Below are positions 1 to 38,966 of a stretch of DNA of 38,966 nt, piece after piece. The position numbers and the translations under genes are program-made. Numbering within the stretch: the first letter of the stretch is position 1; the number at the start of each line of letters is the position of its first letter. Source of the stretch: a virus; the IMG/VR virus record IMGVR_UViG_3300020152_000016, positions 1 to 38,966 of that record; one strand, written 5' to 3'. The notes under the pieces are model-generated. The model did no database searches and was not told the DNA's origin. It was given only the letters and a program-made list of their open reading frames with translations.

Positions 1-127
1 CCTGAAGAAGGCACACCGGCTTCTGAAGGAGGACGCTGTGTACTCTTTCTACGCGGGCGACCTGCTCCGCACGCGCATAACGCGAGCGGTGCGTCAGGGA
101 GCGAAAGAGGTTCGGGCTGGACACATC
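1..127. repeat. 127-bp terminal direct repeat, left copy
   Basis: These bases are identical to 38840-38966 and lie inside one reading frame that continues across the junction. An exact overlap of 127 bases is what a de Bruijn assembler run at k=127 leaves on a circular or terminally redundant genome, so this is most likely an assembly overlap and not a biological terminal repeat. Joining the ends gives one intact gene of 193 residues. Confidence 0.97.
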
Positions 128-370
128 TACCACGAGATTGCGCTTGCGATGAGGACGAAGCGTATCGAGGAAATGGTCGCCTTCTGCGATGAGAGGGAAG
201 CACAGGACGACCACGAAATAGACCTGTATGCACGCCGCGAATGCCTCGAAATCATCTACCCTATACCCAGTCTTATTGACCACAGGGACACCGAATCTTT
301 GTACCGGAGGGAGTATAATGTAGAGATGCGACCGAAGCCGCGTCGCGCTGTTTTATATGACGACAAATGA
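1..370 (+). CDS. Glycosyltransferase-like protein A, C-terminal part (gene starts at 38628)
   Basis: This is the 3' part of a gene cut by the contig ends; read from codon position 2, it continues from 38628-38839 to give 193 residues. The full protein opens with SIVIMAHPDR, has a VYDERQNIWDTCRRAW segment and a QDD motif (LVIQDDSIVCDDFLKKA) resembling the DxD metal/nucleotide-sugar site of GT-A glycosyltransferases. The C-terminal half has IYPIPSLIDHRDTESL, matched in the next gene by MYPAPSLVQHRDSESL. The two proteins are clear paralogues. Its stop (TGA at 368-370) overlaps the start of the next gene by 14 bases. The exact family and the sugar are unknown; a role in modifying host or virion glycans is inferred from the neighbouring genes. 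Confidence 0.75.
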   Translation, partial: LKKAHRLLKEDAVYSFYAGDLLRTRITRAVRQGAKEVRAGHIYHEIALAMRTKRIEEMVAFCDEREAQDDHEIDLYARRECLEIIYPIPSLIDHRDTESLYRREYNVEMRPKPRRAVLYDDK

Positions 371-971
371 CATCAACGTAAATATCATGGCGCACCCGAA
401 GCGCAAGAAGTTCGTGGAGGAATACCTCCACAAGCTGCTTCCGGATGCCGTCGTGGTATGGGACGAAAAGAACGATGTCTGGGATACTCGCCGTCGCTGC
501 CTGGAGCAGCACCTCGAATCGGGGAAGAAGTGGTGTCTCACGATTCAGGATGACTGCCTCATCGCAGACGATTTCCTGAAGAAGGCGGTGTCATTCATCT
601 CGCTGCATAACCGCCCGAAGCGTCGCTCGTTTTCATTTCAGTTTTACTTCTGGGCGACCGGCAACGGGTACGTCATTCCCGCAATGCGTCGCGGCTTTCA
701 TCGCGGGACCGGCATGAAGTCCGGACTCGCAATCTGCCTGAACCGTGAGGTCATCGGCGGACTGCTCGAATACTGGAAGGACTCACCTCGGCTCCTCCGT
801 CATGACGACTCGCGTATCGGAGAGTTCCTCCGCAAGCGTCGCATCTTCACGATGTACCCTGCTCCTTCCCTCGTGCAGCATAGGGATAGCGAGAGCCTCA
901 TTTATACAAAAGGCGAAATGCCCGACGCACGCAAGGCTCGTGTCGTCGATTCATCACTCACAGGACTATGA
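357..971 (+). CDS. Glycosyltransferase-like protein B, paralogue of the preceding gene
   Basis: Protein of 204 residues. IMAHPKRKKF, VWDEKNDVWDTRRRC and CLTIQDDCLIADDFLKKA align directly with the preceding gene, so the pair arose by tandem duplication and has since diverged. The QDD motif again resembles the metal-binding DxD of GT-A glycosyltransferases. The ATG at 357 overlaps the preceding gene by 14 bases and a later ATG at 387 is possible. The stop overlaps the next start as ATGA at 968-971, which suggests translational coupling. Function in glycan modification is inferred; no acceptor can be named. Confidence 0.75.
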   Translation: MTTNDINVNIMAHPKRKKFVEEYLHKLLPDAVVVWDEKNDVWDTRRRCLEQHLESGKKWCLTIQDDCLIADDFLKKAVSFISLHNRPKRRSFSFQFYFWATGNGYVIPAMRRGFHRGTGMKSGLAICLNREVIGGLLEYWKDSPRLLRHDDSRIGEFLRKRRIFTMYPAPSLVQHRDSESLIYTKGEMPDARKARVVDSSLTGL

Positions 972-1579
972 TACCGAGACACATTCACCAGGTTTGGATA
1001 GGAGACCCTAAGAAGATGCCGACCAGTCTCATGAAGGGCTGGAACATGGAGGGCTGGAAGTATTCTCTCTGGGACGAGAAAGCAATCGACGTATTCGGTC
1101 TTTTCAATCGCCGCCTGTACGATTTCTATATGGCGCACAAGTGCTATCACGGAGCGAGTGATGTCGTCCGTATCGAGGTCCTCGAACGTCTAGGAGGTAT
1201 CTACATCGACGCGGATACAGAACGTCTCGCACCTATCGACAACACTCCCTTCATGCACGCGGACTTCTTTGCGGTCGAGGCAAACCTGAAGGGTCGCATC
1301 GCAAACGGAATCATGGGCAGCGTTCCGGAACACCCTATACTCCAGGAGTACATCCGTTGCATGGACAATGCGGAGACGGTCATGCCGCCCTGGAGCACTA
1401 TCGGCGGGACCATGCTCACCGAGGTTATCGAGCGTAAGAAGACGGACCATACGATGATTCTCGAACCGCACACCTTCTATCCGTTCGACTCAAAGGGGAA
1501 GAAGTCGCGCACGGACGGTCCGGACCGCTACGCGCAGCATCATTGGGGGACCACTCACAACCTGTATGGAAAACTGTAA
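968..1579 (+). CDS. Glycosyltransferase, GT32/Gly_transf_sug-like
   Basis: Protein of 203 residues that starts IPRHIHQVWIGDPKKMP, the usual opening of the Gly_transf_sug (OCH1/GT32) family. The SDVVRIEVLERLGGIYIDADTE block at residues 64-85 carries the DxD motif (D81, D83) that binds the metal and nucleotide sugar. The family transfers a sugar to a glycan or protein acceptor in the cytoplasm. The start codon overlaps the previous stop (ATGA), and the end overlaps the next gene by 14 bases, so the five genes of this cassette are probably one operon. Substrate unknown. Confidence 0.9.
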   Translation: MIPRHIHQVWIGDPKKMPTSLMKGWNMEGWKYSLWDEKAIDVFGLFNRRLYDFYMAHKCYHGASDVVRIEVLERLGGIYIDADTERLAPIDNTPFMHADFFAVEANLKGRIANGIMGSVPEHPILQEYIRCMDNAETVMPPWSTIGGTMLTEVIERKKTDHTMILEPHTFYPFDSKGKKSRTDGPDRYAQHHWGTTHNLYGKL

Positions 1580-2132
1580 GGAGTCCCATTTCAAGGAATA
1601 CGGCTGCACGAATGTCCTCCACATCGGAGGACATCGTGGGCAGGAGGCGGGCGTATACGAATCGCTCGGACTCCGGTTCACTTTTGTCGAGCCGAATCCG
1701 AAGTATGCTGCGATTCTCCGTGAGAAGGGATACCCGACTATCGAGGCAGCAGTCAGCTCTCTCATGGGGAAGACGACCTTTCACCTGCATCCGGAATCAT
1801 CCGAGCTTTCGAGCCTGAAGGTAGAGAAAGGGGTCGCACCGGCATCCTCGTTCGAGGTTGAGTGCATGACGCTCGGACAGGTACAGCACGAGGGAGATTT
1901 CGATGCTCTATCCGTGGACGCGCAGGGTGAGACGTATGACATCATCGCATACGGCGACCTGTCCCGTTTCAAGGTCATCATCTGCGAGACGAGTCAGAAA
2001 CCTCGGTACGAGGGAGAGAAATCCGCTCACCACATTGCCGCACTCCTGAAGCTAGAAGGGTTCACCCAGAAGCATGTTTACCCGCACGGGAGCAAGGACG
2101 TAGCTGACGAAGTATGGATACGCGAGCAATAA
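1566..2132 (+). CDS. FkbM-family methyltransferase
   Basis: Protein of 188 residues with an S-adenosylmethionine-binding motif I (VLHIGGHRGQEAGVY, residues 17-31), the acidic motif II residue in FVEPNP (E42) and the LSVDAQGET block (about 115-123) typical of FkbM-type methyltransferases. FkbM enzymes O-methylate sugars or small molecules, and they often sit beside glycosyltransferases as here. Starts 14 bases inside the GT32-like gene and overlaps the next by 19 bases. Likely caps or methylates a sugar built by the same cassette (inference). Confidence 0.85.
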   Translation: MENCKESHFKEYGCTNVLHIGGHRGQEAGVYESLGLRFTFVEPNPKYAAILREKGYPTIEAAVSSLMGKTTFHLHPESSELSSLKVEKGVAPASSFEVECMTLGQVQHEGDFDALSVDAQGETYDIIAYGDLSRFKVIICETSQKPRYEGEKSAHHIAALLKLEGFTQKHVYPHGSKDVADEVWIREQ

Positions 2133-2803
2133 TCATCTGCGCCGGTGAAGCGTCCAGGTGGGGAAACTACCTGAACACTCCGAAGCATCTCATCACTATC
2201 GAGGGCGAGAGGCTCCTGGACCGCACTGTACGCCTCCTGAACGAGCGCGGAGTGAAAGAGGTCTATGTGGTCGTGAAGCGCATTACGAAGGCGTACCAGG
2301 TCAAGGGAGCGGCACAGTGGGTCGCAAAGCTGAATCCGGAGGAGAATGTGGATGCTGACAAGTTCCTGTCCTCTAAGGACCTCTGGAATCCGCACGGTCG
2401 CACCCTCGTCTTCTACGGGGACTGCTACTTCACCGAGGAGGCAATGGATACTATCGTTCACTTCCCTTCCCGCGAGTGGACCCTATTCTGCCGCCCTAAC
2501 GCCTCGGAGATTACCGGCACACCCTGGGGAGAGTGCTTTGCACAGAGCTTCTATCCGGAAGACCTTACCCGTCATGAGGCGATGCTTCGCTATACGGCAG
2601 ACCTATTCAAGCAGGGAGTCATCACTCGCTGCGGAGGCTGGGAACACTATCGCGCAATGACTGGACGCGTAGGGAGGAAGGTCCGTCTCCCGCACGTCAT
2701 GACGACGAACTATGTCGAGATAGATGATTGGACCGACGACTTCGACTACCCGAAGGATTTAGATACATGGCTCGAACGTCGAGCATCCACACAAGCCGCG
2801 TAG
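2114..2803 (+). CDS. Sugar-nucleotide nucleotidyltransferase-like protein
   Basis: Protein of 229 residues. IIICAGEASRWGNYLNTPKHLITIEGE at residues 6-32 is the NTP-binding signature of NTP_transferase/MobA-like proteins (glycine-rich loop followed by a conserved PKH/PK lysine). FYGDCYF (about 100-106) supplies the usual metal-binding aspartate, and VEIDDWTDDFDYPKDLDTW near the C-terminus supplies the second acidic patch. The enzyme would make an NDP-sugar or NDP-alcohol for the neighbouring transferases. Last gene of the glycan cassette; a 44-bp gap follows, before the terminase genes. Confidence 0.8.
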   Translation: MDTRAIIICAGEASRWGNYLNTPKHLITIEGERLLDRTVRLLNERGVKEVYVVVKRITKAYQVKGAAQWVAKLNPEENVDADKFLSSKDLWNPHGRTLVFYGDCYFTEEAMDTIVHFPSREWTLFCRPNASEITGTPWGECFAQSFYPEDLTRHEAMLRYTADLFKQGVITRCGGWEHYRAMTGRVGRKVRLPHVMTTNYVEIDDWTDDFDYPKDLDTWLERRASTQAA

Positions 2804-2832
2804 ATACGCAAGGAAACTACGCACTCTTGCGG

Positions 2833-2838
2833 TAAAAT
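2833..2838 (+). promoter_or_regulatory. -10-like box TAAAAT before the small terminase gene
   Basis: TAAAAT lies 9 bases before the ATG at 2848 and no Shine-Dalgarno sequence is present. I see no good -35 at the expected distance. The following bases (GTAAAATGTAAG) partly match the inverted form of the CTACAyTTTACTT element found in the early region. Confidence 0.5.
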
Positions 2839-2847
2839 GTAAGAGAC

Positions 2848-3417
2848 ATGAGCAAGGTTGAGAAAAAGGCAAAGACTCCAGCGAAGAAAGCTCCGGCGAA
2901 GAAGGGAGACGGTAAGGCTGTGAAGAATGGAAAAGGTGAAAAACAGGGTGAAAAACAGGGTGCAGCACCAGCACTGACACCAGAGGAGCGTCGCCTCGAA
3001 GCACTGAAGCCTACACAGTTCCAGCCAGGAGTGAGCGGGAATCCGAATGGTCGTCCTCCAGGGAAGCGCAACTTCGAGACTGTCTTCAAGGTCGCGGTAG
3101 AGCGATACGCAATCGAGTACCTCGCAGAGCTGAACAAGGGACGCAAGAAGAATCGGCAGAAGGAGCTGACTATGGAGGAAGCTGCTCTGGACCCTGAAGC
3201 GGAAATGGTCATGGCGCAGATTGGAAAGGCGCGTCGTGGAGACACTCGTGCATTCGAGGCTCTGATGAAGTTCCAGCATCCGCAGAAGCACCAGCACTCC
3301 GGAGACAGGGAGAATCCTCTCCTGCTCCCAGAGCGTCAGCAGTACGTCGAGCAAGAGGTGAAGCGCATCTTTACCGAGTGGGGTGCATACGAGGTGCTAC
3401 CCTCGAAGGAGAAATAA
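2848..3417 (+). CDS. Small terminase subunit-like protein (DUF5681)
   Basis: Protein of 189 residues directly upstream of the large terminase. FQPGVSGNPNGRPPGKRNFETV (about 57-78) is the DUF5681 signature, commonly found in the gene before a large terminase. Residues 1-40 form a lysine/alanine-rich, histone H1-like tail (KKAPAKKGDG), which may bind DNA. The role, recognition of phage DNA for packaging, is inferred from position and domain. Only 3 bases separate it from the next gene. Confidence 0.75.
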   Translation: MSKVEKKAKTPAKKAPAKKGDGKAVKNGKGEKQGEKQGAAPALTPEERRLEALKPTQFQPGVSGNPNGRPPGKRNFETVFKVAVERYAIEYLAELNKGRKKNRQKELTMEEAALDPEAEMVMAQIGKARRGDTRAFEALMKFQHPQKHQHSGDRENPLLLPERQQYVEQEVKRIFTEWGAYEVLPSKEK

Positions 3418-3420
3418 CCT

Positions 3421-4872
3421 ATGGCTATACACGCACTCACTGACGACCAGCTCCGCCTCGCTCTCAAAGAGCAGGACCTTCGCGTTGCGCTCTGCAAGGA
3501 GTCATTCTTCCACTTCCTCGCCTACTACCTCTCACACCGCCTGGAGCTGCCTCCAGCGACCTTTCACAAGGACATGGTAGACGCTCTCGACAGCGTGAAC
3601 GACCTGAATAAGTACCTCGCAATCATCGGCTTCCGTGGGTCTGCGAAATCGACTATCCTCGAAGCCTTCTGTATCTGGTCCCTCATCAACGGCAAGCACA
3701 ACTTCATTGTGTATATCGGCGCGACGATTCCGGACGCGCAGATGTCCCTTGCGAACATCCGCGACGAGATTGAGGAGAACACCCAGCTCCGGCACGACTT
3801 CGGCATCATCCTCCAGGACGAGAAGGGACACGACTTCAGGGAGAAGTGGTCGGAGAATCAGATTACCCTGAACGACTGCACGATAGTCGCAAAGTCTCGC
3901 GGGCAGAAGATTCGCGGAAACAAGTTCAAGAAGGCGCGTATCGACCTTATCGTCGGAGACGACCTCGAAGACGTTGAGGACGCGAAGACGACCGAGAAGC
4001 GTAAGAAGACCCGTGAGTGGTTTTTCTCCGAGGTGCTCCCTGCGACGAAGCAGGGTACACAGGCGGAGAACGTGAAAGTCGTGCTCATCGGGAACCTCGT
4101 GCATCGGGACTGTCTCATCGCTCATCTCTCGAAGGGCGACATCGTGAAGACGCTCTGGTTCCCTCTCATCGACGAGAACGGAGAGATTACCTGGAAGGCT
4201 CTCTATCCAGACATGGAAGCGGTCGAGAAGGAGAAGCAAAAGGTCCTCCTCGCCGGTGAAGGTCTGGGGCATATCATCTGGGCGCGGGAGTATCTCCTGA
4301 AGTCTGTCGATGAGGAGGACATGGTGCTGAAGCTCTCGGAGATTCAGTATTACCCTGACGAATGGCTCCAGCGTAAGGCAATGGCGGCAGGTGTCGGCGT
4401 GGACTTCGCTATCTCGGACAAGCAGAAGGCGGACTACACCGCAATGGTGAAGGGTCAGGATGTGAAGAACGACGAGGGTGAGATGCGCCTCCTCATCATG
4501 AAAAACAACGTCAAGCGGCGCATGGGCTTCGAGGAGACGGTGAAGAAGGCAGTCGAGCTGAATAACATGATGCCGCTCGGCACGAAGTTCTACCCAGAGG
4601 ACGTGAACTACCAGAAGGCGGCTCTGGAAATCTTCAAGAAGAACGGGCTGTCAGTCATTCCGATGAAGGCGACGAAGGATAAGAAGTCGCGCATCGAAGC
4701 AGCGTGCTACTACATCAAGACCGGACGCGTGCTCTTTCCGAAGGAGGGCGCAGAGGATGTCATCGAGAACCTCACCGGCTTCGGCATCGAGGAGCACGAC
4801 GACCTCGCTGACGCATGCGCCTACCTTATCCTCGGCATGGTCCGCAAAGGTGGGGGAATACTGCTTGGATAA
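3421..4872 (+). CDS. terL: Terminase large subunit
   Basis: Protein of 483 residues. Walker A is GFRGSAKST (residues 70-78), Walker B is LIVGDDLED, and the C-terminal RNase H-like nuclease has GVDFAISD and the final acidic motif HDDLADA. The length and motif order are those of a TerL motor that cuts and translocates phage DNA into the prohead. It is one of the few genes here with a Shine-Dalgarno-like sequence (AAGGAG ending 9-10 bases before ATG), though this lies inside the preceding gene's end. Confidence 0.95.
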   Translation: MAIHALTDDQLRLALKEQDLRVALCKESFFHFLAYYLSHRLELPPATFHKDMVDALDSVNDLNKYLAIIGFRGSAKSTILEAFCIWSLINGKHNFIVYIGATIPDAQMSLANIRDEIEENTQLRHDFGIILQDEKGHDFREKWSENQITLNDCTIVAKSRGQKIRGNKFKKARIDLIVGDDLEDVEDAKTTEKRKKTREWFFSEVLPATKQGTQAENVKVVLIGNLVHRDCLIAHLSKGDIVKTLWFPLIDENGEITWKALYPDMEAVEKEKQKVLLAGEGLGHIIWAREYLLKSVDEEDMVLKLSEIQYYPDEWLQRKAMAAGVGVDFAISDKQKADYTAMVKGQDVKNDEGEMRLLIMKNNVKRRMGFEETVKKAVELNNMMPLGTKFYPEDVNYQKAALEIFKKNGLSVIPMKATKDKKSRIEAACYYIKTGRVLFPKEGAEDVIENLTGFGIEEHDDLADACAYLILGMVRKGGGILLG

Positions 4873-4892
4873 CCCTTTACTCGCGCTATACT
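4865..4892 (+). promoter_or_regulatory. Promoter before the portal gene, nearly leaderless
   Basis: TTGGAT (4865-4870), a 16-bp spacer and TATACT (4887-4892) resemble a sigma70-type promoter. The ATG at 4902 follows 9 bases after the -10 box, so the transcript would carry only a few untranslated bases. No Shine-Dalgarno sequence is visible. Confidence 0.55.
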
Positions 4893-4901
4893 ATTTGATA
4901 T

Positions 4902-7007
4902 ATGAAAATGCCTCGCTTCATCCGGAACATCGGCGCACGCATCGCATCAGGCGGTTCGGCAATCAAGAGCAAGTCCGCGTCGTTCATTTCCGCGTTCGGC
5001 TACGGTGGTCTGGGAATAGGCTTCGAGGATTTTTACGACACATCGAATCTCCACTCCTTCCGGAACAGTCTGTACTTGTTCGTGGGAGTCTCGATGATTC
5101 GTGAGAGCGTCTCCTCGATTCCCCTTCAGCTTTTCCGCATCAAGAACGAAGACGGCGACACGGAGGAAATCTATGACGACCCTTTCCTCGACACCCTGGA
5201 GAATCCGAACGTGCAGCAGACGCAGAAGGAGTTTTGGAAGCTCTCCGTTTCGTACTACCTCCTCTCTGGAGAGGCTTTCTGGGCATCCGTAGATGAGCCA
5301 GGCGTACCGGAGCAGGTCTTCACCCTGCGCCCTGACTACGTTGAGATAGTCATGAGCCAGGACGGGAAGCAGATTCTCGCCTACGAATATCGTCCAGGCT
5401 ACGGCGATGTGCTGAAGTTCAAGCCGGAGAACGTGCTGCACTTCAAGAATCCGGACCCTGTGAATCCCCTTCGCGGTATCGGTGTCGTGCGCCCTGCACG
5501 CATTCGTATTCTCACCGAGCAGGAAGCATCGAAGTATCAGAGTCAGACCTTCTACACCCAGGGCATGCCGAACATCGCTGTGATGACGGACGTAGACCCG
5601 CTCACGAGCGAAGCGTCAGAGGAAGCACGCGAGGCGTGGACGAAGATTTACGGCAAGGGTGAGGCTGCTGCCGGATTCTTCGGCGGCTCTGTGAAGGACA
5701 TCAAGGTCCTCTCCGCGAAGCCTTCCGAAATGGCTCACATCGGCACGCAGAACTTCGTGCGCGATGAGATTGCGCTTTCCCTCCGCATCCCGAAGGGCAT
5801 GATGACGAGCGACGATGTGAACCTCGCTAACAGCAAGACTGCCCGCGTGAACTACTACATGGAGGCGGTGCTTCCAGTGCTCGACTCATTCATCGACGTG
5901 CTGAACAACCGCAAGCTCGGAGCACAGATGAACGAGGATAAGTTCCTCGACTACGACAATCCGGTGAAGGAAGACCGCGACATCCTCCTGAAGGAAGCAA
6001 CCGAACTGAAGGACAAGGGCATCATCACAGTGAACGAGGCACGCGACCTCATGCACTACGGCGAGATTGAGGGCGGCGACGAACTCTCCACTACTCCTTC
6101 AGGCGCGGGTGCATTCGGCTCCGTCCAGGAACACTTCCGCCGTGAGCGTCTCCGTCAGAAGGCTCTCCGTATCATGAAGAAGCGCAAGGTCCTTTATCGC
6201 CGCTTCAAGGCAACGACCGCGATTGCGAACGAGCTTCGTGCAAAGCAGCTCAACACCGTGAAGCGTCAGCGCAACTCTGTCTTCCGCACGAAGGAGCAGC
6301 GCGACGGGTACGTCAAGAACTATAACGACCGCACTGACAAGAAGGCAGAGGACTTCCTCGATACCCTGAATGTGTACAACGAGGGACTCGCTTCTCGCAT
6401 CGTGAAGTTCCTGAAGGAGACAGGACTCACCGCAAGCGGCTTCATCGACGTTGTGCAGGAGATTCCTACCGCGAAGAATATCTTTGTCCCTCTCATGAAG
6501 GAGATGTACCGCCGTATCGGTCAGGACACCCTCAACATCGCTGCAAACGGATTCCAGGAGAAGAACGCAGAGCAGTTCTACACCACAGAGGAGGTGCTTC
6601 GCGCCCTGGAACTTCGCGCAGAGTTTTTCATCTCGTCCATGCTGGACACCGACTACGAGGAGCTGAAGACAATCATCTCTGCTGGTATGGAGCAGGGCAA
6701 GGGAGTCGATGAGATAGGGCGCATGATTCGCAAGTATTTCGATGACATGAGCGTTGCTCGTGCGAAGACCATTGCCCGCACCGAGACTGGTCGCCTCATG
6801 AGCCAGGCTACCGAGGAAGCGTTCAAGCAGAGCGACATCATCACCGGCAAGGAATGGCTCTCCGCAGGGGACTCGAAGGTCCGTCCGGCGCATCAGACGA
6901 ATGCCGCGCAGGGACCTATCCCTGTAGAGGAGGCATTCTCGAACGGAGAACATTATCCAGGTGAGTCCACAATAAACTGCCGTTGCGCTATCGCACCTGC
7001 TGTATAA
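4902..7007 (+). CDS. Portal protein fused to a MuF-like head morphogenesis domain
   Basis: Protein of 701 residues. The N-terminal ~400 residues are an HK97-type portal (SMIRESVSSIPLQLFRIK, then RPDYVEIV, LHFKNPDPVNPLRGIGVV and a NEARDLMHYGEIEGGDE tail). The C-terminus from about residue 560 is a Mu gpF-like domain ending with ARTETGRLMSQ, GKEWLSAGDSKVRPAH and ESTINCRCAIAP (625-701). The portal ring forms the DNA entry vertex, and MuF proteins are minor head proteins. In most phages these are two genes, so the single polypeptide would place a MuF domain on each portal subunit unless it is cleaved. MKMP at 4902 is taken as start because it follows the -10 box closely. Confidence 0.93.
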   Translation: MKMPRFIRNIGARIASGGSAIKSKSASFISAFGYGGLGIGFEDFYDTSNLHSFRNSLYLFVGVSMIRESVSSIPLQLFRIKNEDGDTEEIYDDPFLDTLENPNVQQTQKEFWKLSVSYYLLSGEAFWASVDEPGVPEQVFTLRPDYVEIVMSQDGKQILAYEYRPGYGDVLKFKPENVLHFKNPDPVNPLRGIGVVRPARIRILTEQEASKYQSQTFYTQGMPNIAVMTDVDPLTSEASEEAREAWTKIYGKGEAAAGFFGGSVKDIKVLSAKPSEMAHIGTQNFVRDEIALSLRIPKGMMTSDDVNLANSKTARVNYYMEAVLPVLDSFIDVLNNRKLGAQMNEDKFLDYDNPVKEDRDILLKEATELKDKGIITVNEARDLMHYGEIEGGDELSTTPSGAGAFGSVQEHFRRERLRQKALRIMKKRKVLYRRFKATTAIANELRAKQLNTVKRQRNSVFRTKEQRDGYVKNYNDRTDKKAEDFLDTLNVYNEGLASRIVKFLKETGLTASGFIDVVQEIPTAKNIFVPLMKEMYRRIGQDTLNIAANGFQEKNAEQFYTTEEVLRALELRAEFFISSMLDTDYEELKTIISAGMEQGKGVDEIGRMIRKYFDDMSVARAKTIARTETGRLMSQATEEAFKQSDIITGKEWLSAGDSKVRPAHQTNAAQGPIPVEEAFSNGEHYPGESTINCRCAIAPAV

Positions 7008-7008
7008 T
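7003..7008 (+). promoter_or_regulatory. -10 box TATAAT before the protease gene
   Basis: A perfect TATAAT overlaps the end of the portal gene and lies 10 bases before the ATG at 7019. It supports that start over upstream in-frame codons. The expected transcript would be nearly leaderless. No clear -35 at 17 bp. Confidence 0.5.
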
Positions 7009-7018
7009 AAAAAGACGT

Positions 7019-7702
7019 ATGAAACTTTCTACGAAGCACATCCAGGAGCGCAAGGCGAAGGCAACCGATATGGTCGGCAAGAAGATTGAGATTCAGCTCG
7101 GTCGCAAGGCTATCTCTATCGACACCGAGAAGCACACCGCTATCTTCGTGATGAGCACCGAGACTGTGGACCGCCACGGCGACATCATCGACCAGGACTC
7201 CTGGATTCTCGATTACTTCGAGAGCAACCCTGCCTTCTTCTTCAATCACGAGAGCTACCGCTTCCCTCTCGGTAAGTGGATTCGCGTCTGGAAGGAAGCA
7301 GACCCAGAGAACGAAGGCAAGCTGCGCCTCGTGGGTGAGGCAGAGTTCCGCGTCAAGTACGAGGATGCTGCCCGTGCTTTCGACCATGTGGTAGAAGGCG
7401 ACATGAACATGGTGTCCGTAGGCTTCATTCCTCACCGCGTCGATTACGACGAGCACCGCGACGCTTTTATACTTTACGACTGCGAGCTTCTCGAATGCTC
7501 ACTCGTCGGTATCGGCTCTAACCGCTTCGCTCTTGCGAAGGAACAGGAGGAGCGCACAGCAAAGGAAATCCTCATCGAGGGGATAACTGTGCTTGACGAG
7601 GAGATTGAGAGGGAGGAGAATAATCGCAGCATCTCCCGTCTGAAGGCGCGTGAGGACCTGCACAAGGCACTCCGTCAGCTCGACCGCACGAGGAATATAT
7701 AG
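7019..7702 (+). CDS. HK97-type prohead protease (peptidase U35)
   Basis: Protein of 227 residues. TETVDRHGDIIDQDSW, FFFNHESYRFPLGKW (H77) and the MVSVGF serine block (S133) are the hallmarks of the U35 prohead protease, with catalytic His and Ser. It would cleave the N-terminal scaffold of the capsid protein encoded next. ATG 7019 was chosen over the longer frame because a TATAAT box lies 10 bases upstream and the longer version would overlap the portal gene. The C-terminus after residue 175 is charged and probably helical. Confidence 0.92.
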   Translation: MKLSTKHIQERKAKATDMVGKKIEIQLGRKAISIDTEKHTAIFVMSTETVDRHGDIIDQDSWILDYFESNPAFFFNHESYRFPLGKWIRVWKEADPENEGKLRLVGEAEFRVKYEDAARAFDHVVEGDMNMVSVGFIPHRVDYDEHRDAFILYDCELLECSLVGIGSNRFALAKEQEERTAKEILIEGITVLDEEIEREENNRSISRLKAREDLHKALRQLDRTRNI

Positions 7703-7717
7703 ACTCCAAAAGTCCGC

Positions 7718-7795
7718 GATACTATGAGCTTCGGCTCCATACCCTTGTAAGAGGTGCGGTATTAGAAAGGTTCGATTACTTCTAGTATTAGCCGT
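7718..7795 (+). promoter_or_regulatory. Promoter and structured leader of the capsid gene
   Basis: The 93-bp gap before the capsid gene holds a GATACT -10-like box (7718-7723) followed at once by the stable hairpin GAGC-TTCG-GCTC (7726-7737), which would lie at the 5' end of the transcript. Two GTATTAG repeats follow. The layout suggests a strong promoter with a 5' stem-loop that protects the abundant capsid mRNA; this is inference. Confidence 0.4.
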
Positions 7796-9121
7796 ATGTA
7801 CAAGTATTTTCGCATCGTCGCAGGTAAGAAGCTCTACTGCGATGAGAAGGGTGTCCTCATAAAGGATGCCGAGGGCTACAAGGAAGTCGCTGCCGACGAT
7901 GAGAAGGCAGAGGAGTTCCAGGGTGAGGAGGCAGGTTCCGTAGAGGAGGCTGCTAAGATGCTCGCCACAGCAGCAGAGAAGATTGCTGCTGATTCGCGCA
8001 CCGCTTCAGCAGAGGCAGGTGTCGCGGCATCGAAGGCTATGGAAGACCTGTTCGGAGCCATTGGCGAGCACGCTCGCAAGGCTATCGGCGGACTTCCAAG
8101 CGTCAAGGAGGTGAAGGCTTCCTTCGACGTTGAGAAGGTGAAGGCTGGACTCGCCTCCCTGAAGGCGCACGAGCGCAAGGAGTTCACGTTCGAGGTAGCG
8201 AATAAGGCGGAACTCGACTTCCTCGTGAAGACGACCTCCGAGACCGATTCGCTCACCGGAGACGTGCTCGTTCCTACCCGTGTTCCTGGTATCGAGCGCG
8301 AGCCGGTTCGCACTCCGTTCATCGAGCAGATTGCCGATGTCATCGACATCGACAGCGAGCACCTCTCATACGTTGAGGTGGTGAACGAGAGCGGCGCACC
8401 GCTTCCGACTGCCGAGCTGGAGGAGATTCCAGAGAAGGACTTTGAGTTCCAGGAGTTCAAGGCTCCACTCAAGAAGGTCGCCGTCATCAACCGCCACTCT
8501 GTAGAGCTTCTTCAGGACGCTCCGCAGCTCGTCGCGGCTATCAAGACGATGCTCCAGGAGGACGTGAATCTCGTAGTGGATTCCCAGCTCCTCACTGGTA
8601 GCGGTACTGGAGACAACCTTCCTGGTGTCTTCGGTGCAGCTTCCGTACTCAATCAGGCTGCGATTGGTACGAAGCGCGTGCAGGACGCTAACCTGTACGA
8701 TGTCATCCGCGTTGCAATCACCAAGATTGCGGTGTCGGGCAAGGGTCGCTTCCAGGCAACCCATGTGCTCCTCAATCCAGAGGATGCAGACGAACTGGAC
8801 CTCACGAAGGACGCGAACGGTCAGTACATCCTGCCTCCGTTCCGCTCTGCTGACGGTACGACTATCAAGGGCGCACGCGTCATTGAGAACGTCGGGGTCG
8901 CAGCAGGTACGTTCCTCGTGGGCGACTTCCGCAAGCTCCATGTCGGACGCAAGGGTGGTATCCAGATTGAGTTCACGAACTCACACGGAGACGACTTCAA
9001 GCACGACATCCTCGCGGTCAAGGTTCGTCGTCGCCTCGCTGCCTACGTCCGTTCCAACGACAACGGTGCATTCTGGACGGGCAACATCGACAGCGTTATC
9101 GGCTGGCTCACCGCTTCCTAG
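7796..9121 (+). CDS. Major capsid protein, HK97 fold
   Basis: Protein of 441 residues. Residues 1 to about 135 are charged and helical (a scaffold/delta domain expected to be cut by the upstream protease). The rest shows HK97 capsid blocks: TGDVLVPTRVPG, INRHSVELLQDAPQLVAAI, a LLTGSGTGDNLPGVF core and a DFRKLHVGRKGGIQIE end. It follows the protease in the usual order. It has no Shine-Dalgarno site; the start is the first ATG after the leader. Confidence 0.95.
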   Translation: MYKYFRIVAGKKLYCDEKGVLIKDAEGYKEVAADDEKAEEFQGEEAGSVEEAAKMLATAAEKIAADSRTASAEAGVAASKAMEDLFGAIGEHARKAIGGLPSVKEVKASFDVEKVKAGLASLKAHERKEFTFEVANKAELDFLVKTTSETDSLTGDVLVPTRVPGIEREPVRTPFIEQIADVIDIDSEHLSYVEVVNESGAPLPTAELEEIPEKDFEFQEFKAPLKKVAVINRHSVELLQDAPQLVAAIKTMLQEDVNLVVDSQLLTGSGTGDNLPGVFGAASVLNQAAIGTKRVQDANLYDVIRVAITKIAVSGKGRFQATHVLLNPEDADELDLTKDANGQYILPPFRSADGTTIKGARVIENVGVAAGTFLVGDFRKLHVGRKGGIQIEFTNSHGDDFKHDILAVKVRRRLAAYVRSNDNGAFWTGNIDSVIGWLTAS

Positions 9122-9135
9122 TCATCGCCTGAAGC

Positions 9136-9555
9136 ATGACTACGGAATACAAGGTCGGGCAGGTCTTAGAGAACTCGCGCAAGCAGTTCACTAAGGTCAT
9201 CTCGGAGCGCAACGGATTGTTCGGGATTAGCGGCTGGACCATGCGTGCAAACGCAGAGAAGGCAACCCGCGCAATCGAGTTCCGCAATGAGTTTGGTCTT
9301 CGCGCAGCGAACGCCCGCGTCGTTAGCGAAGGCAAGAAGGGAAGCACGAGGAAGTCTGCACCGGCAACCTCGACTCCCGACGCAGCACCTTCAGCACCAG
9401 CATCCACTTCAGATGCGACTGTCAGTACCACTCCGGAAGGAGGCGCACCGGCAGCAGCTCCGAAGGCGGCGGTGAAGAAGGTCGCTAAGAAGGCAGCAGC
9501 CAAGAAGACGGCAACGAAGAAGTCCACTACTAAGTCTGCAAAGACGAAGAAGTAG
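9136..9555 (+). CDS. Capsid-adjacent protein with Lys/Ala-rich H1-like tail
   Basis: Protein of 139 residues. The first ~60 (VGQVLENSRKQFTKVISER, then FGISGWTMRANAEKATRAIEF) form a small domain I do not recognise. Residues 75-105 are rich in Pro, Ser, Thr and Ala, and the last 30 are AAVKKVAKKAAAKKTATKK-like, as in histone H1. The position just after the capsid gene suggests a head protein such as a decoration or DNA-contacting protein, but the sequence does not prove it. Start context is AGCATGAC, the same as in the early genes. Confidence 0.7.
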   Translation: MTTEYKVGQVLENSRKQFTKVISERNGLFGISGWTMRANAEKATRAIEFRNEFGLRAANARVVSEGKKGSTRKSAPATSTPDAAPSAPASTSDATVSTTPEGGAPAAAPKAAVKKVAKKAAAKKTATKKSTTKSAKTKK

Positions 9556-9569
9556 ACCCTCCGAGGTGC

Positions 9570-9614
9570 TATAGTTTTCTTCAGGGGAGGTGCATGAGGC
9601 ATCGTCGCCTCCCC
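9570..9614 (+). promoter_or_regulatory. TATAGT box and leader hairpin before the connector gene
   Basis: TATAGT (9570-9575) is followed by an inverted repeat, GGGGAGG (9584-9590) with CCTCCCC (9608-9614), that encloses a smaller TGC/GCA stem. There is no T-tract after it, so it reads better as a 5' untranslated stem-loop or transcript processing site than as a terminator. Confidence 0.4.
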
Positions 9615-9627
9615 GAAAGAGCACTAT

Positions 9628-10212
9628 ATGGAACCCGCATACACCACACACGCAGACGTAGGAGCCTTTCTCGGTATAACGATTCCGGCTGACGACCAGG
9701 CGAAGATTACTGCCTGGGCGAAGGCAATGAGTCGCTATCTCGACGCAAAGGCGAACCGCCCTCTTTACCGGACCGAGGAGGAGACTTTTCTATACGACGG
9801 CGACGGGACCGGCATTACGGTCATCACCGACTGTCATTCCATTTCACAGGTAGAGGTAGAAGGATTGAATATCAGCGTTGCAGACATCCTCGAATATCCG
9901 GCTAACAAGCCGTACACCTCCCGCATCGCTCTCCGCAACGGAGGACGCTTCCCTCGCGGAAGGCAGAACATTTCCATAACCGCCATTCACGGCATGAACG
10001 AGGAGCTTCCAGAGGACATCAAGCTAGCGGCAACGATTCTCACGGCTGGCGTATATGCCGCGAACTGCCTCCCCGCAACTGCCGAGGAAGACCAGACGGT
10101 CGTATCGGAGAGGATAGGAGACTACCAGGTCCAGTACGCAAAGCCGGAGCACGTCTCCGCCTTCGCTTCCGTGAGCGCAATCATCGGCGGCTATACCCGT
10201 ATCGCACTTTAG
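9628..10212 (+). CDS. Head-tail connector (gp6-like adaptor)
   Basis: Protein of 194 residues. An N-terminal helical segment (HADVGAFLGITIPADDQAKITAWAKAMSRYLDAKANRP) is followed by a beta-rich TFLYDGDGTG block and a long helix (LPEDIKLAATILTAGVYAANCL), the pattern of HK97 gp6-like connectors that dock under the portal. It sits between capsid and head-closure genes, as expected. Start ATG at 9628 lies right after GCACTAT with no Shine-Dalgarno sequence. Confidence 0.85.
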   Translation: MEPAYTTHADVGAFLGITIPADDQAKITAWAKAMSRYLDAKANRPLYRTEEETFLYDGDGTGITVITDCHSISQVEVEGLNISVADILEYPANKPYTSRIALRNGGRFPRGRQNISITAIHGMNEELPEDIKLAATILTAGVYAANCLPATAEEDQTVVSERIGDYQVQYAKPEHVSAFASVSAIIGGYTRIAL

Positions 10213-10214
10213 TC

Positions 10215-10547
10215 ATGAGCTTCGCTTCCCTTCTCATTCACACCTGCAACATCCAGACCAAGAGCCGCACCCGCGACGGTCATGAGGTGGTGGACGGCTG
10301 GACGAACACTCTCACCGGCGTTGCATGCCGTCATAACGGGAAGACGACAGCGAAGATTGCCGACGCTGGTATCCGAGTGAATACCGACGACGACATCTTC
10401 TTTTTCACTTCAGCGATTGCGGTCGCTCGCGGTCAGCGCATTGTCTATGACGGCGCGAACTACGATGTCATCAAGGTGAACAAGGTCGCCGGTCGTGCAG
10501 CAGCGCATCACAAGGAGGTCATCGCTCGCTACACCGACCATGCCTAG
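10215..10547 (+). CDS. Head closure (stopper) protein, Phage_H_T_join-like
   Basis: Protein of 110 residues, a small beta-barrel type: LIHTCNIQTKSRTRDGHEVVDGWTN, then VACRHNGK and QRIVYDGANYDVIKVNKVAG, as in SPP1 gp16/Phage_H_T_join stoppers. It closes the head after packaging. Two bases after the connector gene; its end overlaps the next small gene by 8 bases. Confidence 0.85.
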   Translation: MSFASLLIHTCNIQTKSRTRDGHEVVDGWTNTLTGVACRHNGKTTAKIADAGIRVNTDDDIFFFTSAIAVARGQRIVYDGANYDVIKVNKVAGRAAAHHKEVIARYTDHA

Positions 10548-10746
10548 CTGCGAGCCTAAGACCCAGCGAGAGAAGGACTGCTACCTGAAGGGGTACAATG
10601 AAGCGGAGGCGGCATACGGCAAGTGTCATTTCTGCTACGGGAAGGGATACTCTACGACCGGCACAGCAGGAAAGACGAGTCTCAACTTCTGCTCATGCGA
10701 ACGCGGCGGACAACTGAAATCACTATGGCTTTCAAGGCATCTATAA
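10540..10746 (+). CDS. Small DnaJ-like zinc-binding protein
   Basis: Protein of 68 residues starting MPSCEPKTQREKDCYLKGY. CHFCYGKGY matches the CxxCxGxG repeat of DnaJ-type zinc fingers and is followed by FCSCERGG, enough cysteines for one zinc site. The ATG at 10540 gives 8-base and 22-base overlaps with its neighbours, so I prefer it to longer in-frame starts. It is unusual between connector genes. It could assist assembly, but the function is unknown. Confidence 0.7.
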   Translation: MPSCEPKTQREKDCYLKGYNEAEAAYGKCHFCYGKGYSTTGTAGKTSLNFCSCERGGQLKSLWLSRHL

Positions 10747-11108
10747 CTTTCAAGAGCAATAAGTCGGCGGTCCAGAAAGAGCTGGAGCGTTTCGTAGACC
10801 GTGCGACGAAGAAGTCCGCTCGCGTCATGGAGCGCAACATCAAAGTGGAGACTCCGGTGAAGACGGGTATGCTTCGACGCTCAATCGCCTCTAGGGACGT
10901 TGCCTGGGGAAAGTCGGAAGTGTACTCCGGAGCGGTTGTAGGAGGCGCACAGGTCGATTACGCGGTGCATGTCGAGTACGGCACGCGCTATCAGGCTCCG
11001 CGTGCGATGTTCCGAAAGGGCGTTGCGAACTCCGAGCCGCGCATCAAGGAGATATTCAGGGATGAGGCTAAGAAGGTAAAAGTGAAGTTCACAAGTGCGG
11101 TAGAATAA
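10725..11108 (+). CDS. HK97 gp10-like tail/connector protein
   Basis: Protein of 127 residues. VETPVKTGMLRRSIASRDV, VDYAVHVEYGTRYQAPRAMFRKG match the HK97 gp10 family found at the head-tail joint. Start ATG 10725 (MAFKASITFK) overlaps the zinc-finger gene by 22 bases. It sits in the normal order before the tail terminator. Confidence 0.9.
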   Translation: MAFKASITFKSNKSAVQKELERFVDRATKKSARVMERNIKVETPVKTGMLRRSIASRDVAWGKSEVYSGAVVGGAQVDYAVHVEYGTRYQAPRAMFRKGVANSEPRIKEIFRDEAKKVKVKFTSAVE

Positions 11109-11112
11109 ACAT

Positions 11113-11508
11113 ATGCAGATTGAGGACCACATCTACGCTCGAATCATCGCGGACCCTGCGCTCCAGGCTCTCCTTACTGACGGCGCAGGAGGCTACCACG
11201 CCTATTCTCCGGTCATTCCTCGCGGTATCACCTTCAGCAAGGCACTCGCTTTTTCATACATCCTCTCGCGCTCGCGCTTCCCGAACGCGAACAGTATCGA
11301 CGTGCAGTTCAATATCTTTGCGACTAAGCACCAGGACACCATTGCGATTGCAACCGCCCTTGCAGACCTCTTTCACCAGGACCACGGGAAGGAGGATGAG
11401 GGCGTGTTCGTCGTGTACTCCCAGAAGCAGACCGAGACGGACCTGGGACTCAACTACGACGACAACTTATACCAGCGTTCGATTTCCTACTACTTCAAGG
11501 TGGGGTAA
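11113..11508 (+). CDS. Tail terminator-like protein (DUF3168-like)
   Basis: Protein of 131 residues with IYARIIADPALQALL at the N-terminus, a central VQFNIFATKHQDTIAIATALADLF segment and a beta-rich C-terminus. Size, fold pattern and position fit the tail completion/terminator protein that caps the tail tube. A TAGAAT box ends 6 bases before ATG (11101-11106), again nearly leaderless. Confidence 0.78.
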   Translation: MQIEDHIYARIIADPALQALLTDGAGGYHAYSPVIPRGITFSKALAFSYILSRSRFPNANSIDVQFNIFATKHQDTIAIATALADLFHQDHGKEDEGVFVVYSQKQTETDLGLNYDDNLYQRSISYYFKVG

Positions 11509-11518
11509 AATATATCGT

Positions 11519-11716
11519 ATGACTACATCAAAAAACCGTTCGATTCGGACCGCAGACGGCTTCAATGAGGAAGGGAAGATGACCCTCGCCGTAGAGAAGG
11601 CGGGCAAGTTCAAGGGTCGGGACCTTCAGCCAGGTCAGCTCATCACGCTCTCTCGCTCTGACGCGAAGGCTGCGCTGAAGGACCACAAGGAGTTATTCAG
11701 CATCAAGACTGCATAG
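11519..11716 (+). CDS. Small conserved-looking tail-module protein
   Basis: Protein of 65 residues, MTTSKNRSIRTADG to KELFSIKTA, with a Gly/Gln turn and a basic character. I do not recognise a family. TAAAAT (11506-11511) lies 7 bases before the ATG, which fixes the start. Position between tail terminator and tail tube suggests a tail role. Confidence 0.65.
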   Translation: MTTSKNRSIRTADGFNEEGKMTLAVEKAGKFKGRDLQPGQLITLSRSDAKAALKDHKELFSIKTA

Positions 11717-11732
11717 ACAGCCGCAGAGGTTG

Positions 11733-11795
11733 TATACTTATTGCATCGCCAACTCTGCCTAGAGCGCGACCATTACACATTTAGTTTTTACCAAG
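11733..11795 (+). promoter_or_regulatory. Promoter TATACT and leader of the tail tube gene
   Basis: TATACT (11733-11738), preceded directly by TG, lies 57 bases before the ATG at 11796. This and the capsid gene are the two structural genes with clear longer leaders, which fits the need for many copies of their products. No convincing -35. Confidence 0.45.
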
Positions 11796-12569
11796 ATGAA
11801 ACAGACCACTATTCAGGTTCCCGATGCTATCCGCCAGGGTAGCGTCCGCGTGCTCCTCGGTGATGACTTCGACAGCCTCACTGATGTCGGTGCGCTCCGC
11901 AATCCCGTCCTCACCGCATTGGGTGAGAATCAGGAGATTGCCTTTGACAACGTAGATTCCCTCCGCAAGTTCGTGAAGGGCAAGCGTTTCCAGCTCAACT
12001 TCGACCTCGCAGAGGTGAACCTGGAGACTATCGCCAAGCTCGACGCGGGCATGGTGAATCTCACCACGGTTGCAGGTGCAGTCGTGAACAACGCGGTGCA
12101 GACCGTCGCTGCGGGCGACTGGGCTTTCAACGTGTTCCTTCCGTTCACTAATCAGAACGGAGACGGCAGCTCGCCTACGGTTGATTCCGTATCCGGTGCT
12201 ACTGACGGTGCTCTCGTCGAGGACACCGACTTCTACGTCATGAAGGACGCGCAGGGTCGCTGGGGCATCATGCTCATCGACAGCACGGACATCACGACCG
12301 AGAATCAGGTCCTCACTATCACGACCGACTACACTCCGAACGCATCGAAGAAGATTACCTTCAACGATTCAGGCTCTAAGACCCTGAAGGCAATGCGTAT
12401 CGTGAACACGGACGCGAACGGTGATGAGTTCCGTATCGACATCGAGAGCGGCACGAACTTCGAGCCTCTCTCTATCGACTTCGCCGGAGACGAGGAGGAT
12501 GACGTTGCTATCATGGCGGTTTCCTTCCAGGGCAACATCGTCGAGATAGTAGACGAGCAGACTTCCTAG
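11796..12569 (+). CDS. Major tail (tube) protein
   Basis: Protein of 257 residues, acidic and beta-rich, with an insertion rich in Gly, Asp and Thr (NQNGDGSSPTVDSVSGATDG). IRQGSVRVLLGDDFDSLTDVGALRNPV and a C-terminal FEPLSIDFAGDEEDDVAIMAV end fit siphovirus tube proteins. The main evidence is position before the frameshifted chaperone genes and its own promoter. Confidence 0.85.
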   Translation: MKQTTIQVPDAIRQGSVRVLLGDDFDSLTDVGALRNPVLTALGENQEIAFDNVDSLRKFVKGKRFQLNFDLAEVNLETIAKLDAGMVNLTTVAGAVVNNAVQTVAAGDWAFNVFLPFTNQNGDGSSPTVDSVSGATDGALVEDTDFYVMKDAQGRWGIMLIDSTDITTENQVLTITTDYTPNASKKITFNDSGSKTLKAMRIVNTDANGDEFRIDIESGTNFEPLSIDFAGDEEDDVAIMAVSFQGNIVEIVDEQTS

Positions 12570-12571
12570 TC

Positions 12572-12976
12572 ATGCCGGTGCTCGACCTCTACAAGACTCG
12601 CCAGCATCACACTGTTCGCTTCGGAGAAGGTGATAAGGCGAAGGAGTACAAGTTCCCTGCTGAATACACAGTGGAGGAGGTTGAGCGTCTGCTTGAACTA
12701 CAGGCACGTCGGGAAGCACTGGAGGCACAGGAAGCCGCACCGGAGGGAACTCCAGAGCGTGCGGCACAGCTCAACGGATTCATGGTCGCAGTCTTCGACC
12801 AGGTTGAGGTCCTGTTCCAGCACTACCAGCCGGAGATGACCGCAGAGGAGTTGAAAAACATCCTCACGCGCAACGAAGCTCTAGGCATCCTCGGATTCTT
12901 CGACAAGTATCGCTTCCGCGCCCTGAAGGAAATGAGCGGGGACTCGAAAAAAAAAAGTCCGCTAGTACCGAACTAA
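12572..12976 (+). CDS. Tail assembly chaperone G-like protein
   Basis: Protein of 134 residues. The N-terminus is beta-rich (TVRFGEGDKAKEYKFPAEYTVEEVERLL), the rest is helical and ends SGDSKKKSPLVPN. Near the end lies a run of ten A residues where ribosomes can slip by -1 into the next frame. Lambda-type G and GT chaperones bind the tape measure protein during tail assembly. Order tube - G/GT - tape measure is canonical. Confidence 0.88.
   Translation: MPVLDLYKTRQHHTVRFGEGDKAKEYKFPAEYTVEEVERLLELQARREALEAQEAAPEGTPERAAQLNGFMVAVFDQVEVLFQHYQPEMTAEELKNILTRNEALGILGFFDKYRFRALKEMSGDSKKKSPLVPN
12947..12956 (+). other. Slippery site for -1 ribosomal frameshift (G to GT)
   Basis: Ten consecutive A bases, read in the G frame as TCG AAA AAA AAA AGT, contain the heptamer A AAA AAA. 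After a -1 shift the frame reads KKSASTELRDLRRMVAAMVMYG and stays open to 13224. The fusion would be about 217 residues. Such a slip just before the tape measure gene is conserved among long-tailed phages. Confidence 0.9.
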
Positions 12977-12990
12977 GAGATTTACGCCGT

Positions 12991-13224
12991 ATGGTCGCCG
13001 CAATGGTGATGTACGGCTTTTCTCTTTTGGACGTGCGAAAGCTCTACTACGACGAAATGGAGCAGTATTACTTCGAGACGGTTTTCAACCTCGAAGCAAT
13101 GGGGAGAATGAAGGAAGGGACGTATAATAAACTCATGAACAATACTCGTGAGTCAGCAAAGAGTACGGTCGCCTCTCTGCGTAAGCAGCTCTTTTCGGGT
13201 ATCACTAAGAAGCGGAAGGTATGA
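12991..13224 (+). CDS. Tail assembly chaperone T part (made as GT by frameshift)
   Basis: The frame is open from the slip site (12955) through ATG 12991 to 13224. It encodes MVAAMVMYGFSLLDVRKLYYDEMEQYYFETVFNLE-type helical sequence and a basic end. It is in the -1 frame relative to G, so it is most likely translated as the extension of G and not alone. Its stop overlaps the tape measure start as ATGA at 13221-13224. Confidence 0.85.
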   Translation: MVAAMVMYGFSLLDVRKLYYDEMEQYYFETVFNLEAMGRMKEGTYNKLMNNTRESAKSTVASLRKQLFSGITKKRKV

Positions 13225-15488
13225 ACGAGAAACTGACCGTAGGCGAGCTGGTGTACAAAATCTCCGGCGACATAGATAACCTGAAGACCGAGCTGAAGAA
13301 GGCAGAGGCAGAGGTCGGCAAGCTCACCGGCTCAATGGAGAAGAACATCGTCGCGGGCAACCGCATGACGAAGACGATAGGCGGACTCTCGAACGTACTG
13401 AAGGGCTTTCTCGCCCTCGCAATCGTGGACCGCGCCGCGAGCTTCTTGACGGACTTCCTTCGTCAGTCGTCGGCTGCTGCATCAGACCTGAACGAGACGC
13501 TCACGAAGACGGGCGTGCTTTTCGGTGGAGAGGCACAGGACATCATCACCTTCGCGCAGAACGCCGCTCGTGAAATGGGTATCTCCCGCCAGGCTGCGCT
13601 CGATGCCGCAGGTACGTTTGCCGTGTTCGCAAAGTCGGCAGGACTCGCGGGAGACGACCTCACGACCTTCTCTACTGACCTGGTGAAGCTGTCCTCGGAC
13701 CTTGCCTCGTTCTATAACACCTCACCAGAGGACGCTATCGTCGCAATCGGCGCGGCACTTCGCGGAGAGACGGAGCCTATCCGTCGCTACGGTGTGCTTC
13801 TCGATGACGCTTCTCTCCGCCAGGAAGCGTTCCGTCAGGGACTCATCACCACTACGAAGGATGCACTGAAGCCGCAGCAGCGCGTCCTCGCTGCACAGGC
13901 TCTCATCCTCCGTCAGACGAACGACGCGCAGGGAGACTTCGCCCGCACCGCAGACGGCGTTGCGAACAGCCAGCGCACCGCAGCAGCAGAGACACGGGAC
14001 TTCCAGGCTGCAATCGGTCAGGCTCTCCTCCCTACCACAGCGACCCTCATCGAGGAGTATCGTCAGATGCTCATTGGTGCGAACGACGCTGCGAGCGGCA
14101 TGCGTATCTTCGGACAGGCAATCTTCGGGGGTGCGAAAATGATTATCGGCACTACGAAGGCTCTCTTTGGAATGGGTCAGGCTCTCGTCGCAACTGCGAA
14201 GACGACCTGGGGATTCCAGAAGCTCTACTTCACAGCAATGGGCAACGTGGTAAAGAGCACATTGAACGCGGGTAAGGCGGTCCTGAAGCTCTTTAGCGGA
14301 GACTTCGAGGGAGCAGTTGAGGCAGCTAAGGGTGCGCTCGACTTCTCAAAGACAAAGGACGAGTTCGCTTCGTTCGCTTCTTCCGTGAAGTCAGAGTGGG
14401 GAGCGGTGAACGATACCCTCGTATCTGCCGGTGATGACATTATCGAGGCATACAACCCAGCAGCATACGATGATGCGCTCCAGAGGTTCCAGCAGAGCGC
14501 AGCAGCAGCCGGAGACGCATCGAAGGGACTCGGAGAAGACCTCAACGGTCCTGGAGGCGTTTCAGACGGCGCGAAGAAGGCAGCAGAGGCGGTAGAGCAG
14601 CTCCAGGGGAAGGTAGTGAGCCTTATCGACGCATCAAAGAATGCAGCTAGGGTCCTTCAGGATGACCTCAACGCCGCCTTCAAGCAGTTCAGCACTGACA
14701 TCGCATCGAACGTCCAGGAAACGGTCGAGGGCGCAGCACAGATTTTCGTAGACGCAGAGCAGCGTATCAAGGACCTGAAGGCACAGCTCCGCGAGGCTGA
14801 CGACGGGGACGCACGCAAGGAAATCCGCACCGAGATAAAGGCGCAGGAGGAGATTCTCGATGCCCGTGAGGACTTCGAGGAAAGGCAGTCAGAGCGCATC
14901 GCTGCAATCCGCACAAAGCTCGCAGAGGTCGGTATCGACGCTACACAGGCGGGACTCGATAAGGTCCTGGAGCTTCGCTCACTGGAGTCAGAGATTGAGG
15001 AGCAGCGTCGTCTCGCATCACTCGATGAGTTCACTCGCTTCGAGCAGACACAGGCAAAGCAGCTCGCGGTCCTCACCGACTCCTTCATCACAGAGGTCTC
15101 TCTCATCAAGACGAAGATTGAGACGCAGAAGAACTACGAAGCAGACCTTACCGCCTTCCTCGCTTCAGAGGACTCGAAGCGTCTCGACCAGACCGACGCA
15201 TGGGCGGCTGCGACAATCTCGAAGTACGCAGAGGTCGCTGACTCTCTCCGCTCACTCATGTCTACACAGGCTCGCATCGGTGAGCTGACGGTCCCTTCAT
15301 TGACCGGCAATACCTCTAACGCTGCACGCGCAGCATCCTTCGCAACGCAGCCTGGAGCATCGAGCAGCACCACGAACAATACGAATATCACCGCGCCGGT
15401 GAACGTCGGAGGTGAGCGCATCCAGAACCTCAACCCGAAAGAGTTGAGTGCTATACTTGGATTCGAGTTGGGTAAGTTCATCCGCTAA
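13221..15488 (+). CDS. Tape measure protein
   Basis: Protein of 755 residues, the longest in the tail module apart from the adhesin. It has an N-terminal coiled coil (LKTELKKAEAEVGKLTGSMEK), a hydrophobic stretch (VLKGFLALAIVDRAASFLTDFL), a TMP-like core (FAQNAAREMGISRQAALDAAG, LAQ-type helices) and long charged coiled coils near residues 500-640. Using about 0.15 nm per residue the tail would be near 113 nm. It starts inside the stop of the GT frame. Confidence 0.93.
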   Translation: MNEKLTVGELVYKISGDIDNLKTELKKAEAEVGKLTGSMEKNIVAGNRMTKTIGGLSNVLKGFLALAIVDRAASFLTDFLRQSSAAASDLNETLTKTGVLFGGEAQDIITFAQNAAREMGISRQAALDAAGTFAVFAKSAGLAGDDLTTFSTDLVKLSSDLASFYNTSPEDAIVAIGAALRGETEPIRRYGVLLDDASLRQEAFRQGLITTTKDALKPQQRVLAAQALILRQTNDAQGDFARTADGVANSQRTAAAETRDFQAAIGQALLPTTATLIEEYRQMLIGANDAASGMRIFGQAIFGGAKMIIGTTKALFGMGQALVATAKTTWGFQKLYFTAMGNVVKSTLNAGKAVLKLFSGDFEGAVEAAKGALDFSKTKDEFASFASSVKSEWGAVNDTLVSAGDDIIEAYNPAAYDDALQRFQQSAAAAGDASKGLGEDLNGPGGVSDGAKKAAEAVEQLQGKVVSLIDASKNAARVLQDDLNAAFKQFSTDIASNVQETVEGAAQIFVDAEQRIKDLKAQLREADDGDARKEIRTEIKAQEEILDAREDFEERQSERIAAIRTKLAEVGIDATQAGLDKVLELRSLESEIEEQRRLASLDEFTRFEQTQAKQLAVLTDSFITEVSLIKTKIETQKNYEADLTAFLASEDSKRLDQTDAWAAATISKYAEVADSLRSLMSTQARIGELTVPSLTGNTSNAARAASFATQPGASSSTTNNTNITAPVNVGGERIQNLNPKELSAILGFELGKFIR

Positions 15489-15493
15489 CGCCT

Positions 15494-16963
15494 ATGATTG
15501 GAACTGAAATCACAATCCGGAATCATGACACAGGCGAGAGCATCGTCCTGAACGACCACGCGACCGACGCAGAGAACGTCATCGCCCTCCAGTCATTCCC
15601 TACCTTCGAGGCAGACATCCGCGCAAACAACGTAGAGAAGCTCGGAGCGCACGGCGAGTTCCGCATGCCGTACTACTATTCCGGTCGCTCCGTCGTCCTT
15701 CGTGGTGTCATTGTCGGGGAAGATGAGGCGCACGTCTGGGCAATAAAGGAGAAGTTCGACCGCATCATGTCGCTCTCCACGACCGGCTACGGCAAGGAGG
15801 CATCCTCTACGCGCATCGAGCCGGAGCTTGCGACGAACGAGGCAACGAACCCGAATGCCCTCGTCTCGACTCTCGGCTGGGCTGCTCTCGATGCCGCTCT
15901 CACGCGGGACGGCAATCTCGGCTTCAAGGTCGTCGCAGACGATACGGTCGCAGCAGTCATCGAGCACGAGATTACTCCTGAAGGCGCGGACGGAGACGAG
16001 TACCATGCCGCAATGGACGTGAAGAATGACGCGGACGACGCACGCAGCTTCACCCTGAAGGTAGAGGCTTTCGACGTTTCAGATATGGCTCTCGGAGACA
16101 GCGAGGCGACCGAAACGATTGAATCGGGAGAGACCGTTCGTATTCATACCAGCCTGACCCTCCCTGTAGGCACTGACCACATCATCGTTAGCGTGCAGCG
16201 CGATTCAGGGAGCGGAGCAGCCGCTTCTGACGAGTTCCACGCTCGCCGTCTTCTCGTCGTGAAGGACCCTCCTGAAAGCCTTTCTCCGGAGACTTCTTAC
16301 TTCGACGGGGAAACTTTGCCGACTTCCCTTCTTTCATACGCCTGGGAGGGCGCACGCGGTCTTTCAGCATCGAAGGAATACCGGATGTCCTTCCCGTCTA
16401 TCGACCGGAACACGATTCGCCTCTCGTTTACGGACCCTGCCGGTCGCCGTATCTTCCTGGACGCGACTCCGGTGCGCTCGGTCTCGTATGACCGTAGGCT
16501 GAAGGAGACGTTCCGCCTCGACTTCCAGGTCGTCGTGCGCTCCAACTTCCCATACCTCCTCATCGAGGACGAGAATCCTCTCGTCTACTTCGGAGAGCTT
16601 GGCTCTCTTGCAGAAGGATTCCAGCTCCCTACCGAGATTCCCTTCGACCTTGCGGGCAGCTTCGTATCCGGAGAGATGACGATTGACGCAGAGACTCCGA
16701 GCATCGCCTCGGTATATATGTACGGTTCCGATGACGGCGTTATTGTGAATCCTAAGATTACGAACCTGACGAATGGAACGTATGTGAAGGTGCTTCAGCC
16801 GCTCGCTGGCTCGCATCGCTTCTTCGCAATCAACGGAGTGTTCGGAACGATGAAGGACCAGGGAGGCAGGGACATCTCTGCGTATGCGGAGGGAGACTAT
16901 ATCCGCCTGGAGCAAGGAGAGAACATCCTCCTCTACTCATCTGATTCTGTGATTCCTAACTAG
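15494..16963 (+). CDS. Distal tail protein (Dit-like) with inserted domain
   Basis: Protein of 489 residues. LGAHGEFRMPYYYSGRSVVLRGVIVGEDEAHVW near the N-terminus and a REL-like second half (VSYDRRLKETFRLDFQVVVRS) resemble Dit proteins that form the hexameric hub at the tail tip. About residues 105-265 hold an insert (EPELATNEATNPNALVSTLGW, LKVEAFDVSD) that looks like a beta-sandwich, carbohydrate-binding type domain. Such evolved Dit proteins can contact the host surface. Five bases after the tape measure gene. Confidence 0.78.
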   Translation: MIGTEITIRNHDTGESIVLNDHATDAENVIALQSFPTFEADIRANNVEKLGAHGEFRMPYYYSGRSVVLRGVIVGEDEAHVWAIKEKFDRIMSLSTTGYGKEASSTRIEPELATNEATNPNALVSTLGWAALDAALTRDGNLGFKVVADDTVAAVIEHEITPEGADGDEYHAAMDVKNDADDARSFTLKVEAFDVSDMALGDSEATETIESGETVRIHTSLTLPVGTDHIIVSVQRDSGSGAAASDEFHARRLLVVKDPPESLSPETSYFDGETLPTSLLSYAWEGARGLSASKEYRMSFPSIDRNTIRLSFTDPAGRRIFLDATPVRSVSYDRRLKETFRLDFQVVVRSNFPYLLIEDENPLVYFGELGSLAEGFQLPTEIPFDLAGSFVSGEMTIDAETPSIASVYMYGSDDGVIVNPKITNLTNGTYVKVLQPLAGSHRFFAINGVFGTMKDQGGRDISAYAEGDYIRLEQGENILLYSSDSVIPN

Positions 16964-16964
16964 C

Positions 16965-18152
16965 ATGAAGATTCACCTCTATGATTTCCTGGGAAAGAAC
17001 AAGATAAAGACGTTCGATACGTCGGACTTTCTTTCGTTGAGCATCACTCACAATATCGACGACTTCAGCACCCTCACGCTAGGTTTCGGCATTGTGCGTG
17101 CGGTGAATGAGACCGGCATCGGCGTATATCAGAATATCTATGTGGAGGACGACGAGGGGCGCATCATCTTCGGCGGCATCATCACCGGCTTCAGTACGAC
17201 CGCACAGGGCGGCACGTTCAAGGCGATAGACCATAGGTGGATTTTCTCGAAGCTGATTCTCGATGCAGAGATGAATCTCACTTCCTCGGAAGATGTGCTC
17301 GATGTCGTTGAGGACCTCATAAACGCGGCAAAGGCGAAGCGCGAGATTCCGGTATTCTTCAACCGTGAAGGTTCCGCAATCAGCGACCAGTACCAGGCAG
17401 ACCTTACCTTCTCTCGCGGTGATGACATCGGCAGCTCCCTTCAGAAAATCATCCAGTCCATATACGCACGCTGGGCGGTTCGGTATACGAAGGTAGGGAA
17501 TGAGGTTATCGGATTCCTCATCGTGCGCTCCGTGCGCGGGGTCTCTCCGGAGGGAGTGGGCATCGCCCGCTCGATTCATCAGTCGGAGGACGGGACTATC
17601 GTGAAGCTCTCATACGAGGAGGGTAGTCAGCAGAACACGATTCACACCTTCAACGTGAACTATGACGCGGCTCCCTACGTTTCCCGTGCAACGCTCGGTG
17701 TGAAGCTGGGCGAGGACCAGGAACCGACGTTCGTGAACGCTGCTCCGGACGGCTTCTCCGCCTTCTTCGAGAGCAACTACGGGCGCACTGAAGCCTTCTC
17801 AACCGACTATAAGGTCGCGTCCCTGGAGACCGCGCAGCAGCTCTCCGGAATGAATCAGGTCTATCCGACAATCGACGTTCAGATTCAGCCGACTCCTGAT
17901 TTCACTCCGCACCTCAACTGCGGAGACCGCGTGCTGCTCGCTATCAAGTCTCCACTTGTGGAGCTTCCAGGCAATACAGTCCGCGTGGATTCCGTCTCGT
18001 ACACAATGGAGGACGGCTACCTTACGCGCTCTATCAGTCTGAACCTTACCAGCATGCAGAAGCGTCCAGGGACGGGCGGCATTCTGAAGAAAATAAACGA
18101 CATGGATACCGCTCTGGACGACCTCGGCAAGCACTATTTCAACAGGGGATAG
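16965..18152 (+). CDS. Tail-associated baseplate hub protein (Tal/gp27-like)
   Basis: Protein of 395 residues. Beta-rich N-terminus (FLSLSITHNIDDFSTLTLGFG, GRIIFGGIITGFSTTAQGG) and central DLINAAKAKREIPVF and IGSSLQKIIQSIYARWAVRY segments fit the hub domain of tail-associated proteins. No lytic domain is visible. It follows Dit by one base, the standard order. Assignment is by position and fold pattern. Confidence 0.72.
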   Translation: MKIHLYDFLGKNKIKTFDTSDFLSLSITHNIDDFSTLTLGFGIVRAVNETGIGVYQNIYVEDDEGRIIFGGIITGFSTTAQGGTFKAIDHRWIFSKLILDAEMNLTSSEDVLDVVEDLINAAKAKREIPVFFNREGSAISDQYQADLTFSRGDDIGSSLQKIIQSIYARWAVRYTKVGNEVIGFLIVRSVRGVSPEGVGIARSIHQSEDGTIVKLSYEEGSQQNTIHTFNVNYDAAPYVSRATLGVKLGEDQEPTFVNAAPDGFSAFFESNYGRTEAFSTDYKVASLETAQQLSGMNQVYPTIDVQIQPTPDFTPHLNCGDRVLLAIKSPLVELPGNTVRVDSVSYTMEDGYLTRSISLNLTSMQKRPGTGGILKKINDMDTALDDLGKHYFNRG

Positions 18153-18176
18153 CGTGGTGCAGTACCCAGGCTGGTA

Positions 18177-18182
18177 TATACT
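18177..18182 (+). promoter_or_regulatory. -10 box TATACT before the fibre gene
   Basis: TATACT lies 6 bases before the ATG at 18189, so a transcript from it would be nearly leaderless. No clear -35 and no Shine-Dalgarno sequence. Confidence 0.45.
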
Positions 18183-18188
18183 AAAGCT

Positions 18189-20321
18189 ATGATATTTTTC
18201 CTCAACAGCGCGAATCGGGTATACAACGACCGTGAACTGAACAAGGTTGCAGGGATTCTCTTTGGAGACGGCGTTTTCAATACTGTAGCTGCTACGCTCG
18301 CAGCGTGGAGGTCGGGCGGGGACTTCCTCGTAGAGGGAGCGGGAGGAAGCATGAACATCACCGCTCGTCCTGGCTCGGCAAGCACCCAGGTCCTCTCTGA
18401 AGGAGAGACGCAGCGCATCATCATTACCGAGGACAATCAGCTCTCCGCAGCCGTCGCAGCGAACGTCGGACTCGCACAGCGCAACGATGCGGTCGTGCTC
18501 CGCGTCCTTCAGTCAGTCATTACCGGCGACACCCTGAACTCGGCGGGCAGCAATGCGGTCGTGCTCACGGTCATCTCCGGCTCCTCTGCGACAGCTCTCA
18601 CTGACGCAGAGATTTCCGTCGCTCTCGGAAGCGACCCATTCATCCGTCTTGCTAACATCCTCGTACCTCTCGGTGCTTCAGAGATTACCCAGAGCATGAT
18701 TACGGACGTGCGCTCAATGGTGAGTGCGAGTCCTTCAGTGAAGCTCGGCTCCTCTATCCTCCGTACTATTCCGATGACGGACGACCCTACTGACCTTCAG
18801 CAGGGCGATATTTGGTACAACTCAACGGAGCGTATCCTGAAGATGTACAACGGCGAGAGCGTCATCTCTCTCCAGACCGAAGACTTCGATTGGGGCTACT
18901 ACCCTCCGAACGGCATCGCATCGAACGCGGAGGACTTCGAGCCTGTGGCTGAAGTGAGCACCGATGAGGGGGTCGGAGCCGTGCAGGTTTATCAGGTCAT
19001 GGACCCAGGCAATCCCTCGAATGCTGGCTCTAACTTCTGCGGACAGGTCTTCGTCATGCCTGATATTGCGAACCCATTTATTCGCGTGAAGCTCGGCAAC
19101 CCAGAATATCAGGGAGGCGTTGTCTTCGATGTGTACTCGGTGAACGGCAGCTACCAGCCGGTCGCTTCTATCCAGGGAGTCGGCTCCTTCGCTCCAGGGA
19201 GTGCTCCAGTGAACGACTGGGTGGACCTGAATCTCGACGGCTCTCTCTACACTCCTGGGACTGCATACATGCTCATTGCCCGCGTCTATCAGCCTGGCTG
19301 GATAAATGCAGGAGATAGTGATTTCAAGATAGGTATTGTGCAGACCGGAACCCGCGAGGATGACTCTGTATTCAAGGTCTTCAAGAGTACGGGCGTAGGC
19401 TCATACACCTCGAACCCATTGAGCGCAACGTGGAACACGAGTACGGACGGAGACGGAGCAATGCTCATGACAATCGCAGAGCGCGGCTCCCTTGCCCTCG
19501 GCAGGACTGACGTTTCAGGACACGCATACAAGGTCTCCCAGGCATTTACCGCGAAGTCGAAGGATATGACCGGATTCATTCTGGTCTCTGGTGCTGATAC
19601 CGGCTCGCCTACTGACGACATCAACGCGACACTCTACGCCGCAGACAACGACGACCTCCCTACTGGACCTGCTCTTGCTACTGCTCTCATCACAGAGACG
19701 GACTGGCTCGCGGGAAGCCTCGGTAGTGAAATGGAGTTCCCTATCGACTACGACCTGCTCGTGGTGGGTGAGCGGTATGTGGTCGTCATCGAGACGGAAG
19801 ACCACGACGATGACAACTACTACACCGTGCTCTACGGAGCGAAGGCATCGGGAGGAGGTGCGTCTCGCTGGAACACGGCGAACGGCTGGGTCGCTCTCAA
19901 CGGGGACCTTTATTTCAGCGTCCGCACTTCATCAGCGAAGAAGATTCCTACGACCGGAGACGACGGTAAGATTCCTGCTGAACTCATCCCTGTCGTACCT
20001 CCACGCGTAGTCTCCCTGGCTTCGTCTGCGACTCCTGCCTATAACGTCGATGATGTGGATGCGGTGGTCATCCCCGCTCTTGCGACGAACATCACGGACA
20101 TGAGTACCTATCTTCTCGGTACTCCGAGCGATTTCCAGCGTCTCCGTTTCCGCATCACCGCATCAGGAGGTATCCGCACCGTTGCCTGGGGTACGAAGTT
20201 CGCCGCATCAGGTGTCGCACTCGATACCTCAATCGCATCGGGTAAGACTCTCAATGCGGAGTTCTGGTGGGACGCGGTGCTCTCGAAGTTCACTCTCATC
20301 TCATCGTCAGAGACGGCATAA
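18189..20321 (+). CDS. Tail fibre / receptor-binding protein
   Basis: Protein of 710 residues, MIFFLNSANRVYNDRELNKVAGILFGDGV at the N-terminus, which is probably the tail-attachment part. The middle has two jelly-roll-like segments (VFDVYSVNGSYQPVAS with DWVDLNLDGSLYTPG, and VSQAFTAKSKDMTGFILVSGADTGSPTDDINATLY). A short DDGKIPAELIP linker precedes a C-terminal head domain (VVSLASSATPAYNVDDVDAVVIPALA). These are typical of fibres that bind host glycans. The start follows a TATACT box. Confidence 0.8.
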   Translation: MIFFLNSANRVYNDRELNKVAGILFGDGVFNTVAATLAAWRSGGDFLVEGAGGSMNITARPGSASTQVLSEGETQRIIITEDNQLSAAVAANVGLAQRNDAVVLRVLQSVITGDTLNSAGSNAVVLTVISGSSATALTDAEISVALGSDPFIRLANILVPLGASEITQSMITDVRSMVSASPSVKLGSSILRTIPMTDDPTDLQQGDIWYNSTERILKMYNGESVISLQTEDFDWGYYPPNGIASNAEDFEPVAEVSTDEGVGAVQVYQVMDPGNPSNAGSNFCGQVFVMPDIANPFIRVKLGNPEYQGGVVFDVYSVNGSYQPVASIQGVGSFAPGSAPVNDWVDLNLDGSLYTPGTAYMLIARVYQPGWINAGDSDFKIGIVQTGTREDDSVFKVFKSTGVGSYTSNPLSATWNTSTDGDGAMLMTIAERGSLALGRTDVSGHAYKVSQAFTAKSKDMTGFILVSGADTGSPTDDINATLYAADNDDLPTGPALATALITETDWLAGSLGSEMEFPIDYDLLVVGERYVVVIETEDHDDDNYYTVLYGAKASGGGASRWNTANGWVALNGDLYFSVRTSSAKKIPTTGDDGKIPAELIPVVPPRVVSLASSATPAYNVDDVDAVVIPALATNITDMSTYLLGTPSDFQRLRFRITASGGIRTVAWGTKFAASGVALDTSIASGKTLNAEFWWDAVLSKFTLISSSETA

Positions 20322-20326
20322 ACAAT

Positions 20327-22744
20327 ATGAAGGAGCGAATCCGAAAGCTGATAGAAGGCAAGAGGAGCCGCAAGGAACGCGCAACGATAAAGGGCGCGGA
20401 GATTGCTCGTATCGACATGGCGAAGCGGTATGAGCGACCAGGCAGGTTGCAGATAGAGATTGTGAAACTGGAGCCTATAGAGGGCGGTGTCGTCGTATAC
20501 GCTCGTGCTTTTCATCGTGGAAGGCAGATTGGATTCGGTGAAGGTGGTGTCGTCGATATTGAACGCTTCCCTATCTACAACCCTCCTATTCTGGTCCCTG
20601 ATGAGAACGGAGACATCGTTCGCGTAGGAACGGGCGAAGACGGTCAGGAGACCGCATACAGGTTCCGTGAGGACCCAGAGGAGGCAATCTTGCAGGTCAT
20701 CGAGCACAACATCTCGGTGATGACTAACATACACGGTCCGAAAAATATCCAGCCTGGACGTATCGGCAGCACCACGAGTACCTTCTACGCTGCTGCGGGA
20801 GACGGCTTTGCTTGGGCGCGAAAGGATAGCTGGAGCGATGTCGTGAACTCGCCTAATGCAAGTACAAAGAGCGGAAGCACGAGCGGACAGTTCAGCCATA
20901 TCGACACGGAAGACCCTATCTACGCCGTAAACTGGCCGGATGGAAGTTCCGGAAATCATTACGGTGCTCGTCTGTTTTTCCCTTTCGATACCAGCGCACT
21001 ACCAGACACCGATACTATCTCTGCTGCAACCTTTAGCGCATGGCTCAACTCTAAAGCTCTCGGAAGTGGTGGTCAGGCAGCACTCCAGTATGCGCGTCTC
21101 GTACAGAGCACCCAGGCGAGCGGTACGGCTATCGTTGCTAACGATTACGGGGCGGTCGGTTCAACTGCTGGTTCCGCGACTGACATCAACGTGAACGCAG
21201 CGTCTACTGGCGCATATCAGAATCTCACCCTCAACTCGACTGGTCGCGGCTGGATAAGCAAGACTGGATATACCAAGTTCGCTCTTAGGAGTGGTTGGGA
21301 TATTACAAATACGCAGCCTTCCAGCTCAAACTATGCGAACAACAACGCTGGTGTCTGGGCAATGTCAGAGACGAGCGGCACGACGAACGACCCTAAGCTC
21401 GTCGTTGAACACGCGACAGCGAACGCGGTCCCTACCACGACGACCCAGGCGGCTTCCGCAATCACTTCTTCAGGAGCAACCGCGAACGGAAACATCACCG
21501 ACACCGGAGTCCCGACCACGATTACGATGCGCGGCTTCGTATACGATACTTCCTCGAAGTCTCTACCAGGAAACGTCGCTCCTGGCTCGTCCGGATATGC
21601 AAGCTCATCGACTGAATCAGGCTCATTCGGAACCGGAGCACACACTCGCTCACTCTCCGGTCTTTCACCGAACACGACATACTACTACCGCGCCGTCGCG
21701 CAGAACGGTACGGGATACGCATACGGCGAAGAGCAGTCTTTCACCACTCTCGCAAACCTCCCTACCGTATCGACTGGTGCTGCAACGAGCGTTGCAAAGC
21801 TGACTGCTACCGCGAACGGAAGCATCGACGCAACAGGAGGAGCGAACGCTACGAAGCGCGGCGTTGTGTACGGTACGTCCTCGCAGTCGGCTCCTGGAAA
21901 CGTCGCTCCTGGTTCCTCTGGATATGCGAACGACAGCAACGAGGCTGGGTCTTTCGGCACAGGCGCATTTTCTCGCAACCTTACCGGACTCGTGGTATCG
22001 ACGACGTACTACTATCGGGCATACGCGCAGAATAGCGCGGGCTATACCTACGGCTCGGAGCAGTCTTTCACGACCCAGGCTCCGGACGTTCCGACTCTCA
22101 CCACGGAGGCTATTACCGAAGTAGAGACGACGAGCGCGGTAGGAAACATGAACATCACAGACGACGGCGATGAGAGCGTCGATGTCATCGGCTTCGTCTA
22201 CGACACCGAATCAAAAAGTCTCCCTGGAAACGTCGCTCCTGCATCATCGGGGTACGCGGAATCGGTCGAGGATTCCGGAGGTCCTTTCGCTGAAGGAGCG
22301 CACTCGATTCCTCTGACAGGGCTTCCGGAGGAGACGGTCTTCTATGTCCGCGCATACGCGCAGAACGCGGCAGGGTACGCCTACGGAGACGAGGAAACTT
22401 TCAATACGCCATATAAGGCTCCGACTATTACCTCGGTCTCTCCGGCAGGTTCGCCTCTCGACGTAGAGACTCCTTTCACCTTGTACGGAACGGAGTTCAT
22501 GGAGGGCGCGACGATTACGATTGACGGGGAACTCTGCACGGAGATTGAGTTCGTGGATGAGGAGACCCTCACCGCCGTCGCTCCGTCTCGCAGCACTTCC
22601 GGTCTCCGGACTCTGGTGGTCGAGAATCCAGACGGCAAGACCGCATCGACCGTCTTCGCCTACATGGAGGTCATTCCTGAACCTGCTCCCGCAAAGACTG
22701 TGAGCGGCTCCTTCGCCGTGGAGGTATCCGGATTCATCGAGTAG
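20327..22744 (+). CDS. Adhesin-like fibre protein with three Fn3-like repeats and an IPT/TIG domain
   Basis: Protein of 805 residues. Domains in order: a basic helical N-terminus (MKERIRKLIEGKRSRKERATI), a region of about 120 residues unlike anything I know, a DNRLRE-like beta-sandwich (GARLFFPFDTSALP ... DPKLVVEHA, about 190-380), three Fn3-like repeats (TYYYRAVAQNGTGYAYGEEQSFTT; bases about 21430-21750, 21751-22080, 22085-22410) and an IPT/TIG domain (APTITSVSPAGSPLDVETPFTLYGTEF). Such proteins bind cell surfaces. Start ATG 20327 lies 5 bases after the previous stop; a longer in-frame start would overlap the fibre gene. Confidence 0.82.
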   Translation: MKERIRKLIEGKRSRKERATIKGAEIARIDMAKRYERPGRLQIEIVKLEPIEGGVVVYARAFHRGRQIGFGEGGVVDIERFPIYNPPILVPDENGDIVRVGTGEDGQETAYRFREDPEEAILQVIEHNISVMTNIHGPKNIQPGRIGSTTSTFYAAAGDGFAWARKDSWSDVVNSPNASTKSGSTSGQFSHIDTEDPIYAVNWPDGSSGNHYGARLFFPFDTSALPDTDTISAATFSAWLNSKALGSGGQAALQYARLVQSTQASGTAIVANDYGAVGSTAGSATDINVNAASTGAYQNLTLNSTGRGWISKTGYTKFALRSGWDITNTQPSSSNYANNNAGVWAMSETSGTTNDPKLVVEHATANAVPTTTTQAASAITSSGATANGNITDTGVPTTITMRGFVYDTSSKSLPGNVAPGSSGYASSSTESGSFGTGAHTRSLSGLSPNTTYYYRAVAQNGTGYAYGEEQSFTTLANLPTVSTGAATSVAKLTATANGSIDATGGANATKRGVVYGTSSQSAPGNVAPGSSGYANDSNEAGSFGTGAFSRNLTGLVVSTTYYYRAYAQNSAGYTYGSEQSFTTQAPDVPTLTTEAITEVETTSAVGNMNITDDGDESVDVIGFVYDTESKSLPGNVAPASSGYAESVEDSGGPFAEGAHSIPLTGLPEETVFYVRAYAQNAAGYAYGDEETFNTPYKAPTITSVSPAGSPLDVETPFTLYGTEFMEGATITIDGELCTEIEFVDEETLTAVAPSRSTSGLRTLVVENPDGKTASTVFAYMEVIPEPAPAKTVSGSFAVEVSGFIE
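21569..22260 (+). repeat. Three Fn3-like coding repeats
   Basis: The core GGAAACGTCGCTCCTG occurs at about 21570, 21896 and 22225, so the unit is about 326-329 bp. The protein repeats are clear and the DNA between the cores has diverged. This can allow repeat gain or loss by recombination. Confidence 0.75.
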
Positions 22745-22781
22745 CTTGCATTCTCGTGGATTCCGTGGTACGTTCTATTTG

Positions 22782-22793
22782 TTATCAGATAGC
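22782..22793 (+). promoter_or_regulatory. Dyad leader motif TTATCAGATAGC
   Basis: This is a member of the leader family found before early genes (TTATCnGRTAGC, then a short A-rich spacer and ATG). It lies 9 bases before ATG 22803 and is preceded by ATTCCGTGGTACG, which also occurs before the small gene at 34614. It shows that the microgene that follows is expressed from its own promoter. Confidence 0.6.
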
Positions 22794-22802
22794 AAGCTTC
22801 TT

Positions 22803-22931
22803 ATGATGCAGCTTTTCAACTACGGACTGGAGGCAAAGCTAATGGAGTTCAGTCAGTGCATTCCGGTAGACTACTACCTCACCGCATCGGCTCTCCTGAA
22901 GGCAACGCTCCCGATGTGCGGCATCTCGTAA
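22803..22931 (+). CDS. Microprotein of 42 residues, early-type promoter
   Basis: MMQLFNYGLEAKLMEFSQ to ATLPMCGIS. No family is recognised; the sequence is mostly hydrophobic, without a clear transmembrane helix. The start is chosen because the early-class leader motif lies just upstream and a strong terminator follows, so the unit is monocistronic. Its placement between fibre and lysis genes with its own promoter and terminator suggests separate timing. Confidence 0.6.
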   Translation: MMQLFNYGLEAKLMEFSQCIPVDYYLTASALLKATLPMCGIS

Positions 22932-22952
22932 GAGACGACGCATGACAGAAAG

Positions 22953-22980
22953 AATCCTCGCTAACGCGGGGATTTTTCTT
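22953..22980 (+). terminator. Rho-independent terminator
   Basis: A 9-bp stem (AATCCTCGC with GCGGGGATT, one G-T pair) with loop TAAC is followed by TTTCTT. It ends the microprotein unit and separates it from the holin operon. Confidence 0.85.
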
Positions 22981-23027
22981 TCATGTTTTACACATGAACA
23001 AAGGTCCAGAATGGGGTGATGAGGGCA

Positions 23028-23033
23028 TATAAT
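23028..23033 (+). promoter_or_regulatory. -10 box TATAAT of the lysis operon
   Basis: A perfect TATAAT ends 6 bases before the ATG at 23040, directly after an upstream terminator. It is the likely lysis promoter and would produce an almost leaderless holin mRNA. No clear -35 at 17 bp, which may mean that an activator is needed. Confidence 0.6.
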
Positions 23034-23039
23034 ACAAGA

Positions 23040-23357
23040 ATGATTGAACCGGCATCTATCACGATAGGCGCATTCGTGAAGCACATGCTCCTAGCCTCAT
23101 TCGGTGCGCTCGCGCACGCTATCAACGCGCATCGTCTCGGTCAGACGAAGGGACTCATGGATTTCCTCCTCCTCACCATTCTTTCCTCTTTCTCCGGTGT
23201 GATGTTCGCACTCATCGCCATGTACCTGACGCATAACGAGTATATGACCCTTGCTGCTGCCGGTAGTGGCGGATTCCTGGGCGTGGAGGGTCTTACCCTA
23301 CTCACAACTAAGGTCCGTGATACCCTTGCCGATGCGATAACGAAGAAGGTAAAATAG
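23040..23357 (+). CDS. Holin
   Basis: Protein of 105 residues with predicted membrane helices around MLLASFGALAHAINA, LMDFLLLTILSSFSGVMFALIAMYLT and YMTLAAAGSGGFLGVEGLTLL. The last block resembles the LydA/phage_holin_3 type. It precedes the endolysin gene by 4 bases. Holins open the membrane at lysis. ATG 23040 follows the TATAAT box by 6 bases. Confidence 0.85.
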   Translation: MIEPASITIGAFVKHMLLASFGALAHAINAHRLGQTKGLMDFLLLTILSSFSGVMFALIAMYLTHNEYMTLAAAGSGGFLGVEGLTLLTTKVRDTLADAITKKVK

Positions 23358-23361
23358 AGGC

Positions 23362-24399
23362 ATGATTGACGAAGACCTCATTGTCTCCAGGGATGCGCTG
23401 CCGGACACCCGTTCCGAGGAGCAGCGCAAGTCAGACTATAAAGACGAGGAGGTGCTTCCTCCTGCCGGAGCCGGAGAGGTAGTCCCCTTCAAGCACAAGC
23501 GACCGACGAAGCTCGGCGCGACTGACTTCAATCAGTGGTATGTAGGCTCGTGCGTTCCGCACGGCTTCCTCACGACCCTCGAATACGAGGGAATCATCAC
23601 GAAGAAGGAGCTGAAGTCGCAGCTCCGCGCATACCGCAAGCGTGTGAACTATCCGCAGGAAGGCAGCATCGCATACGACATGTGGGATAAGATTCGCGGC
23701 GGTGTCTCTCCGCATGCTGACTTCCCTACGAAGGAGAAGATGCGCGAGGCAGAAGCGGCAGCGATGAAGTATGTCGCGGGCGACCCTGTGCTGAAGGACC
23801 GCTTCAATCACTTCGAGATTACCGACTACACTCGCATCGCATCCTACGTTGCTGCTGGTAAGGCTATCCCGATTTTCTTCTATGCTTCAACGAACGAGTG
23901 GTCGCGTGAATACGTCGATGTGCGCGATAGCGTGAACATTCAGGAGGCGGGGGTCCGTCATTGTGTGGTACTCATTCCTGAAGGTGATTTCACCGAGGGC
24001 GGCGTAAAGCGTTTCGCCGTTCATGACTCCGCAAAGTTCGGCAATCGTGGACTCCGTTATATCTCTCTCGACTTCCTTCTGAAGCGTTGCTACTACGCCG
24101 GACGCGTTGAGAAGAAGAATGCGCCGGTCCCTGTCGAGCCTCCGGTTGTGGACCGCAAGCCTGACGTTGCATGCGGACTCAACGAAAAGGGTGATGCCGT
24201 CCTCGCTCTCCAGCGTTTCCTCTACGACCAGGGGAAGCTGAAGGCGGAATACATCACCGGCTTCTATGGTCCGCTCACCGCGAAGGCGGTCCTCTGGTAT
24301 CAGCTCGAAAAGTGGGAGCAGATGACTTCCACGATTCCGGAGCTGCTCGACCTAAAGGGTGAGCATTGGGGTCCGCAGAGCATCGCAACTATTAGCTAA
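23362..24399 (+). CDS. Endolysin: papain-like (C1A) peptidase plus peptidoglycan-binding domain
   Basis: Protein of 345 residues. The papain signature is clear: Q58 and C64 in NQWYVGSCVPHG keep the Gln-to-Cys spacing of papain (Q19/C25), H200 lies in GVRHCVVLIP, and AVHDSAKFGNRGLRYI (D222) replaces the usual NSWG block. Residues 271-345 are a PG_binding_1 domain (NEKGDAVLALQRFLYDQGKL, TGFYGPLTAKAVLWYQ, HWGPQSIATIS). Together with the holin upstream this is the cell-wall hydrolase. Most phage endopeptidases are CHAP, NlpC/P60 or zinc enzymes, so a C1A enzyme is unusual. TAAAAT lies 6 bases before ATG. Confidence 0.85.
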   Translation: MIDEDLIVSRDALPDTRSEEQRKSDYKDEEVLPPAGAGEVVPFKHKRPTKLGATDFNQWYVGSCVPHGFLTTLEYEGIITKKELKSQLRAYRKRVNYPQEGSIAYDMWDKIRGGVSPHADFPTKEKMREAEAAAMKYVAGDPVLKDRFNHFEITDYTRIASYVAAGKAIPIFFYASTNEWSREYVDVRDSVNIQEAGVRHCVVLIPEGDFTEGGVKRFAVHDSAKFGNRGLRYISLDFLLKRCYYAGRVEKKNAPVPVEPPVVDRKPDVACGLNEKGDAVLALQRFLYDQGKLKAEYITGFYGPLTAKAVLWYQLEKWEQMTSTIPELLDLKGEHWGPQSIATIS

Positions 24400-24408
24400 T
24401 CTATTACC

Positions 24409-24588
24409 ATGAAAGAACTGCTCACCTCCGCATCGAAGCTCGTCTTCCTGCTCCTCGCACTTACCGCCTGTGCTGGATTCATTCTCGGCACTCTGCCTGT
24501 GGACCAGTTCATGCTCCTTGCGACCGGCGCATTCGTCTTCTATTTTTCCAACAAGGGAGACGCTGACAAGCCATACGCGGGCAAGTAG
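24409..24588 (+). CDS. Small two-helix membrane protein of the lysis module
   Basis: Protein of 59 residues. The helices are KLVFLLLALTACAGFILGTL and FMLLATGAFVFYFS, with a hydrophilic NKGDADKPYAGK end. LTAC could be read as a lipobox, but the second helix speaks against a spanin lipoprotein. Likely a second holin, antiholin or spanin-like factor. It lies 9 bases after the endolysin gene and before a terminator. Confidence 0.75.
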   Translation: MKELLTSASKLVFLLLALTACAGFILGTLPVDQFMLLATGAFVFYFSNKGDADKPYAGK

Positions 24589-24618
24589 GGTCCTGACACA
24601 TCGGGATTCAAGAGATTC

Positions 24619-24648
24619 AGCACCTCTCGCAGGTGCTTTTCTCTTTCA
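24619..24648 (+). terminator. Rho-independent terminator of the late region
   Basis: The 7-bp stem AGCACCT / AGGTGCT with loop CTCGC is followed by TTTCTCTTTC. It ends the lysis operon and marks the boundary to the control region. Confidence 0.85.
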
Positions 24649-24744
24649 GGATGAGAGGGGCGGGTCTGGGGTTGCACCTCGCTACGGGGCGCACAGAGCC
24701 TCACACGACCTTTACTTTTTTGCGTAGAATCTCGGCTAGCCGCG

Positions 24745-24812
24745 CTCCCCTTCCCTACCGCATGGAGGTATCAAAAAACCGCCAAAGTGGGCGGTTTAGA
24801 AGGGAAGGGGAG
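24745..24812. terminator. Nested inverted repeat, terminator on the minus strand
   Basis: CTCCCCTTCCCT (24745-24756) is matched by AGGGAAGGGGAG (24801-24812). Inside lies AACCGCC/GGCGGTT (24777-24783 and 24790-24796) with six A bases before it on the plus strand, which is a T-tract on the minus strand. It reads as a terminator for leftward transcripts, or as a cruciform at the origin. Confidence 0.6.
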
Positions 24813-24830
24813 TGGGGAAGTGGTCTGCAT

Positions 24831-24891
24831 GCGGACATAAATGTCCAGCAAGGCGGACAAAAATGTCCGGCTGCGGCGGACAAAAATGTCC
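24831..24891. promoter_or_regulatory. Three palindromic operators/iterons (GGACAnAAATGTCC)
   Basis: The 16-bp unit GCGGACAwAAATGTCC occurs at 24831-24846, 24853-24868 and 24876-24891, so the spacing is 22 and 23 bp, about two helical turns. Each contains the 14-bp palindrome GGACA-n4-TGTCC. The copies lie upstream of the initiator gene next to an AT-rich stretch. They can be iterons of the origin or operators for an unidentified dimeric repressor. Confidence 0.8.
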
Positions 24892-24967
24892 ACATAATAA
24901 TACATTGAATAATACAGATGAATAAGAACGTCGGATGCTTCGCATCGCTCCGTGAGTTTTCCCCTTC

Positions 24968-24976
24968 TTATGCACA
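24968..24976 (+). promoter_or_regulatory. DnaA box TTATGCACA
   Basis: The 9-mer fits the bacterial DnaA box consensus TTATnCACA exactly. It lies 2 bases upstream of the CTACATTTTACTTT element. DnaA-box-like 9-mers occur in the same place at three other early promoters. Confidence 0.6.
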
Positions 24977-24978
24977 GT

Positions 24979-25033
24979 CTACATTTTACTTTCATGAAGC
25001 GGGTGCTGTATCATGGTCTTACCTTCGGGTAGC
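24979..25033 (+). promoter_or_regulatory. Early promoter of the initiator gene with leader motif
   Basis: CTACATTTTACTTT (24979-24992) contains a -35-like TTTACT (24985-24990). TATCAT (25009-25014) lies 18 bp on as the -10. The expected transcript begins near TTACC-TTCG-GGTAGC (25019-25033), a perfect four-base stem with a TTCG loop, 7 bases before the AUG. This is one of four promoters with the same plan. Confidence 0.65.
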
Positions 25034-25040
25034 TGAAAGC

Positions 25041-25796
25041 ATGACTATAAAAAAATCCTACTACGCAATCATTCCCGCCGAAGTCCGATACGCACCGGAC
25101 CTCCCTGCGAATGCAAAGCTCCTCTACGGGGAGATAACCGCCCTCTGCAATCAGAGCGGGTACTGCTTTGCGAGCAACGAGTATTTCTCGAAGCTCTACG
25201 CTGTGGACGACCGCACGGTGCGTCGCTGGATTCAGGCACTCGAAAAGGAGGAGTTCATCTACTCGAAGGTATCCGGAAAGAAGCGAAAGATATTTCTCTC
25301 TCCGAAACTCGCTGCGAAGATGCCTGACATCGAAGACGATGATGAGGACCGTGAGGAGGAGGAAGCTACGGCTCCAGCACCTCGCGCAAAGAAGAAAGCA
25401 AAGAAGGTCGCTGCGAAGAAGGCGGTCGTCGTGAAGGAGAAGAAGTGGACTGACGAGGACCTGATGCTCGCAGAGATGCTCCTCTCGAAAATCATCCTCA
25501 ACTTCCCGCTCGTTGCGAATCGTAGGGTGAACATATCGGAGTGGGCGGAAGACATCCGGAAGCTCCGTGAGATTGACGAGGCGACTCCGGAGCAGATAGA
25601 GTTCATGATTGCCTGGGTCCAGGGAGGCGAGGTCATCCGGAACGGGAAGACACTCCGCTTCGCTCCGCACGAGTTCTGGGCGGGCAACATCATGAGCGCG
25701 GCGAAGCTCCGCAAGCAATGGTTCGAGAATCTTATTCCTAAGCTGCACGCAACGTACAAGAAGGAGGAGGCGAAGACTGCCGTTGCGGTGCTATAA
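25041..25796 (+). CDS. Replication initiator/organizer-like protein with HTH domain
   Basis: Protein of 251 residues. The N-terminus (PAEVRYAPDLPANAKLLYGEITALCNQSGYCFASNEYFSKLY) and DDRTVRRWIQALEKEEFIY (57-75) form the winged helix of phage replisome organizers (HTH_36-like). Residues 114-160 are an acidic then Lys/Ala-rich linker (EDREEEEATAP, KKAKKVAAKKA). The C-terminal ~100 residues are helical and could recruit host helicase. It stands at the head of the replication module beside the putative origin. ATG 25041 was chosen over 24918 because the promoter and leader lie between them. Confidence 0.78.
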   Translation: MTIKKSYYAIIPAEVRYAPDLPANAKLLYGEITALCNQSGYCFASNEYFSKLYAVDDRTVRRWIQALEKEEFIYSKVSGKKRKIFLSPKLAAKMPDIEDDDEDREEEEATAPAPRAKKKAKKVAAKKAVVVKEKKWTDEDLMLAEMLLSKIILNFPLVANRRVNISEWAEDIRKLREIDEATPEQIEFMIAWVQGGEVIRNGKTLRFAPHEFWAGNIMSAAKLRKQWFENLIPKLHATYKKEEAKTAVAVL

Positions 25797-25806
25797 AAAA
25801 TCAAGC

Positions 25807-26166
25807 ATGACTAAAGTACAAAAAATCACGAAGCACATCATCACTCTCTACGACGGCGATATTTATATACTCGAAGGGTACACCTCACCGCAGTCGATAT
25901 GGGACGCGATAGGGAAGATGTCGCGCATCCAAATGCCGAACGGCGACCTCATTGCGACCTCCTCAATCTCGAAGATTCAGAGCTATGAGAGCTACGCCTT
26001 TCAGAAGGATGCCGGAGCGCGGCACAAGCGCGGGCAGTTCCTCAAAGGCGGCTCGTGGTACGACAATCAGGGAGAGGTCTGCGACGCAAGGCTCGGCAGC
26101 ATCAGTGGAGTTATCCAGGCAATGCTTCCGGAATCAACAGCTACGCGCTTGTCTGGAGGCGCGTAA
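25807..26166 (+). CDS. Hypothetical protein downstream of the initiator
   Basis: Protein of 119 residues beginning MTKVQKITKHIITLYDGDIYILEGYTSPQSIWDAI. Mixed alpha/beta, no recognised family. Ten bases separate it from the initiator gene. The start has the AGCATGAC context shared by early genes. It is followed by a hairpin and terminator, so both genes form one early operon. Confidence 0.7.
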   Translation: MTKVQKITKHIITLYDGDIYILEGYTSPQSIWDAIGKMSRIQMPNGDLIATSSISKIQSYESYAFQKDAGARHKRGQFLKGGSWYDNQGEVCDARLGSISGVIQAMLPESTATRLSGGA

Positions 26167-26178
26167 AGCCTTATATTT

Positions 26179-26204
26179 GCAGGAGCAGGAAGTCATGCTC
26201 CTGC
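26179..26204 (+). other. 9-bp RNA/DNA hairpin between genes
   Basis: GCAGGAGCA (26179-26187) and TGCTCCTGC (26196-26204) form a perfect 9-bp stem with an 8-base loop. No T-tract follows, so it is not a simple terminator. It can be a transcript stabilizer or part of a small RNA ending at the terminator at 26241. Confidence 0.55.
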
Positions 26205-26240
26205 GGCTATCTGGACCCGCAAGGGTACTCCATTCGGAAG

Positions 26241-26269
26241 ACCGCTCCTCACGGGGCGGTTTTTCGTTG
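26241..26269 (+). terminator. Rho-independent terminator
   Basis: ACCGCTCC and GGGGCGGT (26241-26248, 26253-26260) form a stem with loop TCAC, followed by TTTTCGTT. It ends the initiator operon. Confidence 0.85.
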
Positions 26270-26344
26270 TCCACAGTTCAGGCTTCTACACTTTACTTTT
26301 ATACCCAGGTGCGCTACACTTTACTTGTTCACTTATCCGGTAGC
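26267..26344 (+). promoter_or_regulatory. Early promoter with paired CTACACTTTACTT elements
   Basis: A DnaA-box-like TTGTCCACA (26267-26275) is followed by CTACACTTTACTT at 26286-26298 and again at 26314-26326, exactly 28 bp apart. The first copy supplies a -35 TTTACT (26292-26297) and the second a -10 TACACT (26315-26320), spacer 17 bp. The leader motif TTATCCGGTAGC (26333-26344) and AGCATG follow. Confidence 0.7.
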
Positions 26345-26354
26345 CAACAAAAGC

Positions 26355-26585
26355 ATGGAAATCTACGCAAAGACGTTCTGGAGAGTTATCCCGCGAGTAG
26401 CGACGTTCGCAACTAAAGACTTCGATTCTTTGGAAGACGCTCGCAACTACGTTCAGGAGCACATCGACGGCTTCCCAGCGAATCCGAACATGAGCGACGA
26501 GAACCGCGAGTATTGGAAGGAGTTTGGTCGAGGACTCCGAATCTATCATGTGAGCCGTAGAGACGAGTTCACTCCGGCTGCATAG
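26355..26585 (+). CDS. Small early protein
   Basis: Protein of 76 residues, MEIYAKTFWRVIPRVATFATKDFDSLEDARNYVQEH to the charged end RRDEFTPAA. The N-terminus looks like a small alpha/beta domain; no family recognised. Start fixed by the promoter, leader motif and AGCATG context. Two bases separate it from the next gene. Confidence 0.7.
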   Translation: MEIYAKTFWRVIPRVATFATKDFDSLEDARNYVQEHIDGFPANPNMSDENREYWKEFGRGLRIYHVSRRDEFTPAA

Positions 26586-26587
26586 AT

Positions 26588-26851
26588 ATGACTTACGACA
26601 TCACCCAGCTTTCGCACGATGACGCACAGCTCGTCGGAGAAATCCTGACACGCGAGCATAAGCGCATCGTCCGCAAGATTCGCAAGGAGGAGGAGAACCT
26701 AGAGTACCAGCACGAGTGTCGCGCAAAGTACCAGCGTTCAGAGTTCGATACCTCCTGGAGCGATGCGGTCCGTCAGACCGAGATGAATCTTCAAGTGCTC
26801 CGGAGTCAGAAGGGCGAGCTGGAACACCTGTTCCGTCTGATGAAGCCGTAG
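26588..26851 (+). CDS. Small coiled-coil early protein
   Basis: Protein of 87 residues, highly charged and helical (TREHKRIVRKIRKEEENLEYQHECRAKY, then VLRSQKGELEHLFRLMKP). Probably a coiled coil. No family recognised. Second gene of the early unit starting at 26355. A GCTCCT/GGGAGC hairpin without a T-tract follows at about 26867-26882. Confidence 0.68.
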   Translation: MTYDITQLSHDDAQLVGEILTREHKRIVRKIRKEEENLEYQHECRAKYQRSEFDTSWSDAVRQTEMNLQVLRSQKGELEHLFRLMKP

Positions 26852-26908
26852 CTCATTCGTCCGCGCTGCTCCTCACAGGGAGCGGACGCGGGTGCGGGAG
26901 CATCCGAT

Positions 26909-26920
26909 TTATTCGATAGC
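26909..26920 (+). promoter_or_regulatory. Leader motif TTATTCGATAGC
   Basis: Same family as the other leader dyads (TAT-TCG-ATA), 8 bases before ATG 26929 in the AGCATGAC context. The upstream CTACAyTTTACTT element is absent here, and I see only weak -10-like sequence. Confidence 0.5.
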
Positions 26921-26928
26921 AAAACAGC

Positions 26929-27507
26929 ATGACAGATTTTCCAAAGCCTATTCCGCTCGATGACGAGCAGCCGGTCGATAAGGACGCGGTAGGAAAGCTG
27001 CTCACCGATTGGGGAGCAGAGATGAAGGGTCGTACCGACATCGTGGGAGAGGACGGCAATCTCGACCCAGAGAAGTTGAACGCGCTTCCGGAGACGAAGG
27101 AGATAGTAGCGAAGCTGAAGGACCTCGGCGTACTGAACCGAATGCACCTCATGGACCTCGGCTTCCTCGCTGCGGGAATGATTCTCATTTTCCGCGAGGA
27201 GAAGAACTGCACCGGCTCGTGCGGCGAGAAGATTCCGGTGGACCTCATTGAGGGCATTCATACCGAGAGCGGTCGGACCGTCGTACATCACCCGAAGGGA
27301 GGAACCTGTCATCACATCGGAGCAGAGTGCGCTCGCTGCGCCGAGATAGTGCAGGAGGGAGAGGAGGGTGAGTGTGAGTTCTGCGGCGGAGAAGGCGAAG
27401 TCTCCGTAGACGGTGTGGATACGGACGGCAACGTCGAGCGAGGAGTCGATACGCAGAAGTGCATCTGCAAAGTGGATAACGGAGATGACCGTTCCGAAGA
27501 TGTGTAG
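26929..27507 (+). CDS. Cysteine/histidine-rich early protein, zinc-binding
   Basis: Protein of 192 residues. The N-terminal half is charged and helical (TKEIVAKLKDLGVLNRMHLMDLG). The C-terminal half has NCTGSCGEK, GGTCHHIGAECARCAEI, CEFCGGEGEV and QKCICK, which can bind one or two zinc ions. CEFCGGEGE matches CxxCxGxG of DnaJ-like fingers. No family known to me. Its stop lies in the inverted promoter element of the next gene. Confidence 0.7.
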   Translation: MTDFPKPIPLDDEQPVDKDAVGKLLTDWGAEMKGRTDIVGEDGNLDPEKLNALPETKEIVAKLKDLGVLNRMHLMDLGFLAAGMILIFREEKNCTGSCGEKIPVDLIEGIHTESGRTVVHHPKGGTCHHIGAECARCAEIVQEGEEGECEFCGGEGEVSVDGVDTDGNVERGVDTQKCICKVDNGDDRSEDV

Positions 27508-27517
27508 TAAAGTGTAG
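27485..27517 (+). promoter_or_regulatory. Promoter containing an inverted copy of the early element
   Basis: AGTAAAGTGTAG (27506-27517) is the exact reverse complement of CTACACTTTACT. Here its TAAAGT (27508-27513) serves as a -10, 8 bases before ATG 27522, with a possible -35 ATGACC (27485-27490) 17 bp upstream. Confidence 0.5.
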
Positions 27518-27521
27518 AGGT

Positions 27522-27764
27522 ATGAAACAGCCAAAGATTCAGCCGGAGAAGTTCTACTCTGCGACCGAGTGCGTGGACCTGGGCGTTATGTCCGCACGCA
27601 ACAAGGATACGCAGCGTCAGATGCTCCTCCGCCATATCCGGAATGGTCGTATCAAGGGAACGAACGTCGGCACTGACGCTCGCCCTCGGTACGTCGTTCA
27701 GGGGAAGGAACTCTCTCGCTACCTCGATGCCCGCATGCGGCGCGGAGAGTACGAGACGAAGTGA
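27522..27764 (+). CDS. Small HTH DNA-binding protein (excisionase/MerR-like)
   Basis: Protein of 80 residues. FYSATECVDLGVMSARNKDTQRQMLLRHIRNGRIKGTNVGTDARPRYVVQGKELSRYLDARM has the order of a helix-turn-helix_17/excisionase fold: HTH, a wing (RYVVQGKEL) and a last helix. There is no integrase here, so a regulator is more likely than an excisionase. It could read the early element that overlaps its own -10. The stop is TGA, not in an overlap, which shows that TGA ends translation in this genome. Confidence 0.75.
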   Translation: MKQPKIQPEKFYSATECVDLGVMSARNKDTQRQMLLRHIRNGRIKGTNVGTDARPRYVVQGKELSRYLDARMRRGEYETK

Positions 27765-27773
27765 TTTATTCGG

Positions 27774-27783
27774 GTTCGATAGC
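27774..27783 (+). promoter_or_regulatory. Leader motif GTTCGATAGC
   Basis: This is a shortened member of the leader family, 12 bases before ATG 27796 (AGCATGAC context), preceded by TTTATTCGG. It repeats the arrangement before 26929. Confidence 0.45.
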
Positions 27784-27795
27784 CAAAATATAAGC

Positions 27796-28470
27796 ATGAC
27801 ACCAGCACCAAAGAAGGAGTTAGAAGTCCGCCCTATTGAGATTGAGGTAGCAGAGGCGGAGACGTTTATTACCACGAACCGCGAGCGTGCGGAGTCTCTC
27901 GTCATCAAGACGGAGGAGGATTACGCGGCAGCGACCGACTTCGCGGCAGACGTGAAGACGCAAGGAGCGCACATCGACAAGGTGCGCCGTTTCTTCGTGG
28001 ACCCTCTCAATCAGCAGGTCGATAACATCAACGCGATGTTCATGCCTCGCGTGAAGGAGGCGAAGGCGGTCGAGGACATCATCAAGGGCGCGATGAAGAA
28101 GTACCTCGACGCGAAGGAAGCTGCTCGCCTGAAGGAGCAGAAGCGTCTCGATGACATCCGCGACGCAGCGAACGCGAAGCGCGAGGAGAAGGGCGAGGAG
28201 GCTATCGCGGAGCCAGTGCGTCAGGTCGCGCCGGTCGCAACGCACGCAGTCGCATCTAAGGGTTCCTCTACAGCTCGCAAGAAGATGAAGGGCGAGGTCC
28301 TCCACATCGAGCAGCTCCCGCCCGACATCATCAAGGCGATTCTCGCTGAAGCCTGGAAGAAGAACATCATCCAGAGCGTCGTGCAGAAGTTCGTCGATGC
28401 GGGCATGCACGAGATTCCAGGTGTGCGCGTTTACGAGGATACGATAATCGCGGTCGGTCGCCGCAAGTAG
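27796..28470 (+). CDS. Coiled-coil protein of the recombination module
   Basis: Protein of 224 residues. Residues 30-140 are a long charged helix region (FAADVKTQGAHIDKVRRFFVDPLNQQVDNINAMFMPRVKEAKAVEDIIKGAMKKYLDAKEA). Its pattern resembles phage proteins that often accompany RecT/exonuclease genes. The C-terminal domain (LPPDIIKAILAEAWKKNIIQSVV) is separate. Function unknown; a partner for recombination proteins is inferred from position. Confidence 0.7.
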   Translation: MTPAPKKELEVRPIEIEVAEAETFITTNRERAESLVIKTEEDYAAATDFAADVKTQGAHIDKVRRFFVDPLNQQVDNINAMFMPRVKEAKAVEDIIKGAMKKYLDAKEAARLKEQKRLDDIRDAANAKREEKGEEAIAEPVRQVAPVATHAVASKGSSTARKKMKGEVLHIEQLPPDIIKAILAEAWKKNIIQSVVQKFVDAGMHEIPGVRVYEDTIIAVGRRK

Positions 28471-28473
28471 CCT

Positions 28474-28761
28474 ATGACAGAATCTCTCTTTTCCCAGGCT
28501 CCAGCTCCGACGTACCCGAAGCCAGGCACACAGCCTCACAAGGTCCTGACGGTACTCATGGACGCGAAGGGTGATTGGGTGAACGGTCAGTATTTCTGCC
28601 GCACGCTATGGCTCACGCAGTTCCACGCTGTCATCTTCAATCTGGAGAATCGGTACGGCTGGGTCATCGAGCATAGCGAGTTCAAGGACGACCACGGCTT
28701 CAAGAGCTACCGCATCACGAATCGCTATGACTACGATTCACAGCCGAGGGAACTTTCCTAA
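28474..28761 (+). CDS. Winged-helix-like small protein
   Basis: Protein of 95 residues. PGTQPHKVLTVLMDAKGDWVNGQYFCRTLWLTQFHAVIFNLENRYGWVIEHSEFKDDHGFKSYRIT reads as a winged helix (three helices and a wing), so probable DNA binding. Three bases after the previous gene; overlaps the next frame by 35 bases if the upstream start of that gene is used. Confidence 0.68.
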   Translation: MTESLFSQAPAPTYPKPGTQPHKVLTVLMDAKGDWVNGQYFCRTLWLTQFHAVIFNLENRYGWVIEHSEFKDDHGFKSYRITNRYDYDSQPRELS

Positions 28762-28999
28762 CGCCGACATCCCAGGGATGATGAGCTGCTACGGATTCGA
28801 GATTCAGTTCGAGCGTCCGGAGGAATGCAAGGTCAGGTATCAGGGACACGGCACGTTCATCGACCTATGGGACAGCAGGAAGGGACTCACGGCTGGCGTA
28901 TACGACCGCAAGCGCAGCAGCATGAGCTTTCAGAAGCGGCTCACTCCGGTCCGCCTGGAAGAAATCCTCATCCGCATAGAAAAGGAAGCTGGGGATTAG
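28727..28999 (+). CDS. Small hypothetical protein
   Basis: Protein of 90 residues if ATG 28727 is used, 73 if ATG 28778 (MMSCYGFEIQFERPEECKV) is used. The shorter form removes the 35-base overlap. Mixed alpha/beta with a helical end (LTPVRLEEILIRIEKEAG). No family recognised. Confidence 0.6.
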   Translation: MTTIHSRGNFPNADIPGMMSCYGFEIQFERPEECKVRYQGHGTFIDLWDSRKGLTAGVYDRKRSSMSFQKRLTPVRLEEILIRIEKEAGD

Positions 29000-29002
29000 T
29001 GC

Positions 29003-29051
29003 TTGCAGAGTTCCCAGGAAAAAGTAAAATGTAGGAGTATTACCAGTTAGC
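29003..29051 (+). promoter_or_regulatory. Promoter of recT with inverted early element and leader motif
   Basis: A -35-like TTGCAG (29003-29008), spacer 16, and TAAAAT (29025-29030). The -10 lies in AAAGTAAAATGTAG (29021-29034), the exact reverse complement of the 14-bp element at 24979-24992. The leader TATTACCAGTTAGC (29038-29051) and AGCATGAC follow. Confidence 0.65.
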
Positions 29052-29060
29052 GAAATCAGC

Positions 29061-29909
29061 ATGACACAACAGCAAGGTTTGACGAAGGAGGCAATCCTCG
29101 ACCTTCTAAAGGACGAGAACTATGAGGAAGCGGAACGCTTCGCGGCGTACTGTATCCGACTCCTCATCGAGAAGAAGGACGGGAAGCTGAAGAACCCGTG
29201 GATGCAGACGAAGAAGGCGAAAGACCTCGCGCAGCTTTTCAAGCGGGTGAAGGGAGAGGGTCTGGTGTTCGACGGCAAGCACATCACGCTTCAGAACACC
29301 GGAATCAGCTACGACTATGTGGCGTACAAGAATAAGATGCTCCTGGTGTATCCGGAGTCGGTGCTCGACCACGGCATCGTCATGGAAGGAGATGAGTTCA
29401 CGACCGGCAACGAGAGCGGGAAGGTCGTCTATAAGCATGTCATCAAGGACCCGTTCGCTAACCTCACGGACCAGAACTTCAAGGGCGCATTCTTCTTCGT
29501 CCGCAACAAGCGCGGAGAGCATCTCACGATTCTCACGAAGGAGGAGATTGCGAAGCACCGCCGCGCAGCAAAGACGGACATGATGTGGAAGGCTTGGTTC
29601 AAGGAAATGGTGCTGAAGACCGTCATCAAGAAGGGCGTGAAGTACCACTATGATGACATCTTCACCGGCATCGAGCAGGAAGATAATAAGCAGTACGACC
29701 TGGAGAAGGTGATTCAGATTGAGGAAGACCCTGCTGCTGATGCACGCCGCGATGAGGTGCTCAACACTCTTGCTGCATTCAAGGAGCTTGCGCCGCTCCA
29801 GGAGTATTACAAGGCTCTGGAACCTGCCCTCATCAAGGACCCAGAGGTGGTGAAGGTCTATAACGAGAAGAAGAACTCATGCTCTCCGACGAAGGCTACC
29901 GCATCATAG
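29061..29909 (+). CDS. recT: RecT-family single-strand annealing protein
   Basis: Protein of 282 residues. HITLQNTGISYDYVAYKNKMLLVYPE, NFKGAFFFVRNKRGEHLTILTKEEIAKHRRAA and MMWKAWFKEMVLKTVIKKGVKYH are the conserved blocks of RecT-like proteins, the last being the family hallmark. RecT anneals complementary single strands during recombination-dependent replication. It overlaps the exonuclease gene by 31 bases, the usual Exo/annealase pair. Confidence 0.9.
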   Translation: MTQQQGLTKEAILDLLKDENYEEAERFAAYCIRLLIEKKDGKLKNPWMQTKKAKDLAQLFKRVKGEGLVFDGKHITLQNTGISYDYVAYKNKMLLVYPESVLDHGIVMEGDEFTTGNESGKVVYKHVIKDPFANLTDQNFKGAFFFVRNKRGEHLTILTKEEIAKHRRAAKTDMMWKAWFKEMVLKTVIKKGVKYHYDDIFTGIEQEDNKQYDLEKVIQIEEDPAADARRDEVLNTLAAFKELAPLQEYYKALEPALIKDPEVVKVYNEKKNSCSPTKATAS

Positions 29910-30511
29910 AAGGCGACCAGAAGACGGATGAGTGGCGCACCCTCCGCGAGGGGAAGCTCACCGGCTCGGTTGCGAAGAAAGTGAAGGGAACCGGCAACGC
30001 TTTCCTCTACGAGATGCTCGCGGTCATGACCACGGAGCGCGAGGAGAAGAACGTCTGGAAGGGCGAGCATGTCGAGCGCGGCAACGAACTCGAACCGGAG
30101 GCTCGCGCCGCATATGCGAAGGAGAAGAAGCTGAAGGTCCAGGAGTGTGCGTTCATCGAGAACGGTCGCCTCGGATACTCTCCTGACGGTATAGTGATGA
30201 GGAAGGGGAGCACGACCTCTATCGAGCGCATGCCGGAGATAAAATGTCCGGATACGAACACCCACATCCGCTACCTCCTGGAGGGCGGGATTCCGGCAGA
30301 GCACAGGGACCAGATTATCCACGGATACATCACCGTCCCCGACTGCGATGCGATAGATTTCGTCTCCTACTGTCCGATGTTCATTCACAAGCCTCTCCTC
30401 ATCGTCGAGACGAGGAGACAGGACTTCATCATGGAAATGGCGACGGCAAAGGTCGCCTACGAGAAGTTCCTGAAGAAGCTCGACGAATCTTATGAAAAAA
30501 TAATCCTTTAG
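29879..30511 (+). CDS. YqaJ-type phage exonuclease
   Basis: Protein of 210 residues. LREGKLTGSVAKKVKG (about 22-37), GYSPDGIV (D103) and PEIKCP (E120, K122) are the YqaJ/lambda-exonuclease motifs of the PD-(D/E)XK fold. The enzyme resects double-stranded DNA ends to feed the RecT protein made from the overlapping gene. Confidence 0.9.
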   Translation: MLSDEGYRIIEGDQKTDEWRTLREGKLTGSVAKKVKGTGNAFLYEMLAVMTTEREEKNVWKGEHVERGNELEPEARAAYAKEKKLKVQECAFIENGRLGYSPDGIVMRKGSTTSIERMPEIKCPDTNTHIRYLLEGGIPAEHRDQIIHGYITVPDCDAIDFVSYCPMFIHKPLLIVETRRQDFIMEMATAKVAYEKFLKKLDESYEKIIL

Positions 30512-30517
30512 CTCTCT

Positions 30518-30955
30518 ATGTATCTCAACAAAGTATTACTCTACGGCAATCTCACCCGCGACCCAGAGCTGAAAGCTCTACCGTCTGGTCAGCAAGTCGT
30601 CTCATTTGCACTCGCAACAAACCGCTCTTTCAAGGCGAAGGACGGTCAGCAGCAGGAGCAGGTTGAGTTCCACAACATCGTCGCGTTCGGTCGCACCGCA
30701 GAGGTCATGGGGCAGTACCTAAAGAAGGGTCGCCCTGTATACATCGAGGGACGCATTCAGACTCGCTCCTGGGAAGCAGAGGGCGTGAAGAAGTACCGGA
30801 CGGAGATAGTGGTCGATTCCTTCCAGTTCGGACCAAGCGCACCAGGCAATAGCCGTAGCGAGCGTGAGGACCGAGGAGAAGACACGGACGAGCGCGGCGG
30901 CTCCGACATCCAGTTCCCCGACGAGGAAATCAACCCAGAGGATATTCCCTTCTAG
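30518..30955 (+). CDS. ssb: Single-stranded DNA-binding protein
   Basis: Protein of 145 residues: an OB fold (MYLNKVLLYGNLTRDPELKALPSGQQVVSFALATN, VEFHNIVAFGRTAEVMGQYLKKG, PVYIEGRIQTRSW), a disordered charged linker and the acidic tip NPEDIPF that recruits partner proteins. Six bases after the exonuclease gene. Confidence 0.96.
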   Translation: MYLNKVLLYGNLTRDPELKALPSGQQVVSFALATNRSFKAKDGQQQEQVEFHNIVAFGRTAEVMGQYLKKGRPVYIEGRIQTRSWEAEGVKKYRTEIVVDSFQFGPSAPGNSRSEREDRGEDTDERGGSDIQFPDEEINPEDIPF

Positions 30956-30961
30956 CGCACC

Positions 30962-31549
30962 ATGATTACCAAGAGCCAAAGCCGCAATATATATTTCCTC
31001 GACCGAGATACCGACATCGAGGCTCTCCTGGAGAAGATGTTTCGCGTGCAACGTGCGGAGGCTCTGGTATTCCTGCGCCGCATGCAGGAGCGGCTTCAGG
31101 AGAAGTCTGCGGGCGAATACTTCACAGTCGAGGAGATAACGAAGGTGAAGGAGGGGGAGCTGGAAAAGACCCTGCGCTTCTTCCGTGGTGCGGTAGTCCC
31201 CTACTTCTTCCGTCAAGAGTACGATTTCTGGGAGGAGGACATTCCTTCCGCAGAGTTGGAGAAGGCGACTGACGAAATCAAGCGGCGCGTCGGCTTCATG
31301 CTCTACGATACGACCGGACACATCACCGAGGAAGTGAACTCGATGACTTCCTTCGAGCGGCTGAAGGACCTCGTAGAGTGGCTCAAAATGGTCGAGGAGG
31401 TGTGTTTCACCGACAACGGGTACATCTTCCCAGAGAGCAAGCACTATCTCGCCCTGGAGAAGGAGAAGGGGCGTGAGGCGGCACGTCGTCAGACGTTCCA
31501 GGAGTTGCGAGAGCAACACCGCAATCGGCACTATAAGCGTGAGGCATAA
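30962..31549 (+). CDS. Hypothetical helical recombination-module protein
   Basis: Protein of 195 residues. The N-terminus is helical (IEALLEKMFRVQRAEALVFLRRMQERL). A central TLRFFRGAVVPYFFRQEYDFWEEDIP and a final VCFTDNGYIFPESKHYLALEKEKGREAARR are distinctive. The middle resembles phage nin-region proteins that handle DNA near SSB, but I cannot name a family. Confidence 0.72.
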   Translation: MITKSQSRNIYFLDRDTDIEALLEKMFRVQRAEALVFLRRMQERLQEKSAGEYFTVEEITKVKEGELEKTLRFFRGAVVPYFFRQEYDFWEEDIPSAELEKATDEIKRRVGFMLYDTTGHITEEVNSMTSFERLKDLVEWLKMVEEVCFTDNGYIFPESKHYLALEKEKGREAARRQTFQELREQHRNRHYKREA

Positions 31550-31560
31550 CAATCATCACC

Positions 31561-31803
31561 ATGAGATTTCCATTCACAAAGCCGCATATCAAGGCAACAC
31601 TGAAGACCGGAGGCGGTGCAACGCGCATCCACATCGACGCGAATAAGGAACAGGCAATCCTGCTCGCCTATCAGCTTCTCTGCGGACTCGCAAAGAAGTT
31701 CGGCATGGAGGAGCGTCAGCTCATGAATCGCATCATCAAGCTCGATAAGAGAGTGGTCGCCTTCGACAAGAAGAAGGAGCGGGCGGAGCGATACGGAAAG
31801 TAA
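31561..31803 (+). CDS. Small hypothetical protein before the helicase
   Basis: Protein of 80 residues, basic, IKATLKTGGGATRIHIDANKEQAILLAYQLLCGLAKKF. A short beta hairpin then helices. No family recognised. One base separates its stop from the helicase start. Confidence 0.68.
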   Translation: MRFPFTKPHIKATLKTGGGATRIHIDANKEQAILLAYQLLCGLAKKFGMEERQLMNRIIKLDKRVVAFDKKKERAERYGK

Positions 31804-31804
31804 A

Positions 31805-33034
31805 ATGCTGGAGTACCGGACGTACCAGAAAGAGGCAATCGACCTCGCTGCGGACTTCTTCACGGGGAAGGACCGCACTCGTCCGGTGCTGGTCGAGCCT
31901 ACGGGCGCGGGGAAGTCCGTCATGATAGGCGGAATCGCAAAGGAGCTGAAGGACGCTGTGCTGGTCCTACAGCCTTCTAAGGAGCTAGTAGAGCAGAACT
32001 ACCGCAAGTATCAGGAACTCATCGAGGCGCACCCAGAGTTCGAGCCAGCGAGCGTATGGAGCGCGTCAGTCGGTATCAAGGAACGCGGAGCAATCACTTT
32101 CGCCACTATTGGGAGCATCTGCAAGGTTCCGGAGCTGTTCCAGGACGTGCGGCATATCATCGTGGACGAGTGCGATACGGTCCCTCCGCAGCAGGATTCA
32201 TTCAAGAAGTCGGGGAGCTTTCAGAAAGGCTCGCAGTATCGAAAGTTTTTCTCGCAACTCCCGCATGCGCGAGTGCTCGGACTCACCGCTACTCCGTACC
32301 GGATGAAGACATATAACGACCCATATACCGAGACGAAATACTCGCAGATAAATCTCCTGAATCGAGAGACTCCACGATTCTTCAATCGCTTCCTGCACAT
32401 CACGCAGCCGTATGAGATGTACGAGGCGGGATACCTCGCACGCATCAAGCCGCTCCCGCTCGAATACGACGCAAAGCAGCTACGCTTCAACTCGACCGGC
32501 GCGGAGTATACCGAGGAGTCTGTGCGCGAGTTCCTCACTCGCAATCAGATAGTGGACCGTATCCCAGGAATCGTGCAGCAAGCCTTCGCAAAGGGTCGCC
32601 GCGCATGCCTCGTCTTCGTGCAATCGGTCGCTGAAGCAGAGCAGCTCGCCTCAATCACGCCCTTCTCTGGATACGTCTGTGCGAACACGCCGATTCCGGA
32701 GCGCACGCGCCTCATCGAGGACTTCAAGGCGGGGAACCTGAAGACTCTCTACAACGTCGGAACGCTCACCGTGGGCTTCGACTACCCTGCTCTCGACACA
32801 ATCATCCTCGCTCGCCCTACGATGTCGCTGCGGCTTTTCGTGCAGATGATAGGGCGCGGTATCCGGCTCTACCCTGGGAAGGATTACTGCGCCGTCGTCG
32901 ATATGTGCGGCAACTTCGACCGCTTCGGGAATCCGGAAAATCTCCAGCTCGTCGATGACCCATATCACGGCTGGGTGCTCCGCAACGGAAACAAGATTTT
33001 GAGCGGGCGTAGGCTCTCGGAAGTAGTATCATAG
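31805..33034 (+). CDS. SF2 DEAD-like helicase
   Basis: Protein of 409 residues. Motifs: Q-like YQKEAIDLA, Walker A EPTGAGKS (31-38), the Walker B variant DECD (121-124), motif III LTATPYR (160-166), motif V YNVGTLTVGFDYP and motif VI QMIGRGIRLYPGK. It resembles UvsW-type and type III-restriction-like SF2 helicases that act on forked DNA. Likely a replication or recombination helicase; no replicative DnaB-type helicase or DNA polymerase is visible in the genome, so host enzymes must supply these. Confidence 0.92.
   Translation: MLEYRTYQKEAIDLAADFFTGKDRTRPVLVEPTGAGKSVMIGGIAKELKDAVLVLQPSKELVEQNYRKYQELIEAHPEFEPASVWSASVGIKERGAITFATIGSICKVPELFQDVRHIIVDECDTVPPQQDSFKKSGSFQKGSQYRKFFSQLPHARVLGLTATPYRMKTYNDPYTETKYSQINLLNRETPRFFNRFLHITQPYEMYEAGYLARIKPLPLEYDAKQLRFNSTGAEYTEESVREFLTRNQIVDRIPGIVQQAFAKGRRACLVFVQSVAEAEQLASITPFSGYVCANTPIPERTRLIEDFKAGNLKTLYNVGTLTVGFDYPALDTIILARPTMSLRLFVQMIGRGIRLYPGKDYCAVVDMCGNFDRFGNPENLQLVDDPYHGWVLRNGNKILSGRRLSEVVS
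33027..33032 (+). promoter_or_regulatory. -10-like TATCAT before a small gene
   Basis: TATCAT overlaps the end of the helicase gene and lies 6 bases before ATG 33039. It is the same short spacing seen in many genes here. Confidence 0.35.
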
Positions 33035-33038
33035 AGAC

Positions 33039-33281
33039 ATGAAGGACATGCTCTACATGGTCGAGACGAAAGAGCTGAAGCCGAATCCTGACTTCGTTCG
33101 CTTCATCGACTCGGCTCTTGCCGCGCTCCCTGACGACGCTCTCCTTGCGATGAAGGCGGGCTGTCAGTTCGATGTGTACATGGAGGACGAGAAGCTCATC
33201 TTCAAGTCGCGGCATCTTATTTCAATACTGAAGGACCCGACCACAGGGAAGGTCATCTCACTAATCGAGAAGCGACGATGA
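33039..33281 (+). CDS. Small hypothetical protein
   Basis: Protein of 80 residues, VRFIDSALAALPDDALLAMKAGCQFDVYMEDEKLIFKSRHL. Acidic N-terminal helices and a beta end. No family recognised. The stop overlaps the next start (ATGA at 33278-33281). Confidence 0.66.
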   Translation: MKDMLYMVETKELKPNPDFVRFIDSALAALPDDALLAMKAGCQFDVYMEDEKLIFKSRHLISILKDPTTGKVISLIEKRR

Positions 33282-33793
33282 TGCGACGCACCGGCATACG
33301 CCGACCGACATACGAGGAGGCAATCGCAAAGAAGAAAGCTGCTGAAGAAAGGCGGCGTGCGAATCCGAAACCGAAGAAGGAAAAAACATACGAGGAAAAA
33401 CTGAAGACGAAGCTCTGGACCATTTTCTCTGTCTGGATTCGTCGCAAAGATGCGAACGTCCACGGGTATGTGATGACGGCTGACGGCTCCTGGAAGCACT
33501 GGAAGGAAGTGCATTGCGGACACTTGTTCAACAATACCGAGCGCAACGCGAAGCTGGGAGGGAACGAGCTGTGGTACGACGAACGCAACTTCGCGCCGCA
33601 GACATCGAACGGAAACTACTTCAATCACGACGACTCCGCGAAGAAATACATGGCGTGGGCAATCCGGAAGTATGGCGACGATGTAGTGCAGGAAATGTTC
33701 CGACTGAAGCAGCGCAAGAGAGTGTTCACAATCGAGGAGCTGGAGGAGAAACTGCGGTACTATAAAGAGAAGGTAAAAGCATTAGACGCATGA
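33278..33793 (+). CDS. NinG/Rap-like recombination nuclease lacking the zinc cysteines
   Basis: Protein of 171 residues. The N-terminus is basic and helical. TIFSVWIRRKDANVHG, VHCGHLFNN (79-87) and ELWYDERNFAPQTSNGN (97-113) follow the NinG pattern. The family normally has CxxC before the first block and QCxxCN after YDERN; here those positions read VHGYVMTADG and PQTSNGN, so the zinc ligands are gone while the HCGH catalytic block remains. NinG/Rap cuts recombination intermediates. Whether this one is active is open. Confidence 0.8.
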   Translation: MMRRTGIRRPTYEEAIAKKKAAEERRRANPKPKKEKTYEEKLKTKLWTIFSVWIRRKDANVHGYVMTADGSWKHWKEVHCGHLFNNTERNAKLGGNELWYDERNFAPQTSNGNYFNHDDSAKKYMAWAIRKYGDDVVQEMFRLKQRKRVFTIEELEEKLRYYKEKVKALDA

Positions 33794-34314
33794 GCAAGAC
33801 AATCACAATCGACCCTGCACTCTCTGAACTCCCTACGCTTTCGTGGGAGGCTCTGAAGAAGACCTTTGAGCCGAACCTGCTGAAGGCGGAGAAGCGCGAC
33901 ATCGCAGACCTGAAGGAGAGTATTCTTACTCTCGGATTCTTCGCTCCCTTCCACATCTGGAGAGAGGGGAAGTACATCATCGACGGAACTGGACGCTATC
34001 AGGCTCTCGCCATGCTGGAGTACGAAGGCTATGAGATTCCGCCGCTACCGTACATCTCGGTGAGCGCAAAGAACAAGAAGGAGGCGAAGCAGAAGACGCT
34101 CGCAATCTCCTCGAACTACGGCAACATCACGCAGGAGACGTACTCGGAGTTCGTCATCGACCTTCAGGATGTGGACCTGGGCTTCATCTCGCTCACTGGT
34201 GTCGATATGGATAAGGTGAAGGACCCTGCTCCTATCAAAGGGAAGAAGGAACGCGAGAAGGGAGAGACGAAGCTAGTGCATACTTGCCCTGCATGCGGTC
34301 ATGAGTTCAACTAA
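33790..34314 (+). CDS. ParB/Srx-domain protein with C-terminal zinc finger
   Basis: Protein of 174 residues. DIADLKESILTLGFFAPFHIWREGKYIIDGTGRYQALAMLEYEGYEIPPLPYI (37-89) is a ParB-like nuclease (ParBc) domain, with the usual IDGxGR motif. The C-terminus ends THTCPACGHEFN-like (CPACGHEF, 167-174), one half of a zinc ribbon. Phage ParB-like proteins often act beside DNA-modifying or recombination enzymes. It overlaps the NinG-like gene by 4 bases. Confidence 0.82.
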   Translation: MSKTITIDPALSELPTLSWEALKKTFEPNLLKAEKRDIADLKESILTLGFFAPFHIWREGKYIIDGTGRYQALAMLEYEGYEIPPLPYISVSAKNKKEAKQKTLAISSNYGNITQETYSEFVIDLQDVDLGFISLTGVDMDKVKDPAPIKGKKEREKGETKLVHTCPACGHEFN

Positions 34315-34320
34315 CTTTCG

Positions 34321-34383
34321 CTGTCCACAGGGCTACACTTTACTTTCTACGCACATGCCCGATACTGAATACATACCAGTAGC
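34321..34383 (+). promoter_or_regulatory. Early promoter with DnaA-like box and leader motif
   Basis: CTGTCCACA (34321-34329), then CTACACTTTACTTT (34333-34346) with a -35 TTTACT (34339-34344), a 16-bp spacer and GATACT (34361-34366). The leader TACCAGTAGC (34374-34383) and AGCATGAC follow. It is the third promoter with the same plan. Confidence 0.68.
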
Positions 34384-34391
34384 AAATAAGC

Positions 34392-34562
34392 ATGACTAGA
34401 TTTATTCAGCACGTTCTGTTCGTCGTCTGGGGAGTCATCGGGTTCCTCATTTTCGACGCGCTCGGCTTTTTCCTGTGGGTCTTCTCCGGTCAGTATCCAG
34501 CAGAGGACGCGCATTACTACGTCGGGATGATTACCAAAACCGTACTTGCGGCTATCCAGTAG
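34392..34562 (+). CDS. Small membrane protein (56 residues)
   Basis: MTRFIQHVLFVVWGVIGFLIFDALGFFLWVFSGQYP followed by a hydrophilic end. The hydrophobic stretch of about 25 residues is one transmembrane segment. Its start is fixed by a full early promoter and leader. Function unknown; early membrane proteins of phages often alter host uptake or exclude other phages. Confidence 0.72.
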   Translation: MTRFIQHVLFVVWGVIGFLIFDALGFFLWVFSGQYPAEDAHYYVGMITKTVLAAIQ

Positions 34563-34594
34563 GTCCCCTGGACCTGCTCGATTCCGTGATACGA

Positions 34595-34605
34595 TATTCA
34601 GGTAC
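34595..34605 (+). promoter_or_regulatory. Divergent leader motif TATTCAGGTAC
   Basis: This lies 8 bases before ATG 34614 and is preceded by ATTCCGTGATACG, nearly the same as the sequence before the 22803 microgene. Both share the start of the leader family, so the small zinc gene has its own promoter. Confidence 0.5.
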
Positions 34606-34613
34606 AAAGGCTC

Positions 34614-34691
34614 ATGCGTTGTCTTACCTGCCGGAAAAAGCGAAAGCTGAAGAAGGGGTATTGCAGCAAGTGTCGCCCGAAGGACATATGA
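34614..34691 (+). CDS. Zinc-ribbon microprotein (25 residues)
   Basis: MRCLTCRKKRKLKKGYCSKC plus RPKDI: two CxxC pairs separated by a basic stretch, a minimal zinc ribbon that may bind nucleic acid. The stop overlaps the next ATG as ATGA (34688-34691), which supports translation of both. It is far shorter than usual gene-calling limits. Confidence 0.6.
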   Translation: MRCLTCRKKRKLKKGYCSKCRPKDI

Positions 34692-34870
34692 CACAAGACC
34701 GAAAATATATAATCTTCAACGTCGTTGTGCTCGCAATACTTATGCTCATCATCACCATTCCAGAGCCAGCGAGAAGCAATGTGCCGATAGTGAAGGCGGA
34801 CTCCCCTAACACGGAGCAGCCTGAAGCGTCGGCTGAAGACGACGAACCTGCCTTACCGATTCCCGATTGA
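34688..34870 (+). CDS. Membrane-anchored protein, ends at TGA before a transglycosylase-like frame
   Basis: Protein of 60 residues. KYIIFNVVVLAILMLIITI is a signal anchor; the rest is a disordered acidic Pro/Glu linker (NTEQPEASAEDDEPALPIPD). Such an anchor plus linker usually carries an enzyme outside the membrane, and the same reading frame continues after its TGA (34868-34870) into a transglycosylase-like domain. So this may be the N-terminal part of a larger protein. Confidence 0.6.
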   Translation: MTQDRKYIIFNVVVLAILMLIITIPEPARSNVPIVKADSPNTEQPEASAEDDEPALPIPD

Positions 34871-35251
34871 AGGGGTCAGGCAAGTCTCCTCGCGGAGGCT
34901 ATCGCCATAGGTGAGACAGGTGGAACGCTCGACTGCTCGAAGCCTGGTGAATCAGGCGAGCGTGGGTGTCATCAGTTCCTTCCGGCAACATGGCGGGCGT
35001 ATTCCGTGGACGTGTACGGATACGTCGCAGAGCAGACTCCCTCGAACGCGGAGTACGTCGCTGAAACGAAGATACAGGAATGGCTCGATGAAGGACTCAC
35101 CGAGCGTCAGATTCTCCTCATCTGGAATCAGGGACACACCGGACCGTGCAGGGCTGGCGTGAACAAGCACGGGGTCGCATACGACTCCTGCGGGTACGTC
35201 GAGAAGGTGGACCGTATATATAGGGGACTCGTGGCTATCCACATGCCCTAG
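34871..35251 (+). pseudogene. Transglycosylase-like domain cut off by an in-frame TGA
   Basis: The same frame as the preceding gene is open from 34871 to the TAG at 35249-35251, 126 residues: AEAIAIGETGGTLDCSKPGESGERGCHQFLPATW, then NQ-like TPSNAEYVAETKIQEWLDEG and ILLIWNQGHTGPC. The GETGG glutamate, QFLPATW and WNQG blocks are those of lysozyme-like (SLT) transglycosylases. No ATG, GTG or TTG occurs before the catalytic glutamate; the first is GTG at 35006. Thus it needs readthrough of the TGA, or the gene is broken by mutation or a base error. Confidence 0.65.
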
Positions 35252-35308
35252 CTCCTACACTTTACTTCTGGGCGACCGTGCGATACACTTTACTTGTTAT
35301 CAGGTAGC
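35235..35308 (+). promoter_or_regulatory. Early promoter with paired CTACACTTTACTT elements (second)
   Basis: CTATCCACA (35235-35243), then CTACACTTTACTT (35255-35267) and ATACACTTTACTT (35283-35295), again 28 bp apart. -35 TTTACT (35261-35266), spacer 17, -10 TACACT (35284-35289). The leader TTATCAGGTAGC (35297-35308) and CGCATGAC follow. Confidence 0.7.
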
Positions 35309-35317
35309 CATATTCGC

Positions 35318-35470
35318 ATGACATATTTCGCACTAAAATACCTCCTCGCCTGGGCAATAGGTGAGACCGATGCACGCAAGGCGAAAGCTGCGGCAATCAT
35401 CTCCGAGCGTATCGGAGGAGGAATCATTATCAACGAGCACGAGGTAAAGCGGCTCTTGGAGCTGGTGTAG
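35318..35470 (+). CDS. Small early protein (50 residues)
   Basis: MTYFALKYLLAWAIGETDARKAKAAAIISERIGGGIIINEHEVKRLLELV. Amphipathic helices; no family recognised. Start fixed by the promoter and leader upstream. First gene of the last accessory operon, 4 bases before the next. Confidence 0.68.
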   Translation: MTYFALKYLLAWAIGETDARKAKAAAIISERIGGGIIINEHEVKRLLELV

Positions 35471-35474
35471 GCGT

Positions 35475-36011
35475 ATGAATCCCCTCACTCTCAATCGCAC
35501 GGAGGTTATCGAAGCTCTCCGTTCGCACACATCGAAAGAGGAGCTGGACTCGCTTCTGCCCTCCTCAACTGCATCGCTCCGCGCACACCTCGCGTATCAT
35601 CTTTCCTCGGATGAGGACAAGGACTACTTCCCTCACGCATACACAGAAGCTCTCCGCATGCAGGAGAAGTGGAAGCAGGAACGAATGCGAGAGAGAATCC
35701 TTCGCACGCTTCACATCCCGCGCTCATTCATTGGGTGCGACTTTGCTGCGCCTGAAGGAGACAGGACTATCTTCGCTCGGCGTGGTGAGACTATCCCGCA
35801 AGGCTCATGGAACCTCGATGCGTTCAAGAAGAATCCCGTACTTCTACGGAGTCATGGGCGCAGGAGCTTCTTCACTCGCTGGCTCGACCGTCGCCGCAAG
35901 CGCAAGATGATTCACTCAATAGTGCGCGACATCCGTGCGGGAAAGGTGCGTATGGAGCCTCGTCTGACCTCCGAAGGATTACTCGTGGAAATATCGCTCG
36001 TAAAGAAATAA
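35475..36011 (+). CDS. Hypothetical accessory protein with IGCDFAAP motif
   Basis: Protein of 178 residues. N-terminal helices (TRTEVIEALRSHTSKEELDSLL-like), then PRSFIGCDFAAPEGDRTIFARR, a motif of the type IGxDxAxPGxDRT common in small phage proteins, and WNLDAFKKNPVLLRSHGRRS, which recalls the start of prohead proteases but lacks the catalytic blocks. The rest is very basic. Function unknown. Confidence 0.65.
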   Translation: MNPLTLNRTEVIEALRSHTSKEELDSLLPSSTASLRAHLAYHLSSDEDKDYFPHAYTEALRMQEKWKQERMRERILRTLHIPRSFIGCDFAAPEGDRTIFARRGETIPQGSWNLDAFKKNPVLLRSHGRRSFFTRWLDRRRKRKMIHSIVRDIRAGKVRMEPRLTSEGLLVEISLVKK

Positions 36012-36015
36012 GAGT

Positions 36016-36225
36016 ATGCACAAACTCTGCGAAGCTGACGAAACAGCACTAAAGGCGTATCTCGTTCCGGAGCTGAACTTCCAGCAGTCGCTCCTCACTG
36101 ATGTCGAGGAGGCGATAATGAAGGGAGCCGAGGGGGAGTATCTCGACATCCTGCACAAGCGTCAGGAGCGCATCGGAGGACGTATCAAGTCGCTCGTGAA
36201 TATCCAGCATCACTTTGGTCTATGA
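36016..36225 (+). CDS. Small helical accessory protein
   Basis: Protein of 69 residues, MHKLCEADETALKAYLVPELNFQQSLLTDVEEAIMKGAEGEYLDILHKRQERIGGRIKSL. Predicted helical. No family recognised. Overlaps the next gene as ATGA at 36222-36225. Confidence 0.65.
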   Translation: MHKLCEADETALKAYLVPELNFQQSLLTDVEEAIMKGAEGEYLDILHKRQERIGGRIKSLVNIQHHFGL

Positions 36226-36821
36226 AGGTTCAGCTCTATCACGCAACCTGCCCGAAGTCTGCGGACCTCATCGAGCGCATAGGATTCAGGGACCGCATCG
36301 GCGCGAAGGTGTCGCGCTGGGAAGGCTCCGGCATGAGCCGTCCTGGATTCGTGTACCTCACCCGCGCCTACTCGATTTACTACGCGGAGAACGCGGCAGG
36401 GAAGGACCACATGGCGAGCGTCTTCCTGGTCGAGGTCGATACGAAGGACCTCTATCCGGACGAAGACTTCCTCGCATCTGCTGGGGTGGCGAAATCGAAG
36501 ACAGGCGACCTGGAGCGGTACAAGGAGTTCGGAGAACTCTCTCTGGAGCGTCTCGGAAACGTCGCCGTGCGTCCGGAAGCAATCCGCATCCTGGAGCGCA
36601 GGGACCTCTCTACGGAGGGGCTGTGGAAGTACAGCGACCCGTCGATGTCGCAGATGAACTACGCAATCATGGGAGCCTATTACCGTGAGCTTTCTGATGC
36701 GTGGTTCCAGGGTCGGGACCTGGATTCGGTCGAGGGTCCCTTCGGCTCACGCGAGCAGTTCATCGCTGACACCATGAAGGCATCAGCAGCAAAGGGCGGA
36801 GGACCAGTCGGAGAGATATGA
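36222..36821 (+). CDS. ADP-ribosyltransferase-like (ART fold) protein
   Basis: Protein of 199 residues. LYHATCPKSADLIERIGF (4-22), GFVYLTRAYSIYYAENA (42-58), a hydrophobic strand ASVFLVEVDTKDLYPDEDF and VRPEAIRIL (about 132) follow the order of ART-fold enzymes (H in YHaT, Y in VYLT, acidic residue later), as in KptA and PARP-like proteins. These use NAD to modify protein, RNA or DNA. In a phage it could be a host-takeover or anti-defence factor. Assignment by motif pattern only. Confidence 0.6.
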   Translation: MKVQLYHATCPKSADLIERIGFRDRIGAKVSRWEGSGMSRPGFVYLTRAYSIYYAENAAGKDHMASVFLVEVDTKDLYPDEDFLASAGVAKSKTGDLERYKEFGELSLERLGNVAVRPEAIRILERRDLSTEGLWKYSDPSMSQMNYAIMGAYYRELSDAWFQGRDLDSVEGPFGSREQFIADTMKASAAKGGGPVGEI

Positions 36822-37009
36822 GAAAAGAGACGAGAGAGCTTCTCGCAGAGCTGGAGCGTCAGGGCTGGAGATACCGTCTGAACAAGCACATTGTCCTATA
36901 TTCTCCCGATAAGAGTATCCCGCCTATCACGATTGCATGCACCTCCGGAGGAGGTAGAGGGTTCGAGAATGCGCTCGCCTTCCTTAGAAAAAATGGCGCG
37001 AAGGTATGA
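36818..37009 (+). CDS. HicA-like small protein (possible mRNA interferase)
   Basis: Protein of 63 residues: ETRELLAELERQGWRYRLNKHIVLYSPDKSIPPITIACTSGGGRGFENALAFLRKNG. The helix-strand-strand-strand-helix order with H24 in the first strand pair is the HicA/YcfA dsRBD-like fold, where the histidine is catalytic. No HicB antitoxin is evident next to it. Phage HicA-like proteins of this size may bind RNA without cutting. Overlaps both neighbours by 4 bases (ATGA). Confidence 0.65.
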   Translation: MRKETRELLAELERQGWRYRLNKHIVLYSPDKSIPPITIACTSGGGRGFENALAFLRKNGAKV

Positions 37010-37341
37010 AGATTCGATACCTCGGAAAGCTCATCGACGAAGCAGAGCTGGAGGAGCTGGCTCCTGCTCCTCCGCCTCCGATTGAGTACCACTTCGCGGA
37101 GGTGCGCCTCACGCCGCGCTCAATCGACCGCGCCTCACAGCACGTTCCAGAAGAAGTATGGAAGCCGAAGGGGGTCCACACATGGCTCCAGGAGGCTGCG
37201 AACGGCGCGTGGGCGAAGGCTCCTACCACGAAGGACCCGAAGGCAAAGGAGATACGGTATCGCGGTCCAGGGAAGCGCATCGAGTTCGTGTTCGAGAGGG
37301 ACGGAGATGTCCCCGTGCTGAAGACCGTCATCATTCACTAA
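37006..37341 (+). CDS. Small protein, possible BECR/DUF4258-like fold
   Basis: Protein of 111 residues. The N-terminal third is a linker rich in Glu/Pro (ELEELAPAPPPPIEY). SIDRASQHVPEEVW, EIRYRGPGKRIEFVFERDGDVPVLKTVIIH resemble DUF4258/BECR-fold RNase-like proteins (helix with H, then RY, VF and a final TV strand). Low certainty. Lies between the HicA-like gene and the nuclease gene, so this stretch may be an RNA-targeting unit. Confidence 0.6.
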   Translation: MKIRYLGKLIDEAELEELAPAPPPPIEYHFAEVRLTPRSIDRASQHVPEEVWKPKGVHTWLQEAANGAWAKAPTTKDPKAKEIRYRGPGKRIEFVFERDGDVPVLKTVIIH

Positions 37342-37344
37342 TCT

Positions 37345-37974
37345 ATGGAACCTCTCGCACCGCCGCCGAAGCGCGGCATGACACAGAAGCACAAGGACCT
37401 TCGGGACACCGCGATTCGCTGGCTGTACGAAAAGGGCTGTCATATCTATGCGAAGGAAGTTCCGACAGAGAACGGCAACGCGGACGCGCTCGGTATCAAA
37501 GCTCCGCGCAACGGACGGGAGACGGTCTACTACATCGAGGCTAAGGCATCGCGCAATGACCTCATCTGCCTGAAGCAGAAGCAGGTGTATCGCCGCTCGG
37601 TCGGAGCGCATCGGGAGGAGAAGTGCTACCTCCACATGATGCAGCGACCAGAGGGGCATCTGTTCACCAGCATCACGGTCGAGGAGTATGAGAAAGCGGT
37701 CGCTGAATGCAAGGAGTGTTTCGAGATTCGCCGCAAGCACGGCGATACCGGCATCGACTACTACTACCTCATCGTTGCGGACGGAGTGAAAGTTGAGGAA
37801 GACCTGTACCCAGGCTGGGGAATCATAAACGAGAAGGGAGAGGTCGTGCGGCGTGCGAAGCGCATGAAGCGCGAGGGCGACTGCAAGCGGCTCATCATCG
37901 AGGTCGCGCACGTCCTTGTGTATAAATGCTTCGGGAAGCTGTACCTGGGAGAGTATAATGGGGATACGGGCTAG
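37345..37974 (+). CDS. PD-(D/E)XK nuclease-like protein (MmcB-like)
   Basis: Protein of 209 residues. NGNADALGI (D47), VYYIEAKASRNDL (E65, K67) and QKQVYRRS (78-85) are the D-ExK-Q pattern of PD-(D/E)XK nucleases of the MmcB-like type. GIDYYYLIVADGVKVEEDLYPGWGII is the following strand region. The role may be DNA repair or attack on host or rival DNA. The last codons run into the tmRNA gene: its stop TAG is part of the tmRNA acceptor stem. Confidence 0.75.
   Translation: MEPLAPPPKRGMTQKHKDLRDTAIRWLYEKGCHIYAKEVPTENGNADALGIKAPRNGRETVYYIEAKASRNDLICLKQKQVYRRSVGAHREEKCYLHMMQRPEGHLFTSITVEEYEKAVAECKECFEIRRKHGDTGIDYYYLIVADGVKVEEDLYPGWGIINEKGEVVRRAKRMKREGDCKRLIIEVAHVLVYKCFGKLYLGEYNGDTG
37954..37959 (+). 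promoter_or_regulatory. -10 box TATAAT of the tmRNA gene
   Basis: A perfect TATAAT lies inside the end of the nuclease gene, 8 bases before the mature tmRNA 5' end at 37968. A weak TTCGGG (37930-37935) lies 18 bp upstream. So the tmRNA probably has its own promoter. Confidence 0.65.
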
Positions 37975-38336
37975 CCAGGCTTTGACGGCTCTCTGTTCCT
38001 TGCATCGTGCATAGCTGCTAAGGCGACCTCAAAGGACGGTCGCAAAAGAGAAATGCAAACAGCATTCGCTCACCGTTCTATCCGACAGTCGCGGACGCAC
38101 AGCGTTCAGTCGTCTTCGCATAGAACTGTCGCGCCGAGAGATACTACTGGTATCGGTTGCGGCATCATCACAGTAGTTGGTGGAGGAAGAACCCGCCGCC
38201 CTTCATCGTAAAAGCTGAAGGTAGGCAGCGAGGTTGAGAAGCCTCGCAAAACGAGCTGACGCGGTACGTCAGATATGCTATGTAGATTCGTGCAGGGAGG
38301 GGAGTTCGGACGCGAGTTCGATTCTCGCCTAGTCCA
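37968..38336 (+). ncRNA. ssrA: Phage-encoded transfer-messenger RNA (tmRNA)
   Basis: Acceptor 5' strand GGGCTAG (37968-37974) pairs with CTAGTCC (38329-38335), including the G3-U70 wobble read by alanyl-tRNA synthetase. AGGCTTTGACGG follows, as in bacterial tmRNA. At the 3' end TTCGGACGCGAG, the T stem GCGAG/CTCGC (38312-38316, 38324-38328) with loop TTCGATT, and discriminator A38336 match E. coli tmRNA closely. The resume codon GCA (38055-38057) follows CGCAAAAGAGAAAT, the same length as in E. coli. The tag has 22 residues, begins ANSIRSPF, ends QRSVVFA, stop TAG 38121-38123. A CTGACG/CGTCAG pseudoknot stem lies near 38258-38275. CCA is not encoded. Length 369 nt. tmRNA frees stalled ribosomes and tags their products. 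Confidence 0.93.
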
Positions 38337-38345
38337 CAATAGAGA

Positions 38346-38373
38346 AGGTCCGCGCATTTCACGCGGACCTTTG
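38346..38373. terminator. Bidirectional terminator between tmRNA and the minus-strand gene
   Basis: AGGTCCGCG and CGCGGACCT (38346-38354, 38362-38370) form a perfect 9-bp stem with a 7-base loop. A short T-run (TTT) follows on the plus strand, and TTCTCTATT follows on the minus strand. It can end transcription from both sides. Confidence 0.75.
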
Positions 38374-38398
38374 CAGTTGGACCCGTAAGCTCTGCGGC

Positions 38399-38581
38399 TC
38401 ATGCGGGAGATAGGGATTCACCTCCTTTCGGCTGGAGCACTTCCACGAAGGGAAGGTGCTGCTGCTCGCGCTCTTGGCGCGGAAATGCGATTGGGAGAGT
38501 CGGCTGGACCTGTACCGTTCGCGCTCCACAATAGCACTCCGTCTCGCTGGAAGGTTGCCCGCATCTTGGACACATACGCAT
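38399..38581 (-). CDS. Minus-strand zinc-ribbon protein (60 residues)
   Basis: MRMCPRCGQPSSETECYCGARTV has a CxxC and a CxC pair, a small zinc ribbon; the rest is a proline/glutamine-rich tail. The gene has a perfect AGGAGG 8 bases before ATG on the minus strand, rare in this genome, and a minus-strand TATTAT box near 38615-38622 that overlaps the plus-strand TATAAT. It is the only gene on this strand that I accept. Function unknown; it could regulate. Overlapping plus-strand frames (38401-38619) look accidental. Confidence 0.6.
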   Translation of the reverse strand: MRMCPRCGQPSSETECYCGARTVQVQPTLPIAFPRQEREQQHLPFVEVLQPKGGESLSPA

Positions 38582-38614
38582 TGAAAGACCTCCTCTCGCC
38601 CGTGTCTCTATTGC

Positions 38615-38620
38615 TATAAT
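38615..38620 (+). promoter_or_regulatory. -10 box TATAAT of the glycan cassette
   Basis: A perfect TATAAT lies 7 bases before ATG 38628. The same bases read on the minus strand give a TATTAT-like box for the zinc-ribbon gene, so this is a divergent promoter. No clear -35. Confidence 0.55.
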
Positions 38621-38627
38621 AACAGCA

Positions 38628-38966
38628 ATGCGGAGCAAACTTTCTATTGTCATCATGGCTCATCCGGATAGGGCGCACTTCATCCCCTACCTCCAGGAGC
38701 GTCTCGGCGGGAGTGTTCCCGTGGTCTACGACGAGAGGCAGAATATCTGGGACACATGCCGTCGCGCATGGCTCGCAATCGACCGTGAGGCAAGATACGG
38801 ACTCGTCATCCAGGACGACTCAATCGTGTGCGACGATTTCCTGAAGAAGGCACACCGGCTTCTGAAGGAGGACGCTGTGTACTCTTTCTACGCGGGCGAC
38901 CTGCTCCGCACGCGCATAACGCGAGCGGTGCGTCAGGGAGCGAAAGAGGTTCGGGCTGGACACATC
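38628..38966 (+). CDS. Glycosyltransferase-like protein A, N-terminal part (continues at base 1)
   Basis: The frame opens MRSKLSIVIMAHPDRAHF and runs to the contig end; the last 127 bases repeat 1-127, so the gene finishes at 370. It holds the WDTCRRAW segment and the QDD motif. The start follows a TATAAT box by 7 bases with no Shine-Dalgarno sequence. See the entry at 1-370 for the rest. Confidence 0.78.
   Translation, partial: MRSKLSIVIMAHPDRAHFIPYLQERLGGSVPVVYDERQNIWDTCRRAWLAIDREARYGLVIQDDSIVCDDFLKKAHRLLKEDAVYSFYAGDLLRTRITRAVRQGAKEVRAGHI
38840..38966. repeat. 127-bp terminal direct repeat, right copy
   Basis: Identical to bases 1-127. It joins the two halves of one gene in frame, so the contig is circular or circularly permuted. 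Confidence 0.97.

Follow-up and report, generated by a model that had tools for sequence, protein, structure and literature searches.

A phage-borne one-piece tmRNA gene with an uncommon tag end in a compact tailed-phage genome

The phage genome and the tmRNA locus

The window, by which we mean the whole stretch of viral DNA that was analyzed (38,966 nt), begins with a 127-bp repeat (positions 1–127, + strand) of which there is an exact copy at 38840–38966. Assemblers often leave an exact end repeat of this kind when they close a circular sequence, and the contig closes on it to a genome of ~38,839 bp. The closed join is crossed by a glycosyltransferase-like gene on the + strand (38628–38966, then 1–370), and this gene aligns with those of two relatives, at 56% identity over 188 aa to G202 and 54% over 175 aa to G203. 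The join is therefore real and the tmRNA described here lies inside a complete tailed-phage genome of ~38.8 kb. Recognizable among its products are the terminase, a portal protein with a head-morphogenesis domain, the prohead protease, the major head protein, the distal tail protein and a holin, along with a replication initiator, RecT, a YqaJ exonuclease, a helicase and NinG. ARAGORN found no tRNA gene in the window, and neither an integrase nor SmpB was recognized among the proteins scanned.

The tmRNA (ssrA) gene is of the one-piece type and occupies positions 37968–38336 on the + strand, from its 5′ end to the discriminator base A73, as delimited by ARAGORN, the Rfam model RF00023, the predicted fold and the stem coordinates. 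It is the sole RNA gene that either Rfam or ARAGORN recognized in the window. It is placed between a gene for a 209-aa protein and the glycosyltransferase-like gene, which is its downstream neighbor. The upstream gene (37345–37974, + strand) belongs to phrog_631, a family of unknown function, and by eye its product is like a PD-(D/E)XK nuclease, for which Pfam gave no confirmation. The last 7 nt of this gene, including its stop codon TAG, fall within the acceptor stem of the tmRNA. Because the stop codon lies there, cutting a read-through transcript at 37968 to form the 5′ end of the tmRNA would turn the upstream message into a non-stop mRNA. Gene overlaps with bacterial tmRNA genes have been described (PMC4131195); the overlap seen here may be regulatory or accidental.

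The signals around the gene are weak. A candidate −10 element, the TATAAT box at 37954–37959 (+ strand), lies inside the upstream gene, with 8 nt between it and the start of the tmRNA; the hexamer occurs seven times in the window against 4.3 expected, which is unremarkable. A promoter scan called no sigma-70 site and found no good −35 box upstream of the tmRNA, and a search around the TATAAT box for a recurring promoter motif did not establish one. Directly 3′ of the tmRNA there is a 12-bp hairpin (38345–38371, + strand) that we list as a weak candidate terminator; on the + strand it is followed by only a short U-rich tail, and the scan had reported it for the − strand.

Two other features of this part of the genome were noted. 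The first is a sugar/surface cluster (38628–38966 joined to 1–2803) that adjoins the terminase gene and contains two glucosyltransferase-like genes, a DXD glycosyltransferase, an FkbM methyltransferase and a MobA-like NTP transferase; this cluster is conserved in the relative G210. The second is a 199-aa protein (36222–36821) that has no Pfam, PHROG or PADLOC match and by eye is reminiscent of an ADP-ribosyltransferase-like fold.

As expected for a tmRNA carried by a phage, the ssrA gene is intact and is flanked by phage genes in both directions, not by host DNA. The preliminary description had accepted that an identical sequence in a bacterial chromosome would expose the contig as chimeric. 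This concern has not been borne out, as the genome closes without host flank and an exact-match test with a 22-mer spanning the resume codon found no copy in ~85,000 bacterial and archaeal species genomes. That a bacterial ssrA gene was joined onto a phage contig during assembly is, in our estimation, extremely unlikely. The gene is represented by a single contig and a second copy of the tmRNA was not found in the collections searched, but closure through the exact repeat, the alignment of the join-spanning gene with relatives along its length, the overlap of the tmRNA with the upstream ORF and its phage-like G+C content (55%, against 56% for the phage) all argue against an artifact.

Anatomy of the tmRNA

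The preliminary description, made from the sequence by eye, held that all parts of a one-piece tmRNA are visible and proposed Infernal and ARAGORN as checks; both searches support it. ARAGORN called a single tmRNA in the window, at 37968–38337 (+ strand), and a cmscan search against Rfam 15 matched RF00023 at 37968–38339 (+ strand), covering model positions 1–374 with 70.7 bits (E 1e-25). The match thus extends over the whole RNA and exceeds the curated cut-off (gathering score 47). It is nevertheless low for an intact tmRNA, as nearly all full-length chromosomal matches scored above 90: the range was 94–220 in our Bacillota sample, except for one second-copy match of 71.9, and 108–199 in the Verrucomicrobiota sample.

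The nested fold of the RNA has a predicted energy of −148.8 kcal/mol, compared to −124.6 ± 5.4 for shuffled sequences (z −4.5), and none of 100 shuffles equaled it. In the tRNA-like domain, GGGCTAG (37968–37974) pairs with CTAGTCC (38329–38335) to form an acceptor stem with the G3-U70 pair that is typical of alanine tRNA, followed by the discriminator base A73 at 38336, and the T arm GCGAGTTCGATTCTCGC is present at 38312–38328. The encoded tail (38337–38339) is CAA and not CCA, so the CCA end must come from the host.

In the remainder of the molecule, a hairpin with the arms GCGACC and GGTCGC (38023–38043, + strand) stands at the position of PK1, upstream of the resume codon; its complement was located and it is paired in the nested fold. 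The P5 helix (38075–38126, + strand), formed by GTTCTAT (38075–38081) and ATAGAAC (38120–38126), encloses the last part of the tag frame together with the stop codon. Directly after it is a PK2-like element (38127–38177, + strand) with a stem at 38127–38137/38153–38164; the second pairing of this element, 7 bp between the loop ACTACTG (38143–38149) and CAGTAGT (38171–38177), is inferred from their perfect complementarity. Four pseudoknots are typical of tmRNA (PMC11915505). Fold and complement searches gave the PK1- and PK2-like elements and did not recognize PK3 or PK4 in the phage tmRNA; hairpins at 38228–38247 and 38256–38272 fill the PK4 region.

The open frame of 22 codons and the paired stems indicate that the phage tmRNA is not decayed, although its anatomy and tag are read from a single sequence. 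The same features bear on whether the RNA could be a decoy or inhibitor that sequesters host SmpB or the tmRNA machinery instead of rescuing ribosomes. There is a precedent in mycobacteriophage DS6A, whose tag-less, tRNA-like tmRNA is reported to inhibit the endogenous tmRNA (PMC4131195, PMC11915505). However, in the RNA described here the mRNA-like domain is complete, the tag frame is open and stems resembling those of pseudoknots are retained, none of which a decoy would need, and we judge such a role very unlikely.

The tag frame and the tag end

Two tag frames can be proposed. The preliminary description had read a 22-residue tag, ANSIRSPFYPTVADAQRSVVFA (38055–38123, + strand), which resumes at GCA 38055 and ends at the stop codon TAG (38121–38123). 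ARAGORN agrees on the tmRNA but gives a tag of 10 residues, ADAQRSVVFA (38091–38123, + strand), resuming at GCG 38091. In Escherichia coli the base that matters most for the choice of frame is the A at position −4, A86 (PMC2481249). The sequence before GCA 38055 is AAAT, and as A stands at −4 before both candidate starts, this base does not separate them. We favor the 22-residue frame because its GCA lies 11 nt past the end of the PK1 hairpin (38043) and because AAATGCAA aligns with the consensus resume region in Rfam. The 10-residue tag appears less likely and was set below it, since GCG 38091 sits within the P5 hairpin. With the longer frame, the RNA would have the usual arrangement of a resume codon soon after PK1, an A at −4, an open tag frame and a stop codon in P5.

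Both frames share the same stop codon and therefore the same C-terminus, SVVFA, and the observation in the preliminary description that the tag ends in VVFA and not in LAA or VAA stands whichever is correct. Among the matches listed from a pattern-based search of IMG/VR, 55 of 65 distinct ARAGORN tags end in AA and none in FA. On the chromosomal side, 63 loci were surveyed, most of them from Bacillota and Verrucomicrobiota; a tmRNA was called at 62, with tags that nearly always end in AA (49 in LAA) and never in FA. In these small, biased samples an FA end is uncommon, and we do not claim that it is unique. Some other viral tmRNA calls also have tags without an AA end (L153, L149 and L112/L122, with KAVA, VPVA and VLVAV). 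These are either real variants or ARAGORN frame errors; some are probably misreadings and they were left out as support.

The tag lacks the C-terminal LAA, or similar AA end, of tags read by ClpXP, and it also lacks the NYAFA motif of the Mollicute-type tags read by Lon, with which only the final FA agrees. The preliminary description had gone further, taking the lack of LAA or VAA to mean that tagged phage proteins would be released without degradation if host ClpX does not read the tag. This step does not follow: Lon reads the Mollicute tags that end in AFA (PMC9382460), so a VVFA end does not imply stable products. The idea that rescued proteins, some of them from the phage, are released and kept does draw on the tag itself, which lacks the AA end of 55 of the 65 viral tags listed and of nearly all of the 62 chromosomal ones, and on the finding that ClpX binding drops when the C-terminal LAA is changed, for example in the DAS variant (PMC9382460). 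Besides the Lon precedent, however, a hydrophobic C-terminus ending in alanine is still degron-like and there is no clear gain from keeping truncated proteins, and we consider rescue without degradation distinctly improbable.

Relatives and gain of the gene

Searches with the terminase and major head protein identified a group of related phages. In four of these, G202 (37.3 kb, terminase 70% identical), G203 (36.8 kb, 67%), G210 (36.3 kb, 66%) and G206 (39.3 kb, 47%), the structural genes are colinear with those of the window and the replication genes partly so. A tmRNA was found in none of the 28 relatives searched, many of which are fragments; the absence carries weight chiefly for the near-complete records, on three of which Rfam was run. 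In G203 only 36 bp separate the glycosyltransferase gene from the end of the ORF that precedes it, and there is no tmRNA unit at that place. As the 28 relatives are without a tmRNA, the gene appears to have been gained in this lineage after its split from the known relatives and not to be an ancestral remnant. The window also differs from the relatives checked (G202, G203, G210, and L180) in G+C content, 56% compared to 34–44%, despite terminase identities of 66–74%, a difference that may reflect a host switch.

The phage collection showed no DNA similarity to this tmRNA at the default threshold, and two viral contigs contain an exact copy of 25 bases from the tRNA-like domain, neither of which has a related one-piece tmRNA. 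Another 35 viral contigs had come up as potential relatives through the tape-measure-like protein (13221–15488) and were rejected, as they share a domain with it and have no other gene of the window and no tmRNA. Residues 86–270 of this protein are ~50–63% identical across these otherwise unrelated contigs, and appear to be a widely exchanged domain.

A gain of this kind could also have left the phage with a passenger, that is, a host ssrA gene captured through an integration site or by transduction and kept without a selected role. Integration of phages into ssrA and the capture of ssrA fragments are well known (PMC9004378, PMC11590407), and the relatives of this phage do without a tmRNA. However, no integrase was recognized among the scanned proteins and the gene is full-length, which does not fit a prophage attP copy or the 3′ fragment that integration would leave, and that it stays whole in a compact genome points to use. 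We therefore regard a passenger gene as improbable.

Host searches

A comparison of the tmRNA DNA with 195 Verrucomicrobiota genomes gave a single 36-bp match and nothing longer, and a terminase profile run against ~300 Bacillota and ~300 Bacteroidota genomes gave distant matches (best E about 1e-21). We also tried to approach the host through the tail-region protein at 20267–22744, which has several purple-acid-phosphatase-N/fn3-like repeats and a TIG domain; weakly similar proteins were mostly from Bacteroidales and Verrucomicrobia, with one from Paenibacillus, and no assignment was made. Judging from the repeat style of this protein, the SSB sequence and the gene content of the distant relative G224, a host among the Patescibacteria may be suspected.

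These searches bear on the possibility that the tag is matched to the host, with ssrA having been taken from a bacterium whose own tmRNA has an FA-ending tag, so that another protease such as Lon reads the tags and the end is ordinary there. The long FA-ending tags of Mollicutes provide a precedent (PMC9382460), the G+C content of the tmRNA is about that of the phage, and our surveys covered mainly Bacillota and Verrucomicrobiota hosts, so that a host from another phylum is possible. On the other hand, no FA-ending host tmRNA was found among the chromosomal loci surveyed, the 22-mer from the resume region has no exact copy among the species genomes searched and the Verrucomicrobiota genomes gave no match above 36 bp. 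We treat a host-matched tag as a tentative possibility, on balance unlikely, although it is a special case of the explanation we prefer and not exclusive with it.

Proposed role of the phage tmRNA

Trans-translation with AlaRS, EF-Tu and SmpB is an established pathway, and the intact anatomy of the phage tmRNA points to ordinary trans-translation. In our view the gene is likely a functional phage ssrA that provides extra ribosome rescue during infection, gained by this lineage and positioned between the replication/recombination module and the glycosyltransferase gene. The tmRNA would be transcribed during infection, its ends trimmed and the CCA tail added by the host, after which host AlaRS would charge it with alanine through G3-U70. 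Host SmpB, which would be needed because none was recognized among the scanned ORFs, and EF-Tu would then engage the charged RNA, and ribosomes stuck on mRNAs that are broken or lack a stop codon would be freed, the stalled protein gaining the charging alanine and then ANSIRSPFYPTVADAQRSVVFA. Expression, charging, SmpB binding and rescue are all steps that we infer from the sequence. The most likely benefit is a larger capacity for rescue at a time when the mRNAs of host and phage are being degraded, with the tag still sending the products to some host protease. Rescue appears a likelier benefit than tagging, since the function of the tag peptide was not critical in a plaque assay with a tmRNA-dependent phage (PMC2481249).

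A more elaborate scheme would have the tag diverged from that of the host, so that rescued proteins avoid or switch protease and rescue is split from degradation, while the upstream transcript, once processed, supplies the tmRNA with a built-in target; we consider this scheme a long shot.

Comparison with known phage tmRNAs

The gene is a new member among the known phage tmRNAs, with an uncommon tag, a small genome and, apparently, a gain within its group. Phage tmRNAs are known, and a gene that one phage of a compact group has and its relatives lack, with a tag end unseen in the sampled tags, makes a convenient test case for the question of whether phages want rescue, tagging, or a tag of their own.

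The RNA resembles the one-piece bacterial tmRNA of RF00023 in its full-length match, G3-U70 pair, T arm, resume region, stop codon in P5 and PK1- and PK2-like stems, and differs from it in its low score, the 22-residue VVFA tag, the CAA tail and the unrecognized PK3 and PK4. With other ssrA-carrying phages it shares an ssrA gene within the phage genome; here, however, that genome is ~38.8 kb and without tRNA genes, and there is no DNA similarity to the tmRNA in the phage collection at the default threshold. The phages compared in this respect are much larger. The view in the preliminary description that a tmRNA is rare in a 39-kb phage holds within this clade and less so in general, as at least four viral contigs of 40–43 kb (L095, L119, L127, and L131) have ARAGORN tmRNAs and one survey found tmRNAs in 402 of 18,146 phage genomes, or about 2% (PMC9004378). 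A named list of ssrA-carrying phages is also available (PMC4131195).

Three further systems can be compared. The methylophage Melnitz likewise has a complete phage tmRNA without evidence of integration, for which a role during infection was proposed; its genome, however, is 141.5 kb and its gene is permuted, two-piece and under a glutamine riboswitch (PMC9004378), whereas the gene here is one-piece and Rfam found no riboswitch in the window. DS6A also carries a phage copy of the tRNA-like domain but is without the tag and the mRNA-like domain (PMC4131195, PMC11915505), both of which are kept here. Lastly, the Lon-read NYAFA tags of Mollicutes (PMC9382460) are similar to the phage tag in being long, in having an aromatic-alanine (FA) end and in lacking LAA; only the last two residues agree, the phage has a G+C content of 56%, and we claim no homology between them.
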